From: Nitrospira sp. CR1.2
Lineage (GTDB): Bacteria; Nitrospirota; Nitrospiria; Nitrospirales; Nitrospiraceae
Assembly: GCA_014055495.1 (NCBI GenBank)
Contig: WIAG01000032.1
Coordinates: 1 to 40,326, forward strand
Direction of reading: 5' to 3'
Length of the DNA stretch: 40,326 bases
Shown here: positions 1 through 40,326 of the stretch, one piece after another
How the letters are laid out: the number at the start of each line of letters is the position of its first letter
Numbering within the stretch: the first letter of the stretch is position 1
The notes under the pieces: model-generated
What the model was told of the DNA's origin: nothing
Seen by the model: the letters and a program-made list of their open reading frames with translations, nothing else
Databases searched by the model: none
Program-made: the position numbers and the translations under genes

Positions 1-1336
1 GCTCCGCTTCGTTGACCCGCTCATCGGTGGTCGCAATCTGCACCATCGTGTGTGGAAGCACTCCCCAGTATAAAGCCATTTGCCGGCGAACCGGCGCGAA
101 GGGTGTAAAACTAATGATCGGAGCGGCTGGACGTTGCTTCGACACCAGCCGGGCCGTCATGCCACGTTCGCTGAACGCGACGATCGCGCTCGCACCGGTT
201 GCGGCCGCCGCCGATGACGCCGACAGACAGATGGCCTCCTCGAAGCTCAGCCGTCGATCCTCTTTCGCAGTTCTTCTGACAAATGCCGGTCCCGTTTCAA
301 CTTCCGCCGCCCGGACGATCCGGTCCATCACCTGCACCACCTCGACCGGATATTGTCCGACAGCCGTTTCCGCGGAAAGCATCACGGCATCAGTCCCGTC
401 GAACACGGCATTGGCGACGTCGGACGCCTCCGCCCTCGTCGGCCGCGTGTGTTGGGTCATCGATTCCAGCATTTGCGTCGCGGTGATGACCAGGCGCCGA
501 TGACGATTAGCGGTCGCGATGATACGCTTCTGCAAGACCGGCACCGCCTCAGGCCCTAGCTCAACGCCCAGATCGCCGCGGGCGACCATCACTCCGTCGG
601 CATGCGCGAGAATCGCCTCCAAATCCGCGACCGCTTCTTGCCGTTCGATTTTCGCGATGACCGGCACATCGCCGCCGCACTCGGCGATCAACCGCTTCGC
701 GGCAATGACATCCTCCGCCCCGCGCACGAACGACAGCGCGATATAGTCCACACCCTGTGCGACACCGAATCGCAAGTCCTCCCGGTCTTTGTCCGTCAAC
801 GTCGGAGCGCTGACCACGGTACCCGGTAGATTCATCCCCTTGTGGGACGTCACGCGGCCGCCCACCACCACCGTACATTCCACCGTGCCCTCGACGACGC
901 GGTCGGCCGTCAATTCCACAAGCCCGTCATCGATGAGTATTTTGGCCCCTGGCCTGATATCACGGGTCAGCGCCTGGTAGGTGACGGGGATTTCTTGCAT
1001 CGCGTCGGCAGGGCGCACCGTCCGGGCGCCGATCTGCCCGCCGGATCGCAAGGTCATCGTCCGCAACCGGACACGGCCACCGGCGACCAACCCCAACACC
1101 CCGTCGACCTCGCCGACCCGAATGCGCGGGCCCTGCAGATCTTGAATGATGGCGACGGCGACGCCCTGACGGTCGGCTGACTCGCGAATGACTTTGATCG
1201 CGTGCCCGTGGGAGTCATGAGTCCCGTGAGAAAAGTTCAATCGAGCCGCATTCATGCCGCTCTGGATCAGCTGATCCAGCACGCGCACGCCATCGCTCGC
1301 CGGACCGATGGTGCAAACGATTTTGGCTTTACGCAT
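1..1336 (-). CDS. pyk: Pyruvate kinase (3' part beyond window)
   Basis: Converts phosphoenolpyruvate and ADP to pyruvate and ATP, the last step of glycolysis, in the cytosol. The reverse complement from the ATG at 1336 opens with MRKAKIVCTIGPAS, the family's usual N-terminus, followed by the substrate-site segment AARLNFSHG. Further in are the lid (B) domain, ALSFVRGAEDV, VIAKIER, GVMVARGDLGVE and the signature TATQMLESMT. Next come TRPTRAEASDVANAV and DGTDAVMLSAETA, and the start of the C-terminal domain. About 445 codons are visible, so only the last part of a typical 470-480 residue enzyme is missing. It is transcribed divergently from the phosphofructokinase fusion, and the two start codons are about 200 bases apart. 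No clear promoter was found in that gap. The family assignment is secure. Confidence 0.96.
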   Translation of the reverse strand, partial: MRKAKIVCTIGPASDGVRVLDQLIQSGMNAARLNFSHGTHDSHGHAIKVIRESADRQGVAVAIIQDLQGPRIRVGEVDGVLGLVAGGRVRLRTMTLRSGGQIGARTVRPADAMQEIPVTYQALTRDIRPGAKILIDDGLVELTADRVVEGTVECTVVVGGRVTSHKGMNLPGTVVSAPTLTDKDREDLRFGVAQGVDYIALSFVRGAEDVIAAKRLIAECGGDVPVIAKIERQEAVADLEAILAHADGVMVARGDLGVELGPEAVPVLQKRIIATANRHRRLVITATQMLESMTQHTRPTRAEASDVANAVFDGTDAVMLSAETAVGQYPVEVVQVMDRIVRAAEVETGPAFVRRTAKEDRRLSFEEAICLSASSAAAATGASAIVAFSERGMTARLVSKQRPAAPIISFTPFAPVRRQMALYWGVLPHTMVQIATTDERVNEAE

Positions 1337-1542
1337 GGTGCGGTGCTTCTGCCTTGACAAGAGTGGCCCGACACACCATCTTGTACGTACACGGTGAGGC
1401 TCAATACGCGTGTGACTCCTCGGACGGGTCATTCTAACAAACCCGTCCCCGCGCCGCAAAAGAACTCTCCCTGATGCATGGAGACATCGCGGGCGGGAGA
1501 ACCTGGCGTGATCGTCCCAACTCGAACCCTACGAGGCCGAAG

Positions 1543-3882
1543 ATGAGCGGATCGGACAAGCAGGCCGGCGACCGGTTGGATTTCGTGACGCTGGACGGGT
1601 TATTGGCGTATGGTAACACCCTCGCTCAGCGCGTCTCGAGCGGGCGATATCTGCTGCCGCCTCCCCCTCTACCATCCACCGACAGACTGGAGCGCGCAGG
1701 GGCCGCAGTCGACCGCATCAAGGCCTTCATCCAGCGGGCACAAGCCGGCCTACCCAGCGCCGAGGCCTATCGCGCCGCGCGACAGGCCTTGCTGACAGAG
1801 GCCTGTGGCGGCGACCCGGTGGTGTACTTCGCCGCCTGGAACCTCTTGCTCGCGCGCGGTGACCTCGCGCCGCTGTATCGCGCTCCGATCGGCGCGACGC
1901 AAAAGCCCACCCATCGACGGCCGGTGGCGATCGTCCCGCGAGCCCAGCTGACCCCGCAACTTGCCGAAGGGCGTATCGTGCTCGACCTAGGTGACGACCG
2001 CTTCTGGCTGCTGCCCCGAGACCTCGGCGATCGCACGCTGTTTCTCACGATGCGACACGGGGTCTCGGAAGTGGAAAGCAAGACCCATCGTGTCGGTCGA
2101 CGACTGGCGAATGTGTTGGATGCCGAGCGCGGTGTGCCCAGGGCAGACGCGGTCGGGGCAGCCCTGGCCCGCATGGTGGGCGTCGTGGGCCAACAATTGG
2201 GGTACCTGCAGCTCCGCAACTATCTGGATCCTCGCACATTCCTCCACCTCATCAGCCACAGCCCGAATACCGAACAACTCTGCCGTCGCATCACCCACGC
2301 ACTCCTGCAGGACCGGGCAGATGCCGTGCATCCTCATATCGAGGCGACCTTGGAGTCACAGGATTTCGGTTGGGTCACGGGCATGGACAAACAAGCGGAG
2401 ATCGACGCAGCGGCACAAGCCTTTGGAGTAGACGCGAAAACCGCCAAGCGGCTGATCAAACACCCCTTGTACAGTTATCCCGGCGGGCACTCGTTTTTCG
2501 ATCTCTACGTCGATGTGATCGACGGGCTACACCGGCTGGGTCGTGCCCACCCAGGAGAAGTGCTCTGTCTGTATACGCATAGTTCGACCTTGCGCGCGCT
2601 GCGCATCTATCTGGATCCTCGCCCTTTCCGCGAAGCCTTTTCCGAGTTCGGCGAATATAAGGAAGGCCAGGACAACGTGGTGCTGCTCACCCTGGAGCAC
2701 GGCAAACTCTCCGGCTACTCCACCGCCGTGGGCTTGATCGAAAGCGACCGGGTGGCGCGGGAGGCCTGGGTAACCGTGGAACAGGAACGCAGCCAGCGCG
2801 TCACGCTCAAGCCGGGGCGGATCAAGCGCCTCCTGGCCCTGGTGTCCGGCGGAGATTTCGGCGGCGGCGGGGCGGCCCTGAAGGAATTGCGCGTCACCGG
2901 GAATCGCTTCGGGCTGGACGTGTTGTTCGTTCGGCACGGATTCCTGGGGTTGGCCAATAACTGGATCGATGCCGTCACCGAAGAAGATACCCGGGGCATG
3001 AGCAGCCACGCCAGCAGCCCCATCGGCAGCAGCCGCTTCGAGGATTTCAAAGACGAACAGGTGCAACGCGCGGCCATGCGCTCCCTCGCGCCCTATCTCG
3101 AGGACTCCGCACTGGTCGTCCTAGGAGGCGACGGAAGTTTGCGCGGCGCACGGGCCATCCATGAAACGTACGGCGTGCAGGTGGTGGGTATTCCCGGAAC
3201 CATCGACAACAATATCGCCGGTACGACCTCGCTCGGCTTCCACTCCGCGGTCGCGCTCGCCAATCAATCCATCGAATCGCTTAAGGCCACCAGCGCGGCG
3301 ATGGGCAGCATCTTTTTCGTCGAGGTCATGGGCGCCGGATCCGGCCACCTGGCGCTGGCCTGCGCCTACCAGGCCAGGGCGGAGGGCATCCTGGTCAACG
3401 AACATCCTGATCCCGACGCGTACATCGAGGAGGTGGTGCTGGGTACGCTGAAACGCACCTTGGGTGTCCCCAACAAGAGCCACATCTTTATCGTGGCGGA
3501 ACGGACACCCCACCGTCATCACAAGGAGGGCGGCGTCCACGGGCTGGTCGACTATGTGGCCCAGACCATTGCCACCTGGCCGCCGCGCAAAGAAACCTCC
3601 GGTCAGTATTCGCTGGCGTCGGCGACGAAGGCCACGATTCTCGGACACACCTTGCGAGGCGCTCCTCCGACGCCGGAAGACAAGATGATCGCGCAGCATT
3701 TGGCCTACGAAACGGTCCGCCGCCTCGTCGAGCAACCGGAGAGCATCGTCGGCTGCATGGTGGCGTATCACGATCCCCACCGGATGGAAACGATTCCGCT
3801 CCATGCGTTGTCACCCAAACCATTCGATTGGGAGTTATTCACACGCATGCATGGAACGGAGTTGCCGAACGACACGGTGTAA
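1543..3882 (+). CDS. Histidine phosphatase / 6-phosphofructokinase fusion
   Basis: Two enzyme domains in one chain of 779 residues. Residues about 160-400 resemble a phosphoglycerate-mutase-type histidine phosphatase: MRHG with nucleophile H172, HSPNTEQLCRR, an acidic ESQDFGWVTG stretch, GGHSFFD and a late YTHSSTLR with H346. Residues about 427-779 are a phosphofructokinase: LVSGGD near 434, LGGDGS (528-532), GIPGTIDNN (550-557) and FVEVMG (592-597). Gly in GGDGS and in PGTID is the pattern of ATP-using rather than pyrophosphate-using enzymes. The final N in TIDNN replaces the common Asp. An upstream in-frame ATG at 1474 would add 23 residues. The ATG at 1543 has GAGG six bases upstream and was preferred. 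The first 150 residues match nothing I recognise. PFK identity is firm; the phosphatase's substrate is unknown. Confidence 0.88.
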   Translation: MSGSDKQAGDRLDFVTLDGLLAYGNTLAQRVSSGRYLLPPPPLPSTDRLERAGAAVDRIKAFIQRAQAGLPSAEAYRAARQALLTEACGGDPVVYFAAWNLLLARGDLAPLYRAPIGATQKPTHRRPVAIVPRAQLTPQLAEGRIVLDLGDDRFWLLPRDLGDRTLFLTMRHGVSEVESKTHRVGRRLANVLDAERGVPRADAVGAALARMVGVVGQQLGYLQLRNYLDPRTFLHLISHSPNTEQLCRRITHALLQDRADAVHPHIEATLESQDFGWVTGMDKQAEIDAAAQAFGVDAKTAKRLIKHPLYSYPGGHSFFDLYVDVIDGLHRLGRAHPGEVLCLYTHSSTLRALRIYLDPRPFREAFSEFGEYKEGQDNVVLLTLEHGKLSGYSTAVGLIESDRVAREAWVTVEQERSQRVTLKPGRIKRLLALVSGGDFGGGGAALKELRVTGNRFGLDVLFVRHGFLGLANNWIDAVTEEDTRGMSSHASSPIGSSRFEDFKDEQVQRAAMRSLAPYLEDSALVVLGGDGSLRGARAIHETYGVQVVGIPGTIDNNIAGTTSLGFHSAVALANQSIESLKATSAAMGSIFFVEVMGAGSGHLALACAYQARAEGILVNEHPDPDAYIEEVVLGTLKRTLGVPNKSHIFIVAERTPHRHHKEGGVHGLVDYVAQTIATWPPRKETSGQYSLASATKATILGHTLRGAPPTPEDKMIAQHLAYETVRRLVEQPESIVGCMVAYHDPHRMETIPLHALSPKPFDWELFTRMHGTELPNDTV

Positions 3883-3976
3883 CGCGACTCGCATGGCCCC
3901 GGAGCCCCGGCCTGCCACGTTGACCGCTCCCATGTGACATGTTAGGGTCTGATCCTGTCGATATCACCGGTGGCGA

Positions 3977-4444
3977 ATGACGATGTCTAGTCGACGCCTC
4001 ACAGCTCTTCTCCTTTGGTTCTGCGCGACTCTCCTGTTGCAGCTGGGATTCTCCGTCGCCGGCGAACCACCCAGCACCCTGCAGGAGGCGCCGGTCTCCA
4101 CCCGCGCTTCCGTGTCCGACCAGGCCCCAGCCGCCCAAGATGGATCCGTTCGCGCCGGGCCCCAGGCCACCCAGCGGGATGTTCGTGACGCCGTCCCTGC
4201 AGCCGCCCGGGAGACCCTCAAGGCCATTGAGGAACGACACGGGGAACCCCTACCTGGGTATGTCGGAGGAAGGACGTTCCAGAATCGCGAGCGTGTACTG
4301 CCGCGCGGTCGGTATCGTGAATACGATGTGCAGCCGAAAGTGGCGGGGAGAAATCGTGGAGCCGAACGGATCGTCATCGACCAACGCAGCGGCAAGGCCT
4401 ATTACACGGCCGATCACTATCGCTCTTTTATTCCGATGAATTGA
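3977..4444 (+). CDS. Exported barnase-like guanyl-specific ribonuclease
   Basis: A 155-residue protein whose last 60 residues follow barnase and RNase Sa closely. FQNRERVLP is followed by YREYDV with the general base E115, AERI with R131, and TADHYRSF with the catalytic H147; these match barnase E73, R87 and H102. The enzyme family cleaves single-stranded RNA after guanosine. Residues 1-29 have basic MTMSSRR, a hydrophobic stretch and a possible cleavage after SVAG, so export is expected. Residues 30-70 look like a flexible linker rich in Ala, Pro and Gln. The next gene, 6 bases after the stop, encodes a barstar-family protein, the known inhibitor of this fold. All catalytic residues are present, so it should be active. 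A second ATG lies two codons downstream. Confidence 0.9.
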   Translation: MTMSSRRLTALLLWFCATLLLQLGFSVAGEPPSTLQEAPVSTRASVSDQAPAAQDGSVRAGPQATQRDVRDAVPAAARETLKAIEERHGEPLPGYVGGRTFQNRERVLPRGRYREYDVQPKVAGRNRGAERIVIDQRSGKAYYTADHYRSFIPMN

Positions 4445-4450
4445 GGAGAC

Positions 4451-4987
4451 ATGTCGATTACCGCACTCCAATCGATCAAGAAACCCTGGGCGCATCTCCT
4501 GGTGCATGCCGAGGGAGAAGCGCTCGATAAACTACTCTCCGTCCCCTCTCATTTTGTTACCAAGACCGTCTCCGGCAAGAAATGCAAAACCAAGGCTGGG
4601 TTGCTGGATGAGTTCAGCCGGGTCTTCTCGTTCCCGGATTATTTCGGCCACAACTGGGATGCCCTCGAAGAATGTTTGGCGGACCTCGACTGGTTGCCGG
4701 CGAAGGGCTACCTCGTCGTAGTCACGGACGCCGACCAGGTGCTGACAAAGCCCGACGAGGAGGACGATTTCGAAACCTTCGTCGAAATTTTGAGCGAGGC
4801 CGGCGAGGCCTGGAGCCTGAAGGAATCCGACGATGCCACGGGCAACGGCCTCCCGTTTCACGCAGTCTTGGCCGTATCCGAGCGGCACAAACGCAGTCGT
4901 CACAATTGGTTCGCTCCACCCTTGGCCATGGAACGAAAGACGGCCAAATCCACCGGGGCGAAGGGATCTAAACCAAGCGGTCGCTAG
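4451..4987 (+). CDS. Barstar-family RNase inhibitor
   Basis: A 178-residue soluble protein with the barstar core at residues 50-90: LLDEFSRVFSFPDYFG, then HNWDALEECLADL. D70 aligns with barstar Asp35 and E74 with Asp39, the residues that plug the barnase active site, so the acidic character is kept with Glu in place of Asp39. There is no signal peptide, so it should stay in the cytosol and protect the cell from RNase that has not been exported. It is longer than classical barstar (about 90 residues). The extra part includes an acidic KPDEEDDFE segment and a basic Lys/Ser/Gly-rich tail. A GGAG ribosome site precedes the ATG, and the RNase stop is 6 bases upstream, so the pair is co-transcribed. 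Confidence 0.9.
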   Translation: MSITALQSIKKPWAHLLVHAEGEALDKLLSVPSHFVTKTVSGKKCKTKAGLLDEFSRVFSFPDYFGHNWDALEECLADLDWLPAKGYLVVVTDADQVLTKPDEEDDFETFVEILSEAGEAWSLKESDDATGNGLPFHAVLAVSERHKRSRHNWFAPPLAMERKTAKSTGAKGSKPSGR

Positions 4988-5022
4988 GTCATTCGACTGC
5001 TCGCTTATCGAAGGAGGTTGCG

Positions 5023-5433
5023 ATGGGACTGCTCGATCAACTCGGACAAGCAGCAGCCGGCATGATGGGGGGCGGCAACGACCAGAACCCGCTCATGCAA
5101 GCCGTGGTCGGCCTATTGGGGCAACAGAGCGCCGTCGGCGGGCTCGGCGGACTCATTCAAGCCTTTCAAAAGAACGGGCTGGGCGAGATCGTCAATTCCT
5201 GGGTCAGTACAGGAAAGAATCTCCCTATCTCGCCCGAGCAGATTCAGCAGGGTCTCGGCAACGACCTCTTGAAGCAACTCGCATCACAAGTCGGGCTGAG
5301 CCCGGAAGCCACGGGCGGTCAACTGGCAAACTTGCTCCCCGGCCTCGTCGATAAGTTGACGCCGGAAGGCAAGCTGCCTGATACCACGGTGATCGAGCAA
5401 GGATTGAATCTCTTGCGAGGAAAACTCGGGTAG
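5023..5433 (+). CDS. YidB family (DUF937) protein
   Basis: A 136-residue protein beginning MGLLDQLGQAAAGMMGG, with GLIQAFQKNGLGEIVNSW, a segment ending LPISPEQIQQ, and LPGLVDKLTPEGKLP near the end. This is the typical order of the YidB/DUF937 family, whose function is not established. A strong AAGGAGG ribosome site lies just upstream of the ATG. It follows the barstar gene by 35 bases in the same direction and may share its transcript. No signal peptide or membrane segment is obvious; composition is rich in Gly, Leu and Gln. Confidence 0.85.
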   Translation: MGLLDQLGQAAAGMMGGGNDQNPLMQAVVGLLGQQSAVGGLGGLIQAFQKNGLGEIVNSWVSTGKNLPISPEQIQQGLGNDLLKQLASQVGLSPEATGGQLANLLPGLVDKLTPEGKLPDTTVIEQGLNLLRGKLG

Positions 5434-5441
5434 GATTGGAA

Positions 5442-5469
5442 GCCCGGCACTCGTGTCTGGGTACCGGGC
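5442..5469. repeat. Inverted repeat after the YidB gene
   Basis: GCCCGG and CCGGGC flank a 16-base loop just after the YidB stop codon. It could be a weak terminator, but no run of T follows on the plus strand, so termination is only a guess. Confidence 0.3.
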
Positions 5470-5488
5470 ACTTCTTCGAGACCGACCG

Positions 5489-5731
5489 TCAGCAGAGAGA
5501 GAGGAACCGTCCCCGCATTCGTTGCGCCCAGCGGGTCAATCCCCAGGAGAGGTCGTGCACACGCGAGAGGAACCAGACCCTGGAGGTCACAACCTGATTC
5601 ACGCTGGCGCTCAACGAGGTGAAATGGTCGGCACAGAGCCCATGCGTTTCGCTGGGATCCTCGAACGGCCATTTCTCTCGTAGAAACGCCGGTCTGCCGT
5701 CTCGCACACACCAGGCACAGAGGACTTTCAC
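5489..5731 (-). CDS. Small Cys/His protein A (possible zinc-binding)
   Basis: About 80 residues from a GTG at 5731, which has GGAG seven bases upstream; an ATG at 5794 in the same frame would add 21 residues. The N-terminal half reads VLCAWC, then GRPAFLREK, then ETHGLCADH. Two Cys, then Cys and two His, would make a plausible metal site. The same pattern recurs in the neighbouring minus-strand gene at 5944-6174, with about half the residues identical over some 39 positions by eye. The C-terminal half is not shared and is rich in Trp, Arg and Leu. The C-x2-C then HG-x-C spacing resembles Cys-rich tails on some bacterial sensor proteins. Function is unknown, and the GTG start is an inference. 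Confidence 0.5.
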   Translation of the reverse strand: MKVLCAWCVRDGRPAFLREKWPFEDPSETHGLCADHFTSLSASVNQVVTSRVWFLSRVHDLSWGLTRWAQRMRGRFLSLC

Positions 5732-5943
5732 GGGTTCACTCCATACGCTGCCGTTCGCCGATCGCCTCAATGGGCGCAAGACCCGCACCAGCAAGCCACG
5801 TCAGATAGACTTATAATCTTTTCACGGGCTTAAATGGGTCCAGCGGGAAAAGCGCGACCTGATCGAACTAAGCCCCACGTAACATTCCGGCAAGAACGGA
5901 CATTTTTTGTCGCCGGCCCAGTGCAGGGGCTGACAGTTGTCCA

Positions 5944-6174
5944 TCATAGCAGCGCAGCAGAGGAGGCATATCGTCGGGTGGTGAGGACTGGTTCATAGCG
6001 AGGCAAGACACCCTCCTCACAACAGGGCACCAGTGGATCTCTCCCCACCCCCAGTTGCTGGAGGTGATCGGAACAGATTCCATGGGTTTCGCGGTTGTCG
6101 CTTAGCGGAGCCTTTTCTCGCACCAATGCGGGTCGGCCTTCGTTCTCACACCATGAACAGATTACTCGCATCAT
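5944..6174 (-). CDS. Small Cys/His protein B (possible zinc-binding)
   Basis: A 76-residue protein starting at one of two adjacent ATG codons (6174 or 6171), with AGGAG just upstream. It has VICSWC, then GRPALVREK, then ETHGICSDH, the same arrangement as the gene at 5489-5731, so the two look like a tandem duplication that diverged. The tail (PCCEEGVLPRYEP) has two more Cys. There is no membrane segment or signal peptide. The conserved half and the good ribosome site argue that this is a real gene. Function is unknown; metal binding is inferred from the Cys/His spacing only. Confidence 0.55.
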   Translation of the reverse strand: MMRVICSWCENEGRPALVREKAPLSDNRETHGICSDHLQQLGVGRDPLVPCCEEGVLPRYEPVLTTRRYASSAALL

Positions 6175-6436
6175 GTTCTCCTACGCAGTGATACCCAGCA
6201 ATCAGCAAGACTTGCGCCGTTGGACAACACAGATCTAAACCCTCACGTTTGCTGAAGAAACCTGCCTCGCCCCACCAGCAAGGCCCTGACGGTGTATCTC
6301 TTCAGATACCGGGTCGTATCACATTGTTGCGGGCAACAAGGTCCATGCGCCACAAAGGGCACGGCCCCGACGGAATTGACCGTTTTGAATTTCTCATGGT
6401 AGGTTGCGCGCCTACTCACCCCGATGAAAGAGGCCC
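6175..6436. other. Intergenic region upstream of hemL
   Basis: Lies between the divergent Cys/His gene and hemL. A possible sigma-70-like site for hemL is TTGACC at 6376-6381 and TAGGTT at 6400-6405 with an 18-base spacer, but the minus-10 match is poor. No RNA gene or repeat was recognised. Confidence 0.35.
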
Positions 6437-7720
6437 ATGAAAACACTACGCTCGGAGCAGCTCTTTGCAGAGGCACAACAGATCATTCCCGGTGGCGTGA
6501 ACAGCCCGGTACGGGCGTTTCGCTCAGTGGGGGGGCAACCTCGATTTATTGAACGGGCCAAGGGCGCCCGCCTCTACGATGCCGACGGAAACAGCTACCT
6601 CGATTACGTCCTCTCCTGGGGGCCGATGATCCTTGGCCATGCCCCGACCACCGTGACGAAGGCCATTCAGCTCGCTGCCACAAAGGGCACAAGCTATGGC
6701 GCGCCGACCGAGTTGGAAATTCAATTGGCCAGGATGATTCACGAGGCCCTGCCCTCCATGGAGCTGATACGGCTGGTAAGCTCGGGGACCGAAGCAGTCA
6801 TGAGCGCCATTCGAGTCGCCCGCGCCTATACCAAACGAGACGGTATCTTGAAGTTCGAAGGCTGCTACCACGGCCACAGCGATTACCTCTTGGCAAAGGC
6901 CGGATCCGGACTCACCACCCTCGGGATTCCAGACTGCCCCGGAGTGCCGGAAGATTTCACCAAACACACGCTGACCGCGCCGTATAACGACCTGGCCACG
7001 ACGGAAAAATTGGTCAAAAAACATTACCGGCAGCTGGCCTGTGTGATTGTCGAACCGATCGCGGGCAACATGGGCGTCATCCCGCCCTCGCCCGAGTTCT
7101 TACAAGGCTTGCGCAAACTGACTGACGCGCACGGCATGCTCCTGATTTTTGATGAAGTGATCTCCGGCTTCCGCGTGCAATACGGAGGAGCGCAGACACT
7201 CTACGGGATCAAGCCTGATCTGACGATCCTGGGGAAGATCATCGGCGGAGGACTTCCGGTGGGTGCGTACGGCGGTGCGAAGGACGTCATGAAGATGATT
7301 GCGCCATCGGGCCCCGTCTACCAAGCAGGCACGTTATCAGGGAATCCGCTGGCCGTCACGGCCGGTCTCGAAACGCTGAAGCGCTTAAAGAAGCCCGGCA
7401 CCTACGAACAGCTCGAACACCGGTCGGTCGCGCTGTCCGAGGGCATCGGGCAGGCAGCGCGCAAAGCGGGCGTGGCACTCGCACAAACCCGTGTCGCCTC
7501 CATGATGTGCGCGTTCTTTACTGGGGGGCCGGTGACGGATTGGGCATCAGCGAAAAAAGCCGACACCAAGGCCTACGCGAAGTTCTTCCATCAGATGCTG
7601 GAGGCGGGGATTTATCTGGCCCCGTCGCAGTTTGAAGCCGCGTTTATGTCGGTGGCCCATACGCCCAAAGACATCGACCGGACGATCAGTGCCGCGCAGG
7701 CTGCATTCAAGAACCTCTAG
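6437..7720 (+). CDS. hemL: Glutamate-1-semialdehyde 2,1-aminomutase
   Basis: A PLP enzyme that converts glutamate-1-semialdehyde to 5-aminolevulinate, the entry to heme and siroheme by the C5 route. The 427 residues are full length. Diagnostic segments are IIPGGVNSPVRAF near the N-terminus, the substrate and cofactor region VSSGTEAVMSAIR (114-126), FEGCYHGHSD (140-149), FDEVISGFR with D239, and ILGKIIGGGLPVGAYGG with the cofactor lysine K267. The start has GAGG just upstream. It stands alone; the upstream genes run the other way and a hairpin lies downstream. An organism with many cytochromes would need it, but it is also plain housekeeping. Confidence 0.97.
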   Translation: MKTLRSEQLFAEAQQIIPGGVNSPVRAFRSVGGQPRFIERAKGARLYDADGNSYLDYVLSWGPMILGHAPTTVTKAIQLAATKGTSYGAPTELEIQLARMIHEALPSMELIRLVSSGTEAVMSAIRVARAYTKRDGILKFEGCYHGHSDYLLAKAGSGLTTLGIPDCPGVPEDFTKHTLTAPYNDLATTEKLVKKHYRQLACVIVEPIAGNMGVIPPSPEFLQGLRKLTDAHGMLLIFDEVISGFRVQYGGAQTLYGIKPDLTILGKIIGGGLPVGAYGGAKDVMKMIAPSGPVYQAGTLSGNPLAVTAGLETLKRLKKPGTYEQLEHRSVALSEGIGQAARKAGVALAQTRVASMMCAFFTGGPVTDWASAKKADTKAYAKFFHQMLEAGIYLAPSQFEAAFMSVAHTPKDIDRTISAAQAAFKNL

Positions 7721-7735
7721 CACCGTCGCTCGTCT

Positions 7736-7853
7736 CTCGTGAAGCGTCGTTCGGATGCATTTCGTATCAAAACTGATACGAAATGCATCCATTCAGATAC
7801 AATCCCCGGCACCTGAAGCGCGGATTCATCGTTTCACGAACGACGTTTCACGA
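7736..7853. repeat. Inverted repeat pair of the TTCACGA family
   Basis: The 18 bases CTCGTGAAGCGTCGTTCG at 7736-7753 are matched at 16 of 18 positions by the reverse complement of 7837-7854. The same words recur at 8112-8200 and at 20165-20195 and 20569-20592, so this is one member of a dispersed intergenic family. The interior holds the hairpin at 7753-7790 and no gene. Confidence 0.7.
7753..7790. repeat. Perfect 17-bp hairpin downstream of hemL
   Basis: GGATGCATTTCGTATCA, the 4-base loop AAAC, then the exact reverse complement of the first arm: a perfect 17-bp stem. It lies between the convergent hemL and small acidic protein genes, so it may act as a two-way terminator or protect mRNA ends. 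No T run follows on either strand, so a Rho-independent terminator of the usual form is not supported. Confidence 0.8.
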
Positions 7854-7864
7854 TTCACGGCTAT

Positions 7865-8098
7865 TTATTCGTCGTCGTCCTCGTCGTCCATCTCCAACGC
7901 TTCCTGGCGCTTCTGCTCTTCCATCGCATTATGCAGAAGCATGCGGACAAACATTGAATACAACGAACCTTTTTCCAGCGTTCCGCCGGGAGGAATCGCG
8001 ATCTTGCCTTCCTTGATCATGCGATCCATCCAGGCCTTCTGATCCGGTGCGATCAGGATCGGCACCTCAACCAGCCCCACTTTTCCAAACATATCCAT
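7865..8098 (-). CDS. Small conserved protein with acidic tail
   Basis: A 77-residue protein from the ATG at 8098, with GGAGG eight bases upstream. It begins MDMFGKVGLVEVPILIAPDQ and has a helical middle (WMDRMIKEGKIAIPPGG, then SLYSMFVRMLLHNAMEEQ). It ends in the strongly acidic tail EMDDEDDDE. There is no signal peptide, transmembrane segment or recognised domain. The strong ribosome site and ordinary codon use support a real gene. It is convergent with hemL across the hairpin, and the repeat cluster at 8112-8200 lies just upstream, where its promoter would be expected. I do not recognise the family, though such a protein could be widespread in relatives. Confidence 0.7.
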   Translation of the reverse strand: MDMFGKVGLVEVPILIAPDQKAWMDRMIKEGKIAIPPGGTLEKGSLYSMFVRMLLHNAMEEQKRQEALEMDDEDDDE

Positions 8099-8111
8099 GA
8101 GCTCAACCTCC

Positions 8112-8200
8112 GTGAATCGTCATTCGTCGTTCGTATCTCGCGGGGAGCAGCCAGACGCTCGGACCTTCCGGCGAACGACGCTTCACGAGATACGCTTCGC
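8112..8200. repeat. Repeat cluster: gene-less copy of the 20.2-kb element
   Basis: Left arm 8112-8141 contains CGTCGTTCGTATCTCG. The 12 bases CCAGACGCTCGG follow at 8152-8163. The right arm 8173-8200 contains CGAACGACGCTTCACGAG and ATACGCTTCG. The same three parts in the same order bound the four-helix-bundle gene at 20165-20592: CGTCGTTCGTATCTCG at 20165, CCAGACGCTCGG at 20552-20563, and an arm with ACGAGATACGCTTCACG at 20569-20585. Here only about ten bases separate the left arm from the 12-base box. This looks like a version without the gene, or the target into which a gene was inserted. Confidence 0.7.
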
Positions 8201-8309
8201 CGGCATTTGAGCACGCGGTTTTTCGGCTTGTCAATCGCAGGCGTCGACGATCGGCGCATGGCACAGAGCCTGCTTTATCCGGACGAGACGATACGGAGGA
8301 CGTCATTCA

Positions 8310-8939
8310 ATGCTGCACAGAAACGAACGTGTGTCCCGCCTGCTCAGCCGACTCACGCTGCTGCTCCTCGTCGCTTCACCCACCCCGCCGGCCCTCAGCG
8401 TCATGGAGGAGACTCGGTCCACCCTGCACACCTACACCCCGGCAGCCACGAACAATCCCGGGCCGTTTCACTGCCAGAATTGCTGGGGGTTGACACCGGA
8501 AGAGCGTCAACCGCTCCCCCAGCATCAGGCGCCACGGTATCGACCAGGGCATCATGAGCGAGGCCTTCGCCCGCACAAAAACCCGTTTGCGAAAAAATCC
8601 CATTCGTTCAGCCGAGGGCTGAGATCCCTTCCGCGTCACGCCTTATCCATGGGCGGATTCGAGCGGACCGTGGAAGGCTGGCAAGTACGTACGGTCGACG
8701 GCGATACGATTCGCTACGGCACGGATCGCATCCGCATTCGCGGCTACCACGCGCCGGAATTGTCGGAACCTGGCGGCCGGGAAGCGGCCATGCGGCTGGA
8801 GCAACTGATGCAGGACGGCACGATCAAGATTATTCCCCACGGCCGCGATGTCTACGGCCGCACGCTCGCCGATGTGTTCGTGAACGGCCAGAACGTGGCG
8901 GACGTCATGACGAGGGCAGGGTTTGGAAGAAGAGGCTAA
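8310..8939 (+). CDS. Thermonuclease (SNase-like) family protein
   Basis: A 209-residue protein with an N-terminal hydrophobic stretch (about residues 11-30, a likely signal peptide). A low-complexity region rich in His, Pro and Arg follows up to about 112, then a compact SNase domain at 120-206. Visible motifs are VRTVDGDTIRYG with D130 and D132, RIRIRGYHAPE with E150, and RDVYGRTLADVFVNG with R184. Known family members are calcium-dependent nucleases that cleave DNA and RNA. In the usual V-D-x-P-E stretch the Asp that helps bind calcium appears as His147 here, so activity or metal use could differ. The C-terminal part is shorter than in staphylococcal nuclease. Likely exported; the biological role is unknown. 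Confidence 0.82.
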   Translation: MLHRNERVSRLLSRLTLLLLVASPTPPALSVMEETRSTLHTYTPAATNNPGPFHCQNCWGLTPEERQPLPQHQAPRYRPGHHERGLRPHKNPFAKKSHSFSRGLRSLPRHALSMGGFERTVEGWQVRTVDGDTIRYGTDRIRIRGYHAPELSEPGGREAAMRLEQLMQDGTIKIIPHGRDVYGRTLADVFVNGQNVADVMTRAGFGRRG

Positions 8940-9214
8940 CGAAGCAGTCTTCGGCACGAAGCTCCACAATCATTCCTGGCCGGCAGCAATGATGTCCGCC
9001 TTGCACGCAATCGCACCCAGACCACCAGCCTCCTCCTACCCAGGGGCAATCTCCTTGAACTTCCTCCTCAGTCAGGAAGATGCTGGTGGAAACATGCCGT
9101 GGATTCATGGTCATATGGCCGGCAGCATTCTCTGGCTGTTCCTGCGGCGAAACAGTTCGACGAACAGCTTCGTGACAGATGAGCACTCACCGATCCACCC
9201 CCACACCACTTCGT

Positions 9215-9793
9215 ATGAAGACACAATACTACACAGCCACCAGCCTCGACGGGTTCATTGCCACCGAAGACGACTCGCTCGACTGGCTGTTTCCGCTGGG
9301 CGACGTGACCGAGACGAGTTATCCCTCATTCATTGCGGACGTCGGAGCCTTAGCGATGGGGTCGGCGACCTACGAATGGATGCTCCGCCATGCCGAAAAC
9401 GTTGCCGCACAGACTGGCGCGCCTTGGCCCTATTCCCAGCCTGCATGGGTGTTCTCCACCCGTCCACATTCTATAGTGCCGAACGCCGATATTCGTCTGG
9501 TTCGAGGCGATGTTCGAACCATTCATGCTGAGATGCGGCATGCTGCGGGCTCAAAGAACATCTGGATCGTGGGTGGCGGCGATCTTGCCGGGCAGTTTTA
9601 CGATGCCGGTTTGCTAGACGAAGTGATCGTGCAAGTCGGGTCGGTGACGCTGGGGGGCGGCAAACCACTCTTTCCACGCCTCGTCACGAATCCGCCGCTT
9701 CAATTGGTATCCGTGCGCAAGATCGGGCCCGGCTTCGCAGAGTTGCGATATGCGGTGCCGAAAGACAAACAGGTCGGCACGAGCCGCGCATGA
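9215..9793 (+). CDS. Dihydrofolate reductase / RibD C-terminal family protein
   Basis: About 192 residues from the ATG at 9215, starting MKTQYYTATSLDGFIATED, the usual opening of this family; an ATG at 9179 would add 12 unlikely residues. DSLDWLF is followed by a GSATYEWML stretch, WVFSTRP, KNIWIVGGGDLAGQF (the NADPH-binding Gly-rich segment), DEVIVQVGSVTLGGGKPLFP and a final FAELRYAV. These are the marks of the RibD_C/YyaP group of NAD(P)H-dependent reductases, whose substrates are mostly unknown. Neither start has a clear ribosome site. The gene is followed by a DUF1398 gene and an acetyltransferase gene in the same direction, a group that looks like accessory metabolism rather than a pathway. 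Confidence 0.85.
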   Translation: MKTQYYTATSLDGFIATEDDSLDWLFPLGDVTETSYPSFIADVGALAMGSATYEWMLRHAENVAAQTGAPWPYSQPAWVFSTRPHSIVPNADIRLVRGDVRTIHAEMRHAAGSKNIWIVGGGDLAGQFYDAGLLDEVIVQVGSVTLGGGKPLFPRLVTNPPLQLVSVRKIGPGFAELRYAVPKDKQVGTSRA

Positions 9794-9844
9794 CAGTAGC
9801 GGGTGACATGTCATCACCGCCGGTGCTCGTACAGGGAGCTAGAC

Positions 9845-10258
9845 ATGAACGCGAACGAGATTGCGGAATTGGCAAAGGCTACCGTGAAGGGATCGATGCC
9901 CTTTCCTGAGATCGTCGGCAAACTGATCGCCAAGGGTGTCGAGTACTACCATGTGGATTATGCCCTTGGCGCCTTTTCCTTTTACAGCGCCACGGGGGCC
10001 GTGGTGACCGCGCCCCTCCTCATTGAAGGCCTGCCTCCGATTTCAGAACACTTTGACACGGCGCTGCTCAACGCCGCCATCCTCGACAGTCAGCAGCATG
10101 GGCAAAGATTTCGGGCCTTTTGTGAGCGCACAGTCAAGGCGGGTGTGCAGGGCTACTTCGCGTTCCTTCGGGGCAAGCGCGTCACCTATTTGGGCCGACA
10201 AGGGGATCAGCATACCGAGTGGTTTTCCGGCGCTCGACCAAGCGAGGCGTCCCAGTGA
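9845..10258 (+). CDS. DUF1398 family protein (YbcV-like)
   Basis: A 137-residue protein from the ATG at 9845, with GGAG nearby upstream; an upstream in-frame ATG at 9803 is less likely. The middle reads KGVEYYHVDYALGAFSFYSATG and the last third FCERTVKAGVQGYFAFLRGKRVTYLGRQGD. That pattern, a Tyr-rich first half and a GKRV-YLGR-GD-H end, is typical of DUF1398, found in many bacteria without known function. No signal peptide or membrane segment. Its stop overlaps the likely GTG start of the next gene by the sequence GTGA, so the two are translationally coupled. Confidence 0.8.
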   Translation: MNANEIAELAKATVKGSMPFPEIVGKLIAKGVEYYHVDYALGAFSFYSATGAVVTAPLLIEGLPPISEHFDTALLNAAILDSQQHGQRFRAFCERTVKAGVQGYFAFLRGKRVTYLGRQGDQHTEWFSGARPSEASQ

Positions 10259-10803
10259 TCAAGAGCCCGCCCATTGAACTCCCCACTCCCCGCCTGATAC
10301 TCCGACAATGGCGCCCATCAGACCTGGAGCCGTTCGCCGCAATGAATGCCGACGCCGAGGTCATGCGGTACTATCCCGCGGTATGGAACAGGGCGCAGAG
10401 TGATGCCTTTGCTCAACAGGTGATGCAACTGATCGACGAACGAGGCTGGGGATTCTGGGCGGTTGAGGAACGGGCGTCGGGGCGATTCATCGGCTTCGTT
10501 GGCTTACATGTTCCATCGAACAACCTCCCCTTCTCCCCCTGCGTGGAGATCGGCTGGCGCTTGGCCAAATCATACTGGAGTCTGGGCTATGCGACCGAAG
10601 CTGCGCAGACAGCCATCGTGTTCGGCTTTCAGCAACTTCATCTGAAAGACCTTGTGGCATTCACCGCGATCACCAACCTGAAATCGCGCGCCGTGATGGA
10701 GCGCCTCGGGATGCGGCCTGACACCGAGTTCGACCATCCTCAGGTGTCTCTCGAATCCGGGCTCCGCCGGCATGTGCTGTATCGGCTTCGCCCGCCGTTG
10801 TAA
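10255..10803 (+). CDS. GNAT family N-acetyltransferase (RimJ/RimL type)
   Basis: A 182-residue protein. I place the start at the GTG at 10255, which overlaps the previous stop as GTGA and has GAGG seven bases upstream. An ATG at 10219 in the same frame would overlap the previous gene by 40 bases. It begins with LPTPRLILRQWRPSDLEPF, the usual opening of the RimJ/RimL group. FWAVEERASGRFIGFVGLH, EIGWRLAKSYWSLGYATEA (the acetyl-CoA-binding region) and NLKSRAVMERLGM follow. Such enzymes transfer acetyl groups to protein N-termini, antibiotics or small amines; the substrate here cannot be told. Confidence 0.88.
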   Translation: MIKSPPIELPTPRLILRQWRPSDLEPFAAMNADAEVMRYYPAVWNRAQSDAFAQQVMQLIDERGWGFWAVEERASGRFIGFVGLHVPSNNLPFSPCVEIGWRLAKSYWSLGYATEAAQTAIVFGFQQLHLKDLVAFTAITNLKSRAVMERLGMRPDTEFDHPQVSLESGLRRHVLYRLRPPL

Positions 10804-11141
10804 TACATGCTCATGTTGATGGTGATGAACGCTCGATCGCATCATCTGCCCTTCGGCATGGCAGGCAATTCGACTTCATCCTACAATCCGCCTCCATGAA
10901 CCTGAGAACGCCCGTTCCCATCCTACACATCTTCGACGGCACACGGGCGAAGGCATTCCCTTTCGAGTCTGTGAGATTCATGCTGAGGTAAAGCCTCGTT
11001 GTGACGCATACATGCCGGTCACACTTCGAACCCCACAAGATCGCCGCCGGCTTCGGTTGTCCGACCGTCGTTGCGAAGAACCGGTCGAAAACCGTTGTTC
11101 GACCTAGGTAGAGTCACTGGACTCGTCCTACTCCCTATTCC
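10804..11141. other. Non-coding gap before the sensor-like gene
   Basis: I see no convincing gene, RNA or repeat here. The short open frames on both strands have no recognisable domain or ribosome site. The stretch ends at the promoter for the gene at 11186. Confidence 0.4.
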
Positions 11142-11170
11142 TTGACGGAATCCTGCCGTGGGATTACACT
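11142..11170 (+). promoter_or_regulatory. Predicted sigma-70-type promoter
   Basis: TTGACG at 11142-11147, a 17-base spacer, and TACACT at 11165-11170. The start codon of the next gene is 15 bases further on, so the leader would be only about 9 bases and no ribosome site is visible. Confidence 0.5.
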
Positions 11171-11185
11171 GCACTCGCCCGTATC

Positions 11186-11785
11186 ATGGTGAACCAGTCC
11201 GACATCGATGCGCGTGACGCCGGTTCGATTGCGATCGAATTGGACGAGGCATTGACGATTCGATCCGTCGACCGCGCTTGGGATCTCCGCGCCGACAGTT
11301 TCGGCACCGTCGAGTGCACGGGCCGGTTTCTCACAGGCACCTCGATTTTGGCCTTCATCACCGGGGGGACAACACGTTATTTTTATGAGCGGCTTTATCG
11401 CTGGGTGACCGGCACCGGCCAGGCTGTTCGCCTCCCGTACCGCTGCGACGCCCCCGACCGAACCCGCCATATGGAAGTTCTGGTCGAACGAGTCTCAGGA
11501 GGGTTGCGATGTGTGCATACGACCCTCTTTGTCACTCCGCGCCCCGCGACGCTGCCCCGCCTCGCCTTCGCAACCACCGCTCCGCCTACCGTCGTCCCGT
11601 TTTGCAGCATTTGCATGTCGGTATCGTGGCAGCGCCAATGGATGGACCTCCAGAATGCCTGTCAAGCAGGACTCCAAGTGGGGCCGAACGCGCTCCCCGT
11701 CGCCTGCACGGTCTGCCCTTCGTGTTCACGTTTTAGAAACCGTCTGACGAGGGGATCGCCCACGGCTGTCTCGACATCTCCGTAA
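11186..11785 (+). CDS. PAS-like protein with Cys-x2-Cys pairs
   Basis: A 199-residue protein from the ATG at 11186. Residues 15-90 look like a PAS-type sensory fold: AIELDEALTIRSVDRAWD, then TGRFLTGTSILAFI and a length of sheet. Residues 135-185 contain PFCSICMSVSWQRQWMDL and VACTVCPSC, two Cys pairs about 30 residues apart that could bind a metal. The same kind of paired-Cys end is attached to some two-component sensor domains. There is no kinase domain. Its stop lies only about 9 bases from the end of the convergent CheB-CheR kinase gene, so a role in the same signalling is possible but unproved. I do not recognise the family with certainty. Confidence 0.65.
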   Translation: MVNQSDIDARDAGSIAIELDEALTIRSVDRAWDLRADSFGTVECTGRFLTGTSILAFITGGTTRYFYERLYRWVTGTGQAVRLPYRCDAPDRTRHMEVLVERVSGGLRCVHTTLFVTPRPATLPRLAFATTAPPTVVPFCSICMSVSWQRQWMDLQNACQAGLQVGPNALPVACTVCPSCSRFRNRLTRGSPTAVSTSP

Positions 11786-11794
11786 CCCGTCGCG

Positions 11795-14700
11795 TCAGTT
11801 CGCGCAAAGCCCCGCCACGAGGTGGGAGAGCTCCACGAGGTCGAAAGGCTTCTTCACGAATCCGCACAGTCCCTGCTCCAATAGTTCTTGATCGACCTGC
11901 CCGAACGCGTGCCCGGAGAGGAGAAGCACCCGCGCTCTCGGATCGATCTCGCGCAGTACGTGAAACACATCCACTCCGTTCATACCTGGCATGGTTACAT
12001 CCAACAGCACGACATCGAACCGCTCCTGATGCTGGTAGGCCGCAATGGCGCGCGGACCGCTGTCGGCCGTTGTGATCGTATATCCGAGACCGCCGAGAAA
12101 CTCCCCGACCATGTCGCGAATGGCCACCTCATCGTCCACCAGCAACACTCGTCCGCTCCCGCGCTTCGCGGCCTCCCGATGAGGAGGCCGCGTCGTCACC
12201 TCCAAGCCCGCGGCCGACAGCGGCAAGTGAATACGAAACGCGGTGCCCTGTTCCCCGGTCACCAGTTGTATGCCGCCGCCGTGCTCGCTCACCGTTCCGT
12301 AGACGGCGGCCAGTCCGAGCCCATTTCCCGCCTCACCCTTCGTCGTATAAAACGGTTCAAACAAATGCTCGAGGTATTCACTCGCGATGCCGCTACCTTG
12401 ATCGGCGATGTTCATCACCAAATACCGACCGGGCTCGACGGGAGGCCGCAGCTCCGCCGCCTTGACCTGATCCACCTCGTGCTCGTAGGTCGAGATGGTG
12501 ATGGCGCCGCCGCGTGGCATGGCATCTTTAGCATTGATCAGCAAATTCAGGACCATCGCCTGCAACTGCGCGGAATCCCCGACCACGATCGCATACGGCG
12601 CCTCCAACGCCATTCTCATGCGAATCGAGTCGTGCCAATTGGTATTGGCCAGTTCCAATGTCGTGCGGATGAGCTGATGAAAATCCAACGGCTTCGACTC
12701 CAGCTTCGCTTTCCGACCGAACGCCAGCAGATTCGCCGTCAACGTCGCTGCGCGAGCCGTCGCCTCCTGAATCGCACGCAATGGCTTCAACTGTTCCTCA
12801 TCCTGGGTGCGCTGCTCCATCAATTGCGCATACCCTTGAATTCCGCAGAGCAGGTTGTTGAAATCATGTGCGATGCCGCCGGCCAATCGTCCGATGGCTT
12901 CCAAGCGTTGCCCGTGACGCAAGCGATTCTCGAGTTGATGCCGACGCGTCATATCCGTAATCGTGACCAGCGCACCCTCGACCGTGCGGTCTTCCGTGCG
13001 GTAGGGAGCGAGACGTAATAAGTAACAGCGCCCGCTGGACAGCTCAATGCTTTGCTCGTGCTGCATGCCTTCATCGATCACTTGACGAACGAAGCGGTGC
13101 ACCCCGATTTCGTCGGGCACATCCGAGGTAATGTCGCTGAGCTCGCGCCCCACATCCCGCGGGATGAGGCGAAACAGAACGGTGGCAGCCGTATTGAACC
13201 GTCGAATCCGGCAATGGCGATCGACGAAAATGATGCCCACGTCCGTGTTGTTGAGCAAGTTGTCGTGATCGCGGTTCAGATCAATCAAGATTCGGTTCTT
13301 CTGGTCGTATTCAGAATTCACGGTGTGCAGCTCTTCGTTGACCGATTGCAGCTCTTCGTTGGCCGATTGCAGTTCTTCGTTCGCGGACTGCAGTTCCTCA
13401 TTGCTCGATTGCAATTCTTCGTTCGTCGTCTGCAGCTCTTCAATCGTCGTTTGCAGGTTTTCCCGGGTCACTGACACTTCCCGCTCCAGATCCATGAGAC
13501 GCTGGCGATACGAATCCTCCAACTCGGAAGGCAGGGTCACCCCCTCCGCGGCAAGCGCAACGTCCTGCGAGGCGTGGAGCACAGGTTGAGCGGACAAGAG
13601 GACCGACGTATTGCCATGGCGGTCGCTGAACGGCGTCGCCGTCAAGATCAGGGTCGTGGGCTTGTCCTCCAGCGTGAGGTGGATCGGTTCAGAACGGCAC
13701 ACCTGCTTCGCCATGGTGGCGCGGTGGATCAAGCCGGTCGCGGACGATTCAAGCGCGTCTGGGAACAATTTGACGGCTCGGTCGGTCTGCCGGCCTTCTC
13801 GAATGCACAGGAGACGCGAGCCGTCGCCGAACACATGGGCCAAACGTCCGTGATCGTCGAGCAGCAGCCCCGCCACGTGGCATTGCGTCAAAATGCTGTC
13901 GTAGACGGAGAGGAGACGACTCTCGCCGATTTCTACTGCCTCAGCACGGAGGCGCGGCTGTCTCACCGTCGTGTGAATGAGAGAGGATTTCCGCACCATC
14001 GGTGAATAGGAGGCCGCTGCTCCCCGCAGTTTGCGAAATACACGGAGCCGGGGATCCACGACGGTGAAGTCCTCGTGTAGCGATCCGATCCCCTCACTCA
14101 CACCGAGGAGCAAGATCCCCTCCGGATTCAAGCAAAAGCGAAACGTGCGCAGCGCCAACTCCTGCGCCGGAGTATCGAAGTAGATCAGCAGATTGCGACA
14201 GCTGATCAAATCGAGCCTGGTAAACGCCGGGTCCACCAGCACATTGTGCGGCGCAAAGACCACCATCTTCCGTAGGAGTGGCGCCACACGGCCGCTCTTA
14301 CTCGTCAGCCGCACCACATAACGCTCGAACAATTCCGGAGGGATTGCCGCAAGTTCCTCTTCGGGATAGGTTCCAATGCCTGCGGTTTCAAGCGCCGAGC
14401 GATGGACATCGGTGGCGAACACCCGCAACTGCCCCTGATAGTTTTGCGCAGCGGCAGCCTCGTGCAGCAACATCGCCAGCCCATACGCTTCTTGACCGGT
14501 GGCGCAACCGGGCACCCAACATCGTATCTCCTTCTGCTCCAGCCGGGTCCGCACCAGTTCGGGAATGACTTCGGCGCGGAGGTGTTCAAACACACGTGTA
14601 TCGCGGAAGAACGACGTCACGCCGATGAGCAAATCATCGAGCAAGGCCTTCGATTCCTCCTGATCCTCCGATAACAGTTTCAAATACAATTCCAGGTCGC

Positions 14701-15520
14701 TCACGGCGCACATCCCCATTCGACGTTCCAACCGTCGTAGAATGGTTCCCTGCTTGTACAGCTCAAACTCAATCCCGAATAGATTCTTCAGATGTGCGAG
14801 AATCCGCTGATACGTCGTGATCCGACCGCCTCGACCGGACACGTCGAACGTCTCCGGATTTCTGAGCCACCAATAGACCCCTAATGCGAGCGCACTCGGA
14901 TCTCCCACGAGGTGCGGCCGCACAGCGTCCAGGGCACTGCTGGGCATGCCCTGAAACTCGGCCTTGTCGGGATCCTGGACAAACACCACACCCCCGGACT
15001 CTGCCAAGGTCTGTAGACCACGACTGCCGTCTGAGCCCGTCCCGGTCAGCACCACTGCGGCCGCGCGCGCCCCGTACGAGGCGAGACTGCGGAAGAAATG
15101 ATCGATCGGTTGATGCAGCGGAAGATCGCCGCGCGCCTCCAGCACCAACCGGCCGTCCTGCTGCGTGAGCAGCTTGCCCGGTGGGATCAAATAACAATGG
15201 TCGTGCAGCAACGTTTCATTATGTTGTGCTTGGCGCACCGGCATGTCGGTGTGCCGGGCCAGTAGCTCTTGCATATGGCTGGGGTAGTCGGGACTGAGAT
15301 GTTGGATGACGACAAATGCGGCACCGGGATTCGAGGGTAGCGTACTGAAGAAGCGCTCCAGGGCTGCCAGCCCTCCTGCCGAGGCGCCGATCGCTACCAC
15401 ACGCAGCGTGTCCAGCGAGGCCGGACCTTCGCCGCCTGAGGAGCTGTCTACTTCCCTTTGAACGGCGCTCTGACCGGCCGAGGGCGAAACGTCTGTGTCA
15501 GGAGGATCCGACGAAGACAT
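11795..15520 (-). CDS. CheB-CheR-PAS hybrid histidine kinase with receiver
   Basis: A 1241-residue signalling protein. Residues 40-215 are a CheB-type methylesterase with the triad S47 (GASAGG), H74 (IQHLSP) and D164 (GTGSDG). About 235-500 are a CheR-type methyltransferase ([41 protein letters not shown]-like [10 protein letters not shown]). A coiled coil of seven-residue units (NEELQS) spans roughly 690-735, followed by a PAS domain (about 750-860). Then come a histidine-kinase domain ([11 protein letters not shown]) and an ATPase domain ([20 protein letters not shown]). The C-terminal receiver starts near 1121, with phosphate-accepting D1174 in [18 protein letters not shown] lies seven bases before the ATG, and a promoter is predicted at 15648-15676. 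No chemotaxis receptor or CheA is nearby, so it probably serves regulation other than motility. Confidence 0.95.
13328..13453 (-). repeat. Six 21-bp units coding a coiled coil
   Basis: Six consecutive 21-base units inside the CheB-CheR kinase gene. Each encodes a seven-residue unit on the minus strand: [28 protein letters not shown] (twice) and QSVNEEL. The period fits one coiled-coil heptad per unit. The DNA is similar enough between units that copy number could change by slippage. Confidence 0.85.
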
Positions 15521-15647
15521 TGCTCAACCTCCACGTTGCGATATGGATGGGTGTGCTGTCCAGGTAAGTCTGGAGGGTCTGAGGCTGCGCGAAAGACCGA
15601 GGCTCACCTAACATCGGATGGCGCCCTCTCAGGTCGAACACGCGCGT

Positions 15648-15676
15648 ACCATACGTAACTTGTCTCCTTTGGTCAA
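15648..15676 (-). promoter_or_regulatory. Predicted promoter of the CheB-CheR kinase
   Basis: On the minus strand, TTGACC (15676-15671), a 17-base spacer, then TATGGT (15653-15648). The leader to the start codon would be about 120 bases. On the plus strand a TATATT at 15693-15698 could serve the divergent lipoprotein gene, so the two promoters may overlap. Confidence 0.5.
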
Positions 15677-15797
15677 GAGGGGGGGGACGTAGTATATTCC
15701 CAGTAGGCAGTACATTCGTCCGTATTTTTCTTGCCGGACGCGAAAGCGACGGGCCGGCGATCAGTATCGGTCAGGCTTCCGGAGCGGTGTATCGCCC

Positions 15798-16298
15798 ATG
15801 AGAACATTCATGCGCCGGTTCCATAGCACCCTCTTGGCATCCGTCCTGCTGACGGCCTGCGTCTCGACCCCTTCGCCGGACGTGATGAAGCAGGTCGCCG
15901 AACGGAACCGGTGGGAACTGGCGCATTGGGGCAATCGCACGATGCCTTCTGCGGATCAGGGGCAACCAGTCATCCTGGCATTTCAAGGGGGACGGGTGTC
16001 GGGCCATGCGGGATGTAATCGCGATGCGGCTGCCATTTGGTTTGGACCCAACGCCGGTGAGGTCGTCGTGTCGCACGGCATGACGACACGCATGGCGTGT
16101 GAACCCCGCCGCATGGAGTTCGAAGCCGCATTCATCAAGGCGTTCGAAGCCTCACGACGCTACCGCCTGGATGGCGAAAGTCTGTCGTTTGAAAGCGAGG
16201 GCGCTCCGCCGCTGGAGTTTTATCGCCGCCCGCTGGCCTGCCAGGCATCGCCGTTTGCTGCCTGCGGCGAGACGCAGGAATCCTCCCCGTCGCACTGA
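15798..16298 (+). CDS. META-domain lipoprotein
   Basis: A 166-residue protein starting MRTFMRRFHSTLLASVLLTAC: a basic start, a hydrophobic run and a lipobox LLTAC with Cys21 as the lipidated residue. The rest has WELAHWGN, VILAFQGGRVSGHAGCNRDAA and ending residues typical of the META/HslJ family. The segment GGRVSGHAGCN is the family's hallmark. Family members are periplasmic or outer-membrane lipoproteins of unclear function, in some cases linked to antibiotic tolerance or secretion. The C-terminal third has two extra Cys. An alternative ATG lies four codons downstream. It stands alone, divergent from the CheB-CheR kinase. Confidence 0.82.
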   Translation: MRTFMRRFHSTLLASVLLTACVSTPSPDVMKQVAERNRWELAHWGNRTMPSADQGQPVILAFQGGRVSGHAGCNRDAAAIWFGPNAGEVVVSHGMTTRMACEPRRMEFEAAFIKAFEASRRYRLDGESLSFESEGAPPLEFYRRPLACQASPFAACGETQESSPSH

Positions 16299-16496
16299 CG
16301 CGACTGCTCCCCGCCGCTTGAGCCTCGTCACAGACCAACAGGCTGTGGTTCTACCGCCGAATCCCGGGATGAGCGTTGCTTACTTATGATAGGTTGCCGG
16401 CGTCTGGGCCGGATCGCCGCCGCCAACATCGGCGGGACAAGACCGCTCTCGATCGCTGCTACATGCCCATGATCCATGACGATGGAGGACAACACC

Positions 16497-17177
16497 ATGC
16501 CCAACCCGAAAACCTATCAATTCAATCTCCCGCGAAAAGGACGCCCCTCCGACGTGATGCTCAACGAAGTGTGGTATCCCGGTATCCAGGCCTACTGGGA
16601 GCAGAGCACGTCGAGCCGGATCTTCGACGCGATCCTCGGAATCAAGGCGATCGTCATTCATGCGACCGCCGGCTCCAGTTCAGCCGGAGCCGTCTCGGTG
16701 ATGCGGGACGGCAAAGCGTCGTTCCAATGGCTGGTGCCCGATGAAGATGAGCCGCAGCATGGACAGGTGGTCTGGGCCTGCGCGCCTGAAGCCCGGGCCG
16801 CCTGGCATGTGCGGAATGCCTGCTCCCATCGGGACGTAAACGACGGGGCCGACAAGGTGAACCACTGGTCGCTCGGCATCGAAGTGGTGAACAACCAAAC
16901 CGTCCGCGATGGGTTTTCAGAATGGCAGATTCAGGCGACGGCGCAGATCGTGCGGTATTGTTGGGCCAAATATCCCAACCTGAAACACGTGGTGTCCCAC
17001 GCAAAACTCGATCCGACACGCCGGAGCGATCCAGGCGCGGAGTTTCCCTGGGCGCGGCTGAAAAAACTCGTACTCACTCCTCAGGCCGAAGACGGGGTCC
17101 CGGCCATCGTGATGGAGGCACAACCGGCCTCGGCCATCTCCGCCGAGACAAGCCCAAAGGGCTGCTGCCGCGGCTGA
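16497..17177 (+). CDS. N-acetylmuramoyl-L-alanine amidase (Amidase_2)
   Basis: A 226-residue enzyme that should cut the bond between muramic acid and L-Ala in peptidoglycan or its fragments. VIHATAG gives zinc ligand H55, AWHVRNA H104, LGIEVVNNQ has E129, VVSHAKLDPTRRSDPG carries H168 and D178. The start at 16497 follows GGAGG by eight bases; an ATG at 16476 in the same frame would add seven residues. There is no signal peptide, so it may act in the cytosol on recycled muropeptides (AmpD-like) or leave by another route. The C-terminal 35 residues are not part of the domain and end in two Cys. Confidence 0.9.
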   Translation: MPNPKTYQFNLPRKGRPSDVMLNEVWYPGIQAYWEQSTSSRIFDAILGIKAIVIHATAGSSSAGAVSVMRDGKASFQWLVPDEDEPQHGQVVWACAPEARAAWHVRNACSHRDVNDGADKVNHWSLGIEVVNNQTVRDGFSEWQIQATAQIVRYCWAKYPNLKHVVSHAKLDPTRRSDPGAEFPWARLKKLVLTPQAEDGVPAIVMEAQPASAISAETSPKGCCRG

Positions 17178-17333
17178 GGCCGCAGCAGCGCGCCCACCAG
17201 GGTCGCTTCGCGCGCCGATCAGAGCGCGGGGACTGTCAGCAACGCCCGTGAGGTGACGACCCATTGCCGCTTGAAGGGTTGATCCGGCACAGGTCCTTCT
17301 GTAACAGTTGCGGCAGCATCAAGGAGGACCGTG

Positions 17334-18077
17334 ATGTCACGCACCGCGCTCACGACCTGCTCCCGGCTCACCTGCTCGCTTGCCCTGCTGCTGCTCTCGC
17401 TTCACTCGTTCGCCGCCGCCGCGCAACAACTCAACGCTGAAACACCTGCGCCTCAGCGCAAGGCCTGGTGGACGGAGCGGCATGATCGGACCGTTTCTCG
17501 CATCCACCAAGGCCAGGTCGACCTGTTGTTTATCGGCGATTCCATCACACAGGGGTGGGAGGAGGATGGGCGTCCGGTATGGGATCGGTACTACGCCAAC
17601 CGGCGAGCCGTGAACCTGGGATTCAATAGCGACCAGACGGAGAATGTGCTGTGGCGGCTCCAGCACGGTGAACTCGACGGAATTACCCCTAAACTGGCGA
17701 TCGTGATGATCGGAACAAACAACGCGACGATCCGGGAAGACCCTCCCGAACACACCGCCGCGGGCATCCAGGCGATACTCACCACATTGCGCACGCGCCT
17801 GCCGGAAACCAAGATTCTACTCCTGGCGATTTTCCCCCGAAGCGCATCGGCCGACGACCCGCTTCGCCGCGTGAACGACGCCGTCAATGAACGGCTGTCC
17901 ACCCTCGCCGATCAACGACGGGTCTTTTTTCTGAATCTCAACCGGCGCTTTCTCGACGACGGCGGCCGCTTGTCTACGGAGATCATGCCCGACTTGCTGC
18001 ACCCCAGCGCGTTGGGTTACCGGCTGTGGGCCGAAGGTATGGAAGCGCTCGTCAAGAAACTGCTGGAGGAATCCTGA
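17334..18077 (+). CDS. Exported SGNH/GDSL hydrolase
   Basis: A 247-residue protein with a clear signal peptide: basic start, a Leu-rich stretch, then SFAAAAQQ. The hydrolase domain shows LLFIGDSITQGW with the nucleophile Ser, FNSDQTENVLWRL, VIMIGTNN-like IVMIGTNNATI (the Asn block), and DLLHPSALGYRLW with the catalytic Asp-x2-His. These are the SGNH blocks I, III and V, closest to the acetylhydrolase-like group that removes acyl or acetyl groups from lipids and sugars. AGGAGG lies six bases before the ATG at 17334; a GTG at 17331 directly precedes it. The next gene is a second SGNH protein. Confidence 0.9.
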   Translation: MSRTALTTCSRLTCSLALLLLSLHSFAAAAQQLNAETPAPQRKAWWTERHDRTVSRIHQGQVDLLFIGDSITQGWEEDGRPVWDRYYANRRAVNLGFNSDQTENVLWRLQHGELDGITPKLAIVMIGTNNATIREDPPEHTAAGIQAILTTLRTRLPETKILLLAIFPRSASADDPLRRVNDAVNERLSTLADQRRVFFLNLNRRFLDDGGRLSTEIMPDLLHPSALGYRLWAEGMEALVKKLLEES

Positions 18078-18193
18078 CACGCCACTCTGGCGAACACGCG
18101 AATCATCGCGAGCCCGCACCGCTCGTTCCAACCACCACGTTGTGCCTCGCTCATCCCAGGCCGCCTCGCCCTGTGCAAAACATTACGCTTTGC

Positions 18194-18222
18194 TTGGCAA
18201 GTCGGAGTTCTTCCTCAATACT
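18194..18222 (+). promoter_or_regulatory. Possible promoter for the second SGNH gene
   Basis: TTGGCA at 18194-18199, a 17-base spacer, and AATACT at 18217-18222. The match is fair only. The gap of about 217 bases between the two SGNH genes leaves room for a separate promoter. Confidence 0.3.
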
Positions 18223-18294
18223 ACGCTACAGCATCACTCACACGCTCATCGACCGGCCTGACGGTCGTCCGCTCGCAACAGCCGGAGCTTCTGC

Positions 18295-19533
18295 ATGACA
18301 CCTCGTTTGATGACGCCTCTGATCAGTTTGGCGTTCGCGCTGGCCGGGTTACTTGCGCTCGAAGGACTTTCCCGCGCCCTGCTCACCGCAGAAGCCGACC
18401 TGGCGTCGACGAATCCGGACTGGTATCAGTACACGCCGGAGCTGGGATGGGAACGTCGACCACATTTCAAAGGGCTGGTCGCCGGAGAACTGCACCGACA
18501 TGAGCCGGCCCGATACCTGCGCGAATTCGACGAGCAAGGCTTCTTCGCGGTCGATTCGCCACAGATCGGTTCGACGACTCATACGCGCATCCTTGCAATC
18601 GGCGACTCCAATACCTTCGGCTGGGGCGTGCCGACCCGCAGCGCGTACCCGGAGGTCCTGGACGATCTTCGCGCGGACGCCGACGTCATCAACCTGGGCG
18701 TGAGCGGATACAGCTCCTTGCAGGGTTATGCCTCATTGGTCAAATATTTCGACAGGGTGCGTCCCGATGTGGTGATCGCTTCGTTCAGCTTCAACGATCG
18801 CCGGGTCGTGCCGTCTGATTCGGCCGCCGATAGTCACGAAAAATTCACACGGGAAGCCCAACTGCACCGCTTCGACTTCAGAGAAAAAATCTACCTGTAC
18901 CGGGGGCTGGAACGCCTCCTGATGAGATTGCATCTGCTCAGAAGCCGTGGTGACGGACACGCGACCGTCGACGCGAGGACCGCGCCAACCAGAGTCTCGC
19001 CCGAACAGTACCGAGCCAATCTCACACGTATCGCGCGATTCTGCCGCGACCGACACGTGCCGTTGATCTTTGTCGCGTTTCAGGACAATCCGGCGCACTC
19101 GGAGCATTTGCGGGCAGGACTCGCTCATCAGCGGGCAGGACGCCCGGAACAGGCCGAAGCGGAACTCCGGATTGCGGTCAATATGGAAAACTGGTTCTCG
19201 GATCTCGCCAGGAAACACCTGGCCATGCTCCTGGAACAACGAGGAGCGGCAGAGGAAGCGACGCTCACGGCGAGCCTCACGCTGCCCGCCTGGAAACTGA
19301 CTCACGGCGGAAGGCCGCTGCGGCTCGACAGCGAATACAACGACATCGTGCGGGCCGTGGCCCGCGAGTACGGAGCCACCGTCGTCGAGGCCGGGCAGGT
19401 TCTTGCTCAAGATGCCAGTCTCTACCTGGACCTCGCTCATCCGGATGAACGCGGTCACCGCATTGTCGCGACACTCCTGAATACGGCCCTCGACAGTCTG
19501 CTCCACCCGCCTCAGGTTGCAGCCCAGCCTTGA
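18295..19533 (+). CDS. Membrane-anchored SGNH hydrolase-like protein with inserted helices
   Basis: A 412-residue protein with an N-terminal hydrophobic anchor (about residues 8-32). Its SGNH domain begins at ILAIGDSNTFGWG with S105 and continues with VINLGVSGYSSLQG and VVIASFSFNDRR (the Asn block). It ends with DLAHPDERGHRIVA, which supplies D379 and H382. Between the Asn block and the end lies a helical insert of about 60 residues, RAGLAHQRAGRPEQAEAELRI and on to LEQRGAAEEATL, which looks like one or two tetratricopeptide units. The protein probably faces the periplasm and may deacylate a surface polysaccharide, but the substrate is not given by the sequence. Confidence 0.85.
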   Translation: MTPRLMTPLISLAFALAGLLALEGLSRALLTAEADLASTNPDWYQYTPELGWERRPHFKGLVAGELHRHEPARYLREFDEQGFFAVDSPQIGSTTHTRILAIGDSNTFGWGVPTRSAYPEVLDDLRADADVINLGVSGYSSLQGYASLVKYFDRVRPDVVIASFSFNDRRVVPSDSAADSHEKFTREAQLHRFDFREKIYLYRGLERLLMRLHLLRSRGDGHATVDARTAPTRVSPEQYRANLTRIARFCRDRHVPLIFVAFQDNPAHSEHLRAGLAHQRAGRPEQAEAELRIAVNMENWFSDLARKHLAMLLEQRGAAEEATLTASLTLPAWKLTHGGRPLRLDSEYNDIVRAVAREYGATVVEAGQVLAQDASLYLDLAHPDERGHRIVATLLNTALDSLLHPPQVAAQP

Positions 19534-19649
19534 ATCAATGACACGGGTTCATGAACGCGCCGCCCGACCGTCGATGAGAAACCACTCTCGTTGAGGATAG
19601 CGCTGCACAAACGGCGGAAACATGCCGTTGCGTCAAAGAGGCGAGGGGG

Positions 19650-19763
19650 CTACGGTTTCTTCTTTTTCTTGTCGGAGGGATTGTCGGAAAAGAGCAGCCA
19701 GGCCAGCACGACGAACCCAATCGCAACGCCCGTGACCGCCAGCCATGTACCGAGTTTGTCCAT
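19650..19763 (-). CDS. 37-residue single-span membrane peptide
   Basis: A short gene that overlaps the YbgC stop: the TGA of YbgC (19765-19763) shares a base with the ATG (19763-19761), and GAGGAG lies three bases before the ATG. The product begins MDKLGTWLAVTGVAIGF, continues with a hydrophobic VVLAWLLF stretch, and ends DNPSDKKKKKP. That is one transmembrane helix of about 20 residues with a very basic tail, expected to stay in the cytosol. Translation is probably coupled to YbgC. I do not recognise a family. Coding status rests on the coupling, the ribosome site and the clean membrane pattern; such small proteins are often missed. Confidence 0.6.
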   Translation of the reverse strand: MDKLGTWLAVTGVAIGFVVLAWLLFSDNPSDKKKKKP

Positions 19764-20164
19764 CAGCTCCTCGTGTGTGGAGGTCCTTGTAGCGCAGCCA
19801 GGGTGAGTTTGTCGAGCCGCTTTACTTTCAGCTGATCATCTACCGTCACCAGCTTGGCCGCCCCCTCCACCACAATACGCCCGCTCTCCCGCTCCCGCAA
19901 TACATGCGCAAAGGTAAACGACGCCTGACCCGAATCCACCAACGTCGTGTTGATCACCAACGTGTCCCCGTACCGACCAGGCGATCGATAGTCTGCTTCC
20001 GCATGCACTACCACAAACTGCGTCCCCTGCTCGCGCAGGCCTGCGACCGATACTCCCCGTTCTTCGAGATACTGCGTCCTGGCCCGCTCGAAATATTTCA
20101 GATAGTTCGCGTAGTAGACCACCCCGCCGCAATCGGTGTCCTCGTAGTAGATGCGAATCTCCAT
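19763..20164 (-). CDS. YbgC/FadM family acyl-CoA thioesterase
   Basis: A 133-residue hot-dog-fold protein starting MEIRIYYEDTDCGGVVYYANYLKYFERART, the family signature, whose second Asp in EDTD is the catalytic residue. FVVVHAEADYRSPGRYGDTL and a following strand-rich part complete the fold. Such enzymes hydrolyse acyl-CoA thioesters; the E. coli YbgC gene sits with tol-pal, but no tol-pal genes are present here. The start codon directly follows the left arm of the repeat element, so the promoter may lie in or beyond the repeat. Its stop overlaps the start of the 37-residue membrane peptide. Confidence 0.9.
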   Translation of the reverse strand: MEIRIYYEDTDCGGVVYYANYLKYFERARTQYLEERGVSVAGLREQGTQFVVVHAEADYRSPGRYGDTLVINTTLVDSGQASFTFAHVLRERESGRIVVEGAAKLVTVDDQLKVKRLDKLTLAALQGPPHTRS

Positions 20165-20592
20165 CGTCGTTCGTATCTCGTGAAGCGTATCTCGTCAGAG
20201 CCGCTTGATGAGATTTCTGAGCATCTTAGACTCATGGTCGAGTCGCTCCAGAAGCTCGTCTCGCTGGGCCATCGCAATGAATGCGAGCTCGTGAGCGATT
20301 TCAATGTGAGTTTCCAATTCAGCACAGGACCCAAGCGCGACATAGAGACATTGTCGGTATTCCGCATTGTGCGTCCGATTAAATCCCTCCGCGACATTTG
20401 CGGGAATCGATACCGCCGCACGACGCATTTGGGACACCAATCCGTAGATTTCTTCTTTGGGTAACTCCTTGGTCACTCGATAGACATCGACCACGATACT
20501 CTTCCCGAGTTTCCATATTTCAAGAGCCCGAAAGTTTCGTATCTTTTCCATCCAGACGCTCGGGCCCAACGAGATACGCTTCACGTACGACG
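20165..20592. mobile_element. Candidate element: inverted repeats around a four-helix-bundle gene
   Basis: A perfect 17-bp inverted repeat, CGTGAAGCGTATCTCGT at 20179-20195 and its complement at 20569-20585, lies within longer related arms (20165-20195 and 20569-20592). Between them sits one gene of the four-helix-bundle (S23/IVP) family and the 12-base box CCAGACGCTCGG (20552-20563). The same arms and box occur without the gene at 8112-8200. There is no transposase and no recognisable target duplication, so mobility is inferred from the filled and empty versions only. Confidence 0.5.
20195..20551 (-). CDS. Four-helix-bundle protein (23S rRNA intervening-sequence type)
   Basis: A 118-residue protein from the ATG at 20551. 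The family signature is plain: MEKIRNFRALEIWKLGK at the start, then QMRRAAVSIPANVAEGF and EYRQCLYVALGSCAELETHIEIA. The family was first seen as open frames in intervening sequences of 23S rRNA genes and is related in fold to the Avd protein of diversity-generating retroelements. Its biochemical role is not known. An upstream in-frame GTG at 20584 would add 11 residues read from the repeat arm, which I reject. The stop codon falls at the edge of the left arm, so the gene fills the element completely. No rRNA sequence surrounds it. Confidence 0.88.
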   Translation of the reverse strand: MEKIRNFRALEIWKLGKSIVVDVYRVTKELPKEEIYGLVSQMRRAAVSIPANVAEGFNRTHNAEYRQCLYVALGSCAELETHIEIAHELAFIAMAQRDELLERLDHESKMLRNLIKRL

Positions 20593-20597
20593 GGCGG

Positions 20598-21854
20598 TTA
20601 GAGACTCAGCGTCGGAAACTTCGGCAGGGACGACTCGCTCACGCCCGTGAGCTTCATTACGACCTCGGACAATTGTTGCACCCGCTCGCCTTTGATCGCC
20701 TCGAACCCGTGGCCCAACACCGCATGATTGGCAGCGTCGAACAGGGGTTTCATTCGCGGCCAGTCGCGGAGAAACGCCTGCCCAATCTGATCGCCGAGAC
20801 CGGCCAACACCCTGAACTGGCTCTGCAGCGGCAGCTTGTACTTGCCGTCTACATCGTCGAGACAGCATGCGCGGCAGGTGTCGCGCATGGCATCGGGCAA
20901 TTGCTCCGGCTGCACATCCCAGGTCTTGATCTTGTGCTGTTTGAAGAGTTGTCGCTGCGCACAGGCCTCCAACGCGCGCACCAGCGCCACCATGGCACGC
21001 TCATGATCATGGTCCACATGCGCGCGGCGATGGGCATGGGCGAGGAGGTCGAGCACGACGCCCTCCTTGACGTCGGCAGGGTCGAGCACCAGCTTTTCTA
21101 AAAATCCGCTGTTGGCCTTGATCAAAGGCAGCAGCCCCTTGAGCCCCGGCGGGCCTCCCCAGAGCGAGGCCATGTCCAGCGCCTTCAGCGAGGTCTTCAA
21201 CTTCTCCCAGGCCTGGCGATAGTGGAACTGTTCCCAGAGCCCATAACCCAGCGCCAGTTCCCCCAAGGCTCGATACAGGGGTTTCTGGCCCCCGCTCACC
21301 CGAGCCTCCAGCGTATGAAACAGGGTCGCGGCCGCCCTGAATGAGCCCTGATTGAACGCGTCACTGGCTTCCCGGCGAACCACCACTGCCGCTTCATCCC
21401 AGGGATTGCCTTGCAGCCATTGTTTCGCGAGGCCCTCGATGACGATCGCGTCCCCTTCGTCTCGCCCGTTTGCGTCGACCAGGCTAATCACACGCGAGGT
21501 CCAGGTTTGGCTCGCCGTCGCCAACGCGGCGGCCATGGCCGGCGTCGCGCCGGTCAAATCGACCACCACCTCCCCAACCTGCACCGCCCAGGTGCGAAAC
21601 AGATCGTGAATCGTGCGAGACAAGGCTTGATGGCAAGCGATGACATCGGCCGGATCCGGCGTGACGACCCAATCCCAGCGCTTCGGCATCTGCTGCACCA
21701 ACGGTTGTACGGCTGATTCGACCTGCGCCTTCGCCGTTTCCGGCACGAAAAAACACAACAACTCCGGCTGCAAACGATTGATGACGTAGGCAGCAAGCGC
21801 CGGCGCGTCGGTGAAGGCGAGAATCAGGGCTTTGACGGGAGTATCGGGCGGCAT
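20598..21854 (-). CDS. CARF-domain protein of the Cas02710 (TIGR02710) family
   Basis: About 418 residues from an ATG at 21854. An in-frame ATG at 21911 would add 19, but a promoter lies between the two. The first 160 residues have the Rossmann-like CARF fold: ALILAF, then VVVDLTGATPAMAAAL (99-107 in part), a ring-nucleotide-binding motif usually seen as DxTGGTxxM, and VISLVDA. The second half is helical: VLDLLAHAHRRAHVDHDHERAMVALVRALEACAQ, a variant of the usual NAxRRAxxxRYDDAVARLYRALE segment. Near the end, ANHAVLGHGF stands where relatives have RN-x-SILAHGF, so H382 stays but the Arg of the HEPN RNase motif reads Ala. No CRISPR array or cas gene is in the window. Confidence 0.72.
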   Translation of the reverse strand: MPPDTPVKALILAFTDAPALAAYVINRLQPELLCFFVPETAKAQVESAVQPLVQQMPKRWDWVVTPDPADVIACHQALSRTIHDLFRTWAVQVGEVVVDLTGATPAMAAALATASQTWTSRVISLVDANGRDEGDAIVIEGLAKQWLQGNPWDEAAVVVRREASDAFNQGSFRAAATLFHTLEARVSGGQKPLYRALGELALGYGLWEQFHYRQAWEKLKTSLKALDMASLWGGPPGLKGLLPLIKANSGFLEKLVLDPADVKEGVVLDLLAHAHRRAHVDHDHERAMVALVRALEACAQRQLFKQHKIKTWDVQPEQLPDAMRDTCRACCLDDVDGKYKLPLQSQFRVLAGLGDQIGQAFLRDWPRMKPLFDAANHAVLGHGFEAIKGERVQQLSEVVMKLTGVSESSLPKFPTLSL

Positions 21855-21863
21855 AATCGGCGG

Positions 21864-21892
21864 ACTATACCATTGCAGTCCGGCCGCTTCAA
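21864..21892 (-). promoter_or_regulatory. Predicted promoter of the CARF gene (leaderless)
   Basis: On the minus strand, TTGAAG (21892-21887), a 17-base spacer and TATAGT (21869-21864). The ATG at 21854 begins 9 bases after the minus-10 box, so transcription would start at or just before the start codon. No ribosome site is present. Confidence 0.5.
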
Positions 21893-21916
21893 CGAACGAG
21901 GGTTTGCGCACAATTC

Positions 21917-21945
21917 TTGACGGTCACAGGAAAGGCGCATAGACT
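21917..21945 (+). promoter_or_regulatory. Predicted promoter of the nfeD-SPFH operon
   Basis: TTGACG at 21917-21922, a 17-base spacer and TAGACT at 21940-21945. It would give a leader of about 45 bases that includes the GAGGAGG ribosome site before the ATG at 21998. Confidence 0.5.
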
Positions 21946-21997
21946 TTCGCCAGCATTCCTGTGCCATGCGACCGCGTGTGACGTCTGAGGAGGTGTG

Positions 21998-22435
21998 ATG
22001 ACCTGGTGGCTCTGGGCCTTTCTGGGACTGTTTCTGCTCGGCACCGAAGTCGTCACGCCCGGCGGATTCTACATGTTGTTCTTCGGCATCGGGGCACTCG
22101 TCGTCGGGGCCCTGGTGGGATTGGATGTCATCCATAGTGAATGGATGTCGTGGCTGCTGTTCTCCGTGTTCTCGGTCGGCTCGCTGGTCCTCCTCCGCCA
22201 ACCACTCCGCCGTCTCATGACAACCGATCGGGGCGACGTGTCGCCGGTCGATACGATGGGCGGGGAAACCGCCGTCGTGCTCGACGATATTCCACCCGAC
22301 GGCCGTGGCAAGGCGGAATGCCGCGGCAGCACCTGGAATGCGCACAACGCCGGCAACAAGCCGCTCAGCAAAGGACAACGCACCCGTGTCCAACGGGTCG
22401 AGGGGATTACCCTGTGGATCACACCTGAATCATGA
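21998..22435 (+). CDS. NfeD family membrane protein
   Basis: A 145-residue protein: two or three hydrophobic helices in the first 65 residues (MTWWLWAFLGLFLLGTEV, then FYMLFFGIGALVVGALVG and WLLFSVFSVGSLVLL), then a soluble OB-fold-like part containing MGGETAVVLDDI and ending with RVQRVEGITLWITPE. This is the short form of NfeD, without the protease half. The family nearly always sits next to an SPFH-domain (stomatin-like) gene, as here, and the two act together in the membrane. GAGGAGG lies four bases before the ATG at 21998; a GTG at 21995 is directly before it. Confidence 0.9.
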   Translation: MTWWLWAFLGLFLLGTEVVTPGGFYMLFFGIGALVVGALVGLDVIHSEWMSWLLFSVFSVGSLVLLRQPLRRLMTTDRGDVSPVDTMGGETAVVLDDIPPDGRGKAECRGSTWNAHNAGNKPLSKGQRTRVQRVEGITLWITPES

Positions 22436-22462
22436 GGTCGCACCATTATGGAGGATAGCGGC

Positions 22463-23401
22463 ATGCCCGGCGGACTCTGGGTCGTCATATTTCTTGCGGG
22501 ACTCGTCCTGCTCGTCATCTCCAAAACCGCGCGGGTCGTGCCGCAGCAGAGCGCCTATGTCGTCGAGCGCCTGGGCCGGTATTCCCGCACGCTCGGCGCG
22601 GGGTTTCACATCCTCTGGCCGTTCATCGACAGCGTGCAGTACAAACATTCCCTCAAGGAAACGGCCATCGATATTCCCGAACAGATCTGCATTACGCGGG
22701 ACAACGTGCAAGTCGGCGTCGACGGGATTCTCTATTCGAAAGTGCTCGACCCGCAACGCGCCTCCTACGGGATCAGCGACTACCGCTTCGCCATCACGCA
22801 ACTGGCGCAGACCGCGCTCCGCAGCGAAATCGGCAAGATCGAGCTCGACCGCACGTTCGAAGAACGGACCAACATTAACAGCCAGGTCGTCAATGAACTG
22901 GACAAAGCGACCGAGCCCTGGGGCGTGAAGGTCCTGCGGTACGAGATCAAGAACATCACGCCGCCTAAAGACGTGCTCGCCGCGATGGAAAAGCAGATGC
23001 GCGCCGAGCGGGAGAAGCGAGCGGTGATTCTGACCTCCGAAGGTGAGCGCGATGCCGCCATCAACCAAGCGGAAGGGGAGAAACAGCAGGTCATCAAGGC
23101 CTCCGAGGCCAAGAAGCAGCAGCAGATCAACGAAGCCGAAGGGGCGGCGGCGGCCATCACGGCCATCGCCGGCGCCACGGCCGACGGACTGCGCAAAGTT
23201 GCCGAGGCCACACAAATCCCCGGCGGCTACGAAGCAGTCCAGCTGCGTGTCGCCGAACAGTACATCACCAAGTTCGGGGAATTGGCGAAAGCCAGCAACA
23301 CACTCGTGCTGCCGGCCAACGTCTCGGACGTCGGCTCGATGCTGACGCTGGCGATGAACATGATCACCAAACGCTCCTCCCCCGCATCCCCCGCGAAGTG
23401 A
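22463..23401 (+). CDS. SPFH/Band 7 protein (stomatin, paraslipin type)
   Basis: A 312-residue membrane-anchored protein. One N-terminal helix (LWVVIFLAGLVLLVIS) is followed by the SPFH domain: VVPQQSAYVVERLGRYSRTL, GFHILWPFID, VGVDGILYSKVLDP, then LRSEIGKIELDRTFEERTNIN. A long Ala/Glu/Lys-rich coiled coil (about 190-260) ends in a short hydrophobic tail. These proteins form ring-like membrane assemblies and often control a partner protease or membrane order. GGAGG lies eight bases before the ATG at 22463; an ATG at 22448 in the same frame would add five residues. It follows the nfeD gene by about 27 bases and is in the same operon. Confidence 0.93.
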   Translation: MPGGLWVVIFLAGLVLLVISKTARVVPQQSAYVVERLGRYSRTLGAGFHILWPFIDSVQYKHSLKETAIDIPEQICITRDNVQVGVDGILYSKVLDPQRASYGISDYRFAITQLAQTALRSEIGKIELDRTFEERTNINSQVVNELDKATEPWGVKVLRYEIKNITPPKDVLAAMEKQMRAEREKRAVILTSEGERDAAINQAEGEKQQVIKASEAKKQQQINEAEGAAAAITAIAGATADGLRKVAEATQIPGGYEAVQLRVAEQYITKFGELAKASNTLVLPANVSDVGSMLTLAMNMITKRSSPASPAK

Positions 23402-23419
23402 GGCTGGACGCCGGGTCGT

Positions 23420-23448
23420 TTGACAGTGACCGGGGGCTTCCCTACAAT
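23420..23448 (+). promoter_or_regulatory. Predicted promoter of gmhA (leaderless)
   Basis: TTGACA (exact consensus) at 23420-23425, a 17-base spacer and TACAAT at 23443-23448. Only 8 bases separate the minus-10 box from the gmhA ATG at 23457, so the mRNA should start at or next to the start codon. This is the strongest promoter match in the window. Confidence 0.7.
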
Positions 23449-23456
23449 TCCGCACG

Positions 23457-24035
23457 ATGAAAGACTTCGTCATCAAGGCGTTCGACGAGAGCGCGGAGGT
23501 CAAGCGACGCTTTGCGCGAGACCATGCCGACACGATCGTGCAGGTCGCGCAGCTCATCGGCCATGCCTTCCGTGCCGGTCGAAAAGTGTTGCTGTTCGGT
23601 AACGGCGGCAGCGCGACCGATGCGGCCCATATCGCCGCCGAATTCGTCGGCCGGTATAAGCGCGAGCGCGCCCCCTTTCCCGCCATCGCCCTGGCCACAG
23701 ATATCGCGGCCATCACCTGCATCGCCAACGACTACGGGTTCGAAGAACTCTTCGCCCGCCAGGTGCGCGCCCATGGCCAACAGGGAGACGTCGCCATCGC
23801 GATCAGCACCAGCGGCAACTCCCCCAATGTACTCAAAGGTGTCGAAGCGGCCAAAGCGCTGGGATTGACAACCATCGCCTGGACCGGCGGCGCCGGCGGA
23901 AAACTGGCCGGGATGGTTGAGTATGCCTTCGTCGTTCCCTCGACACTGACCGCCCGCATTCAGGAAAGCCACATCACGCTGGGCCATGTGCTCTGCGAAC
24001 TTATTGAGGATCACGTTCTTGCCAACCCGGCGTAA
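23457..24035 (+). CDS. gmhA: Sedoheptulose-7-phosphate isomerase
   Basis: A 192-residue SIS-fold enzyme that makes D-glycero-D-manno-heptose 7-phosphate, the first step of heptose synthesis for lipopolysaccharide. LLFGNGGSATDAAHIAAEF (46-63) contains the phosphate loop and the acidic residue E62. AISTSGNSPNVLKG (115-128) is the second phosphate-binding loop, and RIQESHITLGHVLCELIE carries H177, which aligns with the E. coli catalytic His. The related DnaA-binding protein DiaA has a similar fold, but the paired acid and His favour GmhA. No ribosome site precedes the ATG; transcription likely begins at it. The later pathway enzyme rfaE2 is at 27244. Confidence 0.92.
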   Translation: MKDFVIKAFDESAEVKRRFARDHADTIVQVAQLIGHAFRAGRKVLLFGNGGSATDAAHIAAEFVGRYKRERAPFPAIALATDIAAITCIANDYGFEELFARQVRAHGQQGDVAIAISTSGNSPNVLKGVEAAKALGLTTIAWTGGAGGKLAGMVEYAFVVPSTLTARIQESHITLGHVLCELIEDHVLANPA

Positions 24036-24066
24036 GCGACCCGCGACAGCACCATCCGCCCCTGCG

Positions 24067-25017
24067 ATGATCAAGCCCATCGATGCCTCGCGCCTGAAGA
24101 CCTATCCGCTCCAGCGACGGCACAGTAAGGTGCAAGTCTCGAACTTCGCCACGGCCTGGACCGCCGGGCGATCATTCAAACGATTCCTGGACTCGCTCCC
24201 GGATATCCTCGCGGTGAAAACGCTGCGCGAGGTGGCGCGGGCCATCGCCAAGGCGCATCGCCACGGCCGGCCGGTGATCGTCGGCATGGGCGCCCATGTG
24301 GTGAAGGTCGGGTTGGGTCCGCTGCTCGTCGATCTGATGGAACGCGGCGTCGTCACCGCCCTCGCCATGAACGGCGCGGTCATTATCCACGACTTTGAAC
24401 TGGCCTTCATGGGACACACTTCGGAGGAGGTGGACGCAGAAATCGATTCCGGTCGATTCGGCATGGCGGAGGAAACCGGCCGCATGCTCAACGAGGCCAT
24501 CACGCTGGGCATGAAAGAAGGGCTGGGACTGGGCGAGTCACTGGGCCTCTATATCAACCGGCGTAAAGAGCAGTTTCCGAATCGAGCGACCAGCCTGCTG
24601 GCCACCGGAGCCAGACTGGGCCTCCCCGTCACGGTCCACGTGGCCGTCGGCACCGACATCATTCACATGCACCCCTCGGCAGATGGCGCGGCGATCGGTG
24701 CGGGCTCCCTGCTCGACTTCCGCCGCCTGGCTGCCGTTGTCTCCGGGATGGAAGGCGGGGTGTACCTCAATCTCGGGTCCGCCGTCATCCTGCCGGAAGT
24801 GTTCCTGAAGGCCGTCTCACTGGGTCGCAACCTTGGCCATTCGCTGACGAACATCACGACGGTCAACATGGATTTCCTCACGCATTACCGCCCGATGACC
24901 AATGTCGTGCGCCGACCGACTCAAAAAGGCGGCAAGGGATACGCACTCACCGGCCATCACGAAATCATGGTGCCGCTCTTGGCCGCCGCCGTGCTGGAAG
25001 AATTAGCCGGCAGGTGA
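24067..25017 (+). CDS. Conserved protein of unknown function, Rossmann-like
   Basis: A 316-residue protein from the ATG at 24067; an ATG at 23986 in the same frame would overlap gmhA and is rejected. RPVIVGMGAHVVKVGLGPLLVDLMERG, NGAVIIHDFELAFMGHTSEEV and a later HVAVGTDIIHMHPSADG are well-formed motifs, with Gly-rich loops and His/Asp clusters. The middle stretch recalls deoxyhypusine synthase-like folds (a Gly-rich loop followed by a TGA-x2-HD-like segment), but I am not sure. There is no signal peptide or membrane segment. It lies 31 bases after gmhA on the same strand, so it should be co-transcribed. The conserved-looking motifs suggest an enzyme; the substrate is unknown. Confidence 0.65.
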   Translation: MIKPIDASRLKTYPLQRRHSKVQVSNFATAWTAGRSFKRFLDSLPDILAVKTLREVARAIAKAHRHGRPVIVGMGAHVVKVGLGPLLVDLMERGVVTALAMNGAVIIHDFELAFMGHTSEEVDAEIDSGRFGMAEETGRMLNEAITLGMKEGLGLGESLGLYINRRKEQFPNRATSLLATGARLGLPVTVHVAVGTDIIHMHPSADGAAIGAGSLLDFRRLAAVVSGMEGGVYLNLGSAVILPEVFLKAVSLGRNLGHSLTNITTVNMDFLTHYRPMTNVVRRPTQKGGKGYALTGHHEIMVPLLAAAVLEELAGR

Positions 25018-25107
25018 TTCGAGCCGACAGGCGCGCTCTGCACCGTGCCGAACCGTCTTGCTACACCGTCGGCCATGATCACGGCAGGTGTGTGTGAGTC
25101 TTCAAAA

Positions 25108-25863
25108 ATGGTTGGGAATACCGTGCTGCCCGCCCCCGAATCGCTGCTCACCATCTGGACCGAATTCAATCGTCGCTATTTTCAGGGCGCACTGCCGCCT
25201 ATCCCCATTGAATGGAGTCGACGCCTGACCTCCTCGGCGGGGATGTTTGTCTGCCGAATCGGACCGAGGCAAGCCCTGCAGGGTGCCGACGAGGAGCGGC
25301 TGCGACGGCGCCGTATCCGGCTGTCGGCGCTCCTCCTGCAGCAGGGCGGCCCGGAGCCACAACGTGAAACGATCGTAACCTTGGCGCACGAGATGATTCA
25401 CCAGTGGCAATTCGACATCCTGAGGCGCCGCCCGAATCATGGGCCGGACTTTCGTCGCATGATGGCGCGCATGAACCAGGATGGGCTCGGCATCACGCTG
25501 TATCACTCGCTCGGCACAGCCGTGGCGGCCCTGGCCAAATATGCGTGGCGCTGCCAACACTGTGGGTCCATCTACCGACGACACCGCCGAACGATCCAAC
25601 CGCGCCGGCATGTGTGTGGATCCTGTCGCGGCCCACTCCGGGAACTCGCCGTGGACAACGAGGCATCGCCACCGGCATCGATCCCCGCCCCGCTGCCCAT
25701 GCCTTCACTCCACCGGCAAATCGACCTGCCGTTCCAACAGGATGCGGAAACAGTCCGCCAGCGGCGTTCTCGCGTCACTCAGCGGCTCACCGTACCGCAA
25801 GAGTACGATTCGCCCCTTCGCTTGCCGCGGCCTTGCTGGGCGGCCTTTTTGCGCATCCTGTAG
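25108..25863 (+). CDS. SprT-like zinc metalloprotease domain protein
   Basis: About 251 residues. LTIWTEFNRRYFQGALPPIPIEWSRR starts the SprT fold. TLAHEMIHQWQ holds the zinc motif H94, E95, H98, and NHGPDF gives the third ligand H111. Then comes a zinc ribbon: WRCQHCG (C149, C152) and VCGSC (C170, C173). In eukaryotes the SprT/Spartan family digests DNA-protein crosslinks; bacterial members are less studied. The last 70 residues are Pro- and Arg-rich and look disordered. The start is uncertain: in-frame GTG at 25045 and ATG at 25075 or 25108 are possible, with none well supported. The next gene, a DinB-type polymerase, is 93 bases downstream on the same strand. Confidence 0.85.
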   Translation: MVGNTVLPAPESLLTIWTEFNRRYFQGALPPIPIEWSRRLTSSAGMFVCRIGPRQALQGADEERLRRRRIRLSALLLQQGGPEPQRETIVTLAHEMIHQWQFDILRRRPNHGPDFRRMMARMNQDGLGITLYHSLGTAVAALAKYAWRCQHCGSIYRRHRRTIQPRRHVCGSCRGPLRELAVDNEASPPASIPAPLPMPSLHRQIDLPFQQDAETVRQRRSRVTQRLTVPQEYDSPLRLPRPCWAAFLRIL

Positions 25864-25956
25864 CGTGTAGTGATACGGGACGGCACGTGACGCCCAGCGT
25901 GCGCGATGATGCAAAGAGTGAGTGTTTCCGCAACCTACTAAAGGGGCTAAGCCCTC

Positions 25957-27150
25957 ATGTCCGCACGATGGACCCGCCAAATTCTTTTCGGTGATATCGA
26001 CGCGATGTTCGCCTCCGCCGCGGTACTCGCCGACCCCTCACTCGCTGGAAAACCGGTTGCCGTCGGCGGTCCGCCGCCCCGCGGCATCATCGCAGCCGCC
26101 AGTTACCCCGTCAGGCGGTTCGGCGTGAGATCCGCCATGCCGACCATCCAAGCCATGCGCCTCTGCCCCCACTTGATTCTGGTGCCGCCGAATCGACCAC
26201 TCTACGCGCGCCTGCACCGCCAGCTGCAGGACATCACGACCCGGTTTTTTCCTGAAACCGAATGGACCAGCATCGACGAGTTTTACACGGACACCACCAG
26301 GCTGCAGACGCGTCATCCCGATCCCCGGGCGTTGGGACAGACCCTCAAAGCTGCCATACTCGACGCGACCGGATTGACCTGCACGATCGCCCTGGCTTCC
26401 GGAAAGACCGTCGCCAAGATCGCCGCCGATGCCCACAAGCCCGACGGATTGGCCGTGATTGAACCGGGGACGGAGGCGGCGTTTCTGGCCCCGCTGCCGA
26501 TTCGTTCGTTACCGGGGATGGGGCCGAAGTCCACGGAGGCTGTCGAGCGCCTCGGGGTACATACGGTCGGTGATCTGCTCGCGCCGCATTGTGCAACCTC
26601 GCTCATGCGTCTCTTCGGCACACGCCTGGCTGCACTACAATCACTGGCACGCGGCCTCGATTCGGACCCCGTGGTGCCTGACCGTGAGGCTAAAAGCGTG
26701 AGCCATGAAACGACCTTCGAGGAAGATACGAACGATCCGGTCGTCCTGGAACCGATCGTCCACGGGTTTCTTGAAACGCTCGCGCACGATCTCCGGCGGG
26801 AGGGGTTGGCTGCCGGCGCCTTCACGGTCAAGCTGAAAGATTCGCACTTTCACATCACGACGCGGCAGCGGAAATTCGCAACACCGCTGAACTATGACCC
26901 GGACATGTGGCCGGACATTCGCCTTGCGCTGACCGGGCTCCTACAGCCGCGATCCCGCTACCGTCTGGTCGGACTCGGCCTGTCGGACCTCGCGCCGGCT
27001 CCGGAACCACTCTTCGACCGGCGCCAACGCGACGCGGTCGCGGTGCTCGACCAATTGATCGAGCGGCATGGCACCGGCGTCATTCGCCTCGGGGGACTCC
27101 CGCAGGGCAAGGACGGCGCTGCGACACGTCCACGCCGCACAAAGGCGTAA
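25957..27150 (+). CDS. DinB-type Y-family DNA polymerase (Pol IV-like)
   Basis: A 397-residue polymerase able to copy damaged templates. LFGDIDAMFAS contains D13 and D15 of the metal site and F18 at the steric-gate position; WTSIDEFYTD has D107 and E108, completing the active site. AAASYPVRRFGVRSAMP is the typical finger loop, RSLPGMGPKSTEAVERLGVHTVGDL the thumb helix-hairpin-helix, and AKSVSHETTFEEDT begins the little-finger domain. The usual clamp-binding motif near the C-terminus (Q-x2-L-x-LF) is not visible; the tail is Arg/Lys-rich. The first acidic motif (GDIDAMF) differs from the common VDMDAFF. No LexA-like operator was recognised upstream. Confidence 0.92.
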   Translation: MSARWTRQILFGDIDAMFASAAVLADPSLAGKPVAVGGPPPRGIIAAASYPVRRFGVRSAMPTIQAMRLCPHLILVPPNRPLYARLHRQLQDITTRFFPETEWTSIDEFYTDTTRLQTRHPDPRALGQTLKAAILDATGLTCTIALASGKTVAKIAADAHKPDGLAVIEPGTEAAFLAPLPIRSLPGMGPKSTEAVERLGVHTVGDLLAPHCATSLMRLFGTRLAALQSLARGLDSDPVVPDREAKSVSHETTFEEDTNDPVVLEPIVHGFLETLAHDLRREGLAAGAFTVKLKDSHFHITTRQRKFATPLNYDPDMWPDIRLALTGLLQPRSRYRLVGLGLSDLAPAPEPLFDRRQRDAVAVLDQLIERHGTGVIRLGGLPQGKDGAATRPRRTKA

Positions 27151-27243
27151 TGTAGCCGGGCGAGCCCAGGCGCTCATGGTTTCGAGGTGGCGGACTTTTT
27201 CCCCATCCTGCTAAGATGCACCTCTGGATCGACACCGACCATC

Positions 27244-27726
27244 ATGCCCACAAAAGTGATCACGCGAGAAGAACTGGCTTCCCTCCTGGCCAACCACCGC
27301 CGACAGCATCACCGCGTCGTCTTCACGAACGGCTGCTTCGACCTCATGCATATCGGTCATGTTCGCTACCTGCAGGCCGCTCGCGACCTCGGTGAGGTGC
27401 TCGTCGTGGGGGTGAACTCCGATGCCTCCGTACGCGCCCTGAGCAAAGGCCCCGATCGCCCCATCGTGCCCGATCACCAGCGGGCCGAGGTCCTTGCGGC
27501 GCTGGCCTGCGTGGACTATGTGGTGATTTTTCCCGAGCCGGATCCGGGTGCGCTCATTGCGACCCTCCAACCAGATGTTCTGGTCAAGGGCGGCGACTGG
27601 CCGATCGACCGGATTGTGGGCCGTGACACAGTCGAAGCGCGCGGCGGACGCGTCCACACCATCCCGCTCGTCCCCGGTGTCTCGACCACCACACTCGTAC
27701 AACGCATTCGCGCCACCAACGCCTAA
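27244..27726 (+). CDS. rfaE2: Heptose 1-phosphate adenylyltransferase
   Basis: A 160-residue nucleotidyltransferase that adds AMP to heptose 1-phosphate to give ADP-heptose. FTNGCFDLMHIGHVRYLQAA has the H-x-G-H motif (36-39) and is the family core; VVGVNSDASVRALSKGPDRP, VLVKGGDWP and VSTTTLVQRIR complete the pattern. This is only the C-terminal half of the E. coli HldE protein; the kinase half is separate, as in many bacteria. The start is the ATG at 27244, although an upstream GTG at 27187 is in frame. It lies directly before mfd, whose GTG start is 8 bases beyond the stop. Confidence 0.9.
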   Translation: MPTKVITREELASLLANHRRQHHRVVFTNGCFDLMHIGHVRYLQAARDLGEVLVVGVNSDASVRALSKGPDRPIVPDHQRAEVLAALACVDYVVIFPEPDPGALIATLQPDVLVKGGDWPIDRIVGRDTVEARGGRVHTIPLVPGVSTTTLVQRIRATNA

Positions 27727-27733
27727 GGACCCC

Positions 27734-30700
27734 GTGCCACCTGTCACGCCATTGCATCTGACCACCTGGCTCTCGCCTGTGCGAGAAGCCCTTCACACCG
27801 GATCGGGCAAACCCTGTCTCATGGGGTTGCATGGTTCGACGACCGGCTTCGGCCTCGCGCTGCTCACACAGAGCCTGCCCTCGCAACCGCTGGCTGACCG
27901 CTCCTGGCTGGTCGTCACCAAAACGGACGACGAGGCGGAGCGTCTCTATCGGGACACCCTCTTTTTCCGTACCCTCTGCGGACAATCGGGCGACGACCTC
28001 GCGCTCTTCCCGAAGTGGGAAACCTTGCCGTATGAATCGACCGTCCCCCACATCGATCTGGTCGCCCGCCGGATGCAGACGCTGCACCGGCTCTGCACGA
28101 CCGCCCGCACGGTGCTCTTCACCTCCGTCCCGGCGCTGATCCAACGCGTGTTGCCGGCGCTCGTCTTCAGCGATGCCCTGCTCTGCTTTCAACCCAACGG
28201 GTCGCTGGAGCGGGAGACGCTCGTCTCCGGTCTGTTGCGTCTGGGATATCGCAAGGGATCGGTGGTAGAAATTCCCGGCGAGTTCAGCATTCGCGGCGGT
28301 ATCGTCGATATCTACTCGACCGCATATCCCGATCCGCTGCGCGTGGAGTTTCTCGGCGACACCATCGAATCGATCCGCTTTTTCGATCCGGCCACACAGA
28401 AATCGACCGACAAGATCAAGCAGGCCTGGGTGTTGCCCGCGCGTGAGCTCATCCGCCTCGAAGACGCGCCCGACGCCCTTGCCCCCCTTCCCGCCGATGC
28501 CGAATGGCACGCGCCGTCCGTCTACGGCGCGATGGATAGCCTGCTGGATTATTTTCCGCAGCCCCCGGTGCTGGTGCTGGATCAGCCCCACACGCTCAAG
28601 GCTCACACGGCCGAATGTTGGCAGGTCGTCGAAGAAGGCTTCCTGCGCCATGAAGATCGCTCCGACCCGAACCCGTATCCGACGCCGGATCAGCTGTATC
28701 TCACTTGGGATCAAATTCTTGCGGCGACCAAGGGGTATGCCACGCTCGCCCTTGAACCGGTCACCGCACCGGACGCCAGTTGGGACCCGGTGATCACCTG
28801 CCCCGCGCAAACCCCGGCGAGTGTGGGCCTCGGCCAGCGCGGCACTGCCTTCAGCCACACATTGGAAGTGCTCGACCGTTTGCGCGAGGGAGGCCCGGTC
28901 GTCCTGGTGGCCCGCAGCCAAGGCCAGGTCGGCCGATTGCTCGCGCTGTTCGGTGAGCATGATCGGCCGGCGGTGGAATGGAAACCGGCCGCCCTGTCCG
29001 CCGGTGGCGCGCAGAAGGCTCCCTTCTCGGTCCTGAACGGCGACGTGTCCGCCGGCTTCCTTTCTCCCGACCTGCGCTTGGTCGTGCTGACCGAAGAAGA
29101 ACTGTTTGCGAAAGGCGCCCGCCACAAGCCGCAACACAAGAGCAAGGCCGCCACCTTCCTCTCTTCATTGGAGGACCTGAACGTCGGTGATTTTGTCGTG
29201 CACGTGCAGTACGGCATCGCGAAATATCAGGGGCTGCGCCGGCTTTCGGTGCAGGACTTCGACAGCGATTTTCTGGTGCTCGAATTTGCGGGTACAGACA
29301 AGCTCTATGTGCCGCTCGACCGGTTGAATCAAGTTCAACGGTACGCCGGTGCCGACGCGCATGTGCCTCGCCTCGACCGGCTCGGCGGAACGAGTTGGGC
29401 GAAAACGACGGCGAAGGTCAAGAAAGACATCGAAGAAATGGCGCACGAGCTCGTCGATCTGTACGCCAACCGGGAACTGGTCCATCGCACGTCATATGGG
29501 AAGGACAGCACGCTCTATCACGAGTTCGAGGCCGCCTTCGAATACGAAGAAACGCCCGACCAGCGGAAGGCGATCGAGGATATCTCCCACGATCTGGCTT
29601 CCACCAAACCGATGGATCGCCTTGTCTGCGGCGATGTGGGCTATGGCAAAACCGAAGTCGCCATGCGGGCCGCCTTCAAAGCCGTGGAAGAGAACAGGCA
29701 GGTCGCCGTGCTGGTGCCCACCACCCTCCTCGCCCACCAACATTACGATAATTTCGTGGAACGGTTCGCCCCCTTTCCGACTCGTGTCGCGTTGATTTCG
29801 CGATTTCAGTCTCCGAAGGAGACGAAGGCCATCATTAAGGACACAGCGGCCGGCTTGGTCGACATCTTGATCGGGACCCACCGGCTCCTCCAGAAGGACG
29901 TGCAGTTCCGCAACCTCGGGCTGGTGATCATCGACGAGGAACAATGGTTCGGAGTAAAGCACAAGGAACGCCTCAAACAGCTGCGTACGCAGGTCGACGT
30001 CTTGACCCTGACGGCCACGCCGATTCCCCGCACGCTGCAAATGACCATGACGAGCGTGCGCGACCTGTCGATCATCAACACTCCGCCGTCCGGGCGACTG
30101 GCCATCCGCACGCAGGTACTTCGCTTCAGCGAAAAGGCCATCCGCGAAGCGATTCTCCGAGAACTCGGCCGCGGCGGACAGACCTACTTCGTCCATAATC
30201 GTGTGGAGACCATGGAGCGGATGGGCGCCTGGCTCCAGGAGTTGGTGCCCGAGGCGCGCATCGTCATGGCGCACGGCCAGATGGATTCCAAACCGTTGGA
30301 AGCCGTCATGCTGAAGTTCTTCCACCGGGAGGCGGACATTTTGATTGCGTCCGCGATCATTCAATCCGGGATCGATGTGCCGACGGCCAATACGATCATC
30401 GTCAATCGCGCCGATACCTTCGGCCTCGCGCAACTCTACCAGCTGCGCGGCCGGGTGGGGCGAGGCGGCGAGCAAGCCTACGCCTATTTCCTGGTCCCCG
30501 ATGAAGGCAACCTGTCGGAGGATGCGCAAAAGCGGCTCACGGCCATCCAGCAATTTACCGAACTGGGGTCGGGCTTCCGCATCGCCGCCGCGGATTTGGA
30601 AATTCGTGGTGCGGGCAATCTGCTCGGCAAACAGCAATCAGGCCACATCGCCGCCATCGGCCTTGATCTCTACCTGCAAATGGTCGAACAGGCCGTGCAA

Positions 30701-31207
30701 CGCTTGAAAGGCCAGGTGGTGGAGGAAGAGCCGGATCCGGAACTTCGCCTCAGTGTCTCGGCCTATATTCCCGAGGACTACGTGGCCGACAGTCATCAAC
30801 GTCTGTCGCTCTACAAACGCCTGTCGTCCTGCGGCCAGCTCGGCGACCTGGCCCTCCTGCACGGAGAGATCGAAGACCGGTATGGCCACCCCCAGGACCC
30901 GGTCGAGCGACTGTTCGAACTCATGCAGATCCGACTCCTGGCCAAACAGCTGCGCCTGAGCTCCGTGGTCGAGCAGCCGCACGCCGTCGTGATCACCTTC
31001 GATTCCAAGGCCACGGTGTCGGAAATCGCCGTGCAGACGCTCATGGACCAATACAAGCGTCGGCTGCGATTCCTATCGCCACTGTCGTTTGAACTCCAGA
31101 TGCCGCATGACGACTGGAGTTTGGTCTTTCCAGAACTCAACGCAATCTTGCAAACCCTCCACGTCTGTGGTACCAACAACCAAGGGCCGAAGACAGGCTC
31201 ACCCTGA
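27734..31207 (+). CDS. mfd: Transcription-repair coupling factor
   Basis: A 1157-residue translocase that removes RNA polymerase stalled at DNA damage and recruits UvrA. The N-terminal part is UvrB-like (LFPKWETLPYES, GEFSIRGGIVDIY, VEFLGDTIESIRFFD). The polymerase-interaction domain begins near residue 484 with GDFVVHVQYGIAKYQGL. The helicase part has GDVGYGKTEVAMRA (about 633), IIDEEQWFGVKHKERLK (about 732), TATPIPRTLQM and QLRGRVGRGGEQAYAY. It starts at GTG 27734, with AAGGA four bases upstream; the open frame extends 62 codons further into rfaE2, but those codons are not expected to be translated. All motifs are intact. Confidence 0.96.
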   Translation: MPPVTPLHLTTWLSPVREALHTGSGKPCLMGLHGSTTGFGLALLTQSLPSQPLADRSWLVVTKTDDEAERLYRDTLFFRTLCGQSGDDLALFPKWETLPYESTVPHIDLVARRMQTLHRLCTTARTVLFTSVPALIQRVLPALVFSDALLCFQPNGSLERETLVSGLLRLGYRKGSVVEIPGEFSIRGGIVDIYSTAYPDPLRVEFLGDTIESIRFFDPATQKSTDKIKQAWVLPARELIRLEDAPDALAPLPADAEWHAPSVYGAMDSLLDYFPQPPVLVLDQPHTLKAHTAECWQVVEEGFLRHEDRSDPNPYPTPDQLYLTWDQILAATKGYATLALEPVTAPDASWDPVITCPAQTPASVGLGQRGTAFSHTLEVLDRLREGGPVVLVARSQGQVGRLLALFGEHDRPAVEWKPAALSAGGAQKAPFSVLNGDVSAGFLSPDLRLVVLTEEELFAKGARHKPQHKSKAATFLSSLEDLNVGDFVVHVQYGIAKYQGLRRLSVQDFDSDFLVLEFAGTDKLYVPLDRLNQVQRYAGADAHVPRLDRLGGTSWAKTTAKVKKDIEEMAHELVDLYANRELVHRTSYGKDSTLYHEFEAAFEYEETPDQRKAIEDISHDLASTKPMDRLVCGDVGYGKTEVAMRAAFKAVEENRQVAVLVPTTLLAHQHYDNFVERFAPFPTRVALISRFQSPKETKAIIKDTAAGLVDILIGTHRLLQKDVQFRNLGLVIIDEEQWFGVKHKERLKQLRTQVDVLTLTATPIPRTLQMTMTSVRDLSIINTPPSGRLAIRTQVLRFSEKAIREAILRELGRGGQTYFVHNRVETMERMGAWLQELVPEARIVMAHGQMDSKPLEAVMLKFFHREADILIASAIIQSGIDVPTANTIIVNRADTFGLAQLYQLRGRVGRGGEQAYAYFLVPDEGNLSEDAQKRLTAIQQFTELGSGFRIAAADLEIRGAGNLLGKQQSGHIAAIGLDLYLQMVEQAVQRLKGQVVEEEPDPELRLSVSAYIPEDYVADSHQRLSLYKRLSSCGQLGDLALLHGEIEDRYGHPQDPVERLFELMQIRLLAKQLRLSSVVEQPHAVVITFDSKATVSEIAVQTLMDQYKRRLRFLSPLSFELQMPHDDWSLVFPELNAILQTLHVCGTNNQGPKTGSP

Positions 31208-31236
31208 TCCTCGCACAGAATGCATCCCCCGACCGC

Positions 31237-32133
31237 ATGACGTCACGGCAGACTACTCATCATTCTCATTGGCACGTCCGACTGACCAGCGCCGCATTGG
31301 CGTTGTGTGCCCTCGGCTCACTCGCCGCCTGTACCGAACCGCCGCAGGAAGAGCCGGTGATCGCCATGATCAACGGACGCTCCATCACCCAGGCCGAGTT
31401 CGACATCCGGTGGGAGGAACTGTCCCAGGCGACCCGCGCCCGTTACGAAAAAGAAGGAGGAAAACGCCGGTTTCTCGATGAATTGATCATGCGCGAGTTG
31501 TTGATGCAGGAGGCGCGCAAGCAGGGGATCGATCAATCGGATGACATCCGCGAGAAGACGTTGCGATACCGTGAGCAGTTGATTCTGGATGAATTGCTGA
31601 AAGACCGGATCAAGACGAAGGTCGAGATCTCCAAAGAAGAATTGGATGCGTACCTCGAAAAACATGCCAACCAACTTCTGGCCAATCCCAAGGTACAAGT
31701 CTCGGTCATGCTGCTGCCGAACGTCTACGCGGCCAGAGACCTCAAACGCCAGGTAGAAGGCGGCGGTAACTTCACCAGGTTCGCCCTGCGGTATTCAATC
31801 GACGAGCGAAGCCGCGCCAAGGGCGGAGACCTGGGACCCTATCGCAAAGGCTTGCTGGAGCCGGAACTCGATGCCTTGATTCCTTCCATGCATCCCGGGG
31901 TGCTGAGCGATCCGATCAAGACCGACAAGGGCTACTACCTCCTGAAAGTGAGTCCGCTGGAGCAGGAAATTCTTCAGGCGGATCAAGCCACCCGCGAACG
32001 CCTTCGGCAGGAATTGCTGGCCGAAAAACGACGGAAACGCCTGGACGACGTCTTTGCCGAACTCCGCACCGGCGCGACGATCCGCATGGCCGATGCCGCT
32101 CGATACGTGACGGATGAAGCAGGGCGCCAGTAA
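31237..32133 (+). CDS. Parvulin-type peptidyl-prolyl isomerase, lipoprotein
   Basis: A 298-residue protein with a signal peptide ending in the lipobox SLAAC, Cys32. The N-terminal chaperone part starts with VIAMINGRSITQAEFDIRW and continues with helical FLDELIMRELLMQEARKQG. The PpiC parvulin domain lies at about residues 150-240: VQVSVMLLPN, GGDLGPYRKGLLEPEL and GYYLLKVS. Such lipoproteins, like PrsA, help fold exported proteins. It lies immediately after mfd on the same strand, with surA 110 bases beyond. I would not name it; SurA proper is the next gene. Confidence 0.9.
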   Translation: MTSRQTTHHSHWHVRLTSAALALCALGSLAACTEPPQEEPVIAMINGRSITQAEFDIRWEELSQATRARYEKEGGKRRFLDELIMRELLMQEARKQGIDQSDDIREKTLRYREQLILDELLKDRIKTKVEISKEELDAYLEKHANQLLANPKVQVSVMLLPNVYAARDLKRQVEGGGNFTRFALRYSIDERSRAKGGDLGPYRKGLLEPELDALIPSMHPGVLSDPIKTDKGYYLLKVSPLEQEILQADQATRERLRQELLAEKRRKRLDDVFAELRTGATIRMADAARYVTDEAGRQ

Positions 32134-32243
32134 TTCGGCACGCGTCGGCCCTGCGCGCATTCTGTGTTCTGACGATTCCCTCCTCTACTCCATAACAACG
32201 CTCCCCTTCTGAAGTCTCGATTGTGTACAATCCCACTACCCGT

Positions 32244-33275
32244 ATGAATCACCGATTGCATGCCGTCTCGACTCGCCTCCGCGCCATATTGGACATATCC
32301 GCCGGCACGAGTCCGTATTTCACTCCGTCGACCCGCCCGCTCCTCGGCCGGCTTGTCACCGGTCTCCTGCTCGGTGTCTGTGCCGTCATCCTCCTGACCG
32401 CTCCCGCGGAAGCCGCCAAACTGGAAGACCGCATTGTGGCCGTCGTGAATTCCGACCTGATCATGTGGTCGGAATTAAAGCGCGACCTGTTGCCCGACCA
32501 GGAGCGTCTGCGCAAACTCTACAGGGGCGAGGAGTTGGAACGCCGCCTCAAGACGGCCGAGGCCATCGCCGTCACGAAGATGATCGAGCGCAAACTGCAG
32601 CTTCAAGCCGCCAGGAACAAGGGTGTGGATGTGTCCGATCAGGAAGTCGGGCAGGCAATGGAAGAAATGAAGAAGCAGGGGGAAGCGCTTAACAGCTCCG
32701 ACCCGAACACCGCCAGGAACGTCCGCGAGCAACTGACATTGATGCGTGTGGTGGACCGAGAAGTGCGGGGCTTGATCATGGTGGCCGAGTCGGAGATGAA
32801 GCGATACTACCAGGAGCACCAGGATCGTTTTGCCTATCCTGAGGAATATCAATTGAGCCAAATCCTCATCAAGCCGCGAACGCCGGACGGGCTCGCGGCC
32901 GCTCAAGGGCGGGCGGAGGCGCTGCTGGCCACCTTGAAACAGGGGGAACCCTTCGAGGATCTGGCCATTCGCTTTTCCGACGGGGCGGACGCCTCACGCG
33001 GCGGCCGATTGGGACTGGTCCGGCAAGGGGAGTTGATTCCGGCGCTGGAACAGGCTCTCACCTCCCTGCAAGTTGGGCAGGTGACGGACATCGTGGAAAC
33101 TGCGGAAGGACTGCATATCGTGCGCGTCGACGACAAGAAACCGCGCCAGTTTCGACCCTTCGAACAGGTCAAGGCCGAAATCCAAACCCTGGTCTTCCAG
33201 CAAAAGACCGAGGATCAGTATCAGATCTGGATGGCCGACCTCAAAAACAAAGCGTACATCGAAATTAAGTTCTAA
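32244..33275 (+). CDS. surA: Periplasmic chaperone SurA
   Basis: About 343 residues from the ATG at 32244, a GTG at 32223 being the alternative. A long N-terminal stretch with a hydrophobic run (LVTGLLLGVCAVILLTAP) and an AEAA cleavage region is the signal peptide. KLEDRIVAVVNSDLIMWSELKRD opens the SurA chaperone domain, and one parvulin domain follows (YQLSQILIKPRTPDG, LGLVRQGELIPALEQALTSL, GLHIVRVDDKK). SurA brings outer-membrane proteins to the BAM complex; E. coli SurA has two parvulin domains, this one has one. The C-terminal 11 bases overlap the end of engB on the other strand. Confidence 0.9.
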   Translation: MNHRLHAVSTRLRAILDISAGTSPYFTPSTRPLLGRLVTGLLLGVCAVILLTAPAEAAKLEDRIVAVVNSDLIMWSELKRDLLPDQERLRKLYRGEELERRLKTAEAIAVTKMIERKLQLQAARNKGVDVSDQEVGQAMEEMKKQGEALNSSDPNTARNVREQLTLMRVVDREVRGLIMVAESEMKRYYQEHQDRFAYPEEYQLSQILIKPRTPDGLAAAQGRAEALLATLKQGEPFEDLAIRFSDGADASRGGRLGLVRQGELIPALEQALTSLQVGQVTDIVETAEGLHIVRVDDKKPRQFRPFEQVKAEIQTLVFQQKTEDQYQIWMADLKNKAYIEIKF

Positions 33276-33867
33276 ACTGCGTGCGAATCTCTCCCCACAA
33301 GGCATCCCGCCCTTCATGCGTGTCCGCCGAATAGAGCAGGATCGGTACTTCCGGGCCCAATCCGCAGGCGTTGCGCACGGCAGCGACGGCCGGCTTCCGC
33401 TCGCTTTGTCGGAGTTTGTCGGCCTTGGTCAGCACGATGATCAGGCCGCAGCCGAGCGACTGCACCCATTGCACGGTCAGGACATCCTGCGGCATCCACA
33501 CCCGCGACTCGATCAGCAAAATGATCGCGCCGAGGGATTGGCGCTGCTCGAGATATTGCTCGATCATCGGCCCCCACTGCGCTCGCATCGTTTTAGATAC
33601 TTTGGCGTAGCCGTACCCGGGCAGGTCCACCAGCGACAGGAGCGGCAGGTGTTGGTCGGATGTGCGCACCGTGAAAAAGTTGATGGCCCGGGTTTTCCCC
33701 GGAGTCTTACTGACCTTGGCCAGCTTCTTCCGATGCAGCAGGGAATTGATCAACGACGACTTGCCGACATTCGATCGACCGACAAAGGCGATCTCCGGCA
33801 ACCGGTCGGCAGGAAACTGTTCTGGTGACACGGAACTTTTGATAAACTCGGCGCCGAGTAGTTTCAT
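33265..33867 (-). CDS. engB: Ribosome biogenesis GTPase EngB (YihA/YsxC)
   Basis: A 200-residue small GTPase needed for large ribosomal subunit assembly. FVGRSNVGKSSLIN (28-41) is the phosphate loop, TPGKTRAINFF carries the switch I Thr, LVDLPGYGYAK is switch II, and LTKADK the guanine-recognition loop. The lone G domain with little extension is the usual form. Its last 11 bases overlap the end of surA, so the two genes are strictly convergent and leave no space for a terminator between them. It is divergent from mtgA, with a 100-base gap. The start codon has no clear ribosome site. Confidence 0.95.
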   Translation of the reverse strand: MKLLGAEFIKSSVSPEQFPADRLPEIAFVGRSNVGKSSLINSLLHRKKLAKVSKTPGKTRAINFFTVRTSDQHLPLLSLVDLPGYGYAKVSKTMRAQWGPMIEQYLEQRQSLGAIILLIESRVWMPQDVLTVQWVQSLGCGLIIVLTKADKLRQSERKPAVAAVRNACGLGPEVPILLYSADTHEGRDALWGEIRTQFRT

Positions 33868-33967
33868 CGTAGTCGAAGTGCAGGGCGATGTGGATCGCTT
33901 ATTCCGGTCCGGCGATTCGCAACAGATCGGTCAGGCGACTTGTCTCCACATAGATAGAGTGTAAGGA

Positions 33968-34750
33968 ATGAGCAAGTCAACAGGCAGTCGGTTCGGCCGG
34001 ATGCTGTTGTGGGTCACCGCGTTCATCGGGCTGCCCATCGCCGCCTTGGCCCTGTACTGGCTGGTGACGCTACCCGACGTATCCCGCCTCGCGAAACACC
34101 ATCCCACGGAAACAGCCTTGATGGAAGCCCGCCGGGCTCAGGCGAAGGAGCAGGGGCATCCACTCCACATCAAGTTTGCCTGGGTGCCGCTGGCGCGGAT
34201 TGCGCCTGCGCTGCAGCGAGCCGTCGTCGCCGCAGAAGATGCCTCGTTCTTCGCCCATGAAGGGTTCGACTGGGAAGGCATCAAGGATGCGGCACTGTAC
34301 AACCTGGAAGTGGGGGAGTTCAAACGCGGCGGCAGCACCATCACCCAGCAATTGGCGAAAAATCTGTACCTCTCGTCCGAGCGTTCCCTCTTGCGAAAAG
34401 CCCGTGAGGCGTTGATCACGCGATCGCTGGAACACCATCTGACCAAGGAACAGATTCTTGAGCTGTACCTTAACGTTGCCGAATGGGGACAGGGCATCTT
34501 CGGAGCGGAGGCCGCGGCGCGACATCACTTTGGGAAACCCGCGAAGGAGCTCACCATCGAGGAAGCAGCCTTGCTGGCGGCAATCCTTCCCTCTCCACGA
34601 CGATATGACCCTATCCGGCACACAGCCTATCTGAATCGACGGCAACGCCACATCGTTCGATGGCTGGAGCGCGGAAGCAACGGCCGAAAAGCCGCATCCA
34701 TCAATCGAAGCCCCTCGGAGCCCCTCGAAGTGGTGCCTGTGGAGGAGTAA
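33968..34750 (+). CDS. mtgA: Monofunctional peptidoglycan glycosyltransferase
   Basis: A 260-residue enzyme that polymerises lipid II into glycan strands at the inner membrane. A single N-terminal helix (residues 10-33) anchors it. The glycosyltransferase 51 motifs are intact: VVAAEDASFFAHEGFDWEG with the catalytic Glu E90, then RGGSTITQQLAKNLYLS, RKAREALITRSLEHHLTKEQILELYLNVAEWG and IEEAALLAAILPSP. There is no transpeptidase domain, unlike class A penicillin-binding proteins. AAGGA touches the ATG, which is unusually close for a ribosome site. It is divergent from engB. Confidence 0.94.
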   Translation: MSKSTGSRFGRMLLWVTAFIGLPIAALALYWLVTLPDVSRLAKHHPTETALMEARRAQAKEQGHPLHIKFAWVPLARIAPALQRAVVAAEDASFFAHEGFDWEGIKDAALYNLEVGEFKRGGSTITQQLAKNLYLSSERSLLRKAREALITRSLEHHLTKEQILELYLNVAEWGQGIFGAEAAARHHFGKPAKELTIEEAALLAAILPSPRRYDPIRHTAYLNRRQRHIVRWLERGSNGRKAASINRSPSEPLEVVPVEE

Positions 34751-34776
34751 GCCTCCCCCGGGAACCCATCGCCGCG

Positions 34777-35205
34777 TTATTCGGAGTCGCCGACTGCAGT
34801 GTAGTCTCGCTCTCCGAAAATAGCCGACTCGTGGACATAATATTTAAATTCAAGCAGGTTTCCTGAAGGGTCCTCCAGGAAAAACGTGCGGTGCTCGATG
34901 CGTGTTCCGGGAAACCGGCGGCGGGGCTGCTGATAAAACGTGAGGCGCTTCGCTTGCGCGCGATCGGCCACTGTTTGCCATTCTTCCTCGCGCGTCAAGA
35001 CCAGACCAAAATGTCGCGGATAGATGCCCTTCTGCGAGGCGATTGGGGTAGCGGAGAGATGAGCCGTCAGCTGATGGCCGGCAAGGCCGAATGTGACGGC
35101 CGTGGAAGATTCCCGTCCCAGCACACACCCGAGACCGTCGACGTAAAATCGCTTGGCTGCGGCCAAGTCGTGGACAGGAAAGGCAAGGTGAAAGAGTGCC
35201 GGCAT
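34777..35205 (-). CDS. VOC (glyoxalase/bleomycin resistance) family protein
   Basis: A 142-residue protein of the vicinal oxygen chelate fold. The first half has LFHLAFPVHDLAAAKRFYVDGLG (H6 a possible metal ligand) and the second RHFGLVL (H65) and DPSGNLLEFKYYV (E119), so the three common metal ligands are present. Such proteins act in many ways, from glyoxalases to dioxygenases; the substrate here is not known. AAGGA precedes the ATG at 35205. It lies 31 bases after the isoaspartyl peptidase gene on the same strand and may be the last gene of that operon. Confidence 0.87.
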   Translation of the reverse strand: MPALFHLAFPVHDLAAAKRFYVDGLGCVLGRESSTAVTFGLAGHQLTAHLSATPIASQKGIYPRHFGLVLTREEEWQTVADRAQAKRLTFYQQPRRRFPGTRIEHRTFFLEDPSGNLLEFKYYVHESAIFGERDYTAVGDSE

Positions 35206-35236
35206 GGTCGGATTCCTTCCGCCACTCTATCAACCC

Positions 35237-36187
35237 TCAACAACGCGACGCAAACCGGCTGCGCACCAGTGGTCGGCCATCACGCCCGACGACCCCGGCC
35301 GCCATGTGCGGCGTACTGTGGCGAATGGCGAATCGGCCGTCAGGCGACAACACCAGAATTCCGGCCGCCCCGTTGATGCGTTGCACCACCTTACGGAGCA
35401 CGCGGGTGGCTGCCGCGGCCGGACTCGCGCCGTCGGCCAGACAATCGGTGATTTCCTTGGCCACGGCCACACGAATGATGCTCTCTCCCAATCCCGTCAT
35501 CGACACCGCTCCTGCTTCGTTATCGGCGTAGACCCCGCAGCCGATCAAGGGCGTATCGCCCACCCGGCCCGGCAACATGACATCTACGCCGCCGGTCGAA
35601 GCGCCCGCAGCGACAGTACCCGATAGGTCCAACGCCACGGCCCCCACCGTTTCCTTTCCCAAACTCCGTGTCCGGAGGCGGCCGGTGTTGACAATCGCCT
35701 GGTGCAATCGCAACGTGCGGCTCACCCCGGCACGGGGTCGCAGCTGCCGAAGTTGGGGGCCCGCCGTTACGTTTCTGGTACGGGGGATGCGCTCCAATCC
35801 GAAATACTGAGCAAATCGGGATGCCGATCGACCGACGAGCAGCACGTGCGCAGTCTTTTCCATCACCAGCCGAGCGGCCGTGACCGGATGGACAATGCCC
35901 TCGATGGACGCCACGGCCCCGGCCCGCAAGTCATGGCCCTCCATGATCGACGCATCCATACGGCACACGCCGTCGAGTTGCCGGTTGGAGCCGCGCCCCG
36001 CATTAAACAGTCCGGAATCTTCCAGTCGACGTATCACTTCCTCCACCACTGAGACGGCGGGACGCCCGGCCTTGAGCAGACCATGCCCTTCGGACAGGGC
36101 GGCCTCAAGGCACTCTGCTTGGGCGGCGGTCATGGCGCGGCGTCCCGCGCCACCATGGATGAGGAGAATCGGTCGTGTGCGTGTCAA
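35237..36187 (-). CDS. Isoaspartyl peptidase / plant-type L-asparaginase
   Basis: A 316-residue N-terminal-nucleophile hydrolase that removes beta-aspartyl residues from dipeptides and can cleave asparagine. LIHGGAG near the start, FNAGRGSNRQLDG and GKETVGAVALD are the family signatures; T180 should become the N-terminus and nucleophile after self-cleavage, as in E. coli IaaA. GCGVYADNEAGAVSMTG is the second-subunit motif. The start is a TTG at 36187 that overlaps the stop of the upstream gene as TTGA, and no in-frame ATG or GTG precedes the family's first conserved block. Translation is thus likely coupled to the upstream gene. Confidence 0.9.
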   Translation of the reverse strand: MTRTRPILLIHGGAGRRAMTAAQAECLEAALSEGHGLLKAGRPAVSVVEEVIRRLEDSGLFNAGRGSNRQLDGVCRMDASIMEGHDLRAGAVASIEGIVHPVTAARLVMEKTAHVLLVGRSASRFAQYFGLERIPRTRNVTAGPQLRQLRPRAGVSRTLRLHQAIVNTGRLRTRSLGKETVGAVALDLSGTVAAGASTGGVDVMLPGRVGDTPLIGCGVYADNEAGAVSMTGLGESIIRVAVAKEITDCLADGASPAAAATRVLRKVVQRINGAAGILVLSPDGRFAIRHSTPHMAAGVVGRDGRPLVRSRFASRC

Positions 36188-36750
36188 TTGAGCAACAGAT
36201 CTTTTACGCGGCGGCAGGTGGGATCTTGCATGCGATCCAGATCCGAGCGGACAAACCCCAGTCCAGTCACACAGAGTTCGAAATTTTCCGACAACTTCCT
36301 GAACAGCGGCGCGTCCTGCTGCGGATCGTAGCTGCCGTACTCGGCAACCAACCCGTACGAGCGTTTGCCCGTCTTCACATAATCCACCAGAAAATCCTTG
36401 TGATAAATGCGACCGACCGTCTTGAACCGGCGGAGATATTCAGGAAAGAGCCCCGTCATGAAGAGCGTAAAATCTCCGATGTGCCGATGCACATCGCGCT
36501 CTCGCTCGAAGGATTGCGCGCCCAAAAGCACTTCGGATTCGAACAGCATGTCGACGACCGAATCGACCGCGCGGCCCTGGGTATTCTGGATTTTGTAGAG
36601 ATGCTCGCTGTGCGCGAAGTCGACAAGCAGGTTGGAGAGATACTCGGTGACATTCAGATCCGGCCACCCGAGGTGTTCGGTGAAGCTCTTTTCCGTCAAT
36701 GCACCGAAGAGTTGGCGGAGTGGATGGCTGCGAGAAACGGGACTTCCCAT
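36184..36750 (-). CDS. Conserved protein of unknown function
   Basis: A 188-residue protein from the ATG at 36750, with GGAGG five bases upstream; a TTG at 36795 in the same frame is rejected. It begins MGSPVSRSHPLRQLFGALTEKSF, has helical VTEYLSNLLVDFAH and VVDMLFESEVLLGA, then a run of His/Asp/Tyr-rich segments (HIGDFTLFMTGLFPEYLRR, YGSYDPQQDAPLFRKLSENFE) and ends CRRVKDLLLN. No membrane span, signal peptide or known domain was recognised. Its stop overlaps the TTG start of the isoaspartyl peptidase. The well-conserved look of the middle suggests a real family, possibly confined to relatives of this organism. Confidence 0.7.
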   Translation of the reverse strand: MGSPVSRSHPLRQLFGALTEKSFTEHLGWPDLNVTEYLSNLLVDFAHSEHLYKIQNTQGRAVDSVVDMLFESEVLLGAQSFERERDVHRHIGDFTLFMTGLFPEYLRRFKTVGRIYHKDFLVDYVKTGKRSYGLVAEYGSYDPQQDAPLFRKLSENFELCVTGLGFVRSDLDRMQDPTCRRVKDLLLN

Positions 36751-36855
36751 CTCGACCTCCCGGGCAATCCCTGCCCTTTGCAGGTAGTATAACAAACCAT
36801 GCTCAAACCAAACGGACTTTCTCCCTGCTTCTTTATCGGCATCTACCCGGAAGAC

Positions 36856-37359
36856 TTAACAGCCGCGACGCCGATTCGTCGACTCCCTTCCCAGACCACC
36901 CACTGCGGGTGATGATTCCCGTCGACTGTCCAACAGAAAGGTCACGGGTCCATCATTGAGCAACTCCACCTGCATGTGGGCGCCGAACACACCCGTTTCC
37001 ACCTTCACTCCAGCCGACCGAAGGCTGGTCGCCGCCTGCTCATACCATGTCCGCGCTTCGTCCGGCGGAGCCGCTCGATCGAACCCCGGCCGACGCCCTT
37101 TTGTGGTATCACCGAGCAGCGTGAACTGAGACACGAGCAGGATCGCACCGCCGACCTCACTCAGCGACCGGTTCATTTTTCCTTGCTCGTCGGCGAAGAT
37201 CCGCAGCGTGTGAAGCTTCTCAACCACGTACAGCAAATCACGCTCCTCATCACCCCTGGCCACGCCCAACAACACCAGGAGGCCGCGCCCAATGCGGCCG
37301 ACCGTCTCCCCCTCCACCTCGACGGAGGCTCGTGTGACACGTTGAATCACTGCCTTCAT
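36856..37359 (-). CDS. dtd: D-aminoacyl-tRNA deacylase
   Basis: A 167-residue proofreading enzyme that cleaves D-amino acids and glycine from mischarged t[21 protein letters not shown] at the start, [18 protein letters not shown] (76-93) with the active-site loop, and [17 protein letters not shown] with the Gly-cis-Pro loop (Gly137-Pro138) are exact family marks. Typical members have about 145-150 residues, so the Arg-rich tail of about 18 residues is extra. It is 54 bases after the methyltransferase gene on the same strand and probably in its operon. Confidence 0.95.
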
Positions 37360-37413
37360 GGCGACGGACCGGCCTTGTGATGCCCGTGAGCGACCTCCTC
37401 CATCCTGAATGGG

Positions 37414-37908
37414 CTAGGATAGGAGTTGATCAAGCGTTCCCTCCAGTTTCAAAAGGCGCCGCTTCAGCGGCAACCCGCAGGAAAACCCACCCAACGATCC
37501 ATCATGCGCGACGATCCGATGACAGGGCACCACGATGGGCACCGGATTCGCCCCAAGGGCCATCCCCACCGCTCGCGCATACTGTTTCCCGCCGACCCGC
37601 AGGGCGACCCATTGGTAGGACCGCAGCCTGCCGTAGGGAATCTTGGTGATCGCTCTCCAGACTTTTCGCTGGAACGTTGACCCGGCCGACCAATCCACCG
37701 GGAGGGAAAATTCACGCCTCGCCCCATCCAGATATGCCCGCAGCTGTCGCATCGCCTCTTCCACAATGGCCCCGGCGGGATCATCTCCCGCTGATCTCGA
37801 CTCGCTGGCGCGACCGGAGAAGGACAAATCGATCGCCGTCACCCCTTTGTTCGAAGCGGTGACCGTCACCCAACCCCACGTCGTCTTGAATGTCCTGCTC
37901 TGTGTCAT
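37414..37908 (-). CDS. Methylated-DNA-protein-cysteine methyltransferase
   Basis: A 164-residue suicide repair protein that removes alkyl groups from O6-alkylguanine. The open frame upstream of the ATG at 37908 lies inside murJ and is not translated. STFQRKVWRAITKIPYGRLRSY, ARAVGMALGANPVPIVVPCHRIVAHDGSLGGF and KRRLLKLEG are present; the acceptor Cys is C129 in PCHR. The N-terminal domain is a short ribonuclease-H-like half, as in Ogt and the Ada C-terminus. The start overlaps the murJ stop as ATGA, so translation is coupled to murJ. Operon mates are murJ upstream and dtd downstream. Confidence 0.94.
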   Translation of the reverse strand: MTQSRTFKTTWGWVTVTASNKGVTAIDLSFSGRASESRSAGDDPAGAIVEEAMRQLRAYLDGARREFSLPVDWSAGSTFQRKVWRAITKIPYGRLRSYQWVALRVGGKQYARAVGMALGANPVPIVVPCHRIVAHDGSLGGFSCGLPLKRRLLKLEGTLDQLLS

Positions 37909-39533
37909 GTTGCCTCGAATTTCCGTGCGACCCGTCCGAGTTTTCGCTTCACCATCCCCCATACCACGTCCAGTTCTTCCGACCCAAGCACCAGATGTAC
38001 TCCGAGGTAGGCGGTGATGCTCAACCCGATGCCCCCGAAGAGCATGGCGGACTTCAGAATCCAACCTCCGCTCTCCGTCCACATCGATGCGCTCGCGATC
38101 CCCAAGCAGATGGCCGCCATCGGGATGCAGGCGCCCAGGACGCGACCAGCAGATCGCACCACCGCCCCCCAATCGACACGCCCCAGTCGGTGATGGAGAA
38201 CCCCGACGAGAATGCTCCCGTTCAGCATGGCCGCCAAGGCTGTGGCCAGCGCCAGGCCCGCGGCACCCAAGAGAGTCATCAGCCAGAGCGACAGAAGAAT
38301 ATTGGCCAGGACGGCGATGCCGGCCGTGATCGCCGGCGTCTTCGTATCCTGTAACGAATAAAATGCGGAGACGATAATGCGCACCCCGGCGAAGGCCCAG
38401 AGCCCGACAGCGTAACACAACAACGCCGTGGCCGTAGCCAGTGTGTCGGACTGTGTAAACGATCCATGCTCGAACACCAGATGCACGATGGGATACCGCA
38501 GAAGGATCAATCCCACCATGGCCGGGAGGATGATGAAAAAAATCATCCTGAGTCCGAATCCGATCGTGGCCCGCAGCTCGTCCAGCGCCCCGCGAGCAGC
38601 CTGCGCAGCGAGGGTCGGCAGAATCGCCGTCGCCAACGCCACCCCGAAAATGCCGAGCGGAAACTGGATCAGCCGCATTCCATAAAACAAATAGGTCGGA
38701 CCGCCGGGGAAATACGACGCGAGAATCGTGCTGACGGTGATATTGATCTGCGTCACCGATAATCCCAGCAACGAGGGCACCATCAGCAGTCCGATGCGTT
38801 TCACGCCGGGATGACCGGGATTAAATCGCCAGCCGAACAACATGCCCCGGCCCTTCAAGCCGGGGAGCTGCATGGCAAACTGAGCCAGCCCGCCGACGAC
38901 GATACCGATCGCCACGCCGATAATGGGTTCCGGTAGCCAGGGCGCCAGGAACAGCATGCAGGCGATGGTGAAGACATTGAAGAAGACCGGGGAAAATGCC
39001 GGGGCGGCAAAGGCCCGCAACGAGTTGAGAATCCCCATGGCGAGCGCGGCCAGGCTGATGAAAATCAGATATGGAAACATCACTTGGGTCAACAGGCTCG
39101 TGAGTGCCAACTTGTCGGGGCTGTCGCGAAACCCAGGGGCGAGGAGCCACACGATGCCGGGTGCGGCCAGAATCCCGAGCAGGGTGACGGCGGTGACGAT
39201 CGTGAGCAGCGTCGTGAACGTGGCGCTGGCCAATTCCCAGGCGTCACGTTTGGCTTTCAGGGTGTGGTATTCGGTAAAGACCGGAATGAAGGCCGCCGAC
39301 ATCGACCCTTCCGCAAACAGCTCCCGCAACAAATTGGGAACCCGGTAGGCGACGAAAAATGCATCCGTGGCCGGGGTCGCGCCGAAGAGTCTCGCCAGCA
39401 CCATATCCCGGACGAACCCGAGAATACGGCTGGACAATGTGGCCACCCCGATGAGGCCCGCCGCCTTGACGACGGAACGGGTTTCCTCCGAAGCTGGTCG
39501 AGATGGTTCAACGGGAACGGCGGGATCGGACAT
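37905..39533 (-). CDS. murJ: Lipid II flippase MurJ
   Basis: A 542-residue membrane protein with about 14 transmembrane helices that flips lipid II to the periplasm for peptidoglycan assembly. The opening has GLIGVATLSSRILGFVRDMVLARLFG, followed by FFVAYRVPNLLRELFAEGSMSAAFIPVF, the family hallmark. Further helices show LGLSVTQINITVSTILASYFPGG and FPLGIFGVALATAILP. No ribosome site precedes the ATG, and a TACAAT lies 8 bases upstream, so transcription may start at the start codon. The stop overlaps the start of the methyltransferase gene. All features agree with the MviN/MurJ family. Confidence 0.95.
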   Translation of the reverse strand: MSDPAVPVEPSRPASEETRSVVKAAGLIGVATLSSRILGFVRDMVLARLFGATPATDAFFVAYRVPNLLRELFAEGSMSAAFIPVFTEYHTLKAKRDAWELASATFTTLLTIVTAVTLLGILAAPGIVWLLAPGFRDSPDKLALTSLLTQVMFPYLIFISLAALAMGILNSLRAFAAPAFSPVFFNVFTIACMLFLAPWLPEPIIGVAIGIVVGGLAQFAMQLPGLKGRGMLFGWRFNPGHPGVKRIGLLMVPSLLGLSVTQINITVSTILASYFPGGPTYLFYGMRLIQFPLGIFGVALATAILPTLAAQAARGALDELRATIGFGLRMIFFIILPAMVGLILLRYPIVHLVFEHGSFTQSDTLATATALLCYAVGLWAFAGVRIIVSAFYSLQDTKTPAITAGIAVLANILLSLWLMTLLGAAGLALATALAAMLNGSILVGVLHHRLGRVDWGAVVRSAGRVLGACIPMAAICLGIASASMWTESGGWILKSAMLFGGIGLSITAYLGVHLVLGSEELDVVWGMVKRKLGRVARKFEAT

Positions 39534-39541
39534 TATCGGGG

Positions 39542-39570
39542 ATTGTAACCAAATGCAGCGGAGCCGTCCA
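39542..39570 (-). promoter_or_regulatory. Predicted promoter of murJ (leaderless)
   Basis: On the minus strand, TGGACG (39570-39565), a 17-base spacer and TACAAT (39547-39542). The murJ ATG begins 8 bases after the minus-10 box, as at gmhA. Confidence 0.5.
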
Positions 39571-39591
39571 TTCTCCGGTAAGAACCGGCCA

Positions 39592-40254
39592 TCACAGATC
39601 TTGGATCACATCGTTGGACAATTCATTCGGATTATCCCCGCGATGCGATGGACAGGCACGCGCCAGGAGTTGTCCGCTTGCCTCGATGCCACCACAGAAC
39701 CCACCGGCAAGATCCCCGGCCTTCAAACGCTCAGCCATCACCCCTGCCACACGCTGCCACTGCTCAGCCGGTATCCGATCGCGCAGGGTGTGGTCGGCCA
39801 ACAGGTAGACCTGGCGTTCGAGCCGAGACACCATGAGCAACAGTCCTGTCCGTTCACGTGTGCGCGCGAGCCCATACTGGGCAAACGCCCGCTCCGCGCG
39901 CAATTGCACTTTGTGCCGCATCCGTTCATGAGACGTGAAGAGGCGCAAAACGGGTGGCCACTTCCCGATCCATGAGCCGCCGGCGTAGGCGGCAACCGCC
40001 GCCCCCAGCAACCACACCGCATTGGCGGCATGCCATCCCCACGGTAACCAGGCACTGTCGATGGTCAAGAGAGCAATCAGCATCAGCGCGGCAACCAGCA
40101 GACCTGCGCGATGGTGCGCCTCACGATAGAGACCGGATCGGCCGACGACCATGGGGACAATCTCCGCGCTGGTCAGCTGTTCGGCGGCTTGCACCGCCGC
40201 CTCAATCCGTGCGCGCTCCTCATCGGTCAAGGCCGGCCGCTTACCAGTCGCCAC
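39592..40254 (-). CDS. TPM-domain membrane protein, second gene
   Basis: About 220 residues from a GTG at 40254, with AGGAGG five bases upstream; the open frame extends further, but the ribosome site fixes this start. LTDEERARIEAAVQAAEQLTSAEIVPMVVG is the TPM opening. Two hydrophobic segments follow (AGLLVAALMLIALLTI and ANAVWLLGAAVAAYAG), then ERMRHKVQLRAERAFAQYGLARTRERTGLLLMVS and a final segment with LAGGFCGGIE. TPM domains occur in membrane proteins such as YgcG and plant Psb32; the function is not settled. It overlaps the end of the preceding TPM gene by 14 bases. The Cys-containing end is not typical. Confidence 0.75.
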   Translation of the reverse strand: MATGKRPALTDEERARIEAAVQAAEQLTSAEIVPMVVGRSGLYREAHHRAGLLVAALMLIALLTIDSAWLPWGWHAANAVWLLGAAVAAYAGGSWIGKWPPVLRLFTSHERMRHKVQLRAERAFAQYGLARTRERTGLLLMVSRLERQVYLLADHTLRDRIPAEQWQRVAGVMAERLKAGDLAGGFCGGIEASGQLLARACPSHRGDNPNELSNDVIQDL

Positions 40255-40326
40255 TGGCGCCTCCTCCTCCAAAATCGCCACCGCCGCCGGAGAAACTGTC
40301 GCCTCCCCCGAATGCCCCCCCCAGGC
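40241..40326 (-). CDS. TPM-domain (YgcG-like) protein, C-terminal end only
   Basis: The last 28 codons of a gene that begins beyond the right edge. The frame reads GGAFGGGDSFSGGGGDFGGGG, then ASGDW and stop. A Gly-rich tail ending in GASG-[DR]-W is typical of YgcG-like TPM proteins, and the next gene has the same domain, so this is very probably the first of a tandem pair. Nothing more can be said from the fragment. Confidence 0.7.
   Translation of the reverse strand, partial: LGGAFGGGDSFSGGGGDFGGGGASGDW

Follow-up and report, generated by a model that had tools for sequence, protein, structure and literature searches.

A class-wide histidine phosphatase-phosphofructokinase fusion in the Nitrospira lineage with changes in both active sites

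One gene in the window analysed here, the whole stretch of 40,326 nucleotides on contig C123 of a Nitrospira genome of 4.06 Mb in 167 contigs, encodes a histidine-phosphatase (HP) fold and a PfkA-type phosphofructokinase (PFK) domain in a single chain, and this is confirmed as a genuine fusion. Both active sites are altered alike in every member examined (110/110). The reading we favour, at a rough probability of 0.45 and drawn from sequence comparison, is that an old PfkA paralogue has become a sugar-phosphate kinase with different regulation and possibly different specificity, its HP domain serving as a controller that senses or hydrolyses a phosphorylated ligand.

The open reading frame spans positions 1474-3882 of the forward strand (802 codons), and a start at 1543 yields 779 residues (Table 1). 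The latter start agrees with the N-termini of the homologues and has GAGG directly 5' of it; the in-frame ATG upstream, at 1474, is the less likely start. An earlier reading made from the sequence only had proposed an HP domain fused ahead of a PFK, with a kinase architecture unlike that of mammalian PFKFB, and it was right on both points: the C-terminal half matches PF00365, the N-terminal half takes the HP fold in an AlphaFold2 model, and the kinase domain is of the PfkA type and lies C-terminal to the HP domain.

Table 1. Coordinates of the fusion gene, its domains and active-site segments, and the adjoining gene in the window
Feature	Position	Strand	Remark
HP-PFK fusion gene	1543..3882	+	779 aa + stop
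Helical N-terminal extension, residues 1-145	1543..1977	+	conserved KPxxRRPVAIVPR at 121-133
HP fold, residues 146-398 (about)	1978..2736	+	dN/dS 0.02-0.04
RHG motif, R171 H172 (nucleophile His) G173	2053..2061	+	invariant 110/110
SPNTEQL (240-246), where the second phosphate-binding Arg normally lies	2260..2280	+	Glu at residue 244
LESQDFGW (270-277), with Ser272 at the site of the proton-donor Glu	2350..2373	+	Ser272 110/110
Late His346	2578..2580	+	invariant 110/110
PfkA-type PFK domain, residues 424-779	2812..3879	+	dN/dS 0.02-0.05
GGDGS (528-532), Gly531 (E. coli G104) and Asp530 (D103)	3124..3138	+	ATP-type
PGTIDNN (551-557), Gly552 (G124) and Asp555 (D127) kept, Asn557 for Asp129	3193..3213	+	
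Gly588-Ser589 for Gln161-Arg162 (F6P-phosphate ligand, E. coli PFK)	3304..3309	+	
Met596-Gly597-Ala598, Ala for Arg171	3328..3336	+	
KATILGHTLR, Lys696 for Arg243; His702 (H249) and Arg705 (R252) kept	3628..3657	+	
Divergent pyruvate kinase gene	2..1459	-	runs off window

The sequence match of the N-terminal half to the HP superfamily is weak. Its first 386 aa matched PF00300 (His_Phos_1) just over the cut-off (22.7 against 21.7 bits), the whole 802-aa ORF scored 20.1 bits and so fell below it, and in the N-terminal alignment 27 of the 28 members matched this profile at E<=1 (best 4e-6). An NCBIfam scan of the N-terminal 386 aa returned no family, and a profile of the N half searched against PDB sequences returned nothing at E<0.3 (best E 0.35), PFKFB2 being one of three weak matches (E about 0.4). 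Three other HP-family matches occur in the window's genome, one of them a GpmA-like phosphoglycerate mutase; aligning the N half with GpmA and two of the genome's own HPs in hhalign gave a probability of 27 and E 7e-4, the middle of the alignment being unreliable. A plasmid search with the N half gave no match. Where sequence is this weak, the predicted structure settles the matter in favour of an HP fold. In the AlphaFold2 model of residues 1-412 (70 sequences; mean pLDDT 85, pTM 0.87), the part from about residues 146-164 to 397-403 was matched to phosphoglycerate mutases and related phosphatases in 50 of the 50 rows listed, with Z 15.3-16.6 over about 200 residues. The best match was 9o8j (Z 16.6, 2.9 A, 206 aligned), and 1ebb (Z 16.4, 2.7 A, 198 aligned) and 1e59 (Z 16.0, 2.9 A, 206 aligned) scored similarly.

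Active-site residues were compared in an alignment of 110 distinct near-full-length sequences from 131 loci, identical rows having been dropped; the first number is the smaller because some genomes had entered twice by different routes. A chance or assembly fusion is ruled out, near-full-length frames being found at 131 of 131 loci in many genomes. The RHG at 171-173 and the late His346 noted in the sequence-only reading were both found throughout, and their placement is backed by the profile alignment to GpmA and the two HPs of the same genome. Its "central acidic segment" stands in part: the segment, LESQDFGW, is acidic at Glu271 and Asp274, but the proton-donor place itself is a serine. The acidic proton donor of HP branch 1, E89 of GpmA (Met=1) and E102 of TIGAR in the available portion of PMC6131595, falls in a column that is Ser in 110/110, flanked by Glu or Asp at 271 in 109 and by Asp274 in all 110. 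For the second phosphate-binding Arg (R62 of GpmA as reference position; R152 of PGAM5 in the part of PMC5501728 available to us), the candidates are residue 244 or the invariant Asn242, in a segment where the hhalign alignment is unreliable. Residue 244 is Arg in 62 homologues, Glu in 24, Thr in 10, Lys in 7 and another residue in 7, the Glu carriers being the clade of the window's genus plus one relative from within its family. Further along this helix, R249 is Arg in 104/110 but sits over one turn beyond the usual place. In sum, the domain shares with HP branch 1 (phosphoglycerate mutase, PhoE and the Hydrogenobacter phosphoserine phosphatase) the fold, RHG and late His, and departs from it in the Ser at the proton-donor place, a second Arg that is not conserved where it normally lies, a THSS late-His motif instead of the usual (A/S)HG, and a long helical extension.

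The C-terminal half is readily recognised as a PFK (PF00365, E=4e-57), although it reaches only 174 bits against the NCBIfam ATP-PFK equivalog TIGR02482, far under the cut-off of 371. In a full-length model of pLDDT 71, it was superposed on E. coli PfkA (1pfk) with Z 27.5 and 2.6 A over 216 residues, the subdomain 576-705, which bears several of the residues discussed here, having pLDDT under 50. Within PfkA we take D127 to be the catalytic base, D129 and R171 to be active-site positions and R21, R25 and R154 to be effector-site positions. The ATP-type GGDGS/PGTID pattern described previously holds, with Gly531 and Gly552 in 110/110 and D and K in their places in the PPi-PFK of the same genome. 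A PPi-type identity for the fusion was rejected, since the equivalents of Gly104 and Gly124 are ATP-type and the genome's PPi-PFK is a separate gene. Beyond the fold and these glycines, the likeness to E. coli PfkA extends to the equivalents of D103, D127, R72, M169, E222, H249 and R252, which like those of G104 and G124 are invariant in 110/110.

The departures from E. coli PfkA, apart from the attached HP domain, are concentrated in the sugar-phosphate and effector sites. The Asn in TIDNN to which the sequence-only reading drew attention is a true one: N557 takes the place of Asp129 in 110/110 fused homologues, against Asp in 11/11 non-fused PFKs. Arg162 is replaced by Ser (103) or Thr (7), and Arg171 by Ala in 110/110. 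The non-fused set, which comprised E. coli PfkA, the PPi-PFK of the window's genome and nine stand-alone PFKs from elsewhere in the phylum's genomes and was compared with 19 fused domains, kept R162 as well as D129 in 11/11 cases, PPi-types included, and R171 in 9/11. In E. coli PFK, R162 and H249 coordinate the F6P phosphate and R243 is named a fructose-binding residue, according to the accessible text of PMC12889660. R243 is Lys and Q251 is Leu in the fused halves, both changes being shared with the genome's PPi-PFK, and Q161 is Gly. The effector arginines are also lost, with R21 changed to K, R25 to V, A or S and R154 to K, and R54 replaced too.

From its distribution and phylogeny, the fusion appears to be an ancient, class-wide orthologue group in the Nitrospira lineage. 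It is present in 27 of the 28 other same-genus genomes examined, and the N-half profile detected it in 101 of 395 genomes from the phylum, with all matches inside the class; G004, a complete genome of the same genus, is without it. Nearly all frames matched by this profile exceed 600 aa, the exceptions being broken or contig-end pieces (G091 and G097), and no stand-alone N half was found with it in the 395 genomes. The C-half profile matched 208 of the 395, and the matches listed beyond the class are shorter, non-fused frames. Among named relatives, the N. defluvii orthologue is 90% identical and that of N. moscoviensis 75%. A contig scan with two N-half motifs gave 149 stretches and 113 relatives; the best 80 of the 113, which were used, are Nitrospira/Nitrospirota-type or Manganitrophaceae, with NOB2 titled Nitrosospira and one relative titled Nitrospinota. 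The fusion's absence from several small genomes fits the available part of PMC9239080, in which streamlined Great Lakes Nitrospira are without PFK.

In the PFK tree, which covered 19 fused domains, nine stand-alone PFKs, E. coli PfkA and the PPi-PFK of the window's genome, the fused domains formed one clade with support 100/100 on a branch of 6.81. The forks that would place this clade have supports of 31/4 and 87/66, and the very long branch leaves its sister group without placement; a single fused clade on such a branch would fit one ancient origin, no later than the base of the class. Six dN/dS comparisons by the Nei-Gojobori method, rough values because dS exceeded 1 in many pairs, gave 0.019-0.037 (HP domain), 0.023-0.047 (PFK domain) and, for the extension, which evolves fastest, 0.077-0.187 (0.08-0.19). 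These figures indicate strong purifying selection on both halves, the HP domain seemingly constrained as much as the kinase, and an HP domain with such ratios is not decaying. This bears on the simplest account, in which the protein would be a normal ATP-PFK specific for F6P, its HP-derived part being an inert appendage for oligomerisation or stability. HP domains are easily recruited, and the Pfam and NCBIfam matches are to PFKs; still, with HP constraint equal to that of the kinase, invariant HP active-site residues, a score of less than half the equivalog cut-off, and changed F6P ligands and effector site, we consider this account very improbable.

Several loci depart from the common arrangement. 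The ends of contigs C51, C37, C26 and C6 of G097 carry two N-terminal and two C-terminal fragments of the fusion, a pattern that could come from a repeat splitting the gene or containing it. In G091, a genome of the same order (C1:133633-135924), the N half contains stops and frame changes and the frame of the PFK half is open, which reflects either true decay or sequencing error. In G096, a short stretch (C44:4128-4373) some 5 kb away from the complete gene encodes the final ~78 residues of the PFK half a second time.

Of the 80 loci from the best 80 of 113 relatives, 50 have a pyruvate kinase gene no more than 700 bp from the fusion. Among the 55 loci flanked on each side by 2 kb or more of sequence, this holds for 40, and in 14 pyruvate kinase is absent nearby. 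Two types of pyruvate kinase adjoin the same fusion gene, since some members of the order have another type there, 37-40% identical to the window's. Elsewhere in the window's genome there are a PPi-PFK of the NF041103 type (658 bits, cut-off 550) and a class I FBPase; a glpX-type FBPase was looked for in this genome and is absent. The proposal that the HP half supplies a missing FBPase was rejected, as the class I enzyme is already in the genome. The PPi-PFK gene (G000, C12:106935-107564, locus L002) adjoins an ORF that by eye is aldose-epimerase-like.

A second PFK-profile match accompanies the fusion in 10 of 11 more distant genomes of the class. Within the family, the fusion is the sole PF00365 match in at least 20 of the 127 genomes having any such match, a lower bound taken by eye from the match tables; 16 of these 20 fusion-only genomes reach 90% completeness or more, with contamination of no more than 5%. 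Class I FBPase was found in 9/9 genomes checked (eight fusion-only genomes and the fusion-less G004), or 10/10 with the window's genome, and a phosphorylase-family match in the same 10/10. With FBPase and phosphorylase in fusion-only genomes, both directions of upper glycolysis look to be needed there.

This inventory also weighs on the possibility that both halves are non-catalytic and that the chain is a metabolite sensor or scaffold, regulating, for example, the pyruvate kinase neighbour or the PPi-PFK. The C-terminal halves of eukaryotic PFK, which turned into effector sites, offer a parallel; Asp129, Arg162 and Arg171 and the HP acid are lost class-wide in a fixed manner, and another PFK is encoded in the same genome (the PPi-type here, the second match in 10 of 11 distant class genomes). 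Against this, Asp127 and every ATP-type and Mg-site residue examined are invariant, and the fusion-only genomes of the family have no other PF00365 protein, and we find a double pseudo-enzyme rather doubtful.

The sequence-only reading had gone further in the other direction, suggesting that one chain carries opposing kinase and phosphatase activities. In such a PFKFB-like switch, PFK would form a sugar bisphosphate, be it fructose 1,6-bisphosphate or some other, and HP would strip the same phosphate, setting glycolytic against gluconeogenic flux. R171, the nucleophile H172 and the late H346, kept in 110/110, the near-invariant E/D271 as a possible substitute acid, the strong constraint on the HP domain and the pyruvate kinase neighbour are what one would expect of it. 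It would require an unusual acid in the HP site, however, the usual donor being Ser272 throughout; some members of the HP superfamily do work without the usual acid. The place of the second Arg is variable and is Glu in the window's protein, the kinase has lost its F6P-phosphate ligands (with Asp129, Arg162 and Arg171 all replaced), and a separate class I FBPase is present in 10/10 genomes checked, besides the separate PPi-PFK here. The claim of opposing activities thus exceeds the evidence, and we regard the switch as rather unlikely.

We return to the favoured reading, a PfkA paralogue under the control of its HP domain. The fusion-only genomes, together with the intact ATP-site and catalytic-base residues, favour a kinase that is probably active and would still move phosphate from ATP onto a sugar phosphate. 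The changed F6P ligands point to a changed substrate or binding mode, or to no activity; the substrate may be F6P, bound in an altered way, or a different sugar phosphate. That the effector site was lost and a constrained HP domain gained suggests a shift of control to the HP domain: the former ADP/PEP control of the PFK half would be gone, and the HP domain would have taken over by binding a phosphorylated metabolite or the kinase product at the R171/H172/H346 pocket, perhaps with slow hydrolysis in which Glu271 or Asp274 replaces the usual acid. The position beside pyruvate kinase might reflect a role in forward glycolytic flux, for instance flux that consumes storage glucan, set apart from the reversible PPi-PFK and class I FBPase. 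Several points count against this reading: the fixed loss of Asp129 and Arg162 could mean zero F6P kinase activity; an HP pocket without the usual Glu and a conserved second Arg may bind nothing phosphorylated; and G004 does without the fusion, as 14 of 55 well-flanked loci do without a nearby pyruvate kinase.

Besides PfkA and HP branch 1, the closest known systems are PFKFB and PPIP5K/VIH. PFKFB likewise unites a sugar-phosphate kinase and an HP domain in one chain; its kinase is of an unrelated P-loop type and N-terminal to the phosphatase, whereas that of the fusion is PfkA-type and C-terminal. The eukaryotic PPIP5K/VIH inositol pyrophosphate kinases also join a kinase and an HP-like domain in one chain, with an ATP-grasp-type kinase, inositol phosphates as substrates and the domain order reversed relative to the fusion. 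Since kinase-joined HP domains are known from PFKFB and PPIP5K, the idea is not categorically new. PFKFB is 6-phosphofructo-2-kinase/fructose-2,6-bisphosphatase, with the role given in the accessible portions of PMC12965863 and PMC6131595. A bolder proposal, which we judge distinctly unlikely, is that the fusion is a third, bacterial kinase-HP metabolic switch beside PFKFB and PPIP5K: a PfkA paralogue whose sugar-phosphate site changed at the base of Nitrospiria would have given up its ADP/PEP effector site, and an HP domain with a rewired proton donor would sense or remove its product or a signalling sugar bisphosphate new to bacteria.

It had been asked at the outset whether this exact fusion is widespread with a published role. 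Within one class it is widespread; a search of openly licensed papers, a set that lacks most subscription articles, gave no published role for it and no description of an HP-PFK fusion, also when a role of PFK in Nitrospira was looked for, and the part of PMC2964296 available to us does not mention a PFK fusion. The domain pairing, its order and the two altered active sites are apparently undescribed in the openly licensed literature searched, where we could not find them. Nitrospira are major nitrite oxidisers and comammox bacteria in which the on/off control of storage-carbon breakdown is poorly known. The annotation "phosphofructokinase" for the fusion gene may be wrong or incomplete, and pathway reconstructions that count it as an ordinary PFK may therefore mislead, chiefly in fusion-only lineages. 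Should the HP domain regulate the kinase or act as an enzyme against it, the protein would be a compact switch that arose independently of PFKFB, and the invariant substitutions offer direct point-mutation tests.

The window holds other genes of note. At 3977-4987 (+), a Barnase-like ribonuclease (PF00545, E 2e-16) is followed by a barstar (PF01337, E 1e-27), a pair kept beside the fusion in 31 of 100 loci. Further along, 11795-15520 (-) encodes a 1241-aa CheB-CheR-PAS-histidine kinase-response regulator chain, and 8310-8939 (+) a 209-aa ORF whose C-terminal half we take, from a motif seen by eye, to resemble a thermonuclease (SNase) domain.

Follow-up and report, generated by a model that had tools for sequence, protein, structure and literature searches.

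To our knowledge, the S23p/IVP proteins have been without a settled function since the intervening sequences (IVSs) of rRNA were described more than 25 years ago. The DGR protein Avd is a pentamer that is bound to reverse transcriptase and RNA. In the IVS of Coxiella, three tandem heptamers and a degenerate fourth are located just before the start of the S23p gene, and the number of heptamers varies between strains (PMC4990558). Tandem heptamers are also present in cyanobacteria and in giant sulfur bacteria. No protein is known to bind these heptamers, and one study asks for such a protein (PMC4679880).

The insert analyzed in this manuscript is located near 20.2 kb of a stretch of 40,326 nt (the window, meaning the whole stretch of DNA that was analyzed), which belongs to a Nitrospira genome of 4.06 Mb in 167 contigs. 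Related arms were identified at three sites of the window, 7725-7858, 8112-8200 and 20165-20592. The arms are built from one degenerate heptamer, GT-NNNN-C, in inverted arrays; examples of the unit are GTGAAGC, GTATCTC and GTCGTTC. A reading of the sequence alone (the sequence-only reading) had placed a third set of related arms at 7736-7853; this set was found, and its GTNNNNC arrays extend over 7725-7858. The same reading had described a gene between the arms at 20.2 kb and none at 8.1 kb, and this was confirmed: the 20.2-kb arms enclose the open reading frame 20195-20551 on the minus strand, and the 8.1-kb arms enclose none. The features are as follows.

7725..7752, plus strand: left arm of the third set, units GTCGCTC GTCTCTC GTGAAGC GTCGTTC.
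7831..7858, minus strand: right arm of the third set, minus-strand units GTGAATC GTGAAAC GTCGTTC GTGAAAC.
8112..8140, plus strand: left arm of the gene-less insert, an array of four GTNNNNC units; 8112-8139 in 7-nt steps reads GTGAATC GTCATTC GTCGTTC GTATCTC.
8151..8162, no strand assigned: second occurrence of the 12-base box, in the loop, an exact 12-mer.
8172..8200, minus strand: right arm of the gene-less insert, minus-strand units GCGAAGC GTATCTC GTGAAGC GTCGTTC.
20165..20195, plus strand: GTNNNNC array, one arm of the gene-bearing insert, adjoining the start of a ybgC-like gene; units GTCGTTC GTATCTC GTGAAGC GTATCTC G, the four complete units being read in 7-nt steps at 20166-20193.
20195..20551, minus strand: IVP/S23p gene, 118 aa, four-helix bundle (PF05635, TIGR02436, fold match 2GSC).
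20552..20563, no strand assigned: 12-base box, here the leader that immediately precedes the start codon of the IVP gene, unconserved in other copies.
20564..20592, minus strand: opposite GTNNNNC array, the other arm of the gene-bearing insert, units GTCGTAC GTGAAGC GTATCTC GT.

The pattern (GTNNNNC)x3 had 11 matches in the window compared with 0.42 expected, and a count of 11 was reached in 0 of 100 shuffles. All 11 of these three-unit arrays fall within the 7.7-, 8.1- and 20.2-kb sites. The features at 8.1 and 7.7 kb lack a gene and belong to the word family of the 20.2-kb insert. The 7.7-kb arms enclose a separate stem-loop at 7753-7790 (GGATGCATTTCGTATC..GATACGAAATGCATCC), which is located downstream of hemL and is conserved in most species of the genus.

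Several other features were observed in passing. A separate repeat of approximately 150-200 bp with CAGGATGC..GCATCCTG-like ends is present downstream of hemL in G005, G010, G011, G012, G013, G015, G018, G020, G023 and G027 (L089-L106) and is absent from that position in G000, G001, G004 and G021. Ends related to those of this repeat also occur in L010, L018, L028 and L030, and in other G000 loci similar ends enclose GTNNNNC arrays. Elsewhere in the window, positions 3977-4987 on the plus strand encode a secreted, barnase-like ribonuclease (PF00545) and, after it, a homologue of barstar (PF01337), which form a toxin-inhibitor-like pair. At positions 13305-13483, a large gene for a CheB/CheR-type sensor kinase contains a 21-nt unit repeated seven times in tandem and in frame; the repeats encode a NEELQS-like coiled coil and are of an ordinary kind.

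The 12-base box, CCAGACGCTCGG, has exactly two exact occurrences in the window, one at 8.1 kb and one at 20.2 kb. The probability of a shared 12-mer is 0.0004 for one loop and, by our own estimate, approximately 0.02 after allowing for about 40 hairpins. Among 60 loci compared, the box was identified in only three, all of which are overlapping stretches of the same window. In addition, the box was decayed in the other gene copies (G001, G024 and G006) and in most orthologues of the 8.1-kb hairpin. It was rejected as a structural part of the element because it is decayed elsewhere and absent from the other loci. The sequence-only reading had noted left arm, box and right arm in the same order at both sites; the related arms were confirmed, and this three-part order was not confirmed as a unit. 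The shared box hints weakly that the 8.1-kb copy may be an internally deleted derivative.

The 20.2-kb gene encodes a member of the 23S-rRNA-intervening-sequence protein family, PF05635 (S23p/IVP; E 1.8e-35), which is also matched by TIGR02436, “four helix bundle protein.” It is the sole PF05635 gene in the genome. The AlphaFold2 model of the window IVP (pLDDT 97) matched the structure of XCC0516 (2GSC) with a TM score of 0.92, and BT_0352 (2RLD) was also matched. The 2GSC and 2RLD structures each contain five chains, which is consistent with a pentamer. Purifying selection acts on the IVP genes, with dN/dS values of mostly 0.04-0.27; one close pair has a dN/dS of 0.59, with a dS of only 0.07. 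The 20.2-kb insert is placed between two protein genes, outside any 23S rRNA gene, and no transposase was found inside it. In the RNA fold of 20160-20596, the arms close the whole insert (z -3.3). The 8.1-kb hairpin RNA was no more stable than shuffles (z +0.3), and its candidacy as an unusually stable RNA was rejected. In 95 of 106 loci, the IVP gene is in sense with both of its co-directional neighbours; in the control, 181 of 241 other adjacent long-gene pairs elsewhere in the same loci were co-directional with it (p 0.002). The IVP genes of cyanobacterial plasmids are inside operons, for example cas6-cas4 and cas10-cmr3.

The junction between the upstream gene, which ends in ...SLPKFPTLSL, and the ybgC-like thioesterase gene was compared in 26 relatives, and orthologous sites both with and without the insertion exist. 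The junction is empty, consisting of the 6 bp CCGACG, in G018 and G023, contains a short remnant or gene-less hairpin in G003, G004, G007, G008, G010, G012, G017, G020 and G021, and contains an unrelated 138 bp in G026. A type-1 IVP with GTNNNNC arms occupies the junction in G000, G001, G024 and G025, and in G006 a type-1 IVP is truncated by a 210-bp gap with both arms kept. Quite different IVPs with GCNNATR-like arms are located there in G005, G027, G013, G011, G028, G014, G015, G016 (partial) and G022 (frameshifted). These junction states need 10 changes on the tree of the flanking genes. G001/G025 (type 1), G011/G028 (type 3) and G018/G023 (empty) belong to one clade of approximately 5-8% divergence. 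Recombination between species could produce part of this turnover, but even then several insertions or replacements are required to account for the different loads at a single junction. The ends of the filled inserts overlap the CCGACG of the empty junction, and no clear target-site duplication could be distinguished. The orthologues of the 8.1-kb hairpin likewise contain arrays of the GTNNNNC family, arrays of the GCNNATR family or almost nothing. At another junction, one IVP is common to two genera (L032-L035, L037 and L126).

Arrays were counted genome-wide with a four-CGT pattern. This pattern had 86 matches in this genome and 0 in the reversed-pattern control, and in 28 relatives it had 0-218 matches per genome and 0-3 when read backwards; these counts represent pattern matches in genomes that are mostly drafts. 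With 86 array matches and one IVP gene in the same genome, gene and arms are found apart. In the sampled arrays, seven cores (GAAG, CGTT, ATCT, CTCT, GAAA, GAAT and CGCT) account for 73% of the units, and the kind and order of units vary between arms and between copies, even inside one genome. The arms were rejected as one fixed repeat, with exact 14-mer counts that were low and scattered compared with the 86 degenerate-unit matches. BLAST searches with the arms against four 400-kb genome samples gave weak results except for G042; BLAST is ill suited to arms as degenerate as these. Neighbouring arrays in G001 are convergent in 11 cases and divergent in none, and the convergent spacing is 44-105 nt in nine cases and about 470-500 nt in two. 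A search of 50,697 phage records for phage carriage gave no match. In one genome of the genus, a GCNNATR hairpin was observed nested beside or inside a GTNNNNC array (L321, near position 1500).

The numbers of arrays were also compared with the kinds of IVP in each genome. With cut-offs chosen post hoc, GCNNATR arrays numbered 42-88 in the five genomes that have a type-3 IVP, intact or partial, and were usually far fewer elsewhere (p 0.001). CGTNNNN arrays did not follow type-3 IVPs (p 0.13) but did follow the IVPs with GTNNNNC arms (p 0.009, with p 0.76 for the non-cognate control). GCNNATR arrays were not numerous where only other IVPs occur, and they were high despite the lack of a type-3 IVP in G002 (66) and G023 (47). 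Phylogenetically independent pairs pointed in the same direction throughout (about 2.7 to 0 and 4.4 to 0) and were too few for significance. The near-complete genome G023, with no PF05635 match, contains 92 CGTNNNN array matches in addition to its 47 GCNNATR matches. Thus, arrays outlive, or do without, a resident IVP.

The IVP genes examined come from Nitrospirota, some ten further phyla and cyanobacterial plasmids, and nearly all of them are enclosed by inverted arrays of 7- or 8-nt words. The flanks examined were those of 44 Nitrospirota genes, 79 named loci and 13 loci on cyanobacterial plasmids. The named loci are from Bacteroidota, Planctomycetes, Desulfobacterota, Verrucomicrobia, Lentisphaerae, Clostridiales and others, and all belong to one IVP subfamily. 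The inverted-repeat score between flanks, which depends on the flank windows of 220-250 nt, had a median of 33 in Nitrospirota compared with 17-18 for mismatched flanks and for neighbouring ORFs (p 2e-21 and 5e-18). For the named loci the median was 32 compared with 19 for the control, and 41 of the 79 were above the 95th percentile of this control, whose scores are inflated by the words that the loci have in common. The score was 29-59 in 12 of the 13 cyanobacterial plasmid loci. The arms were autocorrelated at lags 7 and 8 and at no others (z 24 and 23, respectively). Of the 88 loci with a score of at least 26, 84 had 7 or 8 as their best lag, compared with about 16 in shuffles. The arm words themselves differ and include GGCACAGA/GGCACAAA, GTAACAA, GGGTCCA, GGTGAAGG, GTGGCGA, GCTGTCA, TCAGGAG, GGGAACA and others. 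Between Nitrospirota and the other phyla, protein similarity predicts word similarity (rho 0.24; 4 of 1000 permutations). Thus, the arm scores, the periodicity and the word correlation together indicate that arms are near-constant in the IVP family and that the word tends to track the protein clade. None of the cyanobacterial plasmid loci had TAACTGA as an arm word. At the cas6-cas4 junction of CRISPR operons in Pseudanabaena and Anabaena (L339/L347), IVP genes with differing arm words, AGCTTTT and GGTGACA, were observed, making this a second junction with different loads.

Several explanations were weighed for these observations. A chance likeness of two unrelated hairpins in the window is hardly conceivable; the box by itself is only a marginal match, as chance would allow, but the excess of three-unit arrays in the window (11 for 0.42 expected) and of array matches in the genome (86 for 0 in the reversed control) refutes chance for the arms. 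A system of the REP/REPIN type, in which short palindromes are moved by a RAYT (Y1 HUH) transposase and the IVP gene is a passenger, would fit arrays that are dispersed, intergenic, inverted and present in many copies per genome, and Y1_Tnp genes are present in 19 of the 29 genomes of the genus. We nevertheless regard it as very unlikely. No Y1_Tnp match was obtained in G027, whose 218 arrays are the highest count of all, or in G012, G015, G022, G024 and G026; the arms are also arrays of 7-nt words and not tagged REPs of 20-40 bp (cf. PMC3733652). RAYT-type Y1 transposases are not needed for a high array copy number, because G027 reaches its count with no Y1_Tnp match, and dependence on RAYT was rejected. 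The gene-bearing, internally deleted (G006, with its 210-bp gap) and gene-less copies form a series like that of a conventional MITE, which would have the fixed terminal inverted repeats of an insertion sequence, a transposase acting in trans and a captured gene. However, the arm sequence is unfixed even within one genome, genes of this one family are found between unrelated arms in many phyla, and there is no clear target-site duplication at the 20.2-kb junction, although the overlap of the insert ends with CCGACG blurs the view there. A MITE origin is therefore extremely improbable in our judgment.

Arrays might also spread by themselves, through slippage, template switching or gene conversion, with the IVP as a host gene or a passenger prone to capture. 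The arrays of G023, present without any IVP match, would be expected under such a process, and tandem heptamers are known without an associated gene (the TAACTGA repeats, PMC4679880). Capture of a passenger leaves unexplained the arms at nearly every IVP gene in many phyla, the word that tracks the protein clade and the cognate pattern of copy number, and we consider this explanation unlikely. The account that we judge to be probable, taken as a whole, is that of an IVS-like insert with an IVP gene in arrays of its own word, with gene-less relatives and with the rRNA IVS as a special case. Counting against this account are the arrays of G023, which persist with no IVP match, the independent pairs, which fall short of significance, the unremarkable RNA stability of the 8.1-kb hairpin, and recombination as a possible source of part of the junction turnover. 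The sequence-only reading had proposed a small non-autonomous element that can carry the gene. This was borne out insofar as the repeat is dispersed and may or may not carry the gene, but the arms are not fixed, and mobilization by a transposase is unsupported (G027, without Y1_Tnp).

In the IVS-like account, the 20.2-kb feature would be an intervening-sequence element, with a four-helix-bundle gene between inverted GTNNNNC arrays, and the 23S rRNA IVS would be a member of the same class that landed in rRNA. Most likely, the IVP recognizes its own word array, which it would bind in the transcript or in single-stranded DNA. One word per subunit of an IVP ring is possible and would explain short tandem units with both fixed and free positions. 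Gene-bearing inserts may spread between genomes and may help to seed or maintain gene-less copies in trans, and gene-less copies may arise partly by internal deletion. Insertion of the DNA is assumed to be performed by host functions or by a trans-acting enzyme. A broader generalization can be offered only tentatively, and we lean slightly against it: IVP elements would be bacteria-wide mobile inserts without a classical transposase, their ring-forming four-helix-bundle protein would recognize arrays of its own 7-8 nt word, and their derivatives would include the 23S rRNA IVSs and at least a part of the orphan heptamer repeats known from cyanobacteria and other bacteria.

The tie between protein clade and 7- or 8-nt word makes the questions of IVP function and of heptamer binding directly testable by a binding assay, and word-array inserts offer an account of the origin of rRNA IVSs. 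No paper linking IVP to word arrays was found among the open-access papers that were searched.

The inserts share features with several known systems. MITEs likewise include gene-bearing copies and internally deleted, gene-less copies; unlike MITEs, the inserts described here have neither terminal repeats of one sequence nor a known partner transposase. The inserts share with REP/REPIN and RAYT their dispersal, inversion, intergenic sites, tens to hundreds of copies and one gene-bearing copy, but no Y1 transposase is present in the insert or needed in the genome, and the arms are arrays of 7- or 8-nt words. The REP tag is GTAG (or CGTC), and the arms described here can begin with CGTC, yet they are arrays of units; CGTC REPs have stems of 8-9 bp, unlike these arms (PMC3733652). 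The DGR protein Avd (4DWL, 8UBE) has the same four-helix-bundle fold as the IVP model, with a TM score of about 0.77, weaker than that for 2GSC. However, identity is about 11%, the window IVP did not match the Avd model NF033474 at E 0.001, and no RT-like ORF or template/variable repeat was seen beside it. The cyanobacterial STRR and the TAACTGA repeats of Beggiatoaceae are also intergenic tandem 7-nt words, and cyanobacterial IVP genes are flanked by tandem 7-nt words, a likeness to STRR by description only. STRR and TAACTGA repeats are described as direct repeats without a gene, unlike the inverted IVP arms. Lastly, in contrast to the 23S rRNA IVS, the IVP inserts described here are located between protein genes, mostly inside operons, and have dispersed gene-less copies and many different words. 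The 23S rRNA IVSs of Coxiella, Leptospira and others nevertheless carry the same protein family, S23p/IVP, and, like the 20.2-kb insert, are about 430 bp in length, closed by an inverted repeat and have their ORF sense to the host transcript. Tandem heptamers next to the ORF, which have been published for Coxiella alone (PMC4990558), have their counterpart in the GTNNNNC arrays of the 20.2-kb insert.
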